Assembly (NCBI GenBank): GCA_036768485.1 | Contig: JAVLUZ010000340.1 | Location: 8,050,925-8,114,924, forward strand | DNA from: Mermis nigrescens | Taxonomy: Eukaryota; Nematoda; Enoplea; Mermithida; Mermithidae | Reading direction: 5' to 3' | DNA length: 64,000 nucleotides | Shown here: in pieces, positions 1-64,000 of the stretch | Layout: the number at the start of each line of letters is the position of its first letter | Position numbering within the stretch: position 1 is the first letter of the stretch | Notes under the pieces: model-generated | The model's database searches: none | The model's input: the letters and a program-made list of their open reading frames with translations, nothing else | Told to the model about the DNA's origin: nothing | Program-made: the position numbers and the translations under genes

Positions 1-146
1 AAATATTCCAAACTTTACAGAAAATATTCCAAACTTTGCAAATTTTTAGATCAATACTGATGACATGGATGAAAGTTATGTGTTCATCAATGATTTTTGT
101 GTACAGGTTCGCAGAGTAATTCCTAGCCTAAGAGCTTAAAAAATTC

Positions 147-350
147 CTACAAGTTAAAGAGCAGGCAAAGATCGCCCTCTTTCAGGCGTTTTCTGATAAA
201 CTTTGAGAAGCTCAAAATAACATGATCATCAAATTTAAGCAATGTTTGCCTATATTGTTTGCTCATTTTTGGCCAAAAATAATCCCCAATGGCATCATTA
301 GACAAATGTGTGTATTGTGATAAACGATGTAGAATATGATTTGAAAACAC
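147..350 (-). CDS. Small ORF downstream of Polinton-type integrase, function unknown
   Basis: A 67-residue open frame lies about 45 bases beyond the stop of the integrase remnant, on the same strand. It is rich in Lys, Arg and Phe and ends in a basic stretch (FIRKRLKEGDLCLLFNL). I do not recognise the family and see no membrane segment or zinc motif. Its position suggests it could be part of a Polinton gene set or the decayed start of a further gene, but short chance ORFs are common in this AT-rich DNA. Coding status is uncertain. Confidence 0.25.
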   Translation of the reverse strand: MFSNHILHRLSQYTHLSNDAIGDYFWPKMSKQYRQTLLKFDDHVILSFSKFIRKRLKEGDLCLLFNL

Positions 351-394
351 TGACTGATAGACTCCATTTTTGATCTTAAGATTTAACTTACTAT

Positions 395-1436
395 TTAAAG
401 CTCTACAATATCAGAAACCCACGAGTCAAATTTAGGCGGGTAGCCTCTCCAGCGCACCAAATAATCAGTTTTCTTGTTTTTTTTACGAACTTTTATAATT
501 TTTTCAATCACGAATAAATCATCTGATTTTGAATTAATTTTCTGCAACTCGGTTTCGTAGAAAACACCTTCTAGTTTTTTCCCCTTTTGATCTTCGAGAG
601 TATAAACAGGTGGTGTACTAGCGAACTTCTCTTTAACAATAAAATATTCTTCGGTCCAATTAGGCCAGAACCCTTTTTCGAATGTGCGTTTCACTTTACT
701 TATATGAACTTTATCCCCAATATTAAATTTAAAAACAACGTTCGGTTTGTCAATTCTGAATGCTTTGTTCAAAATCTCTCTCGTTGTTATAGGTAACGTT
801 AGCGGGGGATGTGCCAATGGTTCTATGATAAGAATTATTATAATTTTCAAGCCAATTGGGCAAAATGTCAATATATTTAAATGTATCCTTTTTAGTGAAA
901 TACCGCCACATGCGTTCTTTAAGTGTACGATTAAACCGCTCAACAATACTAGCTTTCATTTCGCTTTTGGTCGTGAAAAAGTCAATAAATTGAGATTTCA
1001 AAAATTGCTGAAATTCCTTGTTTTAGACTCAGTTCCCTGATCCATTTGCAGTTTATATGGTTTACGGCCCAACGATAAAGATGCGATAATTTCTTTACCA
1101 GTTTTTGATTTTAGTGGAAGTGCCCATGAGTACTTTGAGAAATTATCAATACAATTGAGTAGGTACTTAAAATTATGATTGTGGTCGGCTAACGATTGTA
1201 GAATCAACCAAATCTGCTTGCCACTGCTCATCAACCCCGCTAACTATTACCTTGTTACGCGAATAATGTTTCTTTGCAGGTTTATGTAGTGTGTACGTAG
1301 GCTGCTTTTCCAGCCATGCTGTTACCTTTTCATATTTTGCTGCTGGGCGCACCTCTTTCACTCTAGCAAAAAGTTGGTTCGCCCCCGTATACCTAGATTG
1401 AGGTACATAATATAATTTTGTCAACAATTTATCCAT
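395..1436 (-). pseudogene. Polinton/Maverick-type chromodomain integrase, frameshifted
   Basis: Read on the minus strand this is a retroviral-like DDE integrase broken into several frames. The N-terminal part (1173-1436) has the KLYYVPQS...GANQLF opening and TYTLHKPAKKHYSRNKVIV found in transposon-derived integrases of the Polinton/F54H12.3 type. The catalytic core follows with candidate residues in QWQADLVD (first Asp), LQMDQGTE (second Asp) and KASIVERFNRTLKERM (Glu). The C-terminal part (395-946) has the DKVHISKVKRTFEKGFWPNW segment and a chromodomain ending in YLVRWRGYPPKFDSWV. Frames switch near 1200, 1000 and 940, so no single protein is made. It lies divergent to a PolB start 1 kb away, which supports a Polinton origin. 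The family call is recognition from motifs, without an alignment. Confidence 0.8.
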
Positions 1437-1733
1437 TTTTATATCTATTTTATTTTTTTAATATTTATGCTCTTATTGGCCGATCAAACGGATCGCTTCC
1501 GGCTCCCACCACGTGGAGGTTAAGAGCAACGGGAGCCTGTGTTTTTAGAAAACGCACATTTTACTACTGTAAATTTACAACAAACGGTTTGCTTGTTGCA
1601 AAATACAGTTATCATACATGTTTTCCCACATGTTCTTCATGTTCTTTCCATTTTGATCAAAAGCCGCAGAAAAGCCACACAAAGAATCAACATCTTTGTC
1701 TAAGATGGCTGCTTTCAGTCTCAATGCAAAAAT

Positions 1734-1910
1734 TCAAAACGCTTCGCGTTTATCAATTTCGCGCTGTTCCTCCCTGAGCGCATCGCTCATGTAACCCCAG
1801 AAACAAGAGCCTATGCTTTGGACATTTCTGACGCTCAAGTAGCGATTGTTAGCTTTTTCAATAAGCTTTCGGATAAAATGATGGTACGCTAGTTCACCGG
1901 GTGAAGACAT
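1734..1910 (-). CDS. Small 58-residue ORF in the Polinton fragment
   Basis: A start codon at 1908-1910 opens a 58-residue frame beginning MSSPGELAYHHFIRKLIEKA and ending in EREIDKREAF-like charged residues. On the minus strand an AT-rich TATA-like stretch (TATATTATATATG) sits 20-40 bases upstream of the start, which favours a real promoter. It is transcribed in the same direction as the integrase remnant and may belong to the same Polinton operon-like cluster. I do not recognise the family. It is short, and chance cannot be excluded. Confidence 0.3.
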   Translation of the reverse strand: MSSPGELAYHHFIRKLIEKANNRYLSVRNVQSIGSCFWGYMSDALREEQREIDKREAF

Positions 1911-2089
1911 GCTTTCTTTTAATTAGCTGCATATATAATATACCTAATGCGCACCCTTTTTTATAGACTTAGTAAGCTGTTTTGGCCTTTTCCTCCTCAG
2001 CCTGCTGATCAGAATAGCGCATTAGCACTCTTTTGCCCGCTTCCTGCATGGCTCAATTAAACTCGCTGCACCTGGGGCACATTTGATAT

Positions 2090-2296
2090 TCAAGTAACAT
2101 CTGCCAGAATTCGTTTCGAAAAAGACCCTTTCAGAACTATTTTTCTGACAAAATAGCAAAGCTGAAACATTAAGGCATACATGGGCCGATCCAAGTTCAT
2201 CCCACATAGCTCTATGGCCGGTTTGATGGACCGGCCATAGGGCTTCTTCTCCTCATCCAGAAAAAGACGCTTTTCGATTTCCCTGATTTCTTCCAT
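2090..2296 (-). CDS. Small ORF divergent from PolB start, unknown function
   Basis: A 68-residue frame starts MEEIREIEKRLFLDEEKKPY, continues with a moderately hydrophobic central segment (PMYALMFQLCYFVRKIVL) and ends in KRILADVT. It starts 120 bases from the ATG of the plus-strand PolB fragment, a divergent arrangement. The start at MEEI was chosen over an upstream in-frame extension because that extension lies antisense to PolB. The acidic/basic N terminus plus hydrophobic core could be a small Polinton accessory protein. That is inference from position only. Confidence 0.3.
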   Translation of the reverse strand: MEEIREIEKRLFLDEEKKPYGRSIKPAIELCGMNLDRPMYALMFQLCYFVRKIVLKGSFSKRILADVT

Positions 2297-2370
2297 TTTC
2301 TCCTTATAGTACCTAAAAGAGTAGTTAAACAGTGGGCCATTATTAGTATTTATAGATTTTGAGTGTATGT

Positions 2371-2380
2371 CTATAAATAT
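2371..2380 (+). promoter_or_regulatory. TATA-box-like element upstream of first PolB fragment
   Basis: CTATAAATAT lies 37 bases before the PolB ATG at 2417. The second PolB gene in the window has CTATAAATAA at a similar distance from its ATG, so the shared layout supports a real core promoter. Confidence 0.5.
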
Positions 2381-2416
2381 GGGCAAGTATAACTCCATAA
2401 AGTTCTTACAATAGAA

Positions 2417-3188
2417 ATGGATCTGAATAAATACATTGAAGTACATGAGTTCCCAGAGATTTTTGTTCGTAGGTTTAAGACAACTGCAAGAGCATTTTTG
2501 CTGCGGTTCAAGAAATGCCCAAATCTGTTTGAGGTCTTTGAGCAGATTTTTGAGGAAGCTATTGAGCAGATGTTGGATGACTGTCCTCCTGACTCTTTGG
2601 TAGGTATTGAAATTAGACAACCGTGCCTTCATGCACCTGTATTAGTTCCATTTACTCAACGTGAGTATATAAATGCTGACAAGGTTTTGAGCATTATAGA
2701 AAATGTAGCCCAGTCTAAGAACGAGTTTTGCTTGAGCAAGGACATAACTTTCAAAATAGTTATTATTGACAAACAACAACAAACCGGAACTGGCCTTGAA
2801 GCTGATGTGAGGGAGTTTTGTAAAAATGGAGGTGGATATATTGAATTCACCTCAAATGATAATTTATCCCTACCTCGAGCTGTTGTAACAGGAATAGCAA
2901 AGCTAGAAAAGAGCCCAAAAATGGTATTCTATTAGGAAAGGAGATAAGAGCCGATGTACTCTGCAAAAACGGCTAGCATTAGAATTGATGCACAAAGCCA
3001 ATCTTAGCATTAATGAAGATAAATATGGGCTTGAAGCTGTAGAGAAAATTCAAAATGCTTTGGTGCCAGAGTATCAAATAAAACTATATCATGGCAATAT
3101 TTTGTTTTTTGAAGGACCTAAAGCTGACAAGGTGATTCACTTGCACACTGCTAATAATCATTATAACCTGATAACAAAAATGCCCTAA
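2417..3188 (+). pseudogene. Polinton protein-primed DNA polymerase B, N-terminal fragment
   Basis: Two consecutive open segments (2417-2935 and, after a frame change, about 2946-3188) encode the N-terminal region of a viral/organellar-type B family DNA polymerase as found in Polintons. The first has a charged N terminus and a segment containing NDNLSLPRAVVTGIAKLE, which corresponds to the ND-N-L-C-x-A-R-A/F motif in this family. The second contains LALELMHKANLSI, YQIKLYHGNILFF and HLHTANNHYNLIT, matching the LA-EL-H-x-A, YQI-x-V/L-Y and HY-x-V/I-I motifs of the same region. The exonuclease and palm domains are absent: recognisable coding stops near 3188-3270. The role in an intact element would be replication of the transposon DNA. 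Confidence 0.65.
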
Positions 3189-3429
3189 TTCTAGCTAATC
3201 TGTGGCAACATTTTAGTGAGAAAGCAAAAGAATATTATGCATACTTTCCTGAGGGATCAATCGATGAGTGTTTGACGTGGGGGCCCTGGGCTGGGCTGGC
3301 GCCGCTCCCCATGCATGATCATCCATCCGTATTGGCAAAAATCAAACAGTGTTAAGTAGCGGTAGTGACCCCATTGGTAGTCCCCTATCTGACTCTGGGC
3401 CCCTGCCTAAGCGCGTGCACACAATTTTT

Positions 3430-3850
3430 CTTGGGAGACAAAATTGATCCTTAAAATTGCTAAAAATCAAGCAGTGTGAACAAAAATTGGTATACTGTAC
3501 GTTGCGCGCTAAAATTTTGTACATAAGACAACTGATATTTATTCATCCTACTCCTAACATTTCAACCCAATCCGCCCTCTATTTCTAAAGTTATAGTACC
3601 AAATGAGAAAGTGTAAAGTAAATTGGTATACTTTAGGCTGCACGCTAAAATTCTGTGCGCAGCATGCCTCGCCTATATACATAATGTCCTGAAATTTTGA
3701 ACAAAATCCGGCCATTAGTTCTTGACTTAGGCAAAAGTGTAAACTAATGCTGGTATACTGTAGGTTGCGCGCTAAAATTTTGTACATAGCATACCTAACA
3801 TATACAGAACATTCTTTAAAATTTGAGCCTGATCCGACCGCTGGTTCTTG
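3430..3850. repeat. Tandem repeat, about 130-bp unit, three copies
   Basis: The block ATTGGTATACTGTACGTTGCG...GCGCTAAAATTTTGTACATA recurs at about 3486, 3619 and 3746 with moderate divergence. Each unit also carries a TGAAATTTTGAACAAAATCCGGCC-like segment. No coding capacity. Confidence 0.7.
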
Positions 3851-4400
3851 AGTTATAGTTATTTCAAGTTTTCCCCCAGGGAAATTTCCCCTATGGAAAT
3901 TTCACCCATGCAAATTTCCCTCCCTGGCCCTGGGCCCCTGGCCCTGGGATGGCGCACGCCCCCTCCCCAAGCAGGTCCGGGCAGGCCCCCATGCTACAAC
4001 ACAGCCTATGCTACAGCATTGCTTCCTGAGAAAAGCCAGGGAGCAGATTCTGAGCCCCTCTGCCTATGCTATACCACAGGCTATGTTATAACGTTGCACC
4101 CTAGGGAAACACGGTATACTACTGAGGTTAATGCTTTGAAGCCGTTTTTTAAGTAAGACCAGAATCAAAACGTTAGACGGTCAATTTTCGGAAATATGTT
4201 TATATTCATAATTACCTCGAGTGCTAATCATTTATTTACGGTTTACTAGAAAATAATGAGATTTTACGGGAAAATGAGAAAGCCTAAAGCGGACTTTTCT
4301 GAAAATTTGATTTGTATGTTCCTTAAATTCGTATATTAGGTGTTTTTATTCCCTTGCACATATGTAGATATCATACCTGAGCGTGGAAAATTAGGAGGGA
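3851..4400. other. Noncoding low-complexity and dispersed repeat DNA
   Basis: Contains iterated GGAAATTTCCC-type palindromic pieces (3880-3930) and C/G-rich stretches. Positions 4120-4390 resemble 23190-23405 (shared AATGCTTTGAAGC-like start, AATCAAAACG and CCTTGCAC blocks), so this is a dispersed repeat. No gene seen. Confidence 0.5.
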
Positions 4401-4408
4401 GTATTCAC

Positions 4409-4633
4409 CATAGGTGGGCGGCACCAAGGTTCTGAGGGGTACAAGATGTTTTCAAAGGTCAAGAAAATGGCCCTTAGAAACAGTGCAATGTCGAAAAAAC
4501 ACAATTTTTCAACGTTCCTCATTGAGCACTATCCATTAACATCAGAAACTTGCAAAAAAACAAAACAATTTCAGGAAGAGTATTTTAAATTCTGGGTTGG
4601 TGCATACCCCCGAAACCCCCACGCCCAGGTATG
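4409..4633 (+). mobile_element. hAT-like MITE, family A, copy 1
   Basis: Begins CATAGGTGGGC and ends GCCCAGGTATG, an imperfect terminal inverted repeat. The flanking 8 bases are GTATTCAC and GTATGCCC (two mismatches). The body has the family layout: TTTCAAAGGTCAA, a purine-rich middle and a C-rich end. Confidence 0.75.
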
Positions 4634-4858
4634 GTATGCCCACCCCCAAGAAACCTAAATACCCCGATCAGAAACCAAATACCCCCCATCCAAAATTCAA
4701 CTTTTGATTTTTTTTTGTTTTCCCGCAATTTTTTGATGCCAAAGAATAGTATTCTATGAGAAACGTTGAAATATGGTGTTTTTTCGCCATACCATCATTT
4801 TTAAGGCCATTTTTTGACCTTTGAAAAAATCTTGCATTCCGCTCAGAACTTTGGAACC
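4634..4858 (-). mobile_element. hAT-like MITE, family A, copy 2 (inverted, truncated)
   Basis: Reverse orientation copy abutting copy 1. It shows the AACGTTGAAATATGGTGTTTTTTCGCC and GACCTTTGAAAAAATCTTGCA blocks of the family (each read across the centre). Its outer ends are degraded and no clean duplication is visible. Confidence 0.6.
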
Positions 4859-4949
4859 AATCACCTTTAATTCTGACTGTTTAAATTTTTCGAGAAAAAT
4901 GCAGAAAATAATTTTGATCAATGTGTGAATTTGACAGCTAATTGTTTTC

Positions 4950-5290
4950 TTTTTAATTTCAAGAATGTCGAACACTCAGTAACTCTTGGTTCATTTAAGC
5001 TTGTTTCGAGCTGTCACGCTCAGCGTGACTGTTTTGCTTAAGGAAACAGGGTCACCCGATCGGAGGGGGAGCTCAGTCAGAGCTCATGAAATACCAATGG
5101 TTCAAATTTTCCGGTACATTCAAACCAAAGTTGACGCGGCACAAATTTCCATCGGAGGATTTGCTGGCACGATAAAATGTGCTTCCGGTCGGCAGACTAG
5201 CTTTGAAAAGTTTGGCGATCAGGTGAAAGTTTTTGAAACTGATTTCCCTTTTTTCTGACAAGAAAATCATAAAATAGCAATTGATCAAAA
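4950..5290. repeat. Partial G-repeat end plus short conserved peptide segment
   Basis: 4985-5080 resembles the ends of the G repeats at 8690-8790 and 32090-32180 (TGTCACGCTCAGCGTG, GGCAGGGTCAACCGA-like blocks). On the minus strand, 5073-5288 encodes a peptide with YRASKSSDG and NHWYF that resembles the plus-strand peptide at 19488-19718. Confidence 0.45.
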
Positions 5291-5549
5291 TAATAATAAA
5301 AAACCCGATCAGAAAAATTAAATCTTTTAATTAACAAACGCTAAAAAAATCATTGAATGCGCGCGCAGTAAAAAGGATAGCGTAGGCCACACACGTTGGA
5401 AAATGGAGAGTATTCGGATAAATAAATTTGAATAAGCGTATATATTTGTTGTTGAATTCGAGAACTAGAGGATTTAGAAACTTGGAGATTTTTTGAAGAA
5501 TTTAAGAAAATTAGATTTTTGAATCCCGACCAAGATGACACCTCCAGAC

Positions 5550-5819
5550 CATAGGTGGGCAGCACCGAAATTCTGGGGGGTTAAAAAATTTCTGGAGGGG
5601 GTGAAAAAATTTTTAAAGGTCAAAAAATGGTCTTAAAAGTGGTCGTATGGCGAAAAAACACCATGTTTCGACGTTTCTCATTGAGCACTATCCAATGGCA
5701 TCAAAAAATTGCTAAAAAAGCAAAAAAAATCTTTTCTGGGGGGTATTTTGATTTCTCGGGGGGGGGTATTTCAACTTCTGGAGGGGTGCATACCCCCAAA
5801 CCCCCCACGCCCATGTGTG
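5550..5819 (+). mobile_element. hAT-like MITE, family A, copy 3
   Basis: Starts CATAGGTGGGCAGC and ends ACGCCCATGTGTG. It is flanked by a perfect 8-base duplication CTCCAGAC (5542-5549 and 5820-5827). No coding capacity; it would depend on a hAT-type transposase in trans. Confidence 0.9.
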
Positions 5820-5849
5820 CTCCAGACTAATCATGCTATGTGTCTATTC

Positions 5850-7238
5850 ATGTATATACCAGCTCCAAATTTCGGGAATAAGTCCATGGTCATTTTTGGA
5901 AAAAGGTTTAATGACTTTCATTTTATTGTCAAAACAGCAAAAAACACTGAAAAATAATCAAAAAAGCAATTTTTACCTAAAAATTTAGAGGTTAAAAATT
6001 AACTCACTGGTAAACGTGAAACCGATCTTGCATAGAGGGTATCCCTATTACCCATGTAACACGTATATGTATGCGTCTATGGTCAACACAGCAGTCCTGG
6101 ATTTTATTCCGATCGCATAATATAGAGTGGGTAGCAATAGCTCGTTTTTAGTTCGAGCTTTTCAAAATCCATTTCTTTACGTTTTACATAATTTCTTAAT
6201 CATGAATGAACTAATCCTCTTATTCAAATAGTTTTTCAACGATCGTAAGTGTTAAAACTCATGATAGCTTTGAAAATAATTAAAAATTTTCAATGTTCTT
6301 CCGTGCGGTTAGTACGACGATAAGGCAAATACAGCGTATGTCAATAAGACTGATAAAAGTCACGTAAGCATAGATTGAGAAATCCCGGTCTAAAAACCGT
6401 AGTTTTGTTATAAGCTTGTGTAAATACGAGGCTAAAGGATGAGCTAGAGCTAGGTTTATCTTATACGATTTCATTTAGTAGGTATTCGCTATTTAGTACA
6501 CCTACTTGATGGTCCTCAGTGCATTATGTTCGGCTGGAATTCAGCAAACTGTTTTTTTGTACCTATTCGTAATAATAGTGGCGGATTTAACCCTACATTT
6601 ACCATGTGGTTTTACAGTAGAAGCTTAGCATGATAGGACGCTGATCTAGTCAGTGTTAGACTACCCCCTGCTCTACCTACCCTTTTTGAAAATTTGCGAT
6701 CAAAAAATTGTACAGCGCATTAGACGCCTGATGGATATCCATGCAAAAAGGGCAATCTAACTGCGTAAATTCTTCGAGAAGTACGAAGTAGCATTAGTTG
6801 CTAATCTTGGGTTTTTTTGTATTCGGCAAAGATTTTTCCCGATGACGAAGACTTTTGAAGACCCTCTTTGTATATGTACGAAGATTTTCGGAAAAACAAA
6901 AACTGCAAAAATGTCTGAAATTCCCAAAAAATTTGGCGCTTCGCGCCGAAATGAGTAATTGTGTGTTCTATGCATCTTTATAACGGCAGAAATCGCATTT
7001 GGAAAGGAAAAATGTCAAATGTTTAGAGCGCATCTCGTCGTTTTGCGACAATCCTTTCGTACTTTTCACGTCAGAAACTCAGAAATTAGCTAAAAACACT
7101 ATCAAAGGTCTAAAAACCCTGTTTAACCGCCCTGAAAGCGCTATTATACCATATTATAGTATGCAAAAATTTAGTACATGTGCGAATTGTATAAAAACGT
7201 TTGAAGACCATCTTTGTACTTGAACAAAGGGATCTTGT
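5850..7238. repeat. Dispersed G repeat, copy 1
   Basis: Noncoding unit also present at 7239-8940, in part at 8968-10290, and at 30690-32332. Landmarks: a start with TTAATGACTTT...GTCAAAA, a GATCTTGCATAGAGGGTATCC block, a GATGGTCCTCAGTGCATTATG block, and a GGCGCTTCGCGCCGAAATGAG hairpin near 6927-6950. The copy ends where copy 2 begins, so copies 1 and 2 form a tandem pair with a period of about 1.36 kb. Confidence 0.75.
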
Positions 7239-8940
7239 ACCTCGTTATTTTTTGGAAGGAGGGTTATTGACTTTTATTTTACGATCAAAATTGCAAAAAA
7301 CACTGAAAATGAATCAAAAACTCAGGTTTTACCTGAAAATTTAGAGATCAGAACTTTTCTGATTTTAGGAAATGTAGAGACCGATCTTGCATAGGGGGTA
7401 TCCTCTTCCCCGCATAAAACGTATGAATGCGTTCATGGTCAACAGTAGTCATGAATTTTATTCCGATCGCACAACATAGAGTGCATAACAATAGCTCGTT
7501 TCTAGCTCGAGCTTTTCAAAATGCAATTCTTTACGTTTAATATAAATCCTAATTATAAATGAACTAATCCTCTTATTCAAATAGTTTTTCAACGATGGTA
7601 CGAGTATATGCTAAAACTCATGATAGCTCAAAAAAATATTGAAATCTACAATGTTCTCTTGTGCGGTTTGTACGATAAGGGAAATAAGGCGTATGTCAAT
7701 AAGACTGATAAAAGCCACGTACGCATAAATTGAAAAATCCCGGTCAAAAAACCGTAGTTATGTTATAATCTTGTGTAAATACGAGGCTAAAGGATGAGCT
7801 AGAGCTAACTATATATTATACGATATCATTCAATAGGTATTCGCTATTTAAGTACACCTACTTGATGGTCCTCAGTGCATTATGTTCGACTGGACTTGAG
7901 CTTACTGCTTTTTTCTACCTATTCATAATAATAGTGGCGGATTTAACCCTCAATTTACCGTATGGTTTTTACAGTTGAAGCTTACCATGATAGGACGCTG
8001 ATCTAGTCAGTGTTAAACTACCCTCTGCTCCATGTACCCTTTTTGGAAAGTTACGATTTAAAAACTACTACAGCGCATTAGACGCCTGATGGACGTCCTT
8101 GCCAAAAGGGCAATCTAACTGCGTAATTACTTCGAGAAATATGTAGAAAAATTAGTAGCAGATCACACGTTTTTTCATATTCGGCAAAGATTTGCTCCGA
8201 TGTACAAAGACATTTCAAGACCGTGTCTTTGAATATGTACAAAGATTTTCGGAAAGACAAAGACTGTTACGAGGTCTGAAATTCCCGAAAAATTTCGGCG
8301 CTTCGCGCCGAAATGAGTAATTGTATATTCTATATATGTGCTTTATAATGGCAGAAATCGCATTTGGAAAAGAAAAATGTCAAATTTTCGAGCGCTTTTC
8401 GCCGTTTTAAGACAATTTTTTGTATTTTTGTCGTCAGAAACTCAGCAATTAGCTAAAAAACCTACCAGAGGTCAAAAACCCTGTTTTGCCGCCCTGAAAG
8501 CGCTAGTATATCATATTGCAGTACCCGAAAATTTAATTGTGCAAAATGTACAAAGACATTTGGGGACCATGTTTGTACCTGAACAAAGGGACCTCGCACA
8601 AAAAACTCTGGTGCGAATATTGATTGCTAGCAAATTTTTTATTGTTAATTTCCTAAAAAAGTCTAACGCTCAGCAACTCTGCTTGCACCTATACTTGTTT
8701 TAAGTTGTCATGCACAGCGTGGCTATTCTGCTTCAGAGGCAGGGTCAACCGACATCGGGGGTTCAGCCAGAGAGCCGTTTGAGACATTTGGTCCAAATAG
8801 ATATGAAAGCTGAAAAATTTAGCTTAACGTTGATAGTTTCTGCTCTAATTCAAATACTTTTGCAGAAAAATATTATTTTCCATTTTGGTTATTCGTTTCG
8901 CCATGTATTCACAAAAAATTCAATATTCCATTCTGCCCAC
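7239..8940. repeat. Dispersed G repeat, copy 2
   Basis: Directly follows copy 1 and is longer, reaching the TTCAATATTCCA end seen also at 32317-32328. It contains the hairpin GGCGCTTCGCGCC near 8298. The ORFs of 121 and 161 codons in it are not conserved in the other copies and are judged noncoding. Confidence 0.75.
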
Positions 8941-9541
8941 TTCCACGTGCACGCCTGGTCTAAGCGTCTATCAGTTTTCGTAGTATACTTCCATTTCAAG
9001 CCAAAAATTGGAAGTCATGCACCAACAATAGCCAAAAACGCTAGGTTTAGCTTTAAATCGAGGGGTCGAAAATTTTCTGATTTTGGAAGATGGGGAGAAC
9101 GACTTTTGGGTAGAGGGATCCCTATTAATCCTATTACATGTATGTTTGCGTGTATGGTCAATACTGTAGTCATAGATTTTATACTGATCGCATGACATAA
9201 AGTCAGCAGCTTGTTTTTAGCTCAAACTTTTCAAACCCCATTCCTTTACATTTCATATTAATCTGAATTATAAATGAACTAATCCTCTTATTTAAATATT
9301 TTTTTGAAGAATTGTATGTGCTCGAGCTTGTATTGAATAGCTTTTTAAAATTATTTAAATTTGCAAAAAAATTTCTGTTTGGATTCTACGATAAGGCAAA
9401 TAACACGTTGTACATTGTAGGTAGCAGATAAGATTGATAAAGCCACGTACACATAAATTAAAGAATCTCGGTCGAAAACCCGCGGCTATGTTATCTAAAC
9501 ATGCTTAAATACGAGGCTAATGGATGAACTAGAGTAAACTA

Positions 9542-9684
9542 CACATGGGCGTGGAAGAAGGACGGTTTGCTCCCCTAAAAGTTGAAAATCCCGCAGATTA
9601 CTGCAGACCCCAGAAATCTATTCTTAGTAACACTTTTAGCGGACCCATCCTTACCCGCTCAGAATTTCGGTGCTGCCCATGTAA
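9542..9684 (-). mobile_element. Short MITE, subfamily B, copy 1
   Basis: Ends CACATGGGC and GCCCATGTG-like (GCTGCCCATGT). It has the internal AGATTACTGCAGACC and TTAGTAACACTTTTAGC blocks shared with copies near 21.6, 24.0 and 24.3 kb. About 145 bp; the target duplication is unclear. Confidence 0.55.
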
Positions 9685-9758
9685 GGAGCTAACTATATCT
9701 TGAATGAACGAATTCATTTATATATGTGAAGTACATACGCTTGCATGGTGGTCCTCAG

Positions 9759-9962
9759 CAAACCTGGGCGTGGGGGGTTTGGGAGTGTGCACCTCTAGAA
9801 ACCAAAATGACCTCCCCAGATATTAATTTTTAAGATTTTTTTTTGTTTTTTCCGCAAGTTTTTGAAGCCAATGGATAGTGCTAGAGGAAAAACGTTGAAA
9901 AATTGTGTTTTTTCACCAAACCATCATTTTTGAGGCTATTTTTTGACCTTTGCTCACCTATG
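9759..9962 (-). mobile_element. hAT-like MITE, family A, copy 4
   Basis: Starts CAAACCTGGGCGTGGGG and ends CTCACCTATG. The flanks are GTCCTCAG and GTCCTCAA, a near-perfect 8-base duplication, inside G repeat copy 3. The rejoined flank reads GTCCTCA-ATG, as in the intact G copies, which confirms the insertion. Confidence 0.85.
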
Positions 9963-10289
9963 GTCCTCAATGTATAATGTTCGCTGGACTTTAGCTTACT
10001 TCTTTTTTTCTAGCCATTCATGACAGCAGTGGTGGCGGATTTAGTCCACCGTTCACTGTCGGGTTTTTACAGTGGAGCTTACCATGACAAACGCTGGTCT
10101 AGTCTGTGTTGAACTTTGTACACCTGCGTTGTACAACCCAGCCATTAGCGACTGATCAGTTTCCTTTTGTGCGATTTTTTATGCTCTCTCTCTAAACATT
10201 TATGTATTTTTTGAGAAGTTACGATTAAAAAACTACTACCATGCTTAAGAGTAAGCGCCTGATGGTGGACATGCACGTAAAAAGAAAAA

Positions 10290-12530
10290 GTAGATTTCAA
10301 GTTGTACTGAATACAATCAGGCATGACAATATATATTAGACCACTAAGTTTTTGTTAGAACGCTATTTTCTCGTATCAAAGTTTTGTGATACAACTGTAG
10401 TTGTGCCACAAAATGATATTTTCTCACTGCTGTATGATTTCTTAGAGCTAAAACATAAAAAATTTCGTAACTTGATTTAAAATGAAGCTAGACAAAGTGT
10501 TAGACACAGACTTAAGAAAGATAATAAAAAATGCTTATAAACTGATCGCCTAAATCGTTGCTATATTACTTGGTTTGGCCCAAAATAGTTGACGAGATAT
10601 ATGACGGATATGTACTTTGCAATGATTTTCGGTCATCGACCATTGGCGTACTTTCTGAAAATTTCAATTTTTCACCTCTTCGCACTTGACAATGCCTATT
10701 TCTCACATTTATTCACTATCTTGGTGGCCTATGGAAGACAAATCTTTGTATTTTATTTTAGTATAATTTCGATGAATTTTTCGCGATTCGCAATAAATGC
10801 TTCGAAGGACTTTGCACCAGATGGGCAACACGGGAAATAATTAATAAGTCGAGTCAGTAAAACGTCTTTCCGTCTAAATTTCACGAATTTATATCTTTTA
10901 ACTATAATTTGATCTGAATTCAATTTAATTTTTCAAGCTTCCAACTTAAACTCAAAAAAATTTGAGCACTTTTTACACGAATCGCTCAAAATCGTGAATT
11001 TTTTTGAAAAAGTTTCGCACTAGAAATCATCCTCGATCTAATAAAGACAAGATATGATGGCGCAAACCGCTACTCTACAAATTAGTAGCTGGTTTTTGGA
11101 TCTAGTTTTGACTGATATGGAAAATTTCGTGTTTTTGCTCCCCACGCTTACAAAAATGAGAATTCCGCCACCACATAATGAGGCATATTTTTAAGGCTGC
11201 GTAGAAGAGTTTCTCAGATCGAATTTCTCCCTTCATTAGTTAAAGATATTCAAATGGCACCAATTATTTCTAAGTATTACTGAATAATTGCAAAATTGTG
11301 TCAGAAACTTATTTCCTAAATTTCCTATATCGTTGCATTATGTACATACATAGCAATGTCACTGCTTTGTAATCAAGTGATTTGATCACGAAATATCTTG
11401 CTATGCTAATTAGGCGAGATGAAATCGGTTCTAAATACAAATAATAAGTGTTATTCTTACTACGCTTACGACATTGCATTTTATAAGCTATTTAAGCCTG
11501 GTGATTGAATCGAGCCAAATTTTGAAGAATTCAAGTACATGTGTTAAATCGACTGACATAAAATGGATTATCAACTCATCAATTCATCAACACTAGCCAG
11601 CCATAGTTTGCTTAGTGAGATATTCAAATTATGTATTCATAATGAATTCTAATCAGTTTATAATAAATTAGGTTAATAAATTTTAAATTTGGGAGTACAT
11701 ATGGTCGTGAGAAGGGTAGGGATGGGATTAGATCGTTTAGAATACGAAATAAATTTTTGACGATTTGGCGCCATCAGATCCTAAAAATAAGCTTTAAGAA
11801 TTTTTTCCAGGTTCTACGATGTTTATTAATAGAGGACGATGAGAAACATCGAAAAATGATGTTATTTCCGCCTAAGTGCCAATTTATTGATGTTTTGACT
11901 TAACCACAAAATACGGAATGGGAGGGGTAAAGTCAGGCCCAGTTATAACAAATGCCTCGTTTGGGCTAAAAAATGATGTGTACACGTCAAAAACAACGGT
12001 TTCTGACGTTTGAGACAATGCCCGCTCTTTCTAGAACATAAAAACATAAAATCTTTTCGAAAAAATCTCAAAAAAATCGAGTAAATTGTACAAAACACAG
12101 TCAGAAGTGTTTATACGGCGCGAATCCGCCGAAAATCTGACTTTACAAGTTCTGAGTCAAAAAAACCAAAAATTTTTTGCAATAGTGCGTAAAAATCATC
12201 AGAAAGTGTTATTGAACATAGTCCTTGCTCTATTTTGTCATTTGTTCCAGTTATGGAAATTATATTCACTTAAACGATTATTCTGCCCAAGCCACCTTCC
12301 CCCTCCATCCGAGACCGCCACTCTCAGGCCATTCCGTGCATCTCTCCTCTCTGTATCTTTTCTTGCTATGAAAATTTATGTAAACTTTACTTTTAAGCAT
12401 TACTTTCTTCATTAATTATACGCCTAAATATTTTGTTTATTTATTTAGTGGTTCATTTGAGCTATCTGTTTCGTTGTGCGACGGAACAATGTCGAAGTAC
12501 GGAATATCAAGGTAACAGCGCATCCTAAAA
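10290..12530. other. Noncoding AT-rich DNA, no gene seen
   Basis: Only short ORFs (83 codons at 10589, 109 codons at 12086) without recognisable motifs or promoters. 10320-10560 is a diverged relative of 22930-23140 (CTAGACAAA...TTAGACA blocks). 12290-12330 is C-rich. Confidence 0.4.
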
Positions 12531-12531
12531 C

Positions 12532-12794
12532 CATAGGTGGGTGGCACCAAAGTTCTGGAGGGTGCAAGGTTATTTCAAAGGTAAAAACTGGCCCTAAAAA
12601 TGGTAATATGGCGAATAAAACACCATTTTACAACGTTTCTCATCGAGCGCTATTCATTGGCATCAAAAGATTGCGAAAAACAAAAACTAAATTTCAAAAA
12701 TTGAATTATGGGGGGTATTTTGATTTCTGGTGGGGGGGTATTTTCATTTCTAGCGGGTAATGCATACCCCCAATACCCCCCATGCCCAGGTAAG
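12532..12794 (+). mobile_element. hAT-like MITE, family A, copy 5
   Basis: Starts CATAGGTGGGTGGC and ends GCCCAGGTAAG. It is flanked by CCTAAAAC and CCTAAAAT, an 8-base duplication with one mismatch. Confidence 0.85.
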
Positions 12795-13182
12795 CCTAAA
12801 ATTACTTCTTTGGGTACAGTGGCTTCTTTTTGGCCTTAACGTAAATTTATACCAATAATTTTAAAACGCGTTGTTATCTCGATGAATGTATCATATTTTT
12901 TTGAAGAATTGAAGAGCACCTGACAGGCTAGCTTCGAAATATGACCCCTGCGACTCAACCCTTTGCCCCTGAGAATTTAGTGTCCCAAAAATTATAGAGA
13001 AAATATGCCGAATTTGGCGATTTCATCTTTAAAACAATTTGCTAATTTTCAGTCGCTTCGCGCTAACAGTCAAATTTTCTGAATGTAAAACGATTCACTT
13101 TTTGAACACAAACGTGCACGTTCATCTCTAAAAAATTATTCTTATTTTACACACTTTCAATGCGAATGAGATGCGTTTCACG

Positions 13183-13520
13183 TCAATAAATTAAAAATAG
13201 ACAACTTCGACAGAAACTGTTTATTTGAAGGTTAAGAAATCCACACACAGCGCTTCGCATTCCTGAAATGGTTCGATATTTATACCCTAAATTATATAGG
13301 TCGGCAAGGAAGTTACCCACATCTACTCTAGATGCGCGGAGCGGATTAATTTTTCCGCTCAGCACACCAGCTATGCCAGTTTTTGATTGGCCGTATTGTA
13401 GTGATTTCTGGTACCTGGTGCCCAAGATTGTAAAACAAGGTCGAAAGCTGACCTTGATAATCCTCGGGTCGATCATGCTTGCCCGATACTTTCCAGGCTG
13501 ATAGTCTTAGGCTGCCGTTG
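13183..13520 (-). pseudogene. DIRS tyrosine recombinase, truncated N-terminal part
   Basis: On the minus strand this segment encodes a SAM-like core-binding region (NPLRASRVDVGNFLADL, then YKYRTISGMRSAVCGF). This resembles the N-terminal domain of tyrosine recombinases in DIRS-like retrotransposons. The catalytic R-H-R-Y domain is missing because homology stops near 13190, so integration activity is lost. It follows the RNase H part of the same element, in the order expected for DIRS (gag, RT, RH, YR). A frame change near 13480 separates it from the upstream part. Confidence 0.65.
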
Positions 13521-15130
13521 CTTATGAGCGGATGAGGTTGGCCTGTTGGGCTCTCTAGAATTGTTTCTGTAATGTAGTAGGAGGATGGGATTTTAGACCG
13601 CTAGAGAATACAGTAGGGCCACCACGGTTGAGTTGGCCACACGGGAACGATTATTGGCAGATCGCACCTTTCCGCGCAGATATTGCGCAGAATGCGTGAC
13701 ACTATGCAGAATGGTGGGAACGCGTTCAGCCCTAGTAGGTTTTCCCATGAAAAACTGAACGCATCGATGAACTGAGCGTCTGGGTCGGGGCGCCAAGAGA
13801 CGAATTTGGGCAACTGAGCGTCGCTTCGGTCTGGAAATAGATAGATTTTTAGTGGGCCCATTGCTCCTTGCAAATTATTAAATATTGAAGAATTAAGTTT
13901 CCAATTAGAGCTATCAGAGTGCACGTGAAGCCTCATCCGCTCGTAAGGTTTGGCAACCGGGCAAAAAATGTGCTTGCAGATTAACCTGTCTATCGAGGCA
14001 CCAGCTCCAAATACGCGCTGCAGTATCGCTTGAAAAGGTGGTTTTCGTACCAGCCATTTTATATCAAATAAAGTATGGAAACAGAATTATCCAACATCAG
14101 AGAGACGGATGTTTTAAAACAATTTTTCGCAAATGTTTTCAAAGCAAAAAACGCTGCCAATAGCTCTTTACAATCAATATGCAAACGTAGTCGTAGTCCG
14201 TCTGTTTTCCAGACTACAGATGCAGACTCATCATTGCAGTAAGCACCCCATCCCGCGTTGGATGCGTCCGAAAAAATTGTTAAACTGCTGTCAGGGGGTA
14301 CGATATCACGACCGTTCCAATTTCTTAGTTGTTTTACCCACACGATTAATTCATTCACTTTTCGCGTTCGCTGACAGAATGCAAGGCGCGCTATAAGATC
14401 TGTGATCTTGAATGATATCAATCAAACACAGTTGGAGTTGGCGACTGAATGAATGAGCCTGAGTGTTTGACTGACTGAAGTGAAATGGCCTAAAAGTGTG
14501 GCCAAGTCTCTCGCTATAACGAAATTTGCTCGTAAACATACATACGTCACACCTGTTAATTATTTAGCTTATTTTTTCGGTAACGTGAAACTGCATTGAA
14601 GATGAGTCTAAGGAGAAACCGAGAAACGTGATAGCCTGTGTGGGCTCAGTGACCGACTTTTCTTCAGCAATAACGAAGCCAAGATTTCGTAAAATAAATC
14701 GCAAAAGGCTTAAGTCAAGCCGAAGGCCATCCTGTGTTTGATTGATTAGCAAAATATCGTCTAAATAAATGATGAGACGTAAGCCTAAATGTCTAGCTAT
14801 AGCACTGAAAGGTTTCAATAATTTAGTGATTACGCGGGGAGCCGAAAAAAGACCAAAGGGCATACAAGTGAATGAGTAAATGGCGTTTGCCCATTCAAAA
14901 CAGAAAAACTTTTGATGTTTTCCGATTATAGGAATCGAAAAATACGCATCTTTTAAATCGAGTTTCGCCATGAAATCGTTTCTTCGTATAATATTTTTAA
15001 TGACAATTATAGTTTCCATTTTAGAATGTTCGTATTTAATATATTGATTTAATGGGCGTAAGTTTATAACTGGCCAAAGCCTCCTGGTTTTCTTGGCCGT
15101 GAAAAAAATTCGGGAAATCCAAATATCTTT
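13521..15130 (-). pseudogene. DIRS-type reverse transcriptase and RNase H, degenerate
   Basis: Reverse transcriptase: LWPVINLRPLN (about 15040-15110) precedes MAKLDLKDAYFSIPI, CMPFGLFSAPRV and the catalytic IIYLDDILLI in a 151-codon frame (14564-15019), ending with ITFLGFSLDS. RNase H (14059-14421) shows TIFSDASNAGWGAYC and a DCKELLAAFFALK motif. The next region (13593-13936) has LFPDRSDAQLPKFVSWRPDP and APVWPTQPWWP-like residues, typical of the DIRS segment between RNase H and recombinase. Frames shift at about 14550 and 13960, so it is a pseudogene. An intact enzyme would copy the element RNA. The family is recognised by motif order. Confidence 0.8.
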
Positions 15131-15700
15131 CCCATCTGAAACTCAAGAGATCGCTTTCTTTTCTAGCAGTGCATTAGTTTCTTTTTGAATCACATCCATT
15201 TCTAATGTCGAAAATTTAATCCGATGTGGGAGCCAGCTCCTGAAAATGAGGTAAGGAATCAAATCCGATTTAATAGCCCGAAATAATTTGCAAAATCCAG
15301 GGATCTAATGTTATTTGAGCCAATCCGATTTAAAAAATTTCAGACGGCCCACTAGGTGATTAGGGTCTACCGAAATCGAATTAAAGTCAATAACATCACT
15401 ATTATACCTAAAAATCTCCCGATTAGGTGATTTCTGCTTGTTCGGAGGTCAAAAGGTCGATGTAGCACAAAAATTTGAACGTTTTGTCAAAGTCCCGACA
15501 GCATTAGCAAATGATCGGTCTTTTTACGACCACGATCTTTCAGTCAGCCACATAATAATTCGCCAAAAAGTGGTGGTGGCGCTAGTTTCGAATTCGAGTC
15601 GGTAGAACGTTTGACTACTTCATCGTGTGGCACTATAGTGAGTAGATTTCAGGTAAAATTTTGTTCTTCACGACAAGCAAACGTAAGATCTCAAATCGAC
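15131..15700 (-). other. DIRS interior between gag-like region and RT, decayed
   Basis: No open frame over 60 codons with recognisable motifs on the minus strand. By position this is the gag to RT junction of the DIRS element. Confidence 0.4.
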
Positions 15701-16360
15701 GTTCCGACACAGTGTCCTGAATAAGGAAGGACAAATGGCGTAAACTGTGTTGAACAACTTTACCGACGTTGAGTAACGAGGCCAGAGGATACATCCTCTC
15801 TAAAATTTCCTGAATGAACGATCGCAGACGGCCATTTATTTTGCCTCTCGAGCACAAAGCGAATCTTGTCATCAACGGCTGGTGCCACCAGTGGCGGATC
15901 CAGGATTTTCCTAAGGGGAGGGGGCGGTACTCCCAAGGGGGGGGCGAAACCATGACTTGGGAAAATGGGGGTGGCCACCCCCGCCCCTCCCCTTAAATCC
16001 GCCCCTGAGTGCCACTGCGCTCTGGCAGTGAGGAGTCGGAATTTTGTTATATCGCTCGAACCGATTTTTCGAATCTTCGAAAGAGCCAGCGAATTCACGG
16101 GTGACAATCAACTTTTTAGATGGAAACAAAGTGAGCTTCTGCCTTTTTATGGTCGGTTCGTCGCAAAAGTTTTGAACTACTGCGGCAGAACGATAAGCCG
16201 ACGGAGCATCGACTCCCGAAGGCGTCAGATCGGAGCTGCGAGAAGAGCCGCTCGAATTATGTTTCTTATTCGAATTTCCGTCACTGGAGATCGAAGAACG
16301 GTGTGAGCCAACGGGGCTCAAACGATGACTCTGCTCAGAAGCGTCTCGTTCATTTTGAGA
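15700..16360 (-). pseudogene. DIRS gag-like ORF, split by a MITE
   Basis: Minus-strand frames at 15911-16321 and 15760-16107 carry a Ser-rich low-complexity N-terminal region (SNKKHNSSGSSRSSDLTPSG) followed by a segment with EPTIKRQKLTLFPSKK. After the 119-bp MITE at 15889-16007 coding resumes with APAVDDKIRFVLERQ and IVHSGNFREDVSS. The position upstream of RT, the length and the composition suggest the gag-like ORF of the DIRS element. I see no zinc knuckle. The flanks of the MITE carry an 8-base duplication, so the interruption is secondary. Confidence 0.5.
15889..16007. mobile_element. hAT-like MITE, family C, copy 1
   Basis: 119 bp, starts CAGTGGCGGATCCAGGATTT and ends AAATCCGCCCCTG. It is flanked by GGTGCCAC and AGTGCCAC (8 bases, one mismatch). 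The interior is strongly G then C rich and can fold. Confidence 0.9.
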
Positions 16361-16558
16361 GTTCTAACCGGCAGACTTAGTCGAAGCAGTGGAGTCTAAT
16401 AAATCCGTTGCTATAAATTTTCTCGAGCTATCGTCGTGAGAAACAATAGGATAACGTTAATCCCATGAGCGCGAAGATTTCGAAGGCTTCGATAAGCTAA
16501 GTCCATCCGCGAACGAGTCGACGAGATTAGCGTGAGAAACATTGCTAGCAGCAACGCT

Positions 16559-16729
16559 CAGTGGCGGATCCAGGATTTTCCTACGGGGGGAGCGGAACCC
16601 TGACTTGATGGAAAAATTAGCCGTTTTAACCCGAAAATCGCTAAAAATCGCTCAAAAATCCGTAATTTTGCGCACCATTTTGGGCCAATGGGGGCGGCCG
16701 TCCCCCTGCCCCTTCTAAATCCGCCCCTG
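16559..16729. mobile_element. hAT-like MITE, family C, copy 2
   Basis: 171 bp with the same ends (CAGTGGCGGATCC...AAATCCGCCCCTG). The perfect 8-base duplication GCAACGCT lies at 16551-16558 and 16730-16737. The interior AATCGCTAAAAATCGCTC repeat differs from copy 1, so the two are different length variants. Confidence 0.92.
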
Positions 16730-17370
16730 GCAACGCTAGACACACTGTAGCGATAAACGGCTTACAACAAGCGAGCTTGAACGGCGTGAGCAAGCTCCGC
16801 CTTATACGCTTACAACGGGCTGTACTTAGCTAAAGAGAATGAAGTATGCATCTGTAAAGTCTAATTTGTTTGTGTAGTGAATTATATATACAACAATTCC
16901 AAAGTTGATATAAATGTTTTTTTTTAATTTTTCTTGAATTTTCGTAAGTTTTTAAATTCGCATTCCCTCGTTTTCTTGTCTCTATTGCCAATAAAATAGA
17001 TTTTTTCACCCTAGTTCAATTAAAACATGATTTGAATGCTCTTTTCCTCGAATTGATGATCAAAAACATGATGGAGAGCTTGAACATGACGGCCAATGTA
17101 ACGTATGGGCCAAAAACGGGGTCTCACCTGTCGCAAAATTCGAGCCGTTCGCTTTTACAAGGATCTCGCAATCCGAATTTTTCAAAATCCACTTCGCGTC
17201 TGAACACAGAATAATTATACAATTAAGGTACCTGAAAAGATAAAACATAAGTTGTAATAAATAATATAAAATATAAAATATGCGTAAACACTCAAATGGG
17301 TGTAAACGACCTGGTAAGGAGTTTTCTGGGCAAATATAAACATTTTTGGGCGGGGTTAGTGGGTCTAGAC

Positions 17371-17632
17371 CACACCTGGGCGTGGGGGGTTCGGGGGGTA
17401 TGTACCCCCAGAAACCAAATACCCCCCCCCCAGAAATCAAAATACCCCCCAGAATTCAATTTTTGAAATTTTTTTCGTTTTTTTTCGTAATTTTTTGATG
17501 CCAATGGATAGTGCTTGATGAGAAACGTCGAAAAATGGTGTTTTTATTGCCATACCACCATTTTTAAGGCCATTTTTCGACCTTCAAAAAAATCTTGCAC
17601 CCCCCCCAGAATTTTCTTGCTGCCCACGTATG
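17371..17632 (-). mobile_element. hAT-like MITE, family A, copy 6
   Basis: Starts CACACCTGGGCGTGGGG and ends GCCCACGTATG. It is flanked by a perfect 8-base duplication that is itself a palindrome, GTCTAGAC (17363-17370 and 17633-17640). Confidence 0.92.
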
Positions 17633-17640
17633 GTCTAGAC

Positions 17641-19990
17641 CCCCTGAATAGAAACATGATGGTAACTTTTATGAGAATTATCCGTCAAAGGCAAGGGTAA
17701 AAACTGAGAAAATAGAAATTTTTCTTCAAAAATGCATGAAATTGTCCTGAAACTGGCTTTTACAGCATTTATATTAATTTTCGACGCTATTTAACCCACT
17801 GGCCATGCTGTGCATATACGGTCATTACCATTGATGAAAAAATAAGAAATTAAAATTAAAGGAATAAAGATAGTGAATTTGAAAAAAATCAAAAATTAAA
17901 ATTAAAGACTCTAGGTCCTAGAAAGGTCCGAATTAGGCTTTTCCAGCCTGTCTAAGTCAGCCAGAGAGCTTTTCTCGAGCTGAAATGTCTTAAAAAGTTG
18001 CATAAATGCAAAAATTGCGTAAAAACCAACTAATTCAATGTTTCTGGTCGATTTCATGCATTTGCGCGAAAAGCTTTTAGATTTTTTTTCATTTTTGGGC
18101 GCCATTTTGCCCTATTTTATCAGAAAAATTTCCTGTTTTTCCGTCCCCGGGGTCTGGACCTTAGCATTTTCTCTAAATGCTTATCTAGACCCCTTGAAGG
18201 AAAAAAGAATAACTTCTTGAGGAGAATATGGTAAACAAAATAATTGAAATTCAAAAGTTTCGTCAGAATTTTGGGAGTTAGCTCCTGAAATTTATAAAAA
18301 ACGCTCTTTGCGCTTCAAAAATATTATTCTCTAGCGAAAAAGATTTCTTTCTCGAATGCGAAAACAAAAAATTTTCGAAAAAGACAGCGAAACGATTGAT
18401 TCATATAGTCCAAAATTAGTTTATTGACGCGAAATGCTGGCAAATTGATATATAAAACAAATATTACGATTTAAAAACAGCCAAAATTTTAGCTTAGAAA
18501 TTCTGTACATAAAATTGTTGTTATTTATTTTAGGGAAAAAACTTAATTTTTGATGAAAATAATTTTTTAAAGAAAATCTTTCAAGGCCTAGAAAATGGTG
18601 AAACAGTGTGCTATGACCTTAGCGGTTCAAAGCCAAAACCCGCAACACACGCTCTGCTTGCAATTTTAACTAATTTTTTTTATTTATTGAAAGTAGCTAA
18701 AGTTTATTTTCTCAATTTAATTTATCGTATTATTTTTTATTTTTTGTTGTATAGAGTAATTGATTTTTCAGGCCTATTTACTAAATTTATGGTTACAGTT
18801 ATGCAAAAGTCATTGAATGAAATATCCATGCCTGTAGTCAAATATCATAAAAATATATCAAAGCCAAAAACTGTATTTTCGGCCTCTTAAATTGTTTCTG
18901 AGCACATTCCCTCACTTTGCGATCAGAAAAGACATAAAGAAGAACTACGCAAAACTTTATTTAAAAGTTCTTTCATTGTGCACAATAATTTTTATTCGAA
19001 ATTGGAGTACTTTTATTAGATGTATTAGCATCGAAGCTAAATTAGCTAAAATTGAAGTAAAAAAATGAGTGAGCGCACTAAATATTGGTAATGTACAAAA
19101 TAGATGCATAAAAACAAGGGAAATGTATGAAATATGAACCGAGTGTATTATACATACTACCGAATTCTAGGTTCTATGCCTTTGTGTTTTATTGCTGCAG
19201 TCTTTTAATGACATCTGCTTTATTGTCTTTTTTCTTTTTTATTCACTAGAAATACGTCGATCGTGGTTTTTCTGACGTTTTCTACGAATTTAAATACAAT
19301 TTTTACGGCTTGAACCGCCGAAATAGCAATTTTCTCACACAGAAACTTATTATTTCGAGAGAAAAATTTCTAATGATAATATAATTATATTACTACAATT
19401 ATTAATACTGCATTGTAATTATATTAGAATTAAAATTATTTCTAATTTCGTTAATTAGAGGAGGAAATCGCGTTCAACGATTTCAACTTGAAAGCCCGAA
19501 TTTCCGGAGAGACCCAACCATCCGGAAAGGTCTTATATCGTGTCAGCAAAAATTTGGAGAAGATTGATTGTGATTGCCAATTGGGTATGCACGTGCAAAA
19601 CGACACAATAAATCATTGGTATTTTGCCGCGAAATTATTCCAGTTGACATTGTGCCAAATGGCTCTTCCGTTTACAGCTAATTATTTGGGTTTGAATTCA
19701 TTGCTGATAAACGAATAGACCAACGGAATTAAAAACGATGGTTATTGATCGAGTCTTTCAATAAACGAATTATTTAAAATACTTTTTTCGCGAGTTTTCG
19801 GACTTTGTTCGATTCTGTGCGATTTCTCGCATTTTTTCGTTTAGCCGATGTATATCTTTTTTTACTTATGGTGACGATTTGTCCGGCTTAAATTTTTTAT
19901 CGGGCGTAATGAATGACTTTTTTTCGCTTTTCAATAAAATTTTGGGACGGTTAGTTATCGAGAAGATGCAATGCGGAAATGAATTCAAAA
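17641..19990. other. Noncoding AT-rich DNA with dispersed repeat traces
   Basis: No recognisable gene. Short stretches around GGTCTAGACCCC-like sites (17640, 18150, 22410, 23720) resemble each other and may be old relatives of one repeat. 19488-19718 encodes a 76-residue peptide with VLYRVSKNL and NHWYFAAK that resembles the minus-strand peptide at 5073-5288. Confidence 0.4.
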
Positions 19991-19998
19991 AAATGAGA

Positions 19999-20140
19999 AA
20001 GAAAAGCAAAACAAATAAAAACAAAAACGAAAGCAAAAACACAAACAAAAATAAAAAACAAGCAATAAGACGAACAAAAAATGAACCAAACAAATAGGCA
20101 AACAACAAACAATAAACAAGCGACAAACAAACAAAATATT
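19999..20140. repeat. A-rich simple repeat, (CAAA)n-like
   Basis: About 140 bases of imperfect AAAC/AAAAC/AAAG iterations. The ORFs on both strands (Lys/Asn-rich or Leu/Phe-rich) are composition artefacts. Confidence 0.8.
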
Positions 20141-23100
20141 TTCTCGGAAACTAACTCAGAAATTGACGTATTGAAAAATTTTTAATCAGCTGCTTCCGGG
20201 TACACTGGAACTGGTGGTGTCGGTCCTTAAGGATCAATTTGTCCCCTATATCCCTAATTGCTCGCTTTTTGCCTGAAAAAGTAATAAAAAAGGAACTCGA
20301 GCGACGTATTGCGCCAGTTACCGGTGATCATAAGCTATAATAGACCAAGGCAGGTAGGAATAACCCTGACACAAAAAATGAAGAACTTTAAAGTTATTAA
20401 AAATGTAAGCTTAGAAAAATGCAAAAGGTTATGAAAAAATACTACTACGAAAATTCCACGCATCTTTCAGCAGTACCTATGCAAATGATTTGGACTTCGC
20501 TTTGGAAATATGTACGCTTGGACAAAAACGTAGCACTTCTTAGAACAAAAGCAAAATTTTGAACGAATATGTTGAAACTCGATAAGTTTAATCGTCCCTT
20601 TACTGTGTCCTATGCTGAAGGCATAATGAATCACTTTCGTGGCATTTTTTCTGTTTTACCTTATCTATGTATCCAAAACTTTGTCTAGCCTCGTTTTGGC
20701 TTCAGTTACATCGTTTTTGATGGTTTAGCTCAAAGAGGAGTTATAGAGTAGTAAGAAATAGGCATTTTTTGGCCTATTTACAGTAATATCACAAAAATCA
20801 AGATGGGAAAATAAGGTTCTAAATAAGAAAATTCAGTGGTTCATTCCTTCCCAGCTATTTAAATGCATCCCCTGGATGTGTTTAACACAACAGAAATCTA
20901 CTTTTTCTTGTTTTTGCATAATGTCCAACAGGTGCCAGTTCATTTACATTGTGATAGTTTTTTTAATTTTACCTCTTCCAAAAATAATTTTCACAGGAAA
21001 TAACATACATATTCAGAAAGAGCATAAAAAATTGCACTATTGAAAATAATAGCTGTCAGAGAATGTTAAGAAGGCATAGCTTAATATTCACTAGCACTTT
21101 ATGCCATGATGGTGCACTTCGACTGCAAAAACATGATGTTAAACGGAGGGTTAATCGTGAATCGGCTAAAATGAAAAACCATTAGGGTACCCAAATTTTG
21201 CATATTCCATTCAGCGTTCACGTTTTGTAGGTTTTAACGAATAAATTGCTTCTTTAGGCATTAATTACGGAATTACACTACGCTATAGCGAATATTACAT
21301 TTGCTGCTTCGTTGAAAGTCTGAAATCGAAAACGCGAAATTATACTTATAAAGCTGGATGCATGTACGAATTTATTATAGTAGAATATAAAACCATGCAG
21401 CCTAGAAAATTAGTTTAGTTAAATAATTTTACGTGGTCCTACAAATTAATTTTTATAATTATTCAAGAATTTCAAGACCTTGACTTTAAATTTCGATCAA
21501 TTTTAAGAATCGTACTATATCCACTGTCCTTAGAACGAGTCTCACTAAACTACAGTGCATGAGGAGTCTGGGGTAAGCACCTCCCCTCGCAAAAGCTGGA
21601 AAACACCCTACAGATTACTGGAGACCTCCTGAATTCTATTTTTATTAACATTTTTGGCGAGTATTGGTAATTTTTGGCGATTTAATCCCCCAGAATTTTC
21701 TTGCTGTCCATGTGAAGTACTAGAATATTAGGGCGTTTTTGGTTCATGAACTTTCGGAAATTCGTTGGTGGAGGTAAATAAGCAAGTAATGTTTTCGGAA
21801 TTTGAGAATATTGAAAACCGATTTTGGCTTACGGAAACGATACTATAGAATGTTTCACACAAGTTTGGGCATAAATTTATAAAAGTGTGTCCGACAATAA
21901 GCAGACAGATTGAGATTAAAACATTCAATTGATATCGTGATCCGTCGGCTTACTTTTGAAATAATTTTCAAAATTTAAGCCCAAACTTATGTGAAACAGA
22001 CAATAACAACGTCGCTTTGTTTACGATAAGATAATCGTTTGACAACGTATTATCAGAAAAATTATCGACAGTTTCTCGTCAATTTCGAGCAATTTTACAG
22101 AAAAGCTCTTATTTTTATTCATTTTTGACCCTTACGTTTTGTTAATTTCCCCAAAAAATTCAGATTTTTCCATTCTTAGGCTCTAGACATCATATGCACA
22201 GCACGGCCTATCAGAGGGCGAGACTAAATTGTCCTTTTTTCGAACAAAATGACCTCAAAAACTAGTATGAATGGTAAAATAGTTATTCCGCTGGTCAATT
22301 AAAAGCGCTTATGAAGAAATTTTCAATTTTCATCCTCATTTCCCCACGAAATTTCCTGTTTTTCTTTTCTAGAAGTAAGCCCCAACGTGCATGTATGGTC
22401 TAGATCACAATCTCAACCCCTTCCACATGCTTTGCTGGTAATAACTTAGTGATTGTATTGATTTAAGTTAGCGTTCATACTTAAGCAAACATAGCCTTTT
22501 AAATAATAATAATAAAATTAACAGACCCCGATGTAAAAACCAGCAAAATCCTACGTTTTCCTGACATACCTGCAAAAGCACAATGTAGTTTAGTTTTAAG
22601 AATTTACAAACTTCGGTGGAGTCCTTTTTAACTTCCTTCTACTATAACCCTGCGTTTACCATCATGATTTTGCACTCAAAGAGTACCGTCTTAGGACGCC
22701 ATCCTAATCCATATTCAGCTACACCTTCTTTACTTATGTATGTACTTTGACAATTATTACTTTCGGTTTATGCACTTTTTATGCTCTTTCTTAATATGTA
22801 TAATAGGTTTTTTTATAAAAATTATTTTTGAGAGACTTACAATACAACTTTCAACTTAAAAACTATTACAACGCATAAGAATAGGCACCTGGTGGACATC
22901 CACGCAAAAAAAGAAGAAACGCCAGATTTCTGTAAACACAGCAGGGGATTCATTTGAAAAGTTGAAAAGTAAATAAAGTACTAAATTTTTTACTAGAACC
23001 ATATTTTCTCATTTAACAAAATGCTCATTTCTTTCTGCTCTTTAAGCTCTCATAGAGCTTAGCCGTTAAAAATTATGTAACTGGAACCAAAACGAGGCTA

Positions 23101-23944
23101 GACAAAATTGTAGACAAAATTGTAAAAATGTTAATAAAGTGATTCAATAGGACGCCGTCCTGGTCACACTAAACGGAGGATTAATGCTTTAGAAGCGTTT
23201 TTCAAGTTTGACCATAATCAAAACGCTTGTCCGTTAAACTAAAGCGGAGTTTTCTGATCTAATGATTCGCACCGTTTATATTTTACATGCGATTTCCTGC
23301 TTGTACCTTCACAAAAGTGTACTAATCGACAGGACTGTGCCTAAATTTTGATTTGTCCGTTCCATAAATTCGTCTGTTACCTGTGTTTCAATACCTTGCA
23401 CGTATGAGGTATGACTATCTTCTTATTAAATTTGTCTTTAAATATGTTTTTACTAATACATTACACAAAACTATTTGCAATATTAATTCTCAGACAAGAG
23501 TGTGGAGGTGAGTCAGATAAATCTGGCCTAGATCCCAGCGTGCAAAAATCGAAAAAACTGATAAAAATGAAGCTAACTGACGACCGAAAATAAATGAAAA
23601 TCGAAAACTTTACGCATTTTAAAGAAGCCATCAGTTTTCCACCATTTTCGAGCGGTCGCGGGAAAATTTTAAATTCATTTTTCACAATAATGTTGCCCAT
23701 TTTTCACAAAACTTGGGTCTACATAGTCGACTCTAGACCCAGAAATTACCGTTAGCAACGATTCATTATAAAAATATTTTATGTCCGTGGGATTAAGCTT
23801 TGGTTTTTCAATTAATCATTCGCGTCATTTCCGATATCGAAACATCGTCATGTGAACTTTCGCAACGAGAATCGGAAATGAATTATCATCTAATATATCC
23901 TGGTACGGCTGCCAACCTGACTTTATTTAGTAAGAGATAGTAAA
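20141..23944. other. Noncoding AT-rich DNA, one B-type MITE, dispersed repeats
   Basis: No gene seen. 22600-23140 and 23190-23405 are diverged relatives of 10030-10560 and 4120-4390. 20600-20740 is an inverted relative of 23000-23120 (TTTGTCTAGCCTCG block). Confidence 0.4.
21557..21715 (-). mobile_element. Short MITE, subfamily B, copy 2
   Basis: Shares CTACAGATTACTGGAGACC and TTTTTGGCGA blocks with the other B copies and ends GCTGTCCATGTG. The left end is degraded. Confidence 0.5.
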
Positions 23945-24105
23945 CATACATGGGCAGCACCTAAATTCTGGGAGGAGTTCAGGATGGGATAAATCACCAA
24001 AAATATTACTAAAAATAGAATACTGGGGGTCTACAGTAATTTACGGAGGAGGGGGTATATCAACTTCTAGGAAGTTAGAACCCTCCAACCCCCACGCCCG
24101 AAAGT
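23945..24105 (+). mobile_element. Short MITE, subfamily B, copy 3
   Basis: Starts CATACATGGGCAGC and ends CCCACGCCCG. The interior contains ACCAAAAATATTACTAAAA and GGTCTACAGTAATTTACGG. The ends resemble family A, which suggests B is a shorter internal-deletion or sister line. Confidence 0.55.
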
Positions 24106-24194
24106 AGGGTTAAGATTTGGGAGTGGGAAGATTGAAGATTATTAGACTACAAGTGTTCTTGTGGGGAAAATTTGACCCCTATGACGAATACTGC

Positions 24195-24349
24195 CCGTAC
24201 ACGGGCATGGGGGTGAGAGGCACAAACGGTTATGGGAGTCTGGCTGAAACCTCCCCGAATCCAGTGGACCCCCCAAAATTTAAGTTTTAGTGCTATTTTT
24301 GGCAATTTAGCTCCATCGGACTCCCCAGAATTTGACTGCTACCCATCTA
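24195..24349 (-). mobile_element. Short MITE, subfamily B, copy 4
   Basis: Starts near ACGGGCATGGGGG and ends ACTGCTACCCATC. Same block order as copies 1 and 2 with more divergence. It lies about 90 bases from copy 3 in the opposite orientation. Confidence 0.45.
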
Positions 24350-24359
24350 AGGTGAGAGG

Positions 24360-26700
24360 AAATATTATCCCCTGCGCTTTTAAAATCTGATGGGTTATAT
24401 ATAGCCATTTGGCCGAAAAACATTTGCTGTATAGCCTTTTCTGGGCTCAAAAAGCTAATCAGAAACTATTATAAGTTCTTTTTTGACTCAGATATACATA
24501 CATACATACTTAGTAGGTGCTGTAGAAGTTCAAAAATGCTGTATAGTTGCTCTTTTCTGAGTATACGTAAATTGGATTTATAGCCACATATTTTTTCGAA
24601 TGCAGAAACGGCAGGGGCTTTACTGGCTTTCTGGATTCGAGGGAAGAGGGACGAAAATTTTGAGGTCGTGTGTCTTAACAAACTTGTAGATAGGCAACAT
24701 AATGGTGTTTTGAGTTTTACACAGCGAGATCTACGCACTGGAAATTTTTAGAAATTTTTGAGTTTATTTGAATGATTTAAAGAATATGTTCTGTGTAAAT
24801 CATTAGGCTCGAAGCGCCCTAAAACTGTGGGCTTAATAGTTCAAAAGTGTGCTAAAATCTATTCAAATGGTCTTTCAAATGCGCTATAAGAATTTTCAAT
24901 TTTTTTTGGGGACCCTAGTAGAAAATACTTGTATTTGCTAAAATTTTGGAGTGGAGACTACATAGTCCCCTTACAGCTACGCCACTGAAAGATGGCTAAG
25001 AGAAGCCATTTTCGGTCCTAGAAGGCTTTATAGCTAAGTTAGTCAGTTCAAAACGGCTATTAGCCACATATGCACGCAAACGATGATTTTTAGCGATATT
25101 ATCGTTTTTTCGAAATTTTTTTGCAAAGCAAAGTTTTTGATTTTAGCCCCGTCGTTAAGGCTTCAATTTTCGTACCTGTGACACTGACCCTTTCAAACAC
25201 TGCTCGGCGACCTTCTTGAAAATGTCGATTCTTGCGAAAAAATCATAGAAATGTGCTTTTTAAGCGTTTTTAGTCAACTTTTTCACTCAAAATTGTAACT
25301 TTCGGACTTAATTTTTTGACTATAATCTGTTCGATTCACTCGAATTAGTTTCCTGATTTTTTCGGAGTTGTTTTCTTTTACTGTTTCTAGAAGAATGTTG
25401 TCCGAAACGTCAAAAAACTACTCTTTGTGACGTGTATAACGGTTATTCTTAGCCCAAAAAACTATTTAATTGGAACCGATATATGACCCGAAACATATAA
25501 AATTTTTTGCAATTCCTCTGAGATTTCTTTCCAACAAACCCTGCAAAGTTCGGTTTTCGCGCTTTGTAAATCAACAATTTACATCGCAGGCATTTCATCT
25601 CATGACGGAATCTGCTAGGAAACTTTAATTTAGTATTCAAGATATTCTCAGATATCGTATAGTAATTGTACCAAAAGAATGGCTGACTATTGGAATGACA
25701 TGGCCAATTTAGGCACAAATCATACGAGCTATCTGCAAAGATACCACTGAGCGCGTGAAACAGCCTTGCTAAACTTTATTTGAAGTGAACAATGGTAAAG
25801 AAGCAAACCTATTCAGCATTTATTCATATATTCTACAGAAAGAAATGTTATAATTTGCTTGAAATCCGGTTTAAGTTACGATTTTCAGAAAATATACGAT
25901 TTCTTTGACCATTGACTGTGCTGCAGCCCTGTACACATAAATTTTGTTTTCGTCACTAGCCATATAGCAGTCTTGCTGATCTATTCAAGCAAATTATAAC
26001 GGTTGCACTACATACATGCTCAGCTGAGAATGCTATGGGAGGGGATTTTAAAGTGTATTTTTTCCAAAAGCTGGCGAATACGCGCAAAATAATCGTTTTT
26101 CGGCGTGTCTGACAACGCTCTATCATGAGTATAAGACATTGAAAATAATCGAAAAATTCGAACAAATTGAACAAAATATAGACAAAAAATGAGTATATGG
26201 CGCGAAGCGCCGAACATTTGACACTTTGAGCAAATAAATAGCAAAAAGCGCTTAAAGTAGTACCTTTTCTCCGAATTTTTTCGAAAATTTTTGGAAAATT
26301 GCGAATTCTGGCGTATGGTAAAAAAATTTCTGGGGGGATGGAGGTGAAACTTTTCTGGGTGGAGGAGGAAATCGGAAGACCCCACCAGCCCCTCCAAGAT
26401 CATGTATAGTTGTAAAAGAATTTTCTATAATGGTGAACAATGTACATATGAGCATTCAAAATACATCATCAGGCAAAAGTGTTTACATACATACAATATT
26501 ATCGTACTAGCAACCAGAAATGCTCCGATGGAACAAAAAGGATAAATATGCTTGGAATTAAGCATTGTTAAGGATTTAAAAGGAGGGAACTAGGGAAAAG
26601 TTACCTAAAGTATACATGTGAGAGTTGAAAGAATCGACTAAAAGTTAGAATTTCGCTAAAAACGCATAACATCGAAGTATATTCTGCGGCCTGCAGAACA
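24360..26700. other. Noncoding AT-rich DNA, no gene seen
   Basis: ORFs of up to 127 codons lack recognisable domains. A GGCGCGAAGCGCCGAA hairpin lies at about 26199, and a G-rich MITE-like remnant (TTTCTGGGGGGATGGAGG) at 26325-26400. Confidence 0.4.
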
Positions 26701-26710
26701 GAGTTGCACC

Positions 26711-26961
26711 CATAGGTTAGCAGCACCAAAATTCTGGGGAAAAAGCAACATTTTTCAAAGGTCAAAAAATGGTCTTAAAAGTGGTGGTATGGACGAAAAA
26801 ACACCATTTTTCAAAGTTTCTCCTCGAGTACTATCCATTGGCATCAAAAATTGCGAAAAAACGAAAAAAATTTCAAAATTTGAATTCTGGGGGGTATTTT
26901 GATTTCTGAGGGTATTCGGCTTTCTGGGGATTGGATACTCCCAAACCACCCCCGCCCGTGT
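26711..26961 (+). mobile_element. hAT-like MITE, family A, copy 7
   Basis: Starts CATAGGTTAGCAGC and ends GCCCGTGTG. The full family body is present, but the 8-base flanks are poorly matched, so it is an older copy. Confidence 0.7.
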
Positions 26962-28391
26962 GGCTCCTCCGACGAAAAAATTAAAATTATGAATGCTCAT
27001 TCCAGAAAAAGAAACAATCACTGACCAAAAAACGACGTAATGCTCATAGTTACGTTAGTATGCTATGCATTGCTATGCGACAGCAGTTAACAAGATGGGC
27101 GTGTTATCATGTATTTATTTATGAAGCCATTGTCCTTTAAGTAAATGTCAGAGAAATTTAATATTGATAAGAACTTAAACGGTTATAAAAACACACCAAG
27201 GTTAACTTTTAGAGGCAGGCCACAGAATATACTTCGATTTTATACGTTTTTAGCGAAATTCTAACAACATTGATGAAAGAATTAATTCCCAACAATGGTC
27301 TGAAGGCAAATAAGTATCAGATGTAAACGATTTTACACCTATTGTAGTGTAAACAAATACGCCCAATCAGTATATGACGTTTAACCCTTGGTACTCTTTA
27401 GATTTGAAATCATGTCCAGACTCATATCCGGAGAAGTTGACTGGAAAAAAACAAGATAAAAACACGTTTAACACCCCTGACATTACACCTGCCTCCCTCG
27501 AAAAAGCTCAATATTGATGTAAATAAAGAGAATTAGCTAGTAATCTGTACCCCTTAGAAAGCACTGTATTTTTATTTTCTGTGATACCCGGAACTTTAAA
27601 ATCTGAACTAAGTTCTCATTGAATATTAAGCAATTTGGTTTGGGCCAGTTTGAAGCCTCTGAATCGTAGTACCTTTGTATGTGGAAAACTTCTGTCCCGC
27701 AAAATTTTCTACATATAGACCAATCAAAAGACGGAAAAATGTGTTTTTCCGCCCAATGTTACACCTCTGATTTCGAACTCTACACCTCTATTAGTAACTC
27801 AATATTGGATTTTTGCAAACGCAATTTGCTGTGACGTGTAGCCGTAACGTTAAGCCTATATATTCTATTCAATTTGTCTCAACTTATGACCGGAGAGGTT
27901 GGCGGGGAAATCCCAGACAAAACCTGTTTTTTACGCCATCTACTAGAGTGTAAGGTTTGAACGCAGGGGCTGGCTCGATCATACTTGAACAGCGACCAAA
28001 TTCTGCGTGGGTATGATGGAGCAACGTCGCTAAAGAATGAGAGAAAATTTCAAGCAAATCGGAAAGACTCCTCAGAATCACTTAGGCGACCAGAGCTTGG
28101 TCGCTGTTGTGTGGAAGGGAAGGGTGGGTCCGGGGAGTTTCGGCTCCCGAAAATTCAGTGTCCTAAGATTACGGTAGGCCCATTGAATTAAACTTTTTGG
28201 AATTTTTCGCGATTTCGCTTCATCGTTCAATGAGTGTGGTTGCAGCTCAAGCTGTTTATATTATTAATTGCTGCCAAAACCCTTCCAATCCAGAAAAAAA
28301 CAACGAAATATAGAACAAATAGCAAACCCCTAATTAAAATATTGATAATCGAGGTTATGGACCAGCAATTTAATTTTGAGCGCCCAGCAAG
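26962..28391. other. Noncoding AT-rich DNA, no gene seen
   Basis: Three segments share TTACACCTC/TGACATTACACCT and CTCATATCCGGAGAAGTTG / CTTATGACCGGAGAGGTTG blocks (about 27340-27500, 27750-27920), indicating an internal repeat. No coding evidence. Confidence 0.4.
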
Positions 28392-28393
28392 TA

Positions 28394-28942
28394 TAGTCTG
28401 TTTCATTTATTTGAGAGCTTTTTCAGTAAATTTTTTTGCAGGCTACAGTATGCCTAAGTAAGTGATTTACTGAAACTCTACAGAAAAGTTGAGTGGGGCG
28501 AGCGGCCGCCATTGTTTCATTTTTAATGCACTAAACCGTTCATACAGACATAATTCAAGCATCTGAACAGTGCTGTGACATACTACAGTAAGTGCGCCGA
28601 ATAAAAATCTTGCAGCAGGAATCGAACTCATGTGACTTCGACGACAATCAGACGTTCTACCACTAAGCTGAGCGGAAATTTTCGGCGATGTTTAAAATGC
28701 CAGCCTATTGTGTTTTAGGGTTGATTTATGACAAGCCGAATCCGCGAATTCCATCCGCATGTTGCATGATCTGCTGGAAGACGAGAATAAGTTATGCCGT
28801 AAGAATTTTTATTTGAAAAACCCTTCCTTCCTGTGTAGCTAACAGTGATCTTTAAATGACTCACAGTAAGTATTGAAGATAGGGTTACTGTAGCCTCGGA
28901 AAGGATTTGCTGAGAAAGTTCTCGGATAAATGAAACAGACTA
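28394..28942. mobile_element. TA-flanked MITE (Tc1/mariner-like), family E, copy 1
   Basis: 549 bp with terminal inverted repeats starting TAGTCTGTTTCATTTAT and ending ATAAATGAAACAGACTA. A TA dinucleotide flanks each side. The ends match copy 2 at 60523-60953 over the first 12 bases. The interior carries a tRNA-like promoter on the minus strand. Confidence 0.8.
28611..28677 (-). other. tRNA-like sequence with A and B boxes inside MITE
   Basis: On the minus strand, CAGCTTAGTGG (A-box-like, 28660-28670) is followed 30 bases later by GAGTTCGATTCC (B-box-like, 28618-28629), the spacing of an RNA polymerase III tRNA promoter. The acceptor and anticodon stems do not pair well, so this is a tRNA pseudogene or SINE-like head and not a working tRNA. 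Confidence 0.6.
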
Positions 28943-30137
28943 TAGCTACGACAACGTTGGTGTATAGCAGATCGTGATTGTTACTTCAGTTTGAAATGCT
29001 TTTGTAATTGATGTATCAAATAAGTAAAAAGATCGAAAAGATGACATACATAACATAGGATGGGAATCACTTCACCCAAATTCGGTTTATCCGAATTCCC
29101 TAATAGAAAATTTTTAGCCTTCTACTATTTTTCTCAGAAACTTGCGTTTTTTTGCCATTTTGAAGCGTTTTTCTCCGCTATTTTTGGCCTGAAATGAAGA
29201 GTAATTTATAACACGCATTTCGAAACTACTTCTTTCCAGAGTTTTGAGCTGTAACATGTCGCGCAAAAAGTACTTTTACGAAAAAATCAAATTATCAGAC
29301 ACAATGGGGCTGTCGATGGAAATGTTCTTTTTCTGATTCTTCTTATCATTATTTTTATATTTGAAATTCTAATTTTTTTAATTTAGTGGCTCAGCTGGTT
29401 AATTTGGTTAATTTGAGTAGAAGGAGAGGAACGAAAGCCGTTACTTGAAAGTAATTTTGTTGCAATTCTAAGCTTTATGCACATATGAGCTCCAGGATTT
29501 TTTGTATTTCGGAAGAATAATCAACAAAATTTTGAAATATACATACGTGTAAAATGCGTTTATATGCATTTTATGTAATCAAATGGCATTTTTTAAAGCG
29601 GCTTGCGTTTTTAGATCGCTTTAAAGTTTGCGTTGTTATAAAAACTTTTGTATTGGTGAGTGTTTATGAAAAAGGTCTTAATTTCTTTAAAAAGTTTTTA
29701 GATAATTTTTTGAAATTAAAATGACTATTAAATAGCAAAAATAACACAAGAGTGATATTTTTAGCATTTATTAATGCGCTCGAGACTGTAGGAAAATTAA
29801 GGAAAATTAGCATTGTTTCAATTATAACTAAAAGATATGTCGTTCAAAATAGCTGTACAATCATGACGCAATGCATAGAAAAAATACACAAAATGCATAA
29901 TTTTCTGTAAAGCATCAAAAAATTCTAACATATTTTACCATTTTTTCAAATTTGAGCCGTGCAGGCGATGAAAATTATCGAAAAAACCAATCCACCGCTA
30001 AGCGATTGAAAATTTAAATCTTATTAGGTAGCTCAGGAGTAAAGTCAAAATTTATTTCATCGACTTTTTTATTGCGCTTATAAAGAATTTCCAGTTTTTT
30101 CCTTTAAGGGACTCTTGCCAAAACTATTCGTCGTATC
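28943..30137. other. Noncoding AT-rich DNA, no gene seen
   Basis: No ORF over 70 codons of interest and no repeat boundary recognised. Confidence 0.4.
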
Positions 30138-30394
30138 CATACGTAGGCAGCAAGAAAATGCTAGGGATTCAGGATGGGTAAAATTGCCAAAAATGTTACT
30201 AACAATAACAAAATTCTGGGAAGGTGCAGAATTTTTCAAAGGTGAAAAAATGGTCTTAAAAATTGTGGTTAGGGGAAAACCACCATTTGTCAACGTTTCT
30301 CATCGAGCACTATCCATTACTATCAAAAAATTGCAAAAAAACCAAAAAAATATCAAAAATTGAATTCTGGGGTTTTTTTGGTTCCTGTAGAGTG
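30138..30394 (+). mobile_element. hAT-like MITE, family A, copy 8 (right end degraded)
   Basis: Starts CATACGTAGGCAGC and carries the TTTTTCAAAGGTGAAAAAATGG and CACTATCC blocks. It also holds an internal piece like subfamily B (TAAAATTGCCAAAAATGTTAC). The C-rich terminus is replaced by GTAGAGTGTG. Confidence 0.65.
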
Positions 30395-30689
30395 TGAATC
30401 GCATGGAAGTTTCATTCTTGGCCCTGGCCCGAGTCATAGAAACGGTAAAAACTTTTTAAAATAGTCAAGCAAGGTATTTTTTAGTAAGGTATTTTTAGCC
30501 ATTGATTGTATTTTACACCATTTTAATTTATACCGCGAACTTTATTTACAAAATACTCTCTCTTGTTCTTTGCTGAAATGCAAAATACTTATACAGATTT
30601 CTAAGACCATTCTAGCTGAAAAAACTCTCAAGCTAACCCTTCCCGACCAGGATGACAGCTCCAGACTATCCATGCTTTGCGTCTATATA

Positions 30690-32332
30690 TATGTACAAAT
30701 TTACCAGCCGTAAATTTCGGAAATAAGTCCTCAGCAAGTTTTTGGAAGGAGGGTTAATGACTGTGATATTATGGTCAAAATGGCAAAAAAGCACTGAAAA
30801 ATAATCAAAAACGCAAGTTTTACCCAAAAATTCAGACGTTAAAAATTTTCTAACTATAGGAAATGCGGAGACCGCTTGCTTGGAGAGAATCCCCATTCCC
30901 CGTCTAACACGTATGTATGCGTCCATGGTCAACAGTATGAATTTTATTCCGATCGCACAACATAGAGTGGGTAACAATAGCTCGTTTTTATCTCGAGCTT
31001 TTCAAAATCCATATTTTTACGTTTTATATAAATCTTAGTTATAAATGAACTAATCATCTTACTCATGATAGCTTTGAAAATTATTGAAATTCAATATGTC
31101 CTTCTATGCGGTTTGTACGATAAGGCAAATAAAGCGTATGTCAATAAGACTGATAAAAGCCACGTACGCATAAATTGAAAAATCCCGGTCGAAAAACCGT
31201 AGTTTTGTTATAAGCTTGCGTAAATACGAGGATAGAGGATGAGCTAAACCTAACTATATCTTGTACGATTTCATTTAGTAGGTATCCGCTATTTAAGTAC
31301 ACCTACTTGATGGTCCTCAGTGCATTATGTTCGGCTGGACTTGAGCTTACTGCTTTTTTCGTACCTATTCATAATAATAGTGGCGGATTTAACCCTTCAT
31401 TTACCGTATAGTTTTTATAGTAGAAGCTTACCATGATAGTACGCTGATCAAGTCAGTGTTAAACTATCCCTTGCTCTACGTACCCTTTTTGAAGAGTTAG
31501 TTCAAAAAGGGCAATGTAACTGCGTAAATTCTTCAAGAAATACGTAGAATAACTGATTGCAGATCACGTTTTTTTTGTATTCGACAAAGATTTTTCCCAA
31601 ATGTTCAAAGACTTCTTAAGACCGTGTCTTTGTAGTACTAAGATTTTCGAAAAGACAAAAACTCTTAAAAGATCTAAAATTTTCAGAAAATTTCAGCGCT
31701 GCGCGCGCGCCGAAATGATTAATTGCGTATTCTAAATATCTTTTTTATAACGGCAGAAATCGAATTTGAAACGAAAAAATGTCAAATTTCTAGGCGCTTC
31801 TCGCCGTTTTGAGACAATTTTTTAAATTTTTTGTCGTCAGAAACTCCGAAATTACTTTTAAAAAAACTATCAAAAGTCAAAAAACCATGTTTCACCGCCC
31901 GAAAGCGCTACTTCACCATATTTCAGTATCCGAAAATTTACATGAACAAAATGTACAAAGACGTTTGGTGACCGTGTTTGTACATGAGCAAAGGGACCTC
32001 GTACAAAAAACTCTGGTGCGAATATTAATTGCCAGCTAATTTTTTTATTGTTAATTTCCAAAAATGTCGAACTCTTCATGCACTTATGCTTGTTTTGAGT
32101 TATCATGCACAGCGTAGCTTCTGCTTCAGAGGCAGGGTCAACCGACATGGGGGTCAGTCAGAGAGCCGTTTGAGTCATTTGGTCTCAAAAAGATATAGAA
32201 AGCTTAAAAAAATTAGCTTAACGTCAATTTAAAGTTTCTGCTCTGATTCAAATACTTTTGCAGAAAAATATTATTTTTCATTTTGGTTATTCATTTTGTC
32301 ACGTTTTCATAAAAAAATTCAATATTTATTCC
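30690..32332. repeat. Dispersed G repeat, copy 4
   Basis: Near full length compared with copy 2: same start, GGTCCTCAGTGCATTATG block, hairpin region near 31693 (GCGCTGCGCGCGCGCC) and TTCAATATTT end. It stops a few bases before the Polinton-type terminus at 32341, where copy 2 continues. This indicates an insertion at that point. Confidence 0.75.
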
Positions 32333-32340
32333 TAGGGGTC

Positions 32341-33230
32341 AGTAGTATGGAGGGGGGTCGCGCGCGTAAAATGGGGGTACCGCTATGTAATAACGTGGGG
32401 ACAGGCCGCCTGTCTTTTGTACATGGGGGTACCACTTTTATAACCTACTTGTTGGGTCGTTTATAGACTGAAACATCATGATTATAATAAGCAGACACAA
32501 TAAGGTAGTACATTGGCTAAGTGACACAATCGCGCATTGGCTAAGCAGCTTGTGCCGCAGCATTGGCGGAGCATTTTTGCAGCTGGCGGCTCTCTTTGAT
32601 GTTCGCGCAGCCTGACTAATAATAAGCGCATTGACGAAGCTTTTTTATGATACAAATTTATCGATGCATTTTGTTGACTAGCGAAGCAATTTTTACAATA
32701 GGATTAAAAAGAGTAGTCAGGCTTGTCACCCTGGGGATAATGTTATAAGATAGCCTATGTTATAAGGTAGGCAACACGCAAAAAACGCATTTTGGCCACT
32801 TTATTGGGCGCACATAATGTGATCAAATGATTAAAAAATACGTGTTAAACACGCTTGCCGATGATCGGGGGAGCCGCCGCCGCTGGGGAGCCGCCGCCTA
32901 AACATGCAACACGCGTAGACGTGTTGATGTGTTATGGGAGCCGCCGCCGCCTGCAGTGATAAGAATCAATGACAAATCTGAGGCAGGGGTCCGCTCTTGC
33001 ATCAACGCAGTTGTGTGTATCCCCTTAACATACTTGAGTGATAATTGTGAGGCAGGGGTCCGCTCTTCCTACGCAGTTGTGAGTATCCCCTGTACACACT
33101 TGAGTGATGAATCTGAAGCAGGGGTCCGCTCTTCTAACCCCTGTACACAGTGTGTTAGGCATGTTGGGGGTGTATTATGCACACCCAAACAAGTCTGAAC
33201 ATGTTTTGCCTGAAAGCTGGATCTGAAAGT
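32341..33230 (+). repeat. Putative left terminal region of second Polinton
   Basis: Begins AGTAGTATGG, the same AGTAGTA start seen at the palindrome ends (34459) and at 40438. Polintons begin AG and end CT. The region is noncoding and holds GTAC-rich and GGAGCCGCCGCC iterations and the 66-bp repeats. It leads into the PolB promoter. The matching right terminus is not in the window, so the boundary is inferred. Confidence 0.5.
32976..33150 (+). repeat. Tandem repeat, about 66-bp unit, three copies
   Basis: Units start GAGGCAGGGGTCCGCTCTT (or GAAGC...) at about 32980, 33050 and 33115, each followed by ACGCAGTTGTG...TATCCCC and ACTTGAGTGAT. The 89-codon ORF across them is a product of the repeat and is not counted as a gene. 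Confidence 0.75.
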
Positions 33231-33240
33231 CTATAAATAA
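33231..33240 (+). promoter_or_regulatory. TATA-box-like element upstream of second PolB
   Basis: CTATAAATAA lies 49 bases before the ATG at 33289. The same motif precedes the first PolB fragment. Confidence 0.5.
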
Positions 33241-33288
33241 GGATTCTTACGACTGAAATATATTTCTGACAAACGTCAAAGTATTACT

Positions 33289-34458
33289 ATGACCAACATT
33301 GTCAAATCTCGTGTTACTGGTCTCAGTGGGGCTTCTAAGGAGCCTCCATCGGCAGACGCCAGTAATCTCTTTTGTGCCGATTCAAAACGATGACAGCTTC
33401 CGAAGCGCAAGCTGCACCAATATACTGTATGTGATAAATTCTTTGCACGTCAAAGCAGGTTAGCAGAGCATGAGAATTCTACGCATTTAGGATCTAGGTT
33501 CAGATGCCCTTCATGTGCCTCTCTTTTCCGATTAAGAATAAATCTAGTTACTCATTTTGAGGTGAAGCATGTAGTACCAAAATGTATGCATTGTGAGCAA
33601 TCATTCAATTCAAAAAAGGAATTATTTTCTGACACTCACATGAAAAAATGCCTAAAAGTATGTGCTAATCCTGCCATTGAAGCAATTGAAAAATTGAAAC
33701 TACTGAAATTATCCCTAAGGACATACTGATTGCTGAAGATTTGTCCGACGACCCTGAAAAAATTAGGGATGAAGTTGAAAAATATTGGCGGCTTTTTCGA
33801 ACGACTAAAATTGTGAATGATGTGTTGGATCATGCATATAATTATAGATGGGGAATTAGTAATTACTTGCATTTAATAAATTTAGATTTTTAGGATGAGC
33901 GATATTTTCAAAATGAAAAAGAGGCTTTCCGAGTAGATGCAGCACTTGGATGTTTCCTCAAGAATCGTGAAACTGGTGCAGTAAATTATTGGTATGCATG
34001 TCAGAATAATTTTACGCTATTAGGAAAACCTCTTCTAATGACTAATGGTAATGATGTACAAAATGTGGCTGAAAAATTGCACGAAATTGATATTGAAGAA
34101 AAATTTAGTCGTCCAGACACTAAATGGGACTGGCAATAGACAATGTTGAGTTTTTTGTGAGACCACAGAATAATTTTGTGAATGGTTGTACAGATGTAGA
34201 ACTCCCACTAGAAGTAACAAATCAGCGATACACTTTGCATATGACTCAAGATAATAATCGTAATAAGCTTAATGATAATTTATGCTTTTTCCGCTCTTTA
34301 GCACAGTGTCTTGTGGGAAACTTTGAGCCAAACATCATTTTTCAACTTTTTGTCAAATAATGCCGAAAGAAAAATATTCAAGCGAATGTTGAGACTTTTA
34401 TTGGCGTCCCATACACAGATTTAGAAATGATCGAAAAATGTGTTTCCACATGGATGCA
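33289..34458 (+). pseudogene. Polinton DNA polymerase B, N-terminal segment with zinc fingers
   Basis: Starts MTNIVKSRVTGLSG, with an in-frame stop at about 33392. Coding then continues through a C2H2 region: FRCPSCASLF...THFEVKH (C-x2-C-x12-H-x4-H) and PKCMHCEQSF...HMKKC. After a frameshift near 33700 it reads KYWRLFRTTKIVNDV and NNFTLLGKPL, then, after a stop, NQRYTLHMTQDNNRNKLNDNLCFFRSLAQ. The last motif (NDNLCFFRxLA) is typical of Polinton-type PolB N termini. The segment ends at a 6-base duplication GATGCA, where the palindrome is inserted. In an intact element the protein would replicate the transposon by protein priming. Several stops and shifts mark it as dead. Confidence 0.75.
34453..34458. 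repeat. Target duplication of palindrome, left
   Basis: GATGCA, repeated at 38381-38386. A 6-base duplication is the length typical of Polintons. Confidence 0.85.
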
Positions 34459-35013
34459 AGTAGTACTCCCAGCCCCTTGAGAGTCTCCGTGCTTAAGCAT
34501 ATAGCACATGCTTAAGCATAGAGACTCTGAAATTGCAGGCGCAAAAGTGCCTACAATGGGGCCGTACTACACAATATGCGAAAGCATAGAGCGTGGCGCG
34601 TCGAATTTCGGGCGTCCTATTTTAAGCATAGCGTGAACCGCCGAATTTCGGACGCCCTATTTTAAGCATAGCGTTGAACCACCGAATTTCGGACGTTCTT
34701 TTTAAAGCATAGCCTGAACCTCCGAATTTCGGACGTTCTATTCAAAGCATAAGCGTGAACCGCCAAATTTCAGGCCATCCGTGCTCGAAGCGTTCCCGGA
34801 CCCTTGAGAGTCTCAGTGCTTAAGCATATAGCACACGCTTTAAACATAGAGACTCTGCTTAGAAGGCGCTTCGAGCCTTTCATATGCCCGTACTACGCAT
34901 AACCCTAAAACATATAGCCCCATAGAGCCGGACGAGATGGCCAACCCGTGAATCATAAGCACAAAACGCCACACTAGAGGGACAACCGATAAAAATTCCT
35001 ACAGCACAACCTA

Positions 35014-35880
35014 TCAGTACAACGTATAAAACATCATAAAACGAGTTGAACGCTTAAACATAGAAACTCTGCCCTTGTAGGCACTGAAGCACCAAATTTC
35101 GGGTAAAAAATTCTTTAGAGTAGCGTACTGATTATATTCTGAGCATTTTATCCGATCTGGATAGTCTAGCAGAGCACTGCTAGACTCTTCAACAGATGTG
35201 ACAACTTCATTATTGTCTTCTCGTTTCATCTGCTCATCCTCCAAATAGATCGGCATTTTTGCGAATCAATTTTTTAAACATGTATTTTCGACTGGCCCAA
35301 GCTGTCTCATCAGCTTCCTTTTTTAAATTTTAATGTATACTGGCAAAAATTATTTAGCGTTTTCTAGTTCTTCTCTTAATTCGCTTTCATTTATGAGCAT
35401 CTAGGAGTGAGTCATAAAGATCATAGAGATTATGGATTTTATCAACAAAATTGCTGTAAAATGGTTCGGTTTGGAGGTCTTGTATACTGTTCGGAAAATC
35501 TTCAAAATCTGAAAGCACAGCTTTTACTAAATAGCGCCAAAACGGGTTAGTCCAACCAGTTTCGATTACAGTCTCATTTGAGCTGCTTTCAGACACATCT
35601 CGAAGAATCCCCATTGTTACTGCCTTCACTACTAACATCATCCATCATTTGTTCAGACTCTGATGTATCATTCCTCATATCTGATATCCCATGCATGAGG
35701 TATTTGTGTCTTTTTAAAGTAAAATTATTAAGTAACTGCTTACCACAGATTTCACAGATTTTATTTATTTTGTCAACTATTCAAGATGTGGCATTCCTTA
35801 TATATAACTTTATTGCACATGTGATTCGCGTTTACCTCACATTCTTGACATATAAGCTCACATTTTTCACAATATTGGTC
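35014..35880 (-). pseudogene. Zinc-finger/acidic protein gene in left arm, broken
   Basis: Reads outward from the centre. Decoded parts: a Cys-rich start with CEKCELICQECE spacing, a C2H2-like finger (KICEICGKQLLNNF...KRHKYLMH), and an acidic Ser-rich stretch (SDVSESSSNET). A folded-looking domain follows (GWTNPFWRYLVKAVLSDFED, then DLYDSLLDA), and the C-terminal part (35014-35256) includes ADETAWASRK-type and YLEDEQMKREDNNEV segments. Stops and shifts separate the parts (near 35390, 35270 and 35610). Equivalent sequences occur in the right arm and at 41040-41860. The function is unknown. A DNA-binding role is suggested only by the zinc motifs. Confidence 0.5.
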
Positions 35881-36959
35881 ACTACCGTCACTTCATTCAA
35901 TTCTATAGCCTAGCATGCGTTTCCTTCATATGCAGAACGGTAAGCCTAGTTCTGAAGTGAAAGTTATCATTGATAAAGTGCTCCAATTTCAGGCAATATC
36001 TCCAAGAATCTCAATTTTTGTTGGTAATGTCATCAATAATAATACAACCTCACACAGAAAGGTGGTTTGCTGGTCAGTTGTTAGCTGATGCAACTAGCAA
36101 ATAGGTGATTTTTATGAAGTCGGCTAGCATAATATATGCCCAATTGAGATTTTCAGCGGAATGTAGCAATGTGATGCTTTTTGTACAGAATGTGAGGATT
36201 TGTGCACCACATTTTGCAGAAAATCTCACATTCTAGTGCACCTCACATTCTGCACAAAAAGCATCACATCGCTCACATTCCGCTGAAAAGTGTGTACCAG
36301 GAGGTTCATACTTCGCCCTTGGCGACTGATAAGCCAGCAAACGCGCCATCTTTCAGAGGAATGTGACGATGTGATGCTTTTTGTGCAGAATGTGAGGTGC
36401 ACTATTTGGAATGTGAGAGTTTTCTTCAAAATGTGAGGTGCACAAAATCTCACATTCGGCACCAAAAGCATCACGTCGTCACATTCCTCTGAAAATTGGG
36501 CGCGTTTGCTTTTAACTAATCAGTTGTCAAGGGCGAGAAGGTATGAACCTCGTGGTACACATTTTCAGCGTGAATGTGGCGATGTGATGCTTTTGTGCAG
36601 AATGTGAGGTGCACAATTTGAATGTGAGATTTTTATAAAATGTGAGGTGCACAAAATCCTCACATTCTGCACAAAAAGCATCACATTGCCACATTCCGCT
36701 CAAAATCTCAATTGGGCATATCTTGGCGCGCGCTTCATAAAAATCACCTATTTGTAGTTGCATCAGCTAACTACTGACCAGCAAACCACCTTTTTGTGTG
36801 AGGTTGTATTATTATTGACGATATTACCGACAAAAATTGAGATTCTTGGAGATATTGTCTAAAATCGGAGCACTTTATCAATGATAATTCACTTCAGAAC
36901 CAGGCTTACCGTTCTGAATATGAAGAAAACGCATGCTAGGCTATAGAATTGAATGAAGT

Positions 36960-37790
36960 GACGGTAGTGACCAATATTGTGAAGAATGTGAGCTTATACG
37001 TCAAGAATGTGATGTAAACGCGAATCACATGCAATAAAGTTTATATAAGGAATGCCACATCTTGAATAGTTGACAAAATGAATAAAATCTGTGAAATCTA
37101 GCGTAGTAAGCAATTACTTAATAATTTTACTTTAAAAAGACAAATACCTCATGCATGGGATATCAGATATGAGAGAATGATAGCATCAGAGTCTGAACAA
37201 ATGACGGATGATGATAGTAGTGAAGGCAGTAACAATGGGGATTCTTCAGATGTGTCTGAAAGCAGCTCAAGTGAGACTGTAATCGAAACTGGTTGGACTA
37301 ACCCGTTTTAGCTTTTTAGTAAAAGCTGTGCTTTCAGATTTTGAAGATTTTCCGAACAGTACAAGACCTCCAAACCGAACCATTTTACAGCAATTTTGTT
37401 GATAAATCTATAATCTCTATGATCTTTATGACTCACTCCTAGATGCTCTAAATGAAAGCGAATTAAGAGAAGAACTAGAAAACGCTAATAATTTTTACCG
37501 GTATACATTAAAATTTGGAAAAAAGAAGCTGATGAGACAGCTTGGGCCAGTCGAAAATACATGTTTAAAAAATTGATTCGCAAAAATGCCGATCTATTTG
37601 AGGATGAGCAGATGAAACGAGAAGACAATAATGAAGTTGTCACATCTGTTGAAGAGCTCCAGCAGTGCTCTGCTAGACTATCCAGATCGGATAAAATGCT
37701 CAGAATATAATCAGTACACTACTCTAAAGAATTTTTTTACCCGAAATTTGGTGCTTCGTGCCTACAAGGGCAGAGTTTCTATGTTTAAGC
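36960..37790 (+). pseudogene. Zinc-finger/acidic protein gene in right arm, broken
   Basis: Mirror copy of the left-arm gene, reading outward on the plus strand. Visible are MIASESEQMTDDDSSEGSNN, SDVSESSSSETVIETGW and TNPF, then shifts. It resumes in frame with KKEADETAWASRKYMFKK, LIRKNADLFEDEQMKRED and VVTSVEE. Different lesions from the left copy show that the arms have begun to diverge. The partner copies let the ancestral domain order be read by comparison. The family is not recognised. Confidence 0.5.
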
Positions 37791-38380
37791 CGCTTCAACT
37801 CGCTTCATGATGTTTTATACGTTGTACAGATAGGTTGTGCTGTAGGAATTTTTATCGGTTGTCTCTCTAGTGTGGCGTTTTGTGCTTATGATTCACGGGT
37901 TGGCCATCTCGTTTGGCTCTATGGGGCTATATGTTTTAGGGCTATGCGTAGTACGGGCCTATGAAGGGCTCGGCGCGCCTTTCTAGGCAGAGTCTCTATG
38001 TTTAAGCGTGTGCTATATGCTTAAGCACTGAGACTCTCAAGGGTTCGGGAACACTCGAGCAGATGGCCTGAAATTCGGCGATTCACGCTATGCTTTAAAT
38101 AGAACGTCCGAAATTTGGCGGTTCACGCTATGCTTTAAAAAGAACATCCGAAATTCAGTGGTTCACGCTATGCTTAAAATTGAACGTCCGAAATTTGGCG
38201 GTTCACGCTAGCTTAAAATAGAACGGCCGAAATTTGGCGCTTCACGCCTATACTTTCGTGCTTTATTGCGTAGTACGGCCCCATTGTAGGCACTTTTGCG
38301 CCTACAATTTCAGAGTCTCTTTGCTTAAGCATGTGCTATATGCTTAAGCACGAGACTCTCAAGGGGCCGGGAGTACTACT

Positions 38381-39636
38381 GATGCAAATAAACAGGCAGC
38401 TGTCTGTTGGAAGAATGTAGTTAGAAAATATGAAAAACTTTTAAATCTTGACATTACTTGCACCGATTCTAGACAGCTCACTATAGTTACATTATAAATC
38501 TCGATCAGTTTGCTAAACGATACATGTGCCTCATGTGCAGGCGGCTTTTTCGAAAGCAGAAAAATTGAATGATCATGCAAAACATCATTGCAGGCATGGC
38601 AAAACAAAACATAAGTTCCCTCATGGAGTATCTCAGCTGAAGGAAACGATTTTTTTGAGGAATTGCAGGAATATGAAATACAGGTCGCAAATGAGCAACA
38701 TTTTTGCAATTTCTTCGCTGTTTATGATTTTGTAGCTCATTTGATCAAAAATTGCATAGAAACTTCTCAAAAGTTAAGATTTGTTGCTCAACATCAGCCC
38801 ATTTCCTGTGCAGTGCATACAAGTTTTCCGGGATTTCAGCCTTAATGTTTTGTAGACAGTAACCCGGATCATTTAGTCAAACGGCTTTTAGAACACCTGG
38901 GAAAAATTCAAAAGGCTCAAAGTGTCATTCTCTTATCAACATTTCAACATGTTTTTGAGGCTCTTGAATGAAAAATAATCATAATTGAAGCATATATTAA
39001 GGAGCAAGGAGCCAATATTAGACGAGAAAAATTTCCTGCACTCATTCAACAAGTGCAGAGTGATCCTGAAAACAATACATGGCCAAAAGCAATTTTACGG
39101 AATGGGTCAACACTTTGCTTTTCCACTAGCATTTTTAAGTTTCTTAATGTTAGTACTTATGTTGCGCCTGGTTTTAGTTTAGACGTATTCATGAGAGTAT
39201 ACAAGGTGACATTTGTAAAAGCCAAATTCCCTTATGAATATTTAGATTCATTTAAAAAATTGTCTGAGACATAATTACCGCCTCCTGTACCGTTCTACAG
39301 TTCACTTAAAGACGAATACATCAGCACAGCCGATTATGCACAATGCCAGCAGTACTAGCAACAATATAATATGACTACATTGAAGGACTATCTAATTTTC
39401 TATAATAAGCGGGATGTTGTACCATTCTTAGAAGCCTGTAGTAACATGTTGCAGCTGCATTGGGACAGATTTAAAATTGATATTTCTAGAGAATCAATGT
39501 CCTTATCAGAAACCACAGAACGGTACCTTTTTAAAAGCATTCCTGACACTAAATTTTCGCTTTTCTCGGAAAACTCAAAGAATGTCTACTATATGCTGAA
39601 ATTGAGTATGTGTGGAGGTCTTTCGATGGTTATGAT
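38381..39636 (+). pseudogene. Polinton DNA polymerase B, exonuclease and early palm segment
   Basis: Continues the PolB gene beyond the palindrome. Parts in changing frames: FFEELQEYEIQVANEQHF; YIKEQGANIRREKFPAL; FLNVSTYVAPGFSLDVFM followed by FPYEYLDSFKKL; and LKDYLIFYNKRDVVPFLEA, a YNxxDV-type exonuclease motif. It ends with KNVYYMLKLSMCGGLSMV, corresponding to the GGPS-like stretch before the polymerase palm. At least four stops or shifts occur (about 38840, 38975, 39272 and 39355). It ends at the 8-base duplication GTTATGAT, where a family A MITE is inserted. Confidence 0.75.
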
Positions 39637-39886
39637 CATACGTGGGCAGCAAGAAAATTCTGCGGGGGGGTGCAAGATTTTTTGAAGGTCAAAAAATGGC
39701 CTTAAAAATGGTGGTATGGCGATGAAAAACACCATTTTTCGACGTTTCTCATCAAGCACTATCCATTGGCACCAAAAATTGGTGAAAAACGAAAAAAATT
39801 TTCAAAAATTGAATTCTGGGGGTGTTTTGATTTCTGGGGGGTATTTTGTTTGGGTGCATACCCCAAACCCCCCACGCCCAGGTGTG
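39637..39886 (+). mobile_element. hAT-like MITE, family A, copy 9
   Basis: Starts CATACGTGGGCAGC and ends GCCCAGGTGTG, with a perfect 8-base duplication GTTATGAT (39629-39636 and 39887-39894). It interrupts the PolB pseudogene. Confidence 0.93.
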
Positions 39887-40437
39887 GTTATGATGATTTG
39901 ATTAGCAATTAAAGACCAAACATTTATCAGGAACAACCCATTAAAACCAGTAAAATCAGTAGTAGGCCTTGACTTCAATGCATTGTACTTGTGGGCTTAA
40001 TCCAAAGACATGCCTACTGGTTATTACGACCACTGAATAATTCAAGAAAAATAATAAATTTCACAAAATTACATCTTCTAAGCCTATTTCAGTAGAATAA
40101 TTAGAATGTAAGAGTGAAAAAATAGATCATCATTTTCAGCATTTAGGTAACAATAAGGAGAAAACAATAGGACCCGCCTGCTTACTTGTTGACGGATTTC
40201 GAGCAGATACACATACAGTATATGAATTTTACGCTTGCTATTATCACTGCCATAACTGCTTGGCAGGACAAAGAAACAAGAAAAAGGATCCTGCAGATGC
40301 GCATGCATGGATTCAGACAAAAGAAGCCTACATACGATCTTTGGGCTATAATGCAATTAGTATGTGGGAATGCGAATGGCACTCTATTAGAAAGGAATAT
40401 TTAAAACTGTTCGCAAATTTTACTTCAAAGTCTGGAC
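39887..40437 (+). pseudogene. Polinton DNA polymerase B, palm segment, truncated
   Basis: Resumes after the MITE with a VGLDFNALYLWA-like palm motif (about 39960-40000, in a shifted frame; the D-x2-S/A-L-Y core binds the catalytic metal). Then DGFRADTHTVYEFYACYYH (about 40190-40250) and AGQRNKKKDPADAHAW followed by SLGYNAISMWECEW (about 40260-40380), matching the G-Y-x-V-x-x-x-W-E-C-E-W motif of this family. The remaining palm and thumb, including the second catalytic Asp motif, are missing because sequence switches to another AGTAGTA terminus at 40438. Stops near 39900 and 40085 also occur. Confidence 0.7.
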
Positions 40438-41884
40438 AGTAGTAAAGCTGGATCCTTGAGCTCTACAATGCTTAAGCATAGCACGTGCTTAAGCATAGAG
40501 ACTCCATGAGGCGCTAAGCGCCCACAATGCGGTCATACTACTACACACAAAGCACAGTATAGGCGCTGAAGCGCCCAACTTTTTATTGCACAGTCGATTA
40601 TCCAGGACGGGTGGAACCAATTAATTTTAATTTGCATAAGTAGCTAGCAGCGTCCCCCATGCTACTGTTCTAATTTTAGTTTAGATCATCAGCTATGTTG
40701 GTTCACTGCACATTGAAGCATTGGCACGCTTGTTCTATTTTTGCATGTTTTCGAACTTCGAGACATGTAAGTGCGTGCATAATAAATCATCATCAAAAGC
40801 AGACGTGACATTTGGACATCAGGCTATACAACGATAATACGACACTTTAACTAATCAAAATCAGAAAAAATAAGCCAAAAATACATACAAAAAATTAGCC
40901 AGGCAGCACAACATAGAGCAGGGGCTCAATACAAATTCCTACACCACAACGCATTAGTACGATGCATAAAACATCATAAAACGGGTTAAACGCTTGAACA
41001 TAGAGACTCTGCCCCTCTGCCCTTGTAGGCACGAAGCACCGAATTTCAGGGTATAAATTCTTTAGAGTAGTGTACTGATTATATTCTGAGCATTTTTATC
41101 CGATTTTGATATTCTGGCAGAGCACTGCTAGACTCTTCAAAATATGTGACAACTTCATTATTGTCTTCTCGTTTCATCTGCTCATCCTCAAATAGATCGG
41201 CATTTTTGCGAATCTATTTTTTAAACATGCCTTTTGACTGGCCCAAGCTGTCTCATCAGCTTATTTTCCAAACTTCAATGTATACCGGTAAAAATGATTA
41301 GCGCTTTCTAGTTCTTCCCTTAATTCGCTTCCATTTAGAGCATCTAGGAGTGAGTCATAAAGATCATAGAGAATATGGATTTTATCAACAAAACTGCTGT
41401 AAAATGGTTCGGTTTGGAAGTCTTGTATAATATTCGGAAAATCTTCAAAATCTGAAAGCACGACTTTTACTAAAAAGCGCCAAAACGGGTTAGTCCAACC
41501 ACTTCCGATTTTAGTCTCATTTGAGCTGCTTTCAGACACGTCTGAAGAATCTCCATTGTTACTGCCTTCACTAAATATCATCCGTCATTTGTTCAGACTC
41601 TGATGTATCATTCCTCATTTCTGATATCCCATGCATGATTTATTTGTGTCTTTTTTAAAGTAAAATTATTAGGTAATTGCTTACTGCATATTACACAGAT
41701 TTTATTCATTTTGTCAACTATTCAAGATGTAACATTCCTTAAATGAACTTTAGTGCACATGGTGAGTCGCGTTTTCATCACATTCTTGACGTACATAGAA
41801 GCTCACATTCTTCACAATATTGGTCACTACCGCCACTTCATTCAATTCTATAGCCTAGCATGCGTTTTCTTCATATGCAGAACG
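40438..41884. repeat. Third copy of the Polinton terminal region
   Basis: Starts AGTAGTAAAGC and aligns with the left arm of the palindrome through the TGCTTAAGCATAG iterations, the zinc-finger/acidic gene region and the GCGTTT-CTTCATATGCAGAACG block, where similarity stops. It is diverged from the palindrome arms. It begins exactly where PolB stops, so it may be the left end of a separate Polinton inserted in PolB. No matching right end is seen. Confidence 0.65.
41040..41860 (-). pseudogene. Zinc-finger/acidic protein gene, third copy
   Basis: The longest intact part is 41261-41581, with EGSNNGDSSDVSESSSNET, GWTNPFWRFLVKVVLSDFED, YDLYDSLLDALNGSELREEL and a FYRYTLKFGK end. It is the best preserved of the three copies over this domain. 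Upstream are finger-encoding sequences and downstream the EDEQMKRED segment, in other frames. The protein family is unknown. Confidence 0.5.
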
Positions 41885-41937
41885 CCCAACCCAGGAAACC
41901 TACTATATGCTGAGCTGGATACAAACTTTTTTTGCGG

Positions 41938-42236
41938 ATTTCAAGGATTTCAGTGAGTTCAGGGATGTTAACTTTTTTGGGACTTCAAGGATTTTAGGTA
42001 CTTCAAGGTTTTCAGGGAATTCAAGGTTTTCAGGGACTTTAGGGATTTCAGGGACTTCAGGTAGTTCAGGGGCTTTAGGGATTTCAGGGACTTCAGGGAT
42101 TTCAAGGACTTCAGGGTTTTCAGGGACTTCAGGGATTTCAGGGACTTCAGGGATTTCAGGGACTACAGGGATTTCAGGGACTTCAGAAACTTCAAGGATT
42201 CCAGGGACTTCAGGGATTCCAGGGACTTCAGGATTC
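41938..42236 (+). repeat. 9-bp minisatellite
   Basis: About 30 copies of TTCAGGGAC/TTCAGGGAT with variants. Because the unit is a multiple of three it keeps a frame open (Ser-Gly-Thr/Ile repeats), giving a spurious 115-codon ORF. The opposite strand shows Leu-Lys-Ser repeats. Confidence 0.9.
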
Positions 42237-42690
42237 CGATTTCACGTTGTTTAATAGTTTCGCGAATTCCAGAAAGTTGAATGATTTTAGAGACTTGTGC
42301 GTTTAGTGCTGCTAACTTGGTTTCATTTTTACAAGGATCCCCAAAGAAAAAATTAAAACTTCTCAAAGTCTATAAAAAGACAGTTCTATCGCGACTTAAA
42401 AATGGTAATATGTCAAGAGTTAGACAAGGATTTCGAAATTTTCTGAAGTCAAACTTGGACTCGAAGTAGATGAATCAGTCATGCAGATAGTTTAAATGAT
42501 AGATTTTTATGTCCAATTTTAAAATCAATCAAGAGATTTTTTTATTTTTCTTAAATTTTTTCCTTACGTTTTTTTACAATGGTAATAACATTGTAACACG
42601 AAATAGCACACTGTAACATATACATTATGTACATATGAATAAATCATTGCTTCCACCATTCATTAAACATTTTCGAAAATCCTATAAAAG
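42237..42690. other. Noncoding spacer, no gene seen
   Basis: AT-rich, with short ORFs only. ACAATGGTAATAACATTGT at about 42577 is a small palindrome. Confidence 0.4.
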
Positions 42691-43236
42691 AGTCCCATAT
42701 GTTTCCATTGTCGTCCTTGTAGTTCTGTCTGAATGTAAATTCGTCCAGATGTGCAGCTAAGCGGTCGCTCGCTAGTCTTTAATCCATGCATGCTGGCGAA
42801 TCGTTGCTTAGTAATTCCCCAGAGACCTTCAATCGTGTGTAGGTATGAACTCCTTCAGAAGTTACAAGCTTTCGGTTGTGATAAACGGTGGCATGAGAAT
42901 ATCCAATATTGTGAAGTGCACTATAAGTAGCAAGTCCATCATGAAAAATCGTAGTGCTATACATGGTATATGCTTTTGTATTAGCGGAATTAATGTTTCT
43001 TTGTTTGCTGATTCAATTAGATACAAAGCGCATTTTTTCCCTGACTTTTGCACGATTCCAAATACAAGTTTATCTTGTTTTGTGGTACCTTTGTTGTTCT
43101 TAGCTTTTTCCACAGTGTGATTCGTCTATTTCGACGCATACTGTATTGCTACCAATAAATACATCGTTTGAAAACTTTATCGTATTATTCAGTGATGCAA
43201 TCGAACACAATTTTCGGAAAATTTCGTACCAGCATA
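42690..43236 (-). pseudogene. Merlin/IS1595-like DDE transposase, broken and truncated
   Basis: On the minus strand: YEIFRKLCSIASL, then VFIGSNTVCVEIDESHCGK with the first catalytic Asp in VEIDE. After a frameshift comes KNNKGTTKQDKLVFGIVQ and LIPLIQKHIP, then IFHDGLATYSALHNIGYSH with the second Asp, VYHNRKLV and the GVHTYT signature. This motif order is that of ISXO2-like transposases in bacterial IS1595 and eukaryotic Merlin elements. Frames change at about 43115 and 42965, and the N-terminal end is cut by the LTR at 43237. An intact enzyme would cut and paste a Merlin transposon. No terminal inverted repeats were identified. Confidence 0.75.
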
Positions 43237-43873
43237 GTGTAATGTAGTGCCTAAGTACGTACGTTTGGGGGTTCGAATGAATGGGTCAGTCTAGTTTGTT
43301 GGTATGATTTGGTGGCCAATTTTGTATTTGTCAAACGCTTTACACAATGCCAATAAGCACAAATATGTACGGACGACTAAACTCAGTTAAACTCAGCTAC
43401 ACGCATACAGTGACGTAACTTCAACTCTTGCTAATGCTCACGGGATAACACACACACAGTGCCTATGACGGCAATCGTATTTATACGAACGAGTTCTTAC
43501 GTCACATGCTAATTAGGAGTAGCTCAACACATAATTACAACGCGAACGATTTTTAACTCGTGCTCATAAGAGCCGGCGTGCACGTAGGTGAGTAAAATAG
43601 CAGCAGCAAGAATGGAAACAAATTAGATTTTCAATTTATAGATTAGCTACACGCTTATATACATTTACGTGCAACTGAGATAAAGAACGATCAGAAAGGA
43701 TTGGCGGGCACGTTTACACTGACCAATTGACGTTCAAAAATAGAAACGAAGAAAATTACCAATTTTAACTAGAGTAACGCTTAGCTAATAACCATGCTTT
43801 TTACACGTAGCAAAAGTCGCGGAAAAAGTATGTAAAAATAGAGGAGTTGACGTGTATTTAGGTACATTTGTCA
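43237..43873 (-). repeat. 3' LTR of the intact Ty3-type retrotransposon
   Basis: 637 bp, TG...CA ends, matching 51645-52282 with only about five visible differences (for example at 43246, 43436, 43494 and 43548). On the minus strand a TATAAATA box lies at 43478-43485. The near identity indicates a recent insertion. Confidence 0.93.
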
Positions 43874-43885
43874 CACCTCTTCCCT
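43874..43885 (-). promoter_or_regulatory. Polypurine tract of the intact LTR element
   Basis: Minus-strand AGGGAAGAGGTG directly precedes the 3' LTR, the position where plus-strand cDNA synthesis is primed. Confidence 0.8.
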
Positions 43886-44141
43886 ACGCGAAAAATGAAT
43901 AACATTCATTTTTATAAAACATAGAATAATGGAAACAACAAATGTACAGCGAAGACGCATAAAACACGAATAAGCGCAAAACAGGATAAAAATTTGTTTA
44001 TAAATTTTTGAGAATTTTATACTTTTTAAGATTTTGACAATTTTATTTTATTTTTAATTATTAGCAATTTTGTGATTTTTTTTATGGGCCACCAGTTTAT
44101 ATTTTTTTGTTTCAGCTACGAAACGCTAAGCGAGAAGCAGT

Positions 44142-47100
44142 TTATCCGACCTCGCCCCCACCGTCCTCCACAGCATCCTGAAATTTCCTTAGACGGTTGA
44201 TATGGGTCTTTTCAGGGGTGGAGTCGGGCTTATCCATGGGGACTATCAGGACATTGGGCGCCTCTAAACCCAACACCCTATATGGTCCGTGCCAATAGAC
44301 TGTGTATTTTGGAGATTTACCTGGTTTAACAACAGGCTTATGCATGTAAACGAGATCTCCTATTTTAAGTTCTAAAGGTTTTGCATTCCTGTCGTAGTAC
44401 ATCTTTTGGTTGATCTGTGAAAGTTCAATTTTCTTGCGTGCAGTTTCCCATACATGTGTCATGCGCTCACAAAACTCTTGTTTATAATTCTCATAGTCAG
44501 CGACATATGGACTTCTGTAAACACTAAATGCTTCGTCTGATGGTAAGCGTGCATCTCTACCATACAAAAGAAAAAATGGAGTTTCTCTCGTGCTCTCATG
44601 GATTGATGTTCGGTATGCAAAGAGTACATAAGGAATAAAAACGTCCCAATCTCTATGAGAACTAGAAACATACATGGAAAGCATTGTATGCAGTGTCTTA
44701 TTAAACCGTTCAACCATGCCGTCTGTTTCAGGGTGGTATGGTGTAGTGCTCAGTTTTTGCGTATTACAAAGTTTTGTAATTTCTAAAAAGAGTGAAGACA
44801 TAAAGTTACTTCCACAATCGGATAAAAGTTCTTTTGGGGCGCCAAATCTGCAAACAATTTTTTCCACAAAAAGTCGAGCTATTGTCTCGGCTGTTGTATT
44901 CTCTACTGCAAAAACTTCAGGCCATTTAGTTAGGTAGTCCATGAATACAACTAAATATTTATTTCCTGACAATGAAAGGGGTAGAGGGCCTACCACATCA
45001 ACCGCAATGCGTTTGAACGGTTCTCCCTCGACCTTAAGAGGTTGCAGTGGCGCTCTAAAAGAACGATTTGGCTTTTTATGAGAGAAACAAATTGTGCAAT
45101 TTTTGCAGTTTTGAATGATGTCAGAGTTCATGTTGTGCCAATAAAAACGTTTTCGAATTTTGTCTAAGGTTTTTCGTATCCCTAAATGTCCTGCAAAAAC
45201 GTCACTGTGATATAACTCAAAAATTTCTGGTATCATGTGTTTAGGTACGATAACTTGAAAACCTTCGATATTAGGCTTTCCGAGTCTGTGTAATACGTCA
45301 TCAAGAAGAACCGAATGTCTGGCTTCAGCTATAACAAAGTTTTGTTCTGAATCCTTCAAGCTTGTATCGATTTTCAGTTGAGTAAGGTACGTTTTTATCA
45401 TTTTGCAGTATGCGTCTTTGTCTTGTTCGTCACGCATAGAGCGCGTTATTTGAGTGGGTTCTGCTAATGATTTTGAAGCTGATCGATTTTCTTCTTCCTC
45501 CTCTGTTAACTCAGGTTCGAGACCTTGTACAAAGTTAACAGGATGCTTTATACGTGAGAGTGCATCAGCATCCGAGTTGCTTTTACCTGGTCGGTACTTA
45601 ATAATTACATCATATTCGAGTAGAGCCATAGACCAACGAGCTAATCTAGAGGAAGTGGATGGATTTTTCTGTATATATTGCAATGGAGCATGATCTGTCA
45701 TTAAAATGCATTTTTGACCATAAATGTATGGGCGAAATTGTTTTAATGCCCAAATGATAGCTAAAGCTTCAAGCTCAATTACTGCATAATTTTTCTCGCT
45801 TTTTGATAGACTCCTGCTTGCATATGCTATTGGTCGTTCAAATCCATTTACTTCTTGTGCTAAAACTGCGCCTAATGCGTCTTTACTAGCATCTGTTTTA
45901 AGTAAGAATGGCTTTGTATAATCTGGATAGGTTAGAACTGGTGCGCTTGTTAAAGCTAATTTGAGTGCATCAAAAGAAGCTTGGCATTCTCGTGTCCATT
46001 TAAACTGATTGTCCTTTTTGAGTAATTTATTCATTGGAGCTGCAATGTGTGCGAAGTCTGCAACAAAACGTCTGTAAAATGATGCCAGACCTAAAAATGA
46101 TTTCACTTCTGTCGGATTAGTTGGAACAGGAAAATTTTGAACTGCCAGAACCTTGTTCTGATCGACTTTTAAACCTTCAGAGGATACTGTAAACCCTAAA
46201 AATGATACTTCTTCTCGAAAAAAGTCGCATTTGCTAAACTTTAGCTTTAAACCAGCGTCCTTTAATCGTTTAAAAACTTGTGTCAAATTTTCTATGTGTT
46301 CAGAAAAAGTTGAAGAGCAGACAAGGATGTCATCAATGTATACAAAACAAGTGTGCCAAATAAGACCTTCAAGAACTTTTTCCATTGTACGCTGAAATGT
46401 AGATGGAGCATTGCATAACCCAAAAGCCATGACATTAAACTCGAAAAGACCGGAAAATGATGTGAAAGCTGTTTTTTCCCGATCTTTCTCCTCAATTTCA
46501 ATTTGCCAATACCCACTAGCCAGATCTAAAGTTGAGAAAAATTTTGAATTTTCCAAAGTGTCTAAGATGTCTTGTATCCTTGGAAGAGGATAAACGTCCT
46601 TTTTTGTCAAATCATTCAGTTTCCTGTAGTCTACACAAAAACGAAAAGTTTTATCCTTTTTCTGGACTAGGACCACTGGGCTGGCCCAAGGGCTTTTGGA
46701 GGGACGTATTAAGCCTCTAGAGAGCATGCTTTGTATGTTCTCATCTAAAACTTGACGTAGTGCAAAAGGAACACGATAGGGTCTTTGTTTGGTAGGTGCT
46801 GCATCACCTGTGTTGATTTCATGCTTGCAGATGCTTGTTCGTCCGAGATCGTCCTCAGAAAACGAGAAAATGTCCGAAAAGTTTGTCAAAAGTTCATGAA
46901 AAATGACTTTTTCACTTTCTGAGCATGTTTCAGGGATTTTGGTTGAAATTTGCTGCTTAAGCGACGATTTTGGCGAACCTTCTTTGATACTGTATACAAC
47001 TCCTATGTTTTGTCTGATTGTATGCAGATTTCCTAACAGCGTGTTAGCATATAAGTGTATCGGCGCTAGGCTAGGATTTGTGCATAGAATCGCGGTGGTC

Positions 47101-50100
47101 TTTGGCAATGGCTGTTCAAAGAGCGTAACTGACATGATGATGTTATAACGATGCATAGTATGTAAAGATGGCACAAAAAGTTGGTGTATATGGTTGCTAG
47201 GATCGGTTTGTATTGAGACCTCTAAGTACTGTGAGGATCTAGGTGCAACAGATGTGGATTGCACCAGGTTTATGGGGTACAAAGGCAATACCTCGTCTTC
47301 TTCAATGGGCAATGGTGGAGGATCATGTTGTGGGAGACTTAACCCTTCCACTAATGGGATTCTGGGCAGACCATCAAAATCGACCCACTTTTCAACAATA
47401 TTGATTGTTACCTGCCCATTACAAAGCAAGAGAAAATCTGTCCCCAAGACGAGCTGTTGGGGGGAGTCCTCCATAACATGAAAGCCATGGTTGAAGACAA
47501 TGTTGCCGAATTCAATGCTAGCTACCATAAAACCTTTTAAGCTGACTGTGTGCTTGGAAATTGATGTGACGTTTCTGATTGGTGCCAGGAGTTCGATAGG
47601 CTCTAAGTCTCTTTGTCTGCGAACTTCGTTTATCCGTAAAAAATGTGAGTAGCTAATCAGTGTTAATGATGCTCCGGTATCAATCAATGCGAGTGTATGA
47701 ACAAACCCAACTTTGCAAAAAATGATTGGTTGTTGGATAGGGTCATGTTCATCATCTTGATACCAATATGCTGGGGAAGATGGAGCATTTTCAGCGAGAG
47801 TGAGAGCTGGAGAAGGTGGTGCATGATGTGTGCCTGCTTCCTGATGAAATCCCAATGTTGTAGCATGAAAACCGTAGTCTTGTGTTTCAAGGTTTTCGTA
47901 CATAAATTGGGTTCTTGCACTACCAATATTTACTGCGGAAGTAGCGAAGTTGATGGACAATGTCCCACCAAAACGATATATTATATCACGACCGATAAGT
48001 AGATCACATGGGCAAGATATAGCAAGGTTAAAAATCGTGTCACATCGATGGTGACCTATTTTGACATTCCCCCAGATCTGTCCCAAGACTGGAACTTCGT
48101 GTCCAGTGAATGAAGTGTTCTGCCATCTTGTAGGCATAACAGAAGTGATAGCTTGTCCTCTCTGGAACAAATTTTGTTGCATACGTTCCATAAAAGAGAT
48201 GCTCATAAATGATACAGCTGAAGCTGGATCAATTATAGCTCTTCCTGCAAACCCTGATACATGAATAAGTATCACTGGCTGTTCCATGCCACCTGTGTTA
48301 ATGCAAAAAACGGATGTTGTTTGTATGCGTGGCAGCAATGGTGGAATTTCCTTTTTCCCACTACCCAACTCTAAGGTAGCATTTCTTGCATTGTAAGTCA
48401 CAAGTTGATCCCTTGCTGAAGCTTTTGCATCTTTCTTTTTTGATTTTCTACAAAAGCATCGCTTAATGCAGGAGCAGATAATATATGTAATTAACCGGTA
48501 CTTAAATGCTAAAAAGAAAAGATAGCCTAATCCTGCAAGTGCTAGAACAATGATGAGGGTCTTTACAACAGCTTTGATAGGACCTTGCAAGAATCGACCA
48601 ACAGATTCACTTATTCCGCTGGTTGATGTCCCAATCAGATGTTCTAGACCTTTTGCTGGCGCTGTCATCAATCGACTAGCAGAATCACCTGCAGAGGATA
48701 TCAGCTCCTGGAATGACTCGGGATTGAATGAGAGTCCTGTGTGGTGTTCTGAAAGATCTTTTATGTGTGTTTGCAAACGAAACATTTTGTTGATATAATT
48801 TCGAAACATGCCTAGGCCACTGACAATGTTCCCTATCTGATCATAGAACAGTGCAGGTGCGTCAAAAATCGTTATATTCAAGTCTGGACGAAATGATAGT
48901 TCTGCCGGGATCATGCTGACGTGTACTGGGCCCTTCAAAGTACGCCACCTGGCTTGACTGTCCCTATATATTCCATGAATATGATTTTCACAGCTCACGA
49001 TCATTGAATCATTAACCAGATCGCGGCTACCCGGCGACACAAAATACAGGTGCTGATTCACTTTTACCGGTAGTAATTCATAACAGGTACCTTGAACCTT
49101 GTAATCCCAAAAAATCTGTGTAGCTTTAACCGTTTTGCACTTCCATATCATTAAAACCTCACCGGCAACTTGTGCAAAGATATCCGACCTTTGGAGTAGG
49201 GTACGAGCTCCTAACGTAGGATCTAGTCTGATCAATTGCTTGATGAAATAGAGTTGTTGATTTCGCAAGTGACATAGGTTTAGCCACAATTCAGTGAAAT
49301 CATTCAGCTCCATTTCACGCATTTTCAGTTCTAGATACTGTAATTTTGCATTCACAGGGTCGCTTGCAGGCAGCGTCACTGGATTGACAAGAGCTTTGTC
49401 CCTCCAATGAGCTGTCTGAGCATCCCACACGTAATCGTCTTCTAAACGCTTATGCGCTTGGTTAGGTTGATCAGGCCTGACTGGAAGACGTACTTTGAAT
49501 GCAATGCCCTGCTGCGTGACAGCAGTACCCTGAGGTAAACAGTGTCGACCTGTAATTTCTTTTTCAGAGGTAACGGCTGTAAAGGCACCTTGGAGTTTGC
49601 TAATGATCCAAAAGTGACCACTTTGTCTAGCCGTAAAATTACCTAATTCTGTGAATTTACAGGGACTGTACACATAGTTAGGGTTCCAAACAATGGTCCC
49701 ATCCTGCGTGTCACAGAAACCGCTAGGCGCAAAGCACGACCCCACATTACCAAGGTCACTCAAGAGTGTGTGTCCGTCTTGGGTGGCTAATTGACCCGCT
49801 TCCAAAATAAAATTCGTCACTTTCGAGCATTTTGTTTTACAGCACCAAGAATAATCTATTTGTAACGTGTTGTTTGTTGTCCATAAGTCATTCTCGTGTT
49901 TGAGAGATTGCAGCGTTTGACCTCGATATGAGCTAGACATGTATGCATGTGTACATTCAGAAGCCTCAACTGATTTTTCTTCTATGGTATCAGAAAGCAC
50001 GCTGCGCGCGCCAAAAAAGCTAACGTATGTGCAAACTGTGCGAGTTCTTAATCGACATTTCCAGGCTGGAATTTGCTCAGGCATGAAATTTGGTTGAAAA

Positions 50101-51581
50101 ACTGTTACATTCAGTGTGTGTGTCTCATTCCTGGGGTGAATATTACAGTTCATGGGTTCTGGGATGGTTATTGGGTGACCGCTTCTGCTATTTCCACATT
50201 GAAAAAATTGATAGGATGTATTGTCTAAATTATCTAAGGTAGCCCATACGGAAAAGTTTAAAAAGGTTGAGAAAAAGAAAAAGTAGAAAAATAATTGAAA
50301 AAGTCGAAAATATTTTGAAAAATTGAGCCGAAAAGCGGAACTCTGTGTTCCTTTCTGTGATTTTGACTTTCTGTTCTTTGTTTTACGATGCGACTTAGAC
50401 ATCATTAGCGTATCAGTATTAGTAGCGATTGAACATACTTTAGTCATTTTAGACGAGTGTAAAGTATTACAATTTGTACCTATACCAAGACTAACAGACG
50501 GATTATTCTTTAAACTACCTGCAAGTTGATTTAGCTGTTGACGCAGAATAGTTACTTCAGACTCCAGCTGGACTTCACGATCCGATTTAGTGTTGGTTGT
50601 TACCAAATTAACGCTTGGACGACTGTTTGGCATCTGGTATGCTTGTGATTGCAGTCGGTTGTTGCCAAAATTGCGATTTACGGTACTATGGTTCACAGTG
50701 TGTCGTGACGTTGCCTGATCTGCTTGTTTTTTACGACAAACCATTTGAATATGCCCAACACGACGACAATAGAAGCAAATAGGGCGTCCGTCAGTTGTTT
50801 GGCTTGTTTTCTTGTCGCGACCATTTGCATGACGTCTGACTGGGTTGTGTGATGATGATGGTGAATTTTGAGGTGCTTGCTGTGATGGATTCAGCAGAGC
50901 ACATGCCCAGGCGGTGCGATCCTCTTGCAGTGTGAGACCTTGCTCAATTTTGCGCTGGGCCTCACACTGTCTGGCTGACAAATCCGCATCAGTGAATGTG
51001 GTAGGATTACGAATTACCACATCCCGACGTAGATCTCGGTGTAAACCATTAATAAAAAATCTTTTTGCCATCTGGTCTCGGGCGTCCAAGGGTAATTCGG
51101 GGTAAGCATCGCATACTAATTGTTGTATAGCGACTGAGAAATCGTTCACAGACTCCTGTTGCCCCTGCCGTCGGCTATGAAGTTCAGTTGATTTTAAGTC
51201 CGTTAGATGTACAGGTCGAAAACGTCTGCGCAGGACGTCAATCAGTCCATGAAAATCCAAAGCATCCCTCTCCTGCTCAGGAATACCATTATAAACGATT
51301 TCGGCAGCTTCCCGAAGCATGGAGGGAAGGTAACGCCGTTTGAACGCATCATCCCATTGAAGTGCGGCTGCCACATGGTTAAATCGAGTTAACCACAGGT
51401 CAAAGTTTTCAGTAGATCGCCCATGAAAGTATTCAACTTCAGCTTTAGGAATAATCGTTCGATTGGTCTTAATCGCATCTATATTTCGTTGTTGTTGTAA
51501 AATAGCATCAGTCACTTGAGCACGAAGCGTTTCAATGTTATCCTTTAAATCGTCCATAGCTTGCTTTCTAGTTCGTGTCAT
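44142..51581 (-). CDS. Ty3-type retrotransposon polyprotein: Gag, Env-like, two PR-like, RT, RH, IN
   Basis: One frame of 2479 codons, without stops, 63 bases from the 5' LTR. Residues 1-420 are Gag, with a CCHC knuckle C269-x2-C272-x4-H277-x4-C282. Residues 421-1075 are an envelope-like membrane glycoprotein. Two retropepsin-like domains follow: one with DPAS at 1118-1121 and GRD at 1197, and one with canonical DTGAS at 1301-1305 and LGTDFL near 1379. Reverse transcriptase (about 1585-1800) has VYIDD at 1747-1751. RNase H (about 1880-2010) has TDAS (D1897), E1936 and D1963. Integrase has an H2125/H2132/C2162/C2165 zinc region, a DD35E triad D2195, D2255, E2291 and a C-terminal GPY motif near 2432. 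All catalytic motifs and both LTRs are intact, so the element may be active. Expression as one frame would need proteolysis, and probably splicing or signal cleavage, to release each part. Domain order is seen directly. Activity is inferred. Confidence 0.95.
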   Translation of the reverse strand: MTRTRKQAMDDLKDNIETLRAQVTDAILQQQRNIDAIKTNRTIIPKAEVEYFHGRSTENFDLWLTRFNHVAAALQWDDAFKRRYLPSMLREAAEIVYNGIPEQERDALDFHGLIDVLRRRFRPVHLTDLKSTELHSRRQGQQESVNDFSVAIQQLVCDAYPELPLDARDQMAKRFFINGLHRDLRRDVVIRNPTTFTDADLSARQCEAQRKIEQGLTLQEDRTAWACALLNPSQQAPQNSPSSSHNPVRRHANGRDKKTSQTTDGRPICFYCRRVGHIQMVCRKKQADQATSRHTVNHSTVNRNFGNNRLQSQAYQMPNSRPSVNLVTTNTKSDREVQLESEVTILRQQLNQLAGSLKNNPSVSLGIGTNCNTLHSSKMTKVCSIATNTDTLMMSKSHRKTKNRKSKSQKGTQSSAFRLNFSKYFRLFQLFFYFFFFSTFLNFSVWATLDNLDNTSYQFFQCGNSRSGHPITIPEPMNCNIHPRNETHTLNVTVFQPNFMPEQIPAWKCRLRTRTVCTYVSFFGARSVLSDTIEEKSVEASECTHAYMSSSYRGQTLQSLKHENDLWTTNNTLQIDYSWCCKTKCSKVTNFILEAGQLATQDGHTLLSDLGNVGSCFAPSGFCDTQDGTIVWNPNYVYSPCKFTELGNFTARQSGHFWIISKLQGAFTAVTSEKEITGRHCLPQGTAVTQQGIAFKVRLPVRPDQPNQAHKRLEDDYVWDAQTAHWRDKALVNPVTLPASDPVNAKLQYLELKMREMELNDFTELWLNLCHLRNQQLYFIKQLIRLDPTLGARTLLQRSDIFAQVAGEVLMIWKCKTVKATQIFWDYKVQGTCYELLPVKVNQHLYFVSPGSRDLVNDSMIVSCENHIHGIYRDSQARWRTLKGPVHVSMIPAELSFRPDLNITIFDAPALFYDQIGNIVSGLGMFRNYINKMFRLQTHIKDLSEHHTGLSFNPESFQELISSAGDSASRLMTAPAKGLEHLIGTSTSGISESVGRFLQGPIKAVVKTLIIVLALAGLGYLFFLAFKYRLITYIICSCIKRCFCRKSKKKDAKASARDQLVTYNARNATLELGSGKKEIPPLLPRIQTTSVFCINTGGMEQPVILIHVSGFAGRAIIDPASAVSFMSISFMERMQQNLFQRGQAITSVMPTRWQNTSFTGHEVPVLGQIWGNVKIGHHRCDTIFNLAISCPCDLLIGRDIIYRFGGTLSINFATSAVNIGSARTQFMYENLETQDYGFHATTLGFHQEAGTHHAPPSPALTLAENAPSSPAYWYQDDEHDPIQQPIIFCKVGFVHTLALIDTGASLTLISYSHFLRINEVRRQRDLEPIELLAPIRNVTSISKHTVSLKGFMVASIEFGNIVFNHGFHVMEDSPQQLVLGTDFLLLCNGQVTINIVEKWVDFDGLPRIPLVEGLSLPQHDPPPLPIEEDEVLPLYPINLVQSTSVAPRSSQYLEVSIQTDPSNHIHQLFVPSLHTMHRYNIIMSVTLFEQPLPKTTAILCTNPSLAPIHLYANTLLGNLHTIRQNIGVVYSIKEGSPKSSLKQQISTKIPETCSESEKVIFHELLTNFSDIFSFSEDDLGRTSICKHEINTGDAAPTKQRPYRVPFALRQVLDENIQSMLSRGLIRPSKSPWASPVVLVQKKDKTFRFCVDYRKLNDLTKKDVYPLPRIQDILDTLENSKFFSTLDLASGYWQIEIEEKDREKTAFTSFSGLFEFNVMAFGLCNAPSTFQRTMEKVLEGLIWHTCFVYIDDILVCSSTFSEHIENLTQVFKRLKDAGLKLKFSKCDFFREEVSFLGFTVSSEGLKVDQNKVLAVQNFPVPTNPTEVKSFLGLASFYRRFVADFAHIAAPMNKLLKKDNQFKWTRECQASFDALKLALTSAPVLTYPDYTKPFLLKTDASKDALGAVLAQEVNGFERPIAYASRSLSKSEKNYAVIELEALAIIWALKQFRPYIYGQKCILMTDHAPLQYIQKNPSTSSRLARWSMALLEYDVIIKYRPGKSNSDADALSRIKHPVNFVQGLEPELTEEEEENRSASKSLAEPTQITRSMRDEQDKDAYCKMIKTYLTQLKIDTSLKDSEQNFVIAEARHSVLLDDVLHRLGKPNIEGFQVIVPKHMIPEIFELYHSDVFAGHLGIRKTLDKIRKRFYWHNMNSDIIQNCKNCTICFSHKKPNRSFRAPLQPLKVEGEPFKRIAVDVVGPLPLSLSGNKYLVVFMDYLTKWPEVFAVENTTAETIARLFVEKIVCRFGAPKELLSDCGSNFMSSLFLEITKLCNTQKLSTTPYHPETDGMVERFNKTLHTMLSMYVSSSHRDWDVFIPYVLFAYRTSIHESTRETPFFLLYGRDARLPSDEAFSVYRSPYVADYENYKQEFCERMTHVWETARKKIELSQINQKMYYDRNAKPLELKIGDLVYMHKPVVKPGKSPKYTVYWHGPYRVLGLEAPNVLIVPMDKPDSTPEKTHINRLRKFQDAVEDGGGEVG
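47382..47729 (-). other. Canonical retropepsin domain of the polyprotein
   Basis: Residues about 1285-1400: LALIDTGASLTLIS with the catalytic Asp at 1301 and the second hydrophobic-Gly-x-Asp motif LVLGTDFLLL. Retropepsins act as dimers. This domain alone has the DTG needed for peptide cleavage of the polyprotein. Confidence 0.85.
47937..48290 (-). other. Degenerate retropepsin-like domain preceding the protease
   Basis: Residues about 1098-1215: hydrophobic strand VILIHVSGFAGRAIIDPAS, where a D-T/S-G-A triad is expected but DPAS is found, and later CDLLIGRDIIYRFGG matching the second protease motif. The order and spacing (about 80 residues) match the next domain, so this looks like a duplicated copy that lost the central Gly. 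It may be structural or act as a heterodimer partner. Confidence 0.65.
48357..50321 (-). other. Envelope-like glycoprotein segment inside the polyprotein
   Basis: Residues about 421-1075. A hydrophobic run at 426-446 could be an internal signal sequence. It is followed by a roughly 560-residue Cys-rich region with many N-x-S/T sites (for example near 485, 491, 648, 857 and 902), as expected for a lumenal glycoprotein. A single strong transmembrane segment lies at about 1003-1027 and is followed by a Cys/basic tail (CSCIKRCFCRKSKKK). The ectodomain contains a GTIVWNP-C pattern that resembles viral glycoproteins of the kind captured by invertebrate retrotransposons. I cannot assign the viral family without a search. 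No clear furin site is seen. It sits in the same frame as Gag and protease, not after integrase. Confidence 0.75.
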
Positions 51582-51619
51582 ATACCATAATTTGAAAAAA
51601 ATTCGAATTTCGCTAATGA

Positions 51620-51644
51620 ATGTTCAAATCCAGTTGACACCCCA
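51620..51644 (-). promoter_or_regulatory. Primer binding site of the intact LTR element
   Basis: Adjacent to the 5' LTR. The plus strand here ends in CCA and reads like a tRNA 3' end, with a T-loop (GTTCAAATCC) and an acceptor-like TTGACACC. The match therefore extends well beyond the usual 12-18 bases, giving strong evidence of tRNA priming. The tRNA identity is unresolved; the acceptor recalls leucine-type tRNAs, and one base before CCA seems to be missing. Confidence 0.8.
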
Positions 51645-52282
51645 TGTAATGTAGGTGCCTAAGTACGTACGTTTGGGGGTTCGAATGAATGGGTCAGTCT
51701 AGTTTGTTGGTATGATTTGGTGGCCAATTTTGTATTTGTCAAACGCTTTACACAATGCCAATAAGCACAAATATGTACGGACGACTAAACTCAGTTAAAC
51801 TCAGCTACACGCATACAGTGACGTAACTTCAACTCTTGCGAATGCTCACGGGATAACACACACACAGTGCCTATGACGGCAATCGTATTTATACGAACGA
51901 GTACTTTACGTCACATGCTAATTAGGAGTAGCTCAACACATAATTACATCGCGAACGATTTTTAACTCGTGCTCATAAGAGCCGGCGTGCACGTAGGTGA
52001 GTAAAATAGCAGCAGCAAGAATGGAAACAAATTAGATTTTCAATTTATAGATTAGCTACACGCTTATATACATTTACGTGCAACTGAGATAAAGAACGAT
52101 CAGAAAGGATTGGCGGGCACGTTTACACTGACCAATTGACGTTCAAAAATAGAAACGAAGAAAATTACCAATTTTAACTAGAGTAACGCTTAGCTAATAA
52201 CCATGCTTTTTACACGTAGCAAAAGTCGCGGAAAAAGTATGTAAAAATAGAGGAGTTGACGTGTATTTAGGTACATTTGTCC
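51645..52282 (-). repeat. 5' LTR of the intact Ty3-type retrotransposon
   Basis: 638 bp, nearly identical to the left LTR. The minus-strand TATAAATA box at 51886-51893 would drive transcription toward the gag start at 51581. The outermost base is C in place of A, so the terminal dinucleotide differs from the other LTR. No matching target duplication is seen next to it. Confidence 0.93.
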
Positions 52283-53663
52283 AACTAATGCTAAACCTCC
52301 AACGTTTCGCAAACACATTCAACTCGCTGATGCAGAAAAAGCTGAAATGCTAACGCCTGCGCGTTTACTCGCAGAGCAACACGCCGATGACGAATTACAT
52401 AAAATTCGCGTCGCGTTGAATGATTTAACAACAAAAAAATATTGTGACGAATTTTTCTCGTAAACAATATTCTTTTTTGTTGTTTTCAACCTAAGCGTTT
52501 GCCAACCATTGTGCATCAAATTGTAATACCAAAATCATTGCATCATTTCGTATTAATCGAATTTCATGACTCTATTTTTGGAGCACATTTTTCATCACGC
52601 AAAATTCTACCCACTATGCAAATGCGTTATTGGTGGCCGTGCATGGAAAATGATGTGATCGCGTGGTGTAGGAATTGTGATGTCTGCTTACAACGTAAGG
52701 TCGCATTATATTCCACATCTGTTCCTTTGCAACCAATTGAAGTATCCGCGCCTTTCGAACTCATTGCGTGTGATTGCTTGCATATGCGCGATCTCCCTCT
52801 GGGAATGACCAAATCGTAGTCTTTATGGATTATTTTACCAAATATGTTGAAGCTTTTGCTGTTTCTGATATAAAAGCAACAACCATCGCAAATCTTTTGC
52901 TTAGAGAAATTATCCCACGTTATGGAGTTCCCAAAAAATTTTTGACAGACCAGGGTTCAAATTTTACATCTGCCCTAATTTCGGAAGTCTGTAATTTACT
53001 AATCGTTCAAAAAATCTTTACGACCCCATATCACCCTCAATGTGATGATCTTGTGGAACGTTATAATTGCACTTTAATTGACAGTTTGTCTAAATTGAGT
53101 GCACGAAACCAGTATGATTGGGAGCAATTTTTGCCATTTGCATTGTTTGCATATTGCGCAACTCCGCAATTGTCAACTAATATCTCTCCTTTTGAAATGC
53201 TATATGGTTGCAAACCCGTGTTTCCTCTCGACACTTTACTTATAAATGACTTCACTATAAATCCAAATTCACAACCTATTGCGGAAAAATACCTCATTGA
53301 TTTAAAGCTGACCTTGCAAGATCTGCATGAAATCGCATCTAAAAATTTAGCTCAAGCGCGTAAACAGCAAAAATTGCAATATAACAAATCTGTCACTGCA
53401 ACCAATTTCTCTGTTTCGGATATTGTCTATCTTAATAATACATCGGTAATTCAACCTGAAATCGGCAAATTATCACCTAAACGTATCGGTCCTTATTGAA
53501 TTATTGCATTACCTACACCGGAGACTGCAAAAATTGCTTATGTCTATAATCCGCTAATTATGCATCATGTTCATTGGAATAGACTCCTACCTGAGCCCAA
53601 ACTACCATACTCGGATCTAATTGCCAAGAAGCATGCATATGTTCCTGGCAATTTCGTTTTGTA
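52283..53663 (+). pseudogene. Ty3-type integrase end of a second retrotransposon
   Basis: Downstream of the young LTR this plus-strand stretch opens in the linker between RNase H and integrase (LADAEKAEMLTPARLLAEQ). It then has a zinc region (LIEFHDSIFGAHF...CRNCDVCLQRK) and the core with the first Asp in IACDCLH. After a frameshift near 52800 come FMDYFTKYVEAF, LTDQGSNF (second Asp) and LVERYN (Glu). The C-terminal LSPKRIGPY is followed by a stop, with readable coding to 53663. The RT and RNase H that should precede it are absent: the sequence beyond the left LTR is Merlin, not this element. The element is dead. Confidence 0.85.
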
Positions 53664-53822
53664 AAGTTACCACATCGCCCTCTCGCCCCCGCTGTAGTAA
53701 TAAGTTTTTGGACTTACTGGGCAGGGAGCAAAAAGCAAGGGACAGCACGCCAGTACATTTGTTAAATGGCTCTAAGACTGCACATGCAGTACCATTATCT
53801 GACCTTTTCCCTTTTGCAGACC

Positions 53823-54863
53823 CATGGCTGACAAAGGTGCCCCTTGCAAAGCGGCGCTCTTGGAGTCAGCTGGTTGCCGGTTTACACTCAAAGGACGTGA
53901 CCCAACAACCCTAGATGAGTTTTGCACGCAATGGTGGAAGTGGCCACTGAACGGGGGTTGGACTTCCCAGACCCGTTGCCGCAAAATGACAATGAGCGCG
54001 TAAATGAATTAGAGGCACTAAGCACAAAACAAATAAAATACAAGCATAAAACTGAGGCTAGGTGCCATCAAAAACGCATAAATAATCAGGAACTTTGGTG
54101 GGACAACAAGTTTGGACGTTATCCGCTGGCTACCCTTTGTGTGCCAAAGCTGGACATACTCCAAACTGTGTTGGTCACCAATGACCAGCAGTTGTATGCA
54201 GCTATGCTGGCTTTGCTCCAGCCGTCAAATTTGATAAATGGCACATTGTATCTAGGATACAATTCTGAGTTTGTAAACGACAGAAAAGCTCTAAATTATA
54301 CAAACTGGGACAAGCGTTATAAGCAATTTTGTCCCATGTACCCGGACACAAGCGGCACATTTGTCCGTTGCATTATGCTAGCCAGTGCATACGGCCATGT
54401 GTTTTGCTGGGACGTGTCTTGTTTTCCCAAGCCTCCTTTTAGGTTGCACCAAATGCTAGCAACGTCTCTTACAGACGTACGGCTAGTGTGCCATGACCCA
54501 ATGCAAGATAAAATTGCGTATTTTCACGTTTTTGGACCCACGTTTGAAGAAATTTTGGCAATTCCTGATGTCAAAATTCGCCGTAATATGCACTGGAAAA
54601 ATCCTTTTTCAGCGATCTTCATTAAGATACTTAGCATCGCAAACACGTTCACTCGCCGCCAACATATCAAAGCTTTATCGCATAAGCTAAAGCGTTTGGC
54701 AGAGTTCTTCTTCGATATGCTCATCAATGAAGATGACCCTGACAATTGGGGTCAGGCGTGGAGCTTACCACTCACACGCGACATGCAAATCTATATGGCT
54801 TTGGATGTGTTGATTACCATCAATGTGTTCATATTAATGGAGGTATGCTCGCAAAATAACTGA
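53823..54863 (+). pseudogene. RNase D/WRN-like 3'-5' exonuclease ORF
   Basis: A start at 53823 opens MADKGAPCKAALLESAG and shifts frame near 53925 into a 313-codon frame. The body resembles DEDDy exonucleases. A VTNDQQLYAAMLALL segment precedes GTLYLGYNSEF (motif I, with Asn where the first Asp of D-x-E is expected). Then HVFCWDVSCFPKPP, VCHDPMQDKIAYF (motif II, Asp present), and NWGQAWSLPLTRDMQIYMALD (motif III, Y-x3-D). Domain size and motif order fit RNase D, Egalitarian and WRN exonucleases, which trim RNA or DNA 3' ends. The Asp to Asn change would likely reduce or abolish activity. It lies 160 bases after the integrase of a retroelement and before further unexplained ORFs. Whether it is a captured host gene or an element gene is unknown. 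Confidence 0.6.
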
Positions 54864-54899
54864 ATAACGGATGATAAAAAACTGTTGCCTTTTTATTTT

Positions 54900-55095
54900 A
54901 AAGATGACAAAAAACACGTAAAAAAGGCAAAACTAAAAAGAAAGTGTGATGTCCGCTGTCTCATACGCCATTGCAAGGCCTGTTGACCAGCTCGGCAGCT
55001 GAGACCACCGTAAACTCGGACGGCAAAGAAGTTGTAAGCCTTTAGACTTCTATACGCCGCCTCCGCAGCCCAAAGCGGCCATAGCCGCGGCTACC
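54900..55095. other. Spacer between exonuclease and next ORF
   Basis: AT-rich then GC-rich, no ORF of note. It ends with GCCGCGGCTACCATGG, a good Kozak-like context for the ATG at 55096. Confidence 0.4.
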
Positions 55096-55712
55096 ATGGT
55101 TGCTACGATGGCTAACACGCCGTTGCATGACAATGTTTGGGAAAACAAGTACCTAACGGTACGACAGTTGCAGTACAATGCCAACGTTCAGTTGGGCCCG
55201 TGCGTAACAACTGTTCCCAAAACAGCCACTATGGTCACTTCTACGCTGGCCACTGTGACTCTTTTGCAAGCCGTGCCGCAACTTGGATTTCTGATGGTCG
55301 GAATTGAACCATCCATGACCACTGAGCAGGTGAACTTATTGCCCTCACGCCTTGTAATTGCATTGCCGGAATCTGAAACCGCGATGCAAGCGAATTTATC
55401 ACTTTCCGAAATAGGACATATTTTAACCGCTCCAGGGGAGCCCTTCTCACAACACAAGTGATTGCTTCGCAATTGCTCGCGACTCTGTTGCACGCGTTGA
55501 CAGATACTCTGCGTTTGTTCCCAAACCCACAGTCGGATTGGGAAGAACAACACGCAGGTCTGGATATCATTATTACCAAAATTTTGGGTTTGCCTCCACG
55601 ACCGCAACATATGCTGCCACCCCAAGAGGTGTTGCAAGCTGCGTTATCAACGCAAATCGCATCACAAATTGCATCGCAAAGCGCGCCACCCATACATTCC
55701 CATAGGGGGTGA
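55096..55712 (+). CDS. Two overlapping ORFs of unknown function
   Basis: 55096-55461 encodes 121 residues starting MVATMANTPLHDNVWENKYL, with a Thr/Val-rich middle (KTATMVTSTLATVTLL). 55458-55712 overlaps by one codon (ATGA-type junction) and encodes 84 residues with a Gln/Ala/Ser-rich end (ALSTQIASQIASQSAPP). Codon use is GC-richer than the surroundings, and a Kozak-like start supports coding. No known domain is recognised. They may be one gene with a frameshift. Gln-rich ends recall the next protein (56137), so the two may once have been joined. Low certainty. Confidence 0.4.
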
Positions 55713-56130
55713 GGTGGGGTATTACCCCCACCTCAGGGTCCAAGACTTGAATCACTATTGGACGATTTTGAGCTTTCAAACATTTTCTGCCTGATTTTTG
55801 GGTACAAAAGCAGCAAAGGTATTAAAATTTTTTGGCGCTTCAGCGCCAACTAGTTATTTCTGTTTTGTTTACCCATAAAATACCTAGAATGAACTAAAAA
55901 TGATCTGAAAAGTCAAAATTTTCGATGAATTCTTATATTTTTTACTTACAAGAGTGACGAAACTAGTCAGAATGGGATAAAAAGTAGTTGAAAATGCAGT
56001 TTTTCACATTAAAACATGCTATATGGGATGTTTTAGCCATTTTTCATATTTGGCTTGCAAAAAAAAGTTATATTCTAAATTTAGTGGTCCAAAATTTTAG
56101 GATTTCACCCCCCTGAACTTTCGACCTTAG
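55713..56130. other. Noncoding interval, possible MITE or intron
   Basis: Begins with a GTGAGGTGGGG...CCCCCACCTCA hairpin and contains TGGCGCTTCAGCGCCAACTA. It ends ATTTCACCCCCCTGAACTTTCGACC. GT and AG ends exist, but joining at them does not keep a common frame. Confidence 0.4.
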
Positions 56131-56136
56131 GAAACT

Positions 56137-57123
56137 ATGGCGCCACCAGTCGCGTCACAAATAACTGTTGGCACTACAGCAGGTATATCGGATACTAATG
56201 TGCGTGTTCAGCCACTGGGTACCCAAATTATACTGCCAAACGCGGATGAAACACCACCTCCACACGTAGAAATTGTTCACCAACATGCATCAGCCAAACA
56301 AAATGCGCAGCAGCGCAATCGCTCTCGCTATATGGAACATTTTTTCCAAATAGTCAAAACATTGGCTCATGATCCGCCATGCTATATTGTCCCTGACGTT
56401 TTGCACAATCTGCGCACCTACTTAGGTGACAGAGAAGGAATGATCATGTATGACGAACTGTTAGAGGCTGCTCAAGTTCCCCTCAACAATGTTTACACAA
56501 TCCATTTGCAACGTTTGTCCACAGCCAATGCACCCCAGCGCCCCTCGGCCTGGGTATCAGTCGCACAACCCGTGCCAGATGCTGATCGCGGACCACTGCC
56601 GCGTTTCATCTCGCAACCGAGCGTGTTTCAATGTCTGTATTATCCGGATGACTATTTTGTGAGAAATAGGTTTTTCTTAACCACCGGAATGATGCTGTAT
56701 GAAGTTCCGCTTGAATACTTGGTTAGTCACCACTACCTCAAAACTCTGAGCATTGTGACCGATGGCCAAGCACAGAACATTCTCCCTGAAGTATTGCCGC
56801 ACCGAGTGTGCCCGGCACCGGATAATATGGCACCATTATCGATCTCTATGCAGCAAATGATTGATATTTTTGAAAAATTTCGCAAATACCAAGCCGCATA
56901 TGAATCGGACTATCGGTTCCTACCAATTTTTTCATCCATAGATGCTATGCAAGCAAAAGTGCTTTTGGAATTCTTGGACAGACGTTTCCATTACTTCGCA
57001 TTTGCCTATGGCAGTAGGGCCATAGCCTGGCAAATGGTTGAGCAGCTGCATTGTATGTTGCATGTGGCTTTTCTCAGCCCACACTGGCGCCAGTTGATGC
57101 TTTTCCGGAATTCCCGGAATTAA
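56137..57123 (+). CDS. Large ORF, gag-like candidate, N-terminal part
   Basis: 328 codons starting MAPPVASQITVGTTAGISD. The Gln/His/Asn-rich N-terminal third (QHASAKQNAQQRNRSR) is followed by a globular region (YMEHFFQIVKTLAHDPPCYI, then LHNLRTYLGDREGMIMYDEL). The C-terminal half contains MQQMIDIFEKFRKYQAAYES and FHYFAFAYGSRAIAWQMVEQ. I do not recognise a family. The helical content, position and the zinc-knuckle-like motif in the downstream continuation suggest a Gag or nucleic-acid-binding protein of a retroelement, but RT does not follow. The frame ends by shift after 57120. Sequence to 57610 keeps coding character (for example VIEQRERKTLLPKVLQCVTR at 57390-57450). Confidence 0.45.
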   Translation: MAPPVASQITVGTTAGISDTNVRVQPLGTQIILPNADETPPPHVEIVHQHASAKQNAQQRNRSRYMEHFFQIVKTLAHDPPCYIVPDVLHNLRTYLGDREGMIMYDELLEAAQVPLNNVYTIHLQRLSTANAPQRPSAWVSVAQPVPDADRGPLPRFISQPSVFQCLYYPDDYFVRNRFFLTTGMMLYEVPLEYLVSHHYLKTLSIVTDGQAQNILPEVLPHRVCPAPDNMAPLSISMQQMIDIFEKFRKYQAAYESDYRFLPIFSSIDAMQAKVLLEFLDRRFHYFAFAYGSRAIAWQMVEQLHCMLHVAFLSPHWRQLMLFRNSRN

Positions 57124-58325
57124 CTGAGCAAATTGAAGACCAGGCCGAATGGCATCACACAATTTGAGCCGTTTGGCTTCAAACTGATTCAGAATTTGCT
57201 GTCCTGGTGCAATTTAATTGGTACAAAGGTTGCCAAAAGTCGGCCTACTACCTAAAACACAAATTGCAAGCGAATTTAGAAAAAATTTGCAGAGACAGAC
57301 GTCAAGCCTCTTTGCAAGACCCGCGGGTCCACGGCAAACAAAGAAAGGCAAGACTTTGATTGGTCTGTACCAGCCCAAGTCACGTTGCGACAAGCGTGCA
57401 TGGTCATTGAACAGCGCGAAAGGAAAACACTTCTTCCCAAAGTTCTGCAATGCGTGACGCGTCTGCATCACACTGGTTTGCTCACGCTTGCATCAGGCAT
57501 TCATGAAATGTCCGACAATGAACATTGTCATCGATTAAACGAATTTTACGACTCAAAATCGCAACACACCTTGCGTTGTTTGAAAAATTTGGAAAAAGAA
57601 CGTGTGAAACGGCTAGTTTGAGCCGAAATTTGCGCGCAATTGCAAGCGAGTACAAGCTACAAAGGCGCTAGGCGGCAAGCTCCACAATTGTCTAGGCAAT
57701 CGCAATCCCAAATTGCAATCGCATTCACAATCACAAACAAAAGCACAGGCACAAATGCAATCAAAACTGCAAGTAAAACCGCAAATGCACAAGCACGTAT
57801 GCAGGCTCAAACGCAGCCAAAACAGTATTTGGTGACGCACTCACATTCCGAATTGTACTCACAGGCACGTGCTGGACATATGTCGCGTTCGCTACAGCAG
57901 CAGCAGCACACGAGTATTGACAACAATCACAACCAAACCACGAAACTAATCAGGATTGTAAACAATCTCACCCATATCAACAGCAGGATCGATTGTTTTA
58001 TCCAACGCCATATCCAAATCGGAAAGCCAATCAGGTCTATACCAATCCACCACTTTGACGAGAGCCTTTATTACCACCACCGTGGCCAATTTCACAATTG
58101 AAGGAACGTTTGCGCGACACGTCTCACAAACAGTCTTATGGATTCACTCCGGAACCATATTCAATGCCGGTTCCACCAACACCGCATCGTTACGCGGATG
58201 ACGACAACAACGAAGACAAGGATGACGATCGACCTGTTGATCCCCATTGTAGTTTATGTCAACACTTATATGGACACAATGCATCACCGTATTGCGAAAG
58301 GGAGCGTTTGAATACGTGTCGCGAC
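57124..58325 (+). pseudogene. Continuation of gag-like ORF, with C-x2-C-x5-H-x5-C motif
   Basis: Open pieces in several frames: 57124-57355 (YYLKHKLQANLEKICRDRR), 57385-57621 (TLLPKVLQCVTRLHHTGLL), 57640-58101 (Gln/Ala/Thr-rich, QASTSYKGARRQAPQLSRQS) and 58098-58325 (KERLRDTSHKQSYGFTPEPY). The last contains an acidic DDDNNEDKDDD run and then CSLCQHLYGHNASPYC, a C-x2-C-x5-H-x5-C arrangement close to a retroviral zinc knuckle. It is cut by a MITE at 58326, and its tail (SRGSKSNYWDRY then stop at about 58672) follows the MITE. Frames suggest at least three lesions. A gag-like role is inference. Confidence 0.45.
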
Positions 58326-58585
58326 CATACGTGGGCAGCAAGAAATTTCTGGGGGGTGCAAGATTTTTTGAAGGTCAAAAAATGGCCTTAAAAACGATGG
58401 TATGGTGATAAAAACACCATTTTTCGACGTTTCTCATCAAGCACTATCCATTGGCATCAAAAAATTGCGAAAAAAGTGAAAAAAATTTTCAAAAATTGAA
58501 TTCTGGGGGGGTATTTTGATTTCTGGGGGGGTATTTTGGTTTCTGGGGGGGTGCATACCCCCCAAACCCCCCACGCCCAGGTGTG
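58326..58585 (+). mobile_element. hAT-like MITE, family A, copy 10
   Basis: Starts CATACGTGGGCAGC and ends GCCCAGGTGTG, with a perfect 8-base duplication GTCGCGAC (58318-58325 and 58586-58593), itself a palindrome. It interrupts the end of the gag-like ORF. Confidence 0.95.
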
Positions 58586-60200
58586 GTCGCGACACGGACT
58601 CTGACCGCGAATCTTCTCCGCGTTGCCGCGGCAAATCTCGTGGATCAAAATCCAATTATTGGGATCGCTATTGAACTTTGAAGTTCGAAATTATAAACTC
58701 TGCGACAGCCGTTGACTCGACCAGCAGCTTTTTTTCGGTTTTCGTTTTTCCTGATGTAAATTCCAGGACTTTTTTGCGTCATGCTATTCGTTTTTGTTCA
58801 ACACTTTTCACGTCCAATTATCACTGTAATTTCTTGATTCTCTGGTGCTTATTTTCTTGTCATTATCGCATAATTACATTCCTCATTTTTAAATTACCTC
58901 GTGTCTTAATTTTTGTCTATGTCTTTAATTTTTGCTCATGCATAGTGGCCTTTACTTGCCTTATAATCTCGTGTCTTAAAATTTTTGCTCATTAGCGGTG
59001 TTGTTATTACCATATCTTAGTTCTTTAACGGACAAGGGGTTTTCACACCCAATCTACAAAAACTTTTTCAATTCAAAAATTTCCTTACCTGGGGACTGAA
59101 GGAAGGCAAAAGAGGCGCCGAAGTGTTTGTGCAAAAGGTACAACTTCCCACACAATAATTTCGTGGAAAAAGAAAGGAAGAGTTGCTCAAGTGAGTTAAT
59201 GAGCTGAAGCAGGAATTAGCTTCGTTGAGAGTCTTCCTGAGCGCAAGCGGTGCCATGCGTTGGCGTTATCATTATTATTATTGTTATTTTTATTTTTGTT
59301 TTTCCCGTTTGCTCATGTTGAGGCGTTGCGGACGCCAGTAGCCCCCGAAAAATTCGCTACTATGTTTCGAATTTTTTTCGAAGCGTGGGGGAGTGTAACT
59401 GTGAGAGTTACACGGTGCGAACTTCGTTCCATTAGTTTGCACAGGCCTACCGACAACAGCTTGGTACTGTATTGGTTATCATAGCCATTTGCGAGTTGAC
59501 ATCTGCGGATGGGGGAGCTCGTGGTTATGCCTTCAGTTCTCAAAATAAACCCCTTATTTTTCATTACAAAATCTTTTAGATACTTGTCCGGTAAAACAGA
59601 ATTAAGTATATGATAATAGTAGTTGTTTTACTTGTTACTGCTTATTGTACTATTGTACGAGTCGATTTGAGAGCATTCTTGGTTAATGTTAGTTTGACTT
59701 AAACTTTAGTTTGACTGTATTGATCCCGTGATGGGATGTTAGTTGAAGTTGAGTTTTAGACGAAGTAGTCATCTGTTTTATTTTATCGTTTAGCAATATT
59801 GTTTTTGCTTCCGGCATCTGCCATGTGTTTATTATCAAATACAATTATAAAATCCACTCAGGGGTAAATTATACCAAGGGTGTGATAGGCCGGCCCCGAC
59901 CGTTGAGGATTTTTGAGCTTTTGGTGGACAGGATAGGTAAATAGTTTTCAGTTATTTATTTTGTTCAAAAGTCAATATTCTTTTCTCAACCCAAAAATGG
60001 TCAAAAACATTATTTAATTATTTATGATGATTGATCAGTCTAGAGCTCGTTGGTGTTGTTTTCAAACTTCATTGTGCTACATACATTAGGAACCAAAACA
60101 TTTCGAAACAAGTGTGAACTTTGAAAACAAGTTAATTTATGAACTTGAGCAGGGTTGAGATAGGTCAACTGACCTTGCGGCAATTCCAGGATTTAGGTCG
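58586..60200. other. Mostly noncoding DNA after the gag-like ORF
   Basis: 58594-58672 is the last coding piece of the gag-like ORF. 59260-59484 holds a 74-codon ORF with a very hydrophobic start that may be a low-complexity artefact. A candidate LTR start follows at 59394. A and T rich, no other gene. Confidence 0.4.
59385..59412 (+). other. Possible polypurine tract and LTR start of second element
   Basis: GTGGGGGAG (59385-59393) is immediately followed by TGTAACTGTGAGAGTTACA, a hairpin with TG at its start. This looks like a polypurine tract plus 3' LTR start on the plus strand. AATAAA follows at about 59540. No second LTR copy is in the window, so this is tentative. Confidence 0.3.
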
Positions 60201-60209
60201 GTACTTGTA

Positions 60210-60392
60210 GGATCTAGGGCGTAGCTGCTGAGACTCCCGACAAGAAGCAGTCAGCAATATTAGGACTGAGGGAGTCGAAGCCGTAGGTCTACAAGGGTTC
60301 AGAAGATCGAAGTTGTTAGCAACTACGCGATCGGAATCAGCGCTAAGAGCAGTCTAGGTACCTACGTAAGTAAGTCCCGAAAGGCAAATGTC
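60210..60392 (+). repeat. Inverted repeat, left arm
   Basis: About 180 bp matching 63203-63380 in reverse. It includes TCCCGACAAGAAG, CAATATTAGGAC and CTACAAGGGT blocks. The arms enclose about 2.8 kb with two younger MITEs. Confidence 0.6.
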
Positions 60393-60522
60393 AGGCGCGC
60401 CTGTGTTGCTCTTGTAGATACAGGCCCAAACATTTACATTAAGACCTTCATAAATCAACATTTTAAAATTTTCTGTAAAGAGAGTAAGAAAGAATTTGTG
60501 TTAAATACAATTTAGTTCATTA

Positions 60523-60953
60523 TAGTCTGTTTCAAAATTCTTGAGAATTTTTCAGTAAGGTGATTCGAAGGCAGTGAAAATACAGCCAATAGGCTTTAGG
60601 GCCTCCATCTGATTGGCTATAGCCTACTGCACCTTATTTGGCTCTCTAAACCTCGAGCTTTAGCACTCTGGCTCTTAGGAGCTGCGAGAGCTTGACCTGC
60701 AGCCTCACGCAAGAAAAATACCCACCACGCGCAAAGTTGAGCTCCATATTTCACACTGTGAAGTGAACGGTAATACCGCTAGGTCATTTGGAGAAGCTAC
60801 GGCGAAGTTTAAAATATTAAATAGCTCATTGTGCAATTATCGAATTGGTTGATGCGAGGCGGGTACTTAAGAAACGCTCTTTGCCGATTGGCTGAATTGT
60901 TAATACTCCGAATAACCGCACTGTGAAAGTCTCAAGAATTTTGAAACAGACTA
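60523..60953. mobile_element. TA-flanked MITE (Tc1/mariner-like), family E, copy 2
   Basis: 431 bp, ends TAGTCTGTTTCAAAATTC and GAATTTTGAAACAGACTA, each flanked by TA. The interior is unrelated to copy 1 beyond the ends. Confidence 0.85.
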
Positions 60954-61293
60954 TATGTAGAGATCCCTCTACACGCCATTGCGTCGCGTTGGATCAACGC
61001 AAATTTCTGTTTGTTTTGCATTACAATATACCTATGCATCATCGACTGATTGCCCCAGATGTACATTCTCATGCTCAATTTCCATACTTACGTATGCGAC
61101 CGTTAAGCGTAACGCTTAAGCGGCTCGCCCAGGACCACCTTCCCCTAAAAATTATCATATTTTCATTCCTTTCCCACACATATTTTCAATCAAAATCTGG
61201 GATAGAAAAATTGTTACTCACGCTCAATGCAAATGGAGTACGAATTGGTACATATGTTATCATATCTCACGTGTACTTAAAGATCATATGTGT

Positions 61294-62808
61294 CAGAGGC
61301 GTAGCCAGGATTTCGGTTAGGGAGGGGCATAAATAATAATTTTTAAGACTACTTTTGCATTGAATGCCTGTAACGATGTATAGTAAAACTGAGTTTTGTG
61401 ACCTTTAGTAGTGTAGCCTAGCAACATAATTTATTGGTTTCTGATGATCAAAAATACAAAAGGTGTAAAGCGGCCCGAAGTGCCAAGATTTTTTGGAATT
61501 TCTACCGTTTTTATGTAGAATTCACGGCCTTTCTATTGATATTGACAAACAATTTGGAAATTATAAGTGACGTAAAGTGCTGAGAAATTCAGTCATTTTT
61601 AACCGCCCTTATTATTTTGTAGCTCTGTGAATACTAATAGTCTGACAGAGCAGAAGCTTATCAAATTTGTACAAAAAAATTTTTGACAGTTCAAGCTTCT
61701 AACAAGAAAATTGCAAATAACTAACTTTGTCTGAAGATATTATACGTGATTCAGGCTTTTAAAGGCAATGCTGGAGCTTTACAAAAAGAAGGAAGAGTAA
61801 CTGGCGGCGCTATGCACCGGAAAATTTTGACGTTTTTGCACTCTAAACTCAATTTATACCGCTTGAATCATACAAAAAAGACAAATTAATGCCGGCGCGA
61901 AACGCCGGAAATTTTAAGAAATTCCTAACCCTTTTATCTGGCTTGTTCTCCCTAAAATCTCGTTGCACATGTACATTGAGATTTTACGGCTGCAGAGGGT
62001 CTTATGTGGCGCGCTCAAGCGTTCAGCGCTCCCAGCGGGGTCCGGGGCAGAATCCCGGAAAATTTTGTAAAAAAATCATTTTAATAGTAAATAGTAACTT
62101 TAAAATTTTCGCAAAATCGGCTAAATCTCAGTTCTGAATCAAGCCCAAAAACACTTAAGATTGATGAACTCCTATATTGCATAAAACTTCTGAGCTAAAA
62201 TGCGTTTTTTGACCTCTGCTAATTATATAGCGTAGCAACGGGTCGCTGCTAATAAGATATAGAAAAATGTATCAACGAAAATTTTGTTCTTACCGTTTTC
62301 AGGCCCATTTGTGGCCTTCTTATTAACAAGATACAGTTCAGAAGATTGGAAATGCGCAGAAACATAAGAAAATTTGGCCATTCCTCCCATTTAGAATAGG
62401 ATTATGTGTCCTTGTAAAGAAGGACAAACAAAGCAAAGAATAGACAAATTGGTATGTACACAAAAGACAAACAAAGCAGAGAATAGACAAACTCGTACAC
62501 AATCATTTTTGCACTTTTACTGTTATGCTCAACAAGCATGCGCAGTTTCAATCAATGGACAAATAGTGCACTAAATTACTAAAGTGATGTGAAGTGCTGG
62601 ATTATTTTAGCTGATTCAAGCTTTTAGATTCATTGGATCTATATAACAATAAATAATAGTGACTCGGCGCAAAGCGCTGGAAATTTTTGAAGTTTTTGCC
62701 TTTTTGAACACAGTTTTCTGGACACACATTATTGCAACAGAAAAATCAACAATATTTCTGAAAAATTTGGGGAGGGGCATGTGCCTCCAATGCCCCCTGG
62801 CTACGCCT
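61294..62808. mobile_element. 1.5-kb hAT-like nonautonomous element, family D
   Basis: Starts CAGAGGCGTAGCCAGGATTT and ends CCTGGCTACGCCT, with the 8-base duplication ATATGTGT on both sides. The right end lacks the last three expected bases. No transposase ORF is present. The interior has at least two related units, each with an AAGCTTTTA block followed by a GGCGC-type hairpin (about 61895 and 62666) and GGAAATTTT. Confidence 0.8.
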
Positions 62809-64000
62809 ATATGTGTGTGTGTGTCTCATATTTGTGCCTGTCTCGTTTGTACATACTTTTACTGTAAGCTTTTGCCCATAGGCCTATTGTCATATTCGTG
62901 GATTCATTTCATTTCTCTTTGTCTGTGTTGATATGCCTCTTTTTACGCGTTGGTTAAAACTGCGTGCGAGCGCAGTTTTGACGCACTTTAAGAATTTTTC
63001 TTTTTACATTACATTTTCTTGAGCCTGGGTGCCTATCCGCCAGCTTCGCGTCGAGCGTGTTCCTTTTTCTTTGCCGTACGTTGAGCAGGCCTCCGTAGGT
63101 GCTGTTCTTCTGCTTGGCTGCAGAAATCGTCTTAAGTTTATGTAAATACAGCTGTTCGCACTGTGTCTACTGATTCAACAAAGATACGAACATGGCGTGT
63201 ATTTGCCTTTGGGACTTACTTAGGTACCTAAACTGCTCTCAGCGCTGGTCAGGTTCGCAAGATCGCTAGGCGATTCTACACCCATTGACCCTTGTAGACC
63301 TAGGGCTTCAACTCCCTTGGTCCTAATATTGCTGACCACTTCTTGTCGGGAGTTTCAGCAGCTATGCCCTAAATCCTAAGAATCGTACTGTAACTTAAGA
63401 GTGGTTGTCGCGCTTTGGAGTTAACTCAGTAACCTAAGCTGCGCCGCTAGGGACTTGCTGATTAAGTACTTCCAGTATGTACGGATATCCAAACCAGCAG
63501 CACGCCGCCAGGGAAGATACCCAACACACAACAACTACAAAAGCAACAACCCACTCTAAGTACCTTCAGGGCTTACCTAAGTACCTTGCTACACCTAGCG
63601 CTGGTTAACGTGCTGCAGCAATTCGCCTGGGTACCTATTACTTAAAGACTCCACGGACATAGCAGGTCCGGTACCTAAAGAGTCAATGGACAGGGGAATC
63701 CGACCACAACACCTAACACAGGAGTAATTAGGTAACCCTGGAATTTGCCCAAGGTCCTCAGACCTATTTTGGACCAAAAGAATATTTTTTGTGATAAAAA
63801 CCAAGAAGTTTTTGCTTGAGAATACTTAAAGCGAAACGATTTACTAATTTCGATTTTACAAGCACTCTGAACAATAAACACAACAACAAAGAGCTGTACT
63901 CCAGGCTGTCATCTTCTATAAAAATTATGTAATAATTTTTATAGTTTTTGTTTCGAAATGGAATTGAAGAATTTTGATGAAAATATATAACAAAAAGGTT
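62809..64000. other. Noncoding DNA with inverted and short direct repeats
   Basis: 62809-62825 is a short TG run. 63203-63380 is the right arm of the inverted repeat. GGACTTACTTAGGTACC (63220) and GGCTTACCTAAGTACC (63568) are related short repeats, each followed by AGCGCTGGT. No gene seen. Confidence 0.5.
63203..63380 (-). repeat. Inverted repeat, right arm
   Basis: Reverse match of 60210-60392 (CCCTTGTAGACC, CCTAATATTG, CTTCTTGTCGGGAG blocks). Confidence 0.6.

What the first reader, a model, noticed from the sequence alone, without database searches (positions are those of the whole stretch)
48357..50321. Envelope-like glycoprotein inserted between Gag and protease in one retrotransposon frame
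The sequence shows one uninterrupted frame of 2479 codons. After the Gag zinc knuckle there is a hydrophobic segment, then a Cys-rich region with many N-glycosylation sites, one transmembrane helix and a Cys/basic tail, and only then protease, RT, RNase H and integrase. Known errantivirus-like and Tas-like elements carry env after integrase. An internal env would need a different release and topology logic, for example an internal signal sequence, splicing or host proteases. The frame and LTRs are intact, so the order is probably functional and not a chance fusion.
Basis: partly seen in the sequence, partly recalled or inferred. Interest (0 to 1): 0.92.

Follow-up and report, generated by a model that had tools for sequence, protein, structure and literature searches.

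The report
Envelope protein inside retrotransposon polyprotein
A large family of virus-like jumping genes in this genome carries its membrane-fusion (envelope) protein in the middle of one giant protein, between the shell protein and the replication enzymes, instead of at the end as in known relatives, which suggests that the giant protein is threaded through a membrane and then cut up.

Summary
Window 44142-51581(-) is one 2479-codon frame between LTRs 99.2% alike. Residues 421-1075 match class III viral fusion glycoproteins (Pfam Monjiviricetes_fusion, E 1e-18), with a signal-peptide-like segment before and one TM helix and basic tail after; protease, RT, RNase H and integrase follow. The host genome shows 102 or more places coding for relatives. 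In 20 of 20 relatives read, env lies between the gag region and protease/RT (gag untested in 2). Of 144 scored RT relatives, 77 have a listed env upstream, none downstream, 67 are undecided. The ectodomain is under purifying selection (dN/dS 0.10-0.15), is enriched in sequons where Gag and Pol are not, keeps 16 invariant cysteines, and its tree largely agrees with the RT tree. No shared splice acceptor was found before env. Best model: a Gag-Env-Pol polyprotein enters the ER by the internal signal peptide, leaving Gag and Pol in the cytosol and Env in the lumen (as in flaviviruses), then is cut by signal peptidase and the element's protease. The architecture is shown; the processing is inferred. 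Ten literature searches found no report of this order.

The parts
51645..52281 (-). 5' LTR (sense)
   Evidence: self-blastn, 99.2% to the other LTR
51622..51644 (-). probable primer-binding site directly after the 5' LTR, starts TGG
   Evidence: sequence next to the LTR, same in copy L022; complementarity to a tRNA 3' end is inferred, no tRNA of the host was searched
44142..51581 (-). single open frame Gag-Env-PR-RT-RH-IN, 2479 aa
50322..51581 (-). Gag (Retrotrans_gag) with basic linker
   Evidence: Pfam E 1.6e-5, 25.5 bits against a cut-off of 24.1
50736..50777 (-). CCHC zinc knuckle
   Evidence: motif
50241..50321 (-). internal signal-peptide-like segment; possible cleavage after ...SVWA (50241)
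   Evidence: hydropathy; cleavage site inferred by eye
48561..50240 (-). Env ectodomain, Cys-rich, N-glycosylation sequons
48894..49355 (-). match to Monjiviricetes_fusion (class III fusion glycoprotein)
   Evidence: PF24664 E 1.1e-18; 13 of 13 representatives
48504..48560 (-). single transmembrane helix
   Evidence: hydropathy 2.47
48357..48503 (-). Cys-rich basic tail
   Evidence: net charge +7 in 25 residues in L022
47985..48230 (-). first, degenerate protease-like copy (DPA in place of DTG)
   Evidence: not a Pfam hit of its own
47436..47681 (-). aspartic protease, DTG active site
   Evidence: Pfam PF13975
46185..46667 (-). reverse transcriptase, YIDD
   Evidence: Pfam PF00078 E 2.8e-36; motif
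45612..45923 (-). RNase H
   Evidence: Pfam PF17917 E 5e-39
44730..45248 (-). integrase zinc-binding and core domains; GPY motif at 44280-44288
   Evidence: Pfam PF17921, PF00665; motif
43876..43884 (-). short polypurine tract before the 3' LTR
   Evidence: sequence GGGAAGAGG
43238..43875 (-). 3' LTR (sense)
   Evidence: 43238-43872; last 3 bases by comparison with L022

Best explanation
This is a member of a large, diverse clade of Ty3/gypsy-type, env-bearing LTR elements whose class III-type fusion glycoprotein lies inside the polyprotein, between Gag and protease (shown). The likely mechanism (inferred): unspliced genomic RNA is translated into Gag-Env-Pol; Gag is made in the cytosol; the internal signal peptide brings the ribosome to the ER and threads the Env ectodomain into the lumen, where it is cut by signal peptidase, glycosylated and disulphide-bonded; the TM helix stops transfer, so that the tail and protease-RT-RNase H-integrase are made on the cytosolic side; the element's protease then frees Pol from the Env tail and Gag from its signal-peptide anchor. 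Until then every Gag is tied to the membrane and, across it, to Env, which could replace a matrix/myristate signal and put Gag, Env and Pol in one place in fixed ratio.
For: Order gag region-Env-PR/RT in 20 of 20 fetched relatives (near-duplicates included; gag of L039 and L040 not tested by a family search), with a single frame from Gag through integrase in 10 of these 20 and in the window copy. 77 of 144 RT loci have a listed env upstream on the same strand, 0 downstream. PF24664 in 13 of 13 representatives. A hydrophobic stretch before the ectodomain in 13 of 13 by best 15-residue window (1.83-2.66) and in 13 of 14 by the stricter 19-residue scan (L036 missed), often with AxA-like ends (by eye), although its letters are poorly conserved (21-52% identity). 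One TM with a net-positive tail (+2 to +13) in 13 of 13. Sequons 101 seen against 63 expected in ectodomains, 60 against 66 in Gag (11 families), 35 against 37 in Pol, as expected if only Env is lumenal. Ectodomain dN/dS 0.095-0.154 in the 5 of 8 chosen pairs with finite dS. Env and RT trees share 7 of 10 splits, 0 of 2000 label shuffles reach that. A protease motif D-[TSC]-G lies between TM and RT in 11 of 11 looked at (Pfam in 9 of 10, several under its cut-off).
Against: No RNA, protein or cleavage data. In 5 of 20 loci (L025, L032, L034, L039, L040) the frame breaks within gag or between gag and the ectodomain; I cannot tell decay from a programmed event. L034 has a second hydrophobic stretch 37 residues before the first, which could change the topology there. 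Charge before the signal segment is weak in some families (0 in L036, +1 in L027, L035 and L037). A single polyprotein gives Gag, Env and Pol in equal amounts, unlike most retroviruses. The fold was not confirmed: the single-sequence model is poor (mean pLDDT 37). 67 of 144 RT relatives were not shown to carry env, and 61 of 102 env places had no RT in the scored list; both lists are capped. Copy counts include places on contigs that look like duplicate assemblies. The host is not identified.
Confidence: 0.65

Rival explanations
1. Env is expressed separately: a subgenomic mRNA (splice from the leader or the gag start to just before the signal peptide, or internal initiation) makes Env or Env-Pol; the in-frame fusion with Gag serves only Gag-Pol read-through.
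For: Retroviruses make Env from spliced RNA and Cer1 makes CERV from a spliced RNA (PMC10309623, passages). Methionines lie near the signal peptide in several families (by eye). Three of 11 families do have a strong acceptor pattern somewhere in the last 450 nt before Env (L027, L028, L037).
Against: No strong acceptor (TTT(T)YAG) in those 450 nt in 8 of 11 families; the looser pattern occurs in 4 of 11, at no shared place (L034 and L039 not scanned). By eye, L024, L034 and L037 have no Met within about 50 residues of the signal peptide. One frame from Gag through integrase is kept in 10 of the 20 fetched loci over large divergence.
Confidence: 0.2
2. The env part works as a regulated intron: removing it gives Gag-Pol, keeping it gives Gag-Env-Pol.
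For: The element could need more Gag-Pol than Env; the frame is open on both sides; donor-like sites occur in gag of 7 of 11 families and acceptor-like sites between TM and RT in 9 of 11.
Against: These sites are scattered and not shared in position among the 11 families, and acceptor-like sites are also expected by chance (1.3-2.6 per stretch). The scan uses simple patterns, and the host's splice rules are unknown.
Confidence: 0.08
3. The glycoprotein is kept only as a membrane anchor or budding device for Gag, without fusion activity (an intracellular, non-infectious role).
For: The position ties Gag to a membrane; nothing here shows fusion.
Against: 68 invariant columns in 13 sequences, 16 of them Cys, low ectodomain dN/dS, and many divergent lineages that keep it.
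Confidence: 0.12
4. The segment is an ordinary Gag or spacer region, or a chance fusion in one copy.
For: None found.
Against: Pfam class III match in 13 of 13, recurrence of the order in 20 of 20 loci, separate Gag and protease domains on each side.
Confidence: 0.01

Closest known systems
Errantivirus (gypsy-type Metaviridae with Env)
   Same: Ty3/gypsy-type Gag, PR-RT-RH-IN order, LTRs, an env
   Different: Errantivirus env likely came from baculovirus (PMC12440569, parts 1-2 of 5 read) and is a separate ORF after pol (recalled); here a class III-type glycoprotein lies between Gag and protease in one frame
Anakin (BEL/Pao element with a chuvirus glycoprotein)
   Same: glycoprotein of Monjiviricetes/chuvirus type captured by an LTR element
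   Different: BEL/Pao element (PMC7642597, passages; these place Env of Roo, Tas and Cer-7 downstream of the polyprotein, and Anakin's own order was not stated in the passages). PMC10084718 (passages) found no clear capture of such a glycoprotein by Gypsy elements
Atlas virus and related hookworm belpaoviruses
   Same: Env fused in one uninterrupted polyprotein frame
   Different: order Gag-Pol-Env with a class II phlebovirus-like Env at the C terminus, Belpaoviridae (PMC9094657, passages)
Tas and Cer-7 (nematode BEL elements)
   Same: one of them has an env called herpesvirus-derived, i.e. gB-like: Tas by my recall, but Cer-7 by the order of words in PMC7642597 (passages)
   Different: BEL/Pao; env downstream of the polyprotein (same passage)
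Flavivirus polyprotein (C-prM-E-NS)
   Same: capsid, then internal signal peptide, lumenal glycoprotein, TM, cytosolic enzymes (recalled; analogy of topology only)
   Different: unrelated RNA virus; class II fusion protein; serine protease (recalled)
Cer1 of C. elegans
   Same: Ty3/gypsy element with no stop between gag and pol
   Different: its extra ORF (CERV part) lies after pol and acts in RNA export, not as a glycoprotein (PMC10309623, passages)

Membership tests
Ty3/gypsy (Metaviridae) | Ty3/gypsy-type Gag capsid with zinc knuckle | tested here: met
   Retrotrans_gag above cut-off in the window; Retrotrans_gag and/or Ty3_capsid in 10 of 10 relatives given, L027, L031 and L034 only below cut-off; knuckle in the window
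Ty3/gypsy (Metaviridae) | pol order PR-RT-RH-IN | tested here: met
Ty3/gypsy (Metaviridae) | GPF/Y motif in integrase | tested here: met
   GPY at 44280-44288 in the window (relatives not looked at); hallmark as stated in PMC12440569
Ty3/gypsy (Metaviridae) | 4-6 bp target-site duplication, TG...CA LTR ends | tested here: inconclusive
   copy L022 has TG...CA and GTAA on both sides; the window copy shows no matching duplication and an altered 5' end; L024 shows no clear duplication
Ty3/gypsy (Metaviridae) | RT groups with reference Ty3/gypsy in a tree | not tested
   no reference sequences at hand
Class III viral fusion glycoproteins (Monjiviricetes / gB type) | sequence-profile match | tested here: met
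   PF24664 67 bits against cut-off 27 in the window, matched by 13 of 13 at E 0.01 or better; gB chains are the best solved-structure hits of the profile, E 5.5e-4
Class III viral fusion glycoproteins (Monjiviricetes / gB type) | fold and bipartite fusion loops | tested here: inconclusive
   model of pLDDT 37 is unusable; fusion loops not mapped
Errantivirus | env after integrase as a separate ORF | tested here: not met
   env between Gag and PR; 266 nt between stop codon and 3' LTR in the window; 0 of 144 RT loci with a listed env downstream
Belpaoviridae (Anakin, Atlas, Tas) | BEL/Pao RT and C-terminal env | tested here: not met
   env position not met; GPY integrase and Ty3-type Gag point to gypsy; no BEL tree was made
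works like a flavivirus-type polyprotein (analogy) | internal signal peptide and TM flanked by cytosolic domains | tested here: met
   by hydropathy, tail charge and sequon distribution only; no topology experiment
works like a flavivirus-type polyprotein (analogy) | cleavage by signal peptidase and the element's own protease | not testable with these tools
   needs experiment

The most novel reading that the evidence does not exclude
A widespread clade of enveloped Ty3/gypsy retroelements replicates through a membrane-threaded Gag-Env-Pol polyprotein: one translation product places capsid, fusogen and enzymes on the proper sides of the membrane, so Env doubles as the membrane anchor of Gag. 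This would be a gene order and an assembly logic new to reverse-transcribing viruses, with a class III fusogen captured once and inherited with pol.
Probability: 0.6. Interest if true: 0.9.

Novelty: new variant of a known kind. Interest (0 to 1): 0.82.

Why it matters
Retroviruses and the env-bearing LTR elements that I know of, or found in print here, put env after pol. A diverse, successful clade with env in the middle shows that the order is not fixed, suggests a third way of making Env (polyprotein threading instead of splicing or C-terminal fusion), and suggests a membrane-targeting route for Gag that needs no matrix signal. It also bears on how LTR elements turn into viruses: here a glycoprotein of negative-strand-virus type seems to have been captured by a Ty3/gypsy element and kept through deep diversification.

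Tried and rejected
Chance fusion, spacer or Gag origin: rejected. Removal or separate expression of env by splicing: no shared sites, but only simple consensus patterns, partly of nematode type, were used and the host is unknown. Single-sequence search of solved structures gave nothing significant (best E 0.14); the profile search also gave ATP synthase b chains (E 0.007-0.009) at the TM/tail region, taken as noise. Relatives in viral contigs and in prokaryote genome contigs: none confirmed. Rfam on the window: no match at gathering score. Host identity: Rfam SL1 gave no match with 50 of 193622 candidates scored, and the 14 control genomes were silent too, so nothing follows; a search for nematode cuticle collagen (PF01484) did not complete, nor was a PF24664 family search of the genome. 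Rows left out: the alignments and trees use the window plus 12 of the 20 loci (near-duplicates L021-L023, L025, L030, L032, L038, L040 left out); searches use L022 for the window family; dN/dS was run on 8 chosen pairs; the splice scan on 11 families (L034, L039 left out); Pfam of gag and of the protease stretch on 10 loci each; second fragments of one env hit were not entered.

Full report
What is there. The minus strand of the window carries one open frame of 2479 codons, 44142-51581, between two LTRs, 43238-43872 and 51645-52281, 99.2% alike over 637 positions with 3 mismatches and 2 gaps. A stretch that starts TGG and is probably the primer-binding site follows the 5' LTR, and a short purine tract precedes the 3' LTR. 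Read in pieces, the frame holds a Ty3/gypsy-type Gag with one CCHC knuckle, then the segment of the finding (48357-50321, residues 421-1075), then aspartic protease, RT, RNase H and integrase. About 266 nt lie between the stop codon and the 3' LTR, so there is no room for an env after integrase.

What the segment is. It matches Pfam Monjiviricetes_fusion (PF24664, E 1.1e-18, 67 bits against a cut-off of 27), and weakly, below cut-off, Borna disease virus G and herpesvirus gB. All 13 representatives in the alignment match PF24664 at E 0.01 or better; 8 also match BDV_G and 7 gB. A profile of the 13 finds herpesvirus gB as the best solved structures (best E 5.5e-4; the next hits, ATP synthase b chains at E 0.007-0.009, I take as noise); the window sequence alone finds nothing significant there. 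This is the class III fusion-protein group. A single-sequence structure prediction failed (mean pLDDT 37), so the fold is not confirmed here.

It is a whole clade. The window's assembly (524 Mb, species not named) gave 99 matches to the segment, many only 32-43% identical, yet often in open frames of 1900-2709 codons. Merging the matches gives 102 distinct env places; add more that were not merged into this count. Some of these are probably duplicate assemblies of one place (C117 and C191 match at the same positions; two places on C61 and two on C687 have the same spacing), so insertions are fewer than places. I fetched 20 loci and placed Gag, Env, two protease pieces, RT, RNase H and integrase by tblastn, piece by piece. 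In 20 of 20 the env lies between the gag region and protease/RT on one strand. They include near-duplicates; 12 representatives besides the window were kept for alignments, 31-40% identical to the window's segment and 48-68% in RT. In 10 of 20 (L022, L026-L029, L031, L033, L036-L038) one frame runs from Gag through integrase. In the others the frame is cut or shifted: L021 lacks RT onwards in the stretch; L023 lacks the first part of gag; L024, L030 and L035 break in integrase or RNase H; L025 breaks at the start of gag and in RT; L032, L034, L039 and L040 break within gag or between gag and the ectodomain. The window's gag did not find the gag of L027, L039 and L040. For L027 and for L037, whose hits are almost the same as those of L040, a Ty3-type capsid was found by Pfam; L039 and L040 themselves were not tested. 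Protease is found by Pfam in 9 of 10 tail-to-RT stretches given, several under its cut-off (L033 not), and by active-site motif in 11 of 11.

Is env ever elsewhere? An RT search scored 144 of 3841 first-look candidates. Of these 144, 41 plus 36 = 77 have an env or 108 upstream on the same strand within 4 kb; 0 have one downstream within 6 kb and 0 on the other strand. The remaining 67 are undecided, because the env lists are capped: one RT locus that had no listed env (C11) was read and has an env upstream (L042). Ten of the 67 are a family whose pol frame is 1066 codons and which may lack env. Conversely, 61 of the 102 env places had no RT in the scored list. One locus with an RT identical to the window's (C161) has its LTR joined straight to pol at window position 46992: an internal deletion took gag, env and protease together.

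Selection and history. In 8 chosen pairs of lineages the env ectodomain gives dN/dS of 0.095-0.154 in the 5 pairs with finite dS (L034/L036 0.119, L037/L039 0.111, L037/L027 0.095, L026/L033 0.114, L026/L028 0.154); RT gives 0.026-0.048 in the 3 finite pairs; gag is looser, 0.17-0.37 in 6; the signal segment gives 0.20-0.22 in 3 pairs and 1.16 in L034/L036, on at most 30 codons. Most dS values exceed 1, so the ratios are rough. Sixty-eight columns of the segment are invariant in 13 sequences, 16 of them Cys. Twelve of 13 ectodomains have exactly 16 cysteines and the window's family has 17. Env and RT trees share 7 of 10 splits; no shuffle of 2000 does so (mean 0.25, maximum 3); the disagreements are the places of L039 (env support 100, RT 58), L029, and the order of L026, L033 and L035. 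So env has mostly been inherited with pol since before these lineages split, which points to one old capture (inference).

How it probably works. Each family has a hydrophobic stretch just before the ectodomain (13 of 13 by best 15-residue window; L036 fell under the 19-residue threshold), whose letters are poorly conserved, as for a signal peptide, and which often ends in AxA-like residues (by eye). L034 has a second such stretch 37 residues before, which could change its topology. After the ectodomain comes one TM helix, 514-546 residues downstream of the first conserved CG, and a net-positive tail (+2 to +13 in 25 residues, 13 of 13; before the signal segment the charge is 0 to +6). Glycosylation sequons exceed the shuffled expectation only in the ectodomain (101 against 63), not in Gag (60 against 66, 11 families) or Pol (35 against 37). 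This is what a chain with Gag outside, Env inside the ER lumen and Pol outside would show. It is the topology of the flavivirus polyprotein (recalled). Cleavage by signal peptidase and by the element's protease, and the idea that the signal-peptide tether replaces a matrix signal, are inference.

Alternatives. A shared splice acceptor before Env was not found: the strong pattern is absent from the last 450 nt in 8 of 11 families (present in L027, L028, L037) and the loose one occurs in 4 of 11 at no shared place; donors in gag and acceptors before RT are scattered. Separate expression of Env is therefore less likely but not excluded, since only simple consensus patterns were used and the host is unknown. 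Loss of fusion activity with retention as an anchor is possible, but fits the conservation less well.

Comparison with print. In the library held, I found Gag-Pol-Env single frames with a class II Env (Atlas virus, PMC9094657, passages), a chuvirus-type glycoprotein in BEL/Pao Anakin (PMC7642597, passages), a statement that no clear capture of Jingchuvirales glycoprotein by Gypsy elements was seen (PMC10084718, passages), Cer1 with the CERV ORF after pol (PMC10309623, passages), and small fusogen-like proteins upstream of gag, or after pol in 7 of 22 Lepidoptera consensus sequences (PMC11952523, passages). Troyka (PMC12440569, parts 1-2 of 5 read) has no env. Passages of PMC3315495, PMC10714607 and PMC11599104 held nothing to the point. 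Ten searches, among them 'gag-env-pol', 'between gag and pol' with envelope, and several phrases for env before pol, showed no report of env between Gag and protease in their listings. Most subscription papers, preprint servers and Repbase are not covered, and a study of metazoan errantiviruses that I recall did not appear in these listings.

Verdict. The anatomy is firm; the processing is a well-supported but untested model. I file it as a new variant of a known kind: an env-bearing Ty3/gypsy-type element with a new gene order.

Noticed in passing
window 47985-48230 and 47436-47681; L031:3909-5705: Tandem protease domains: the window family has a degenerate first copy (DPA) and a canonical second (DTG); L031 has two copies, both with D-[ST]-G. 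The other 9 families looked at show one.
   Followed up: partly
L041:4815-5476: A deletion derivative: LTR joined straight to pol, with gag, env and protease gone, RT 100% identical to the window's.
   Followed up: yes
window 43238 and 52281 flanks: The window copy has no matching target-site duplication, and its outer 5' LTR end differs (TTG for TGT), although the LTRs are 99.2% alike; copy L022 has a GTAA duplication.
   Followed up: partly
window 41926-42257: Array of a unit with 9-base spacing close to the 3' LTR flank.
   Followed up: no
window 39665-39798 and 58351-58483: Two repeat stretches, 91-94% alike, about 18.7 kb apart, on either side of the element.
   Followed up: no
window 398-946(-), 14567-15019(-), 52774-53496(+): Frames with a chromodomain, an RT and an integrase core match, probably pieces of other retroelements; the last lies about 500 nt from the element's 5' LTR.
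   Followed up: no
host genome contigs C61, C135 and C687: A subfamily with an env match in an open frame of 2930 codons, the longest seen, in 5 places; the two on C61 and the two on C687 have the same spacing, so one pair may be a duplicate assembly.
   Followed up: no
L034, L039, L032, L040: Gag region in a different or interrupted frame from Env-Pol; in L034 the two frames overlap by 178 nt, in L039 by 31 nt. Decay or a programmed shift.
   Followed up: no
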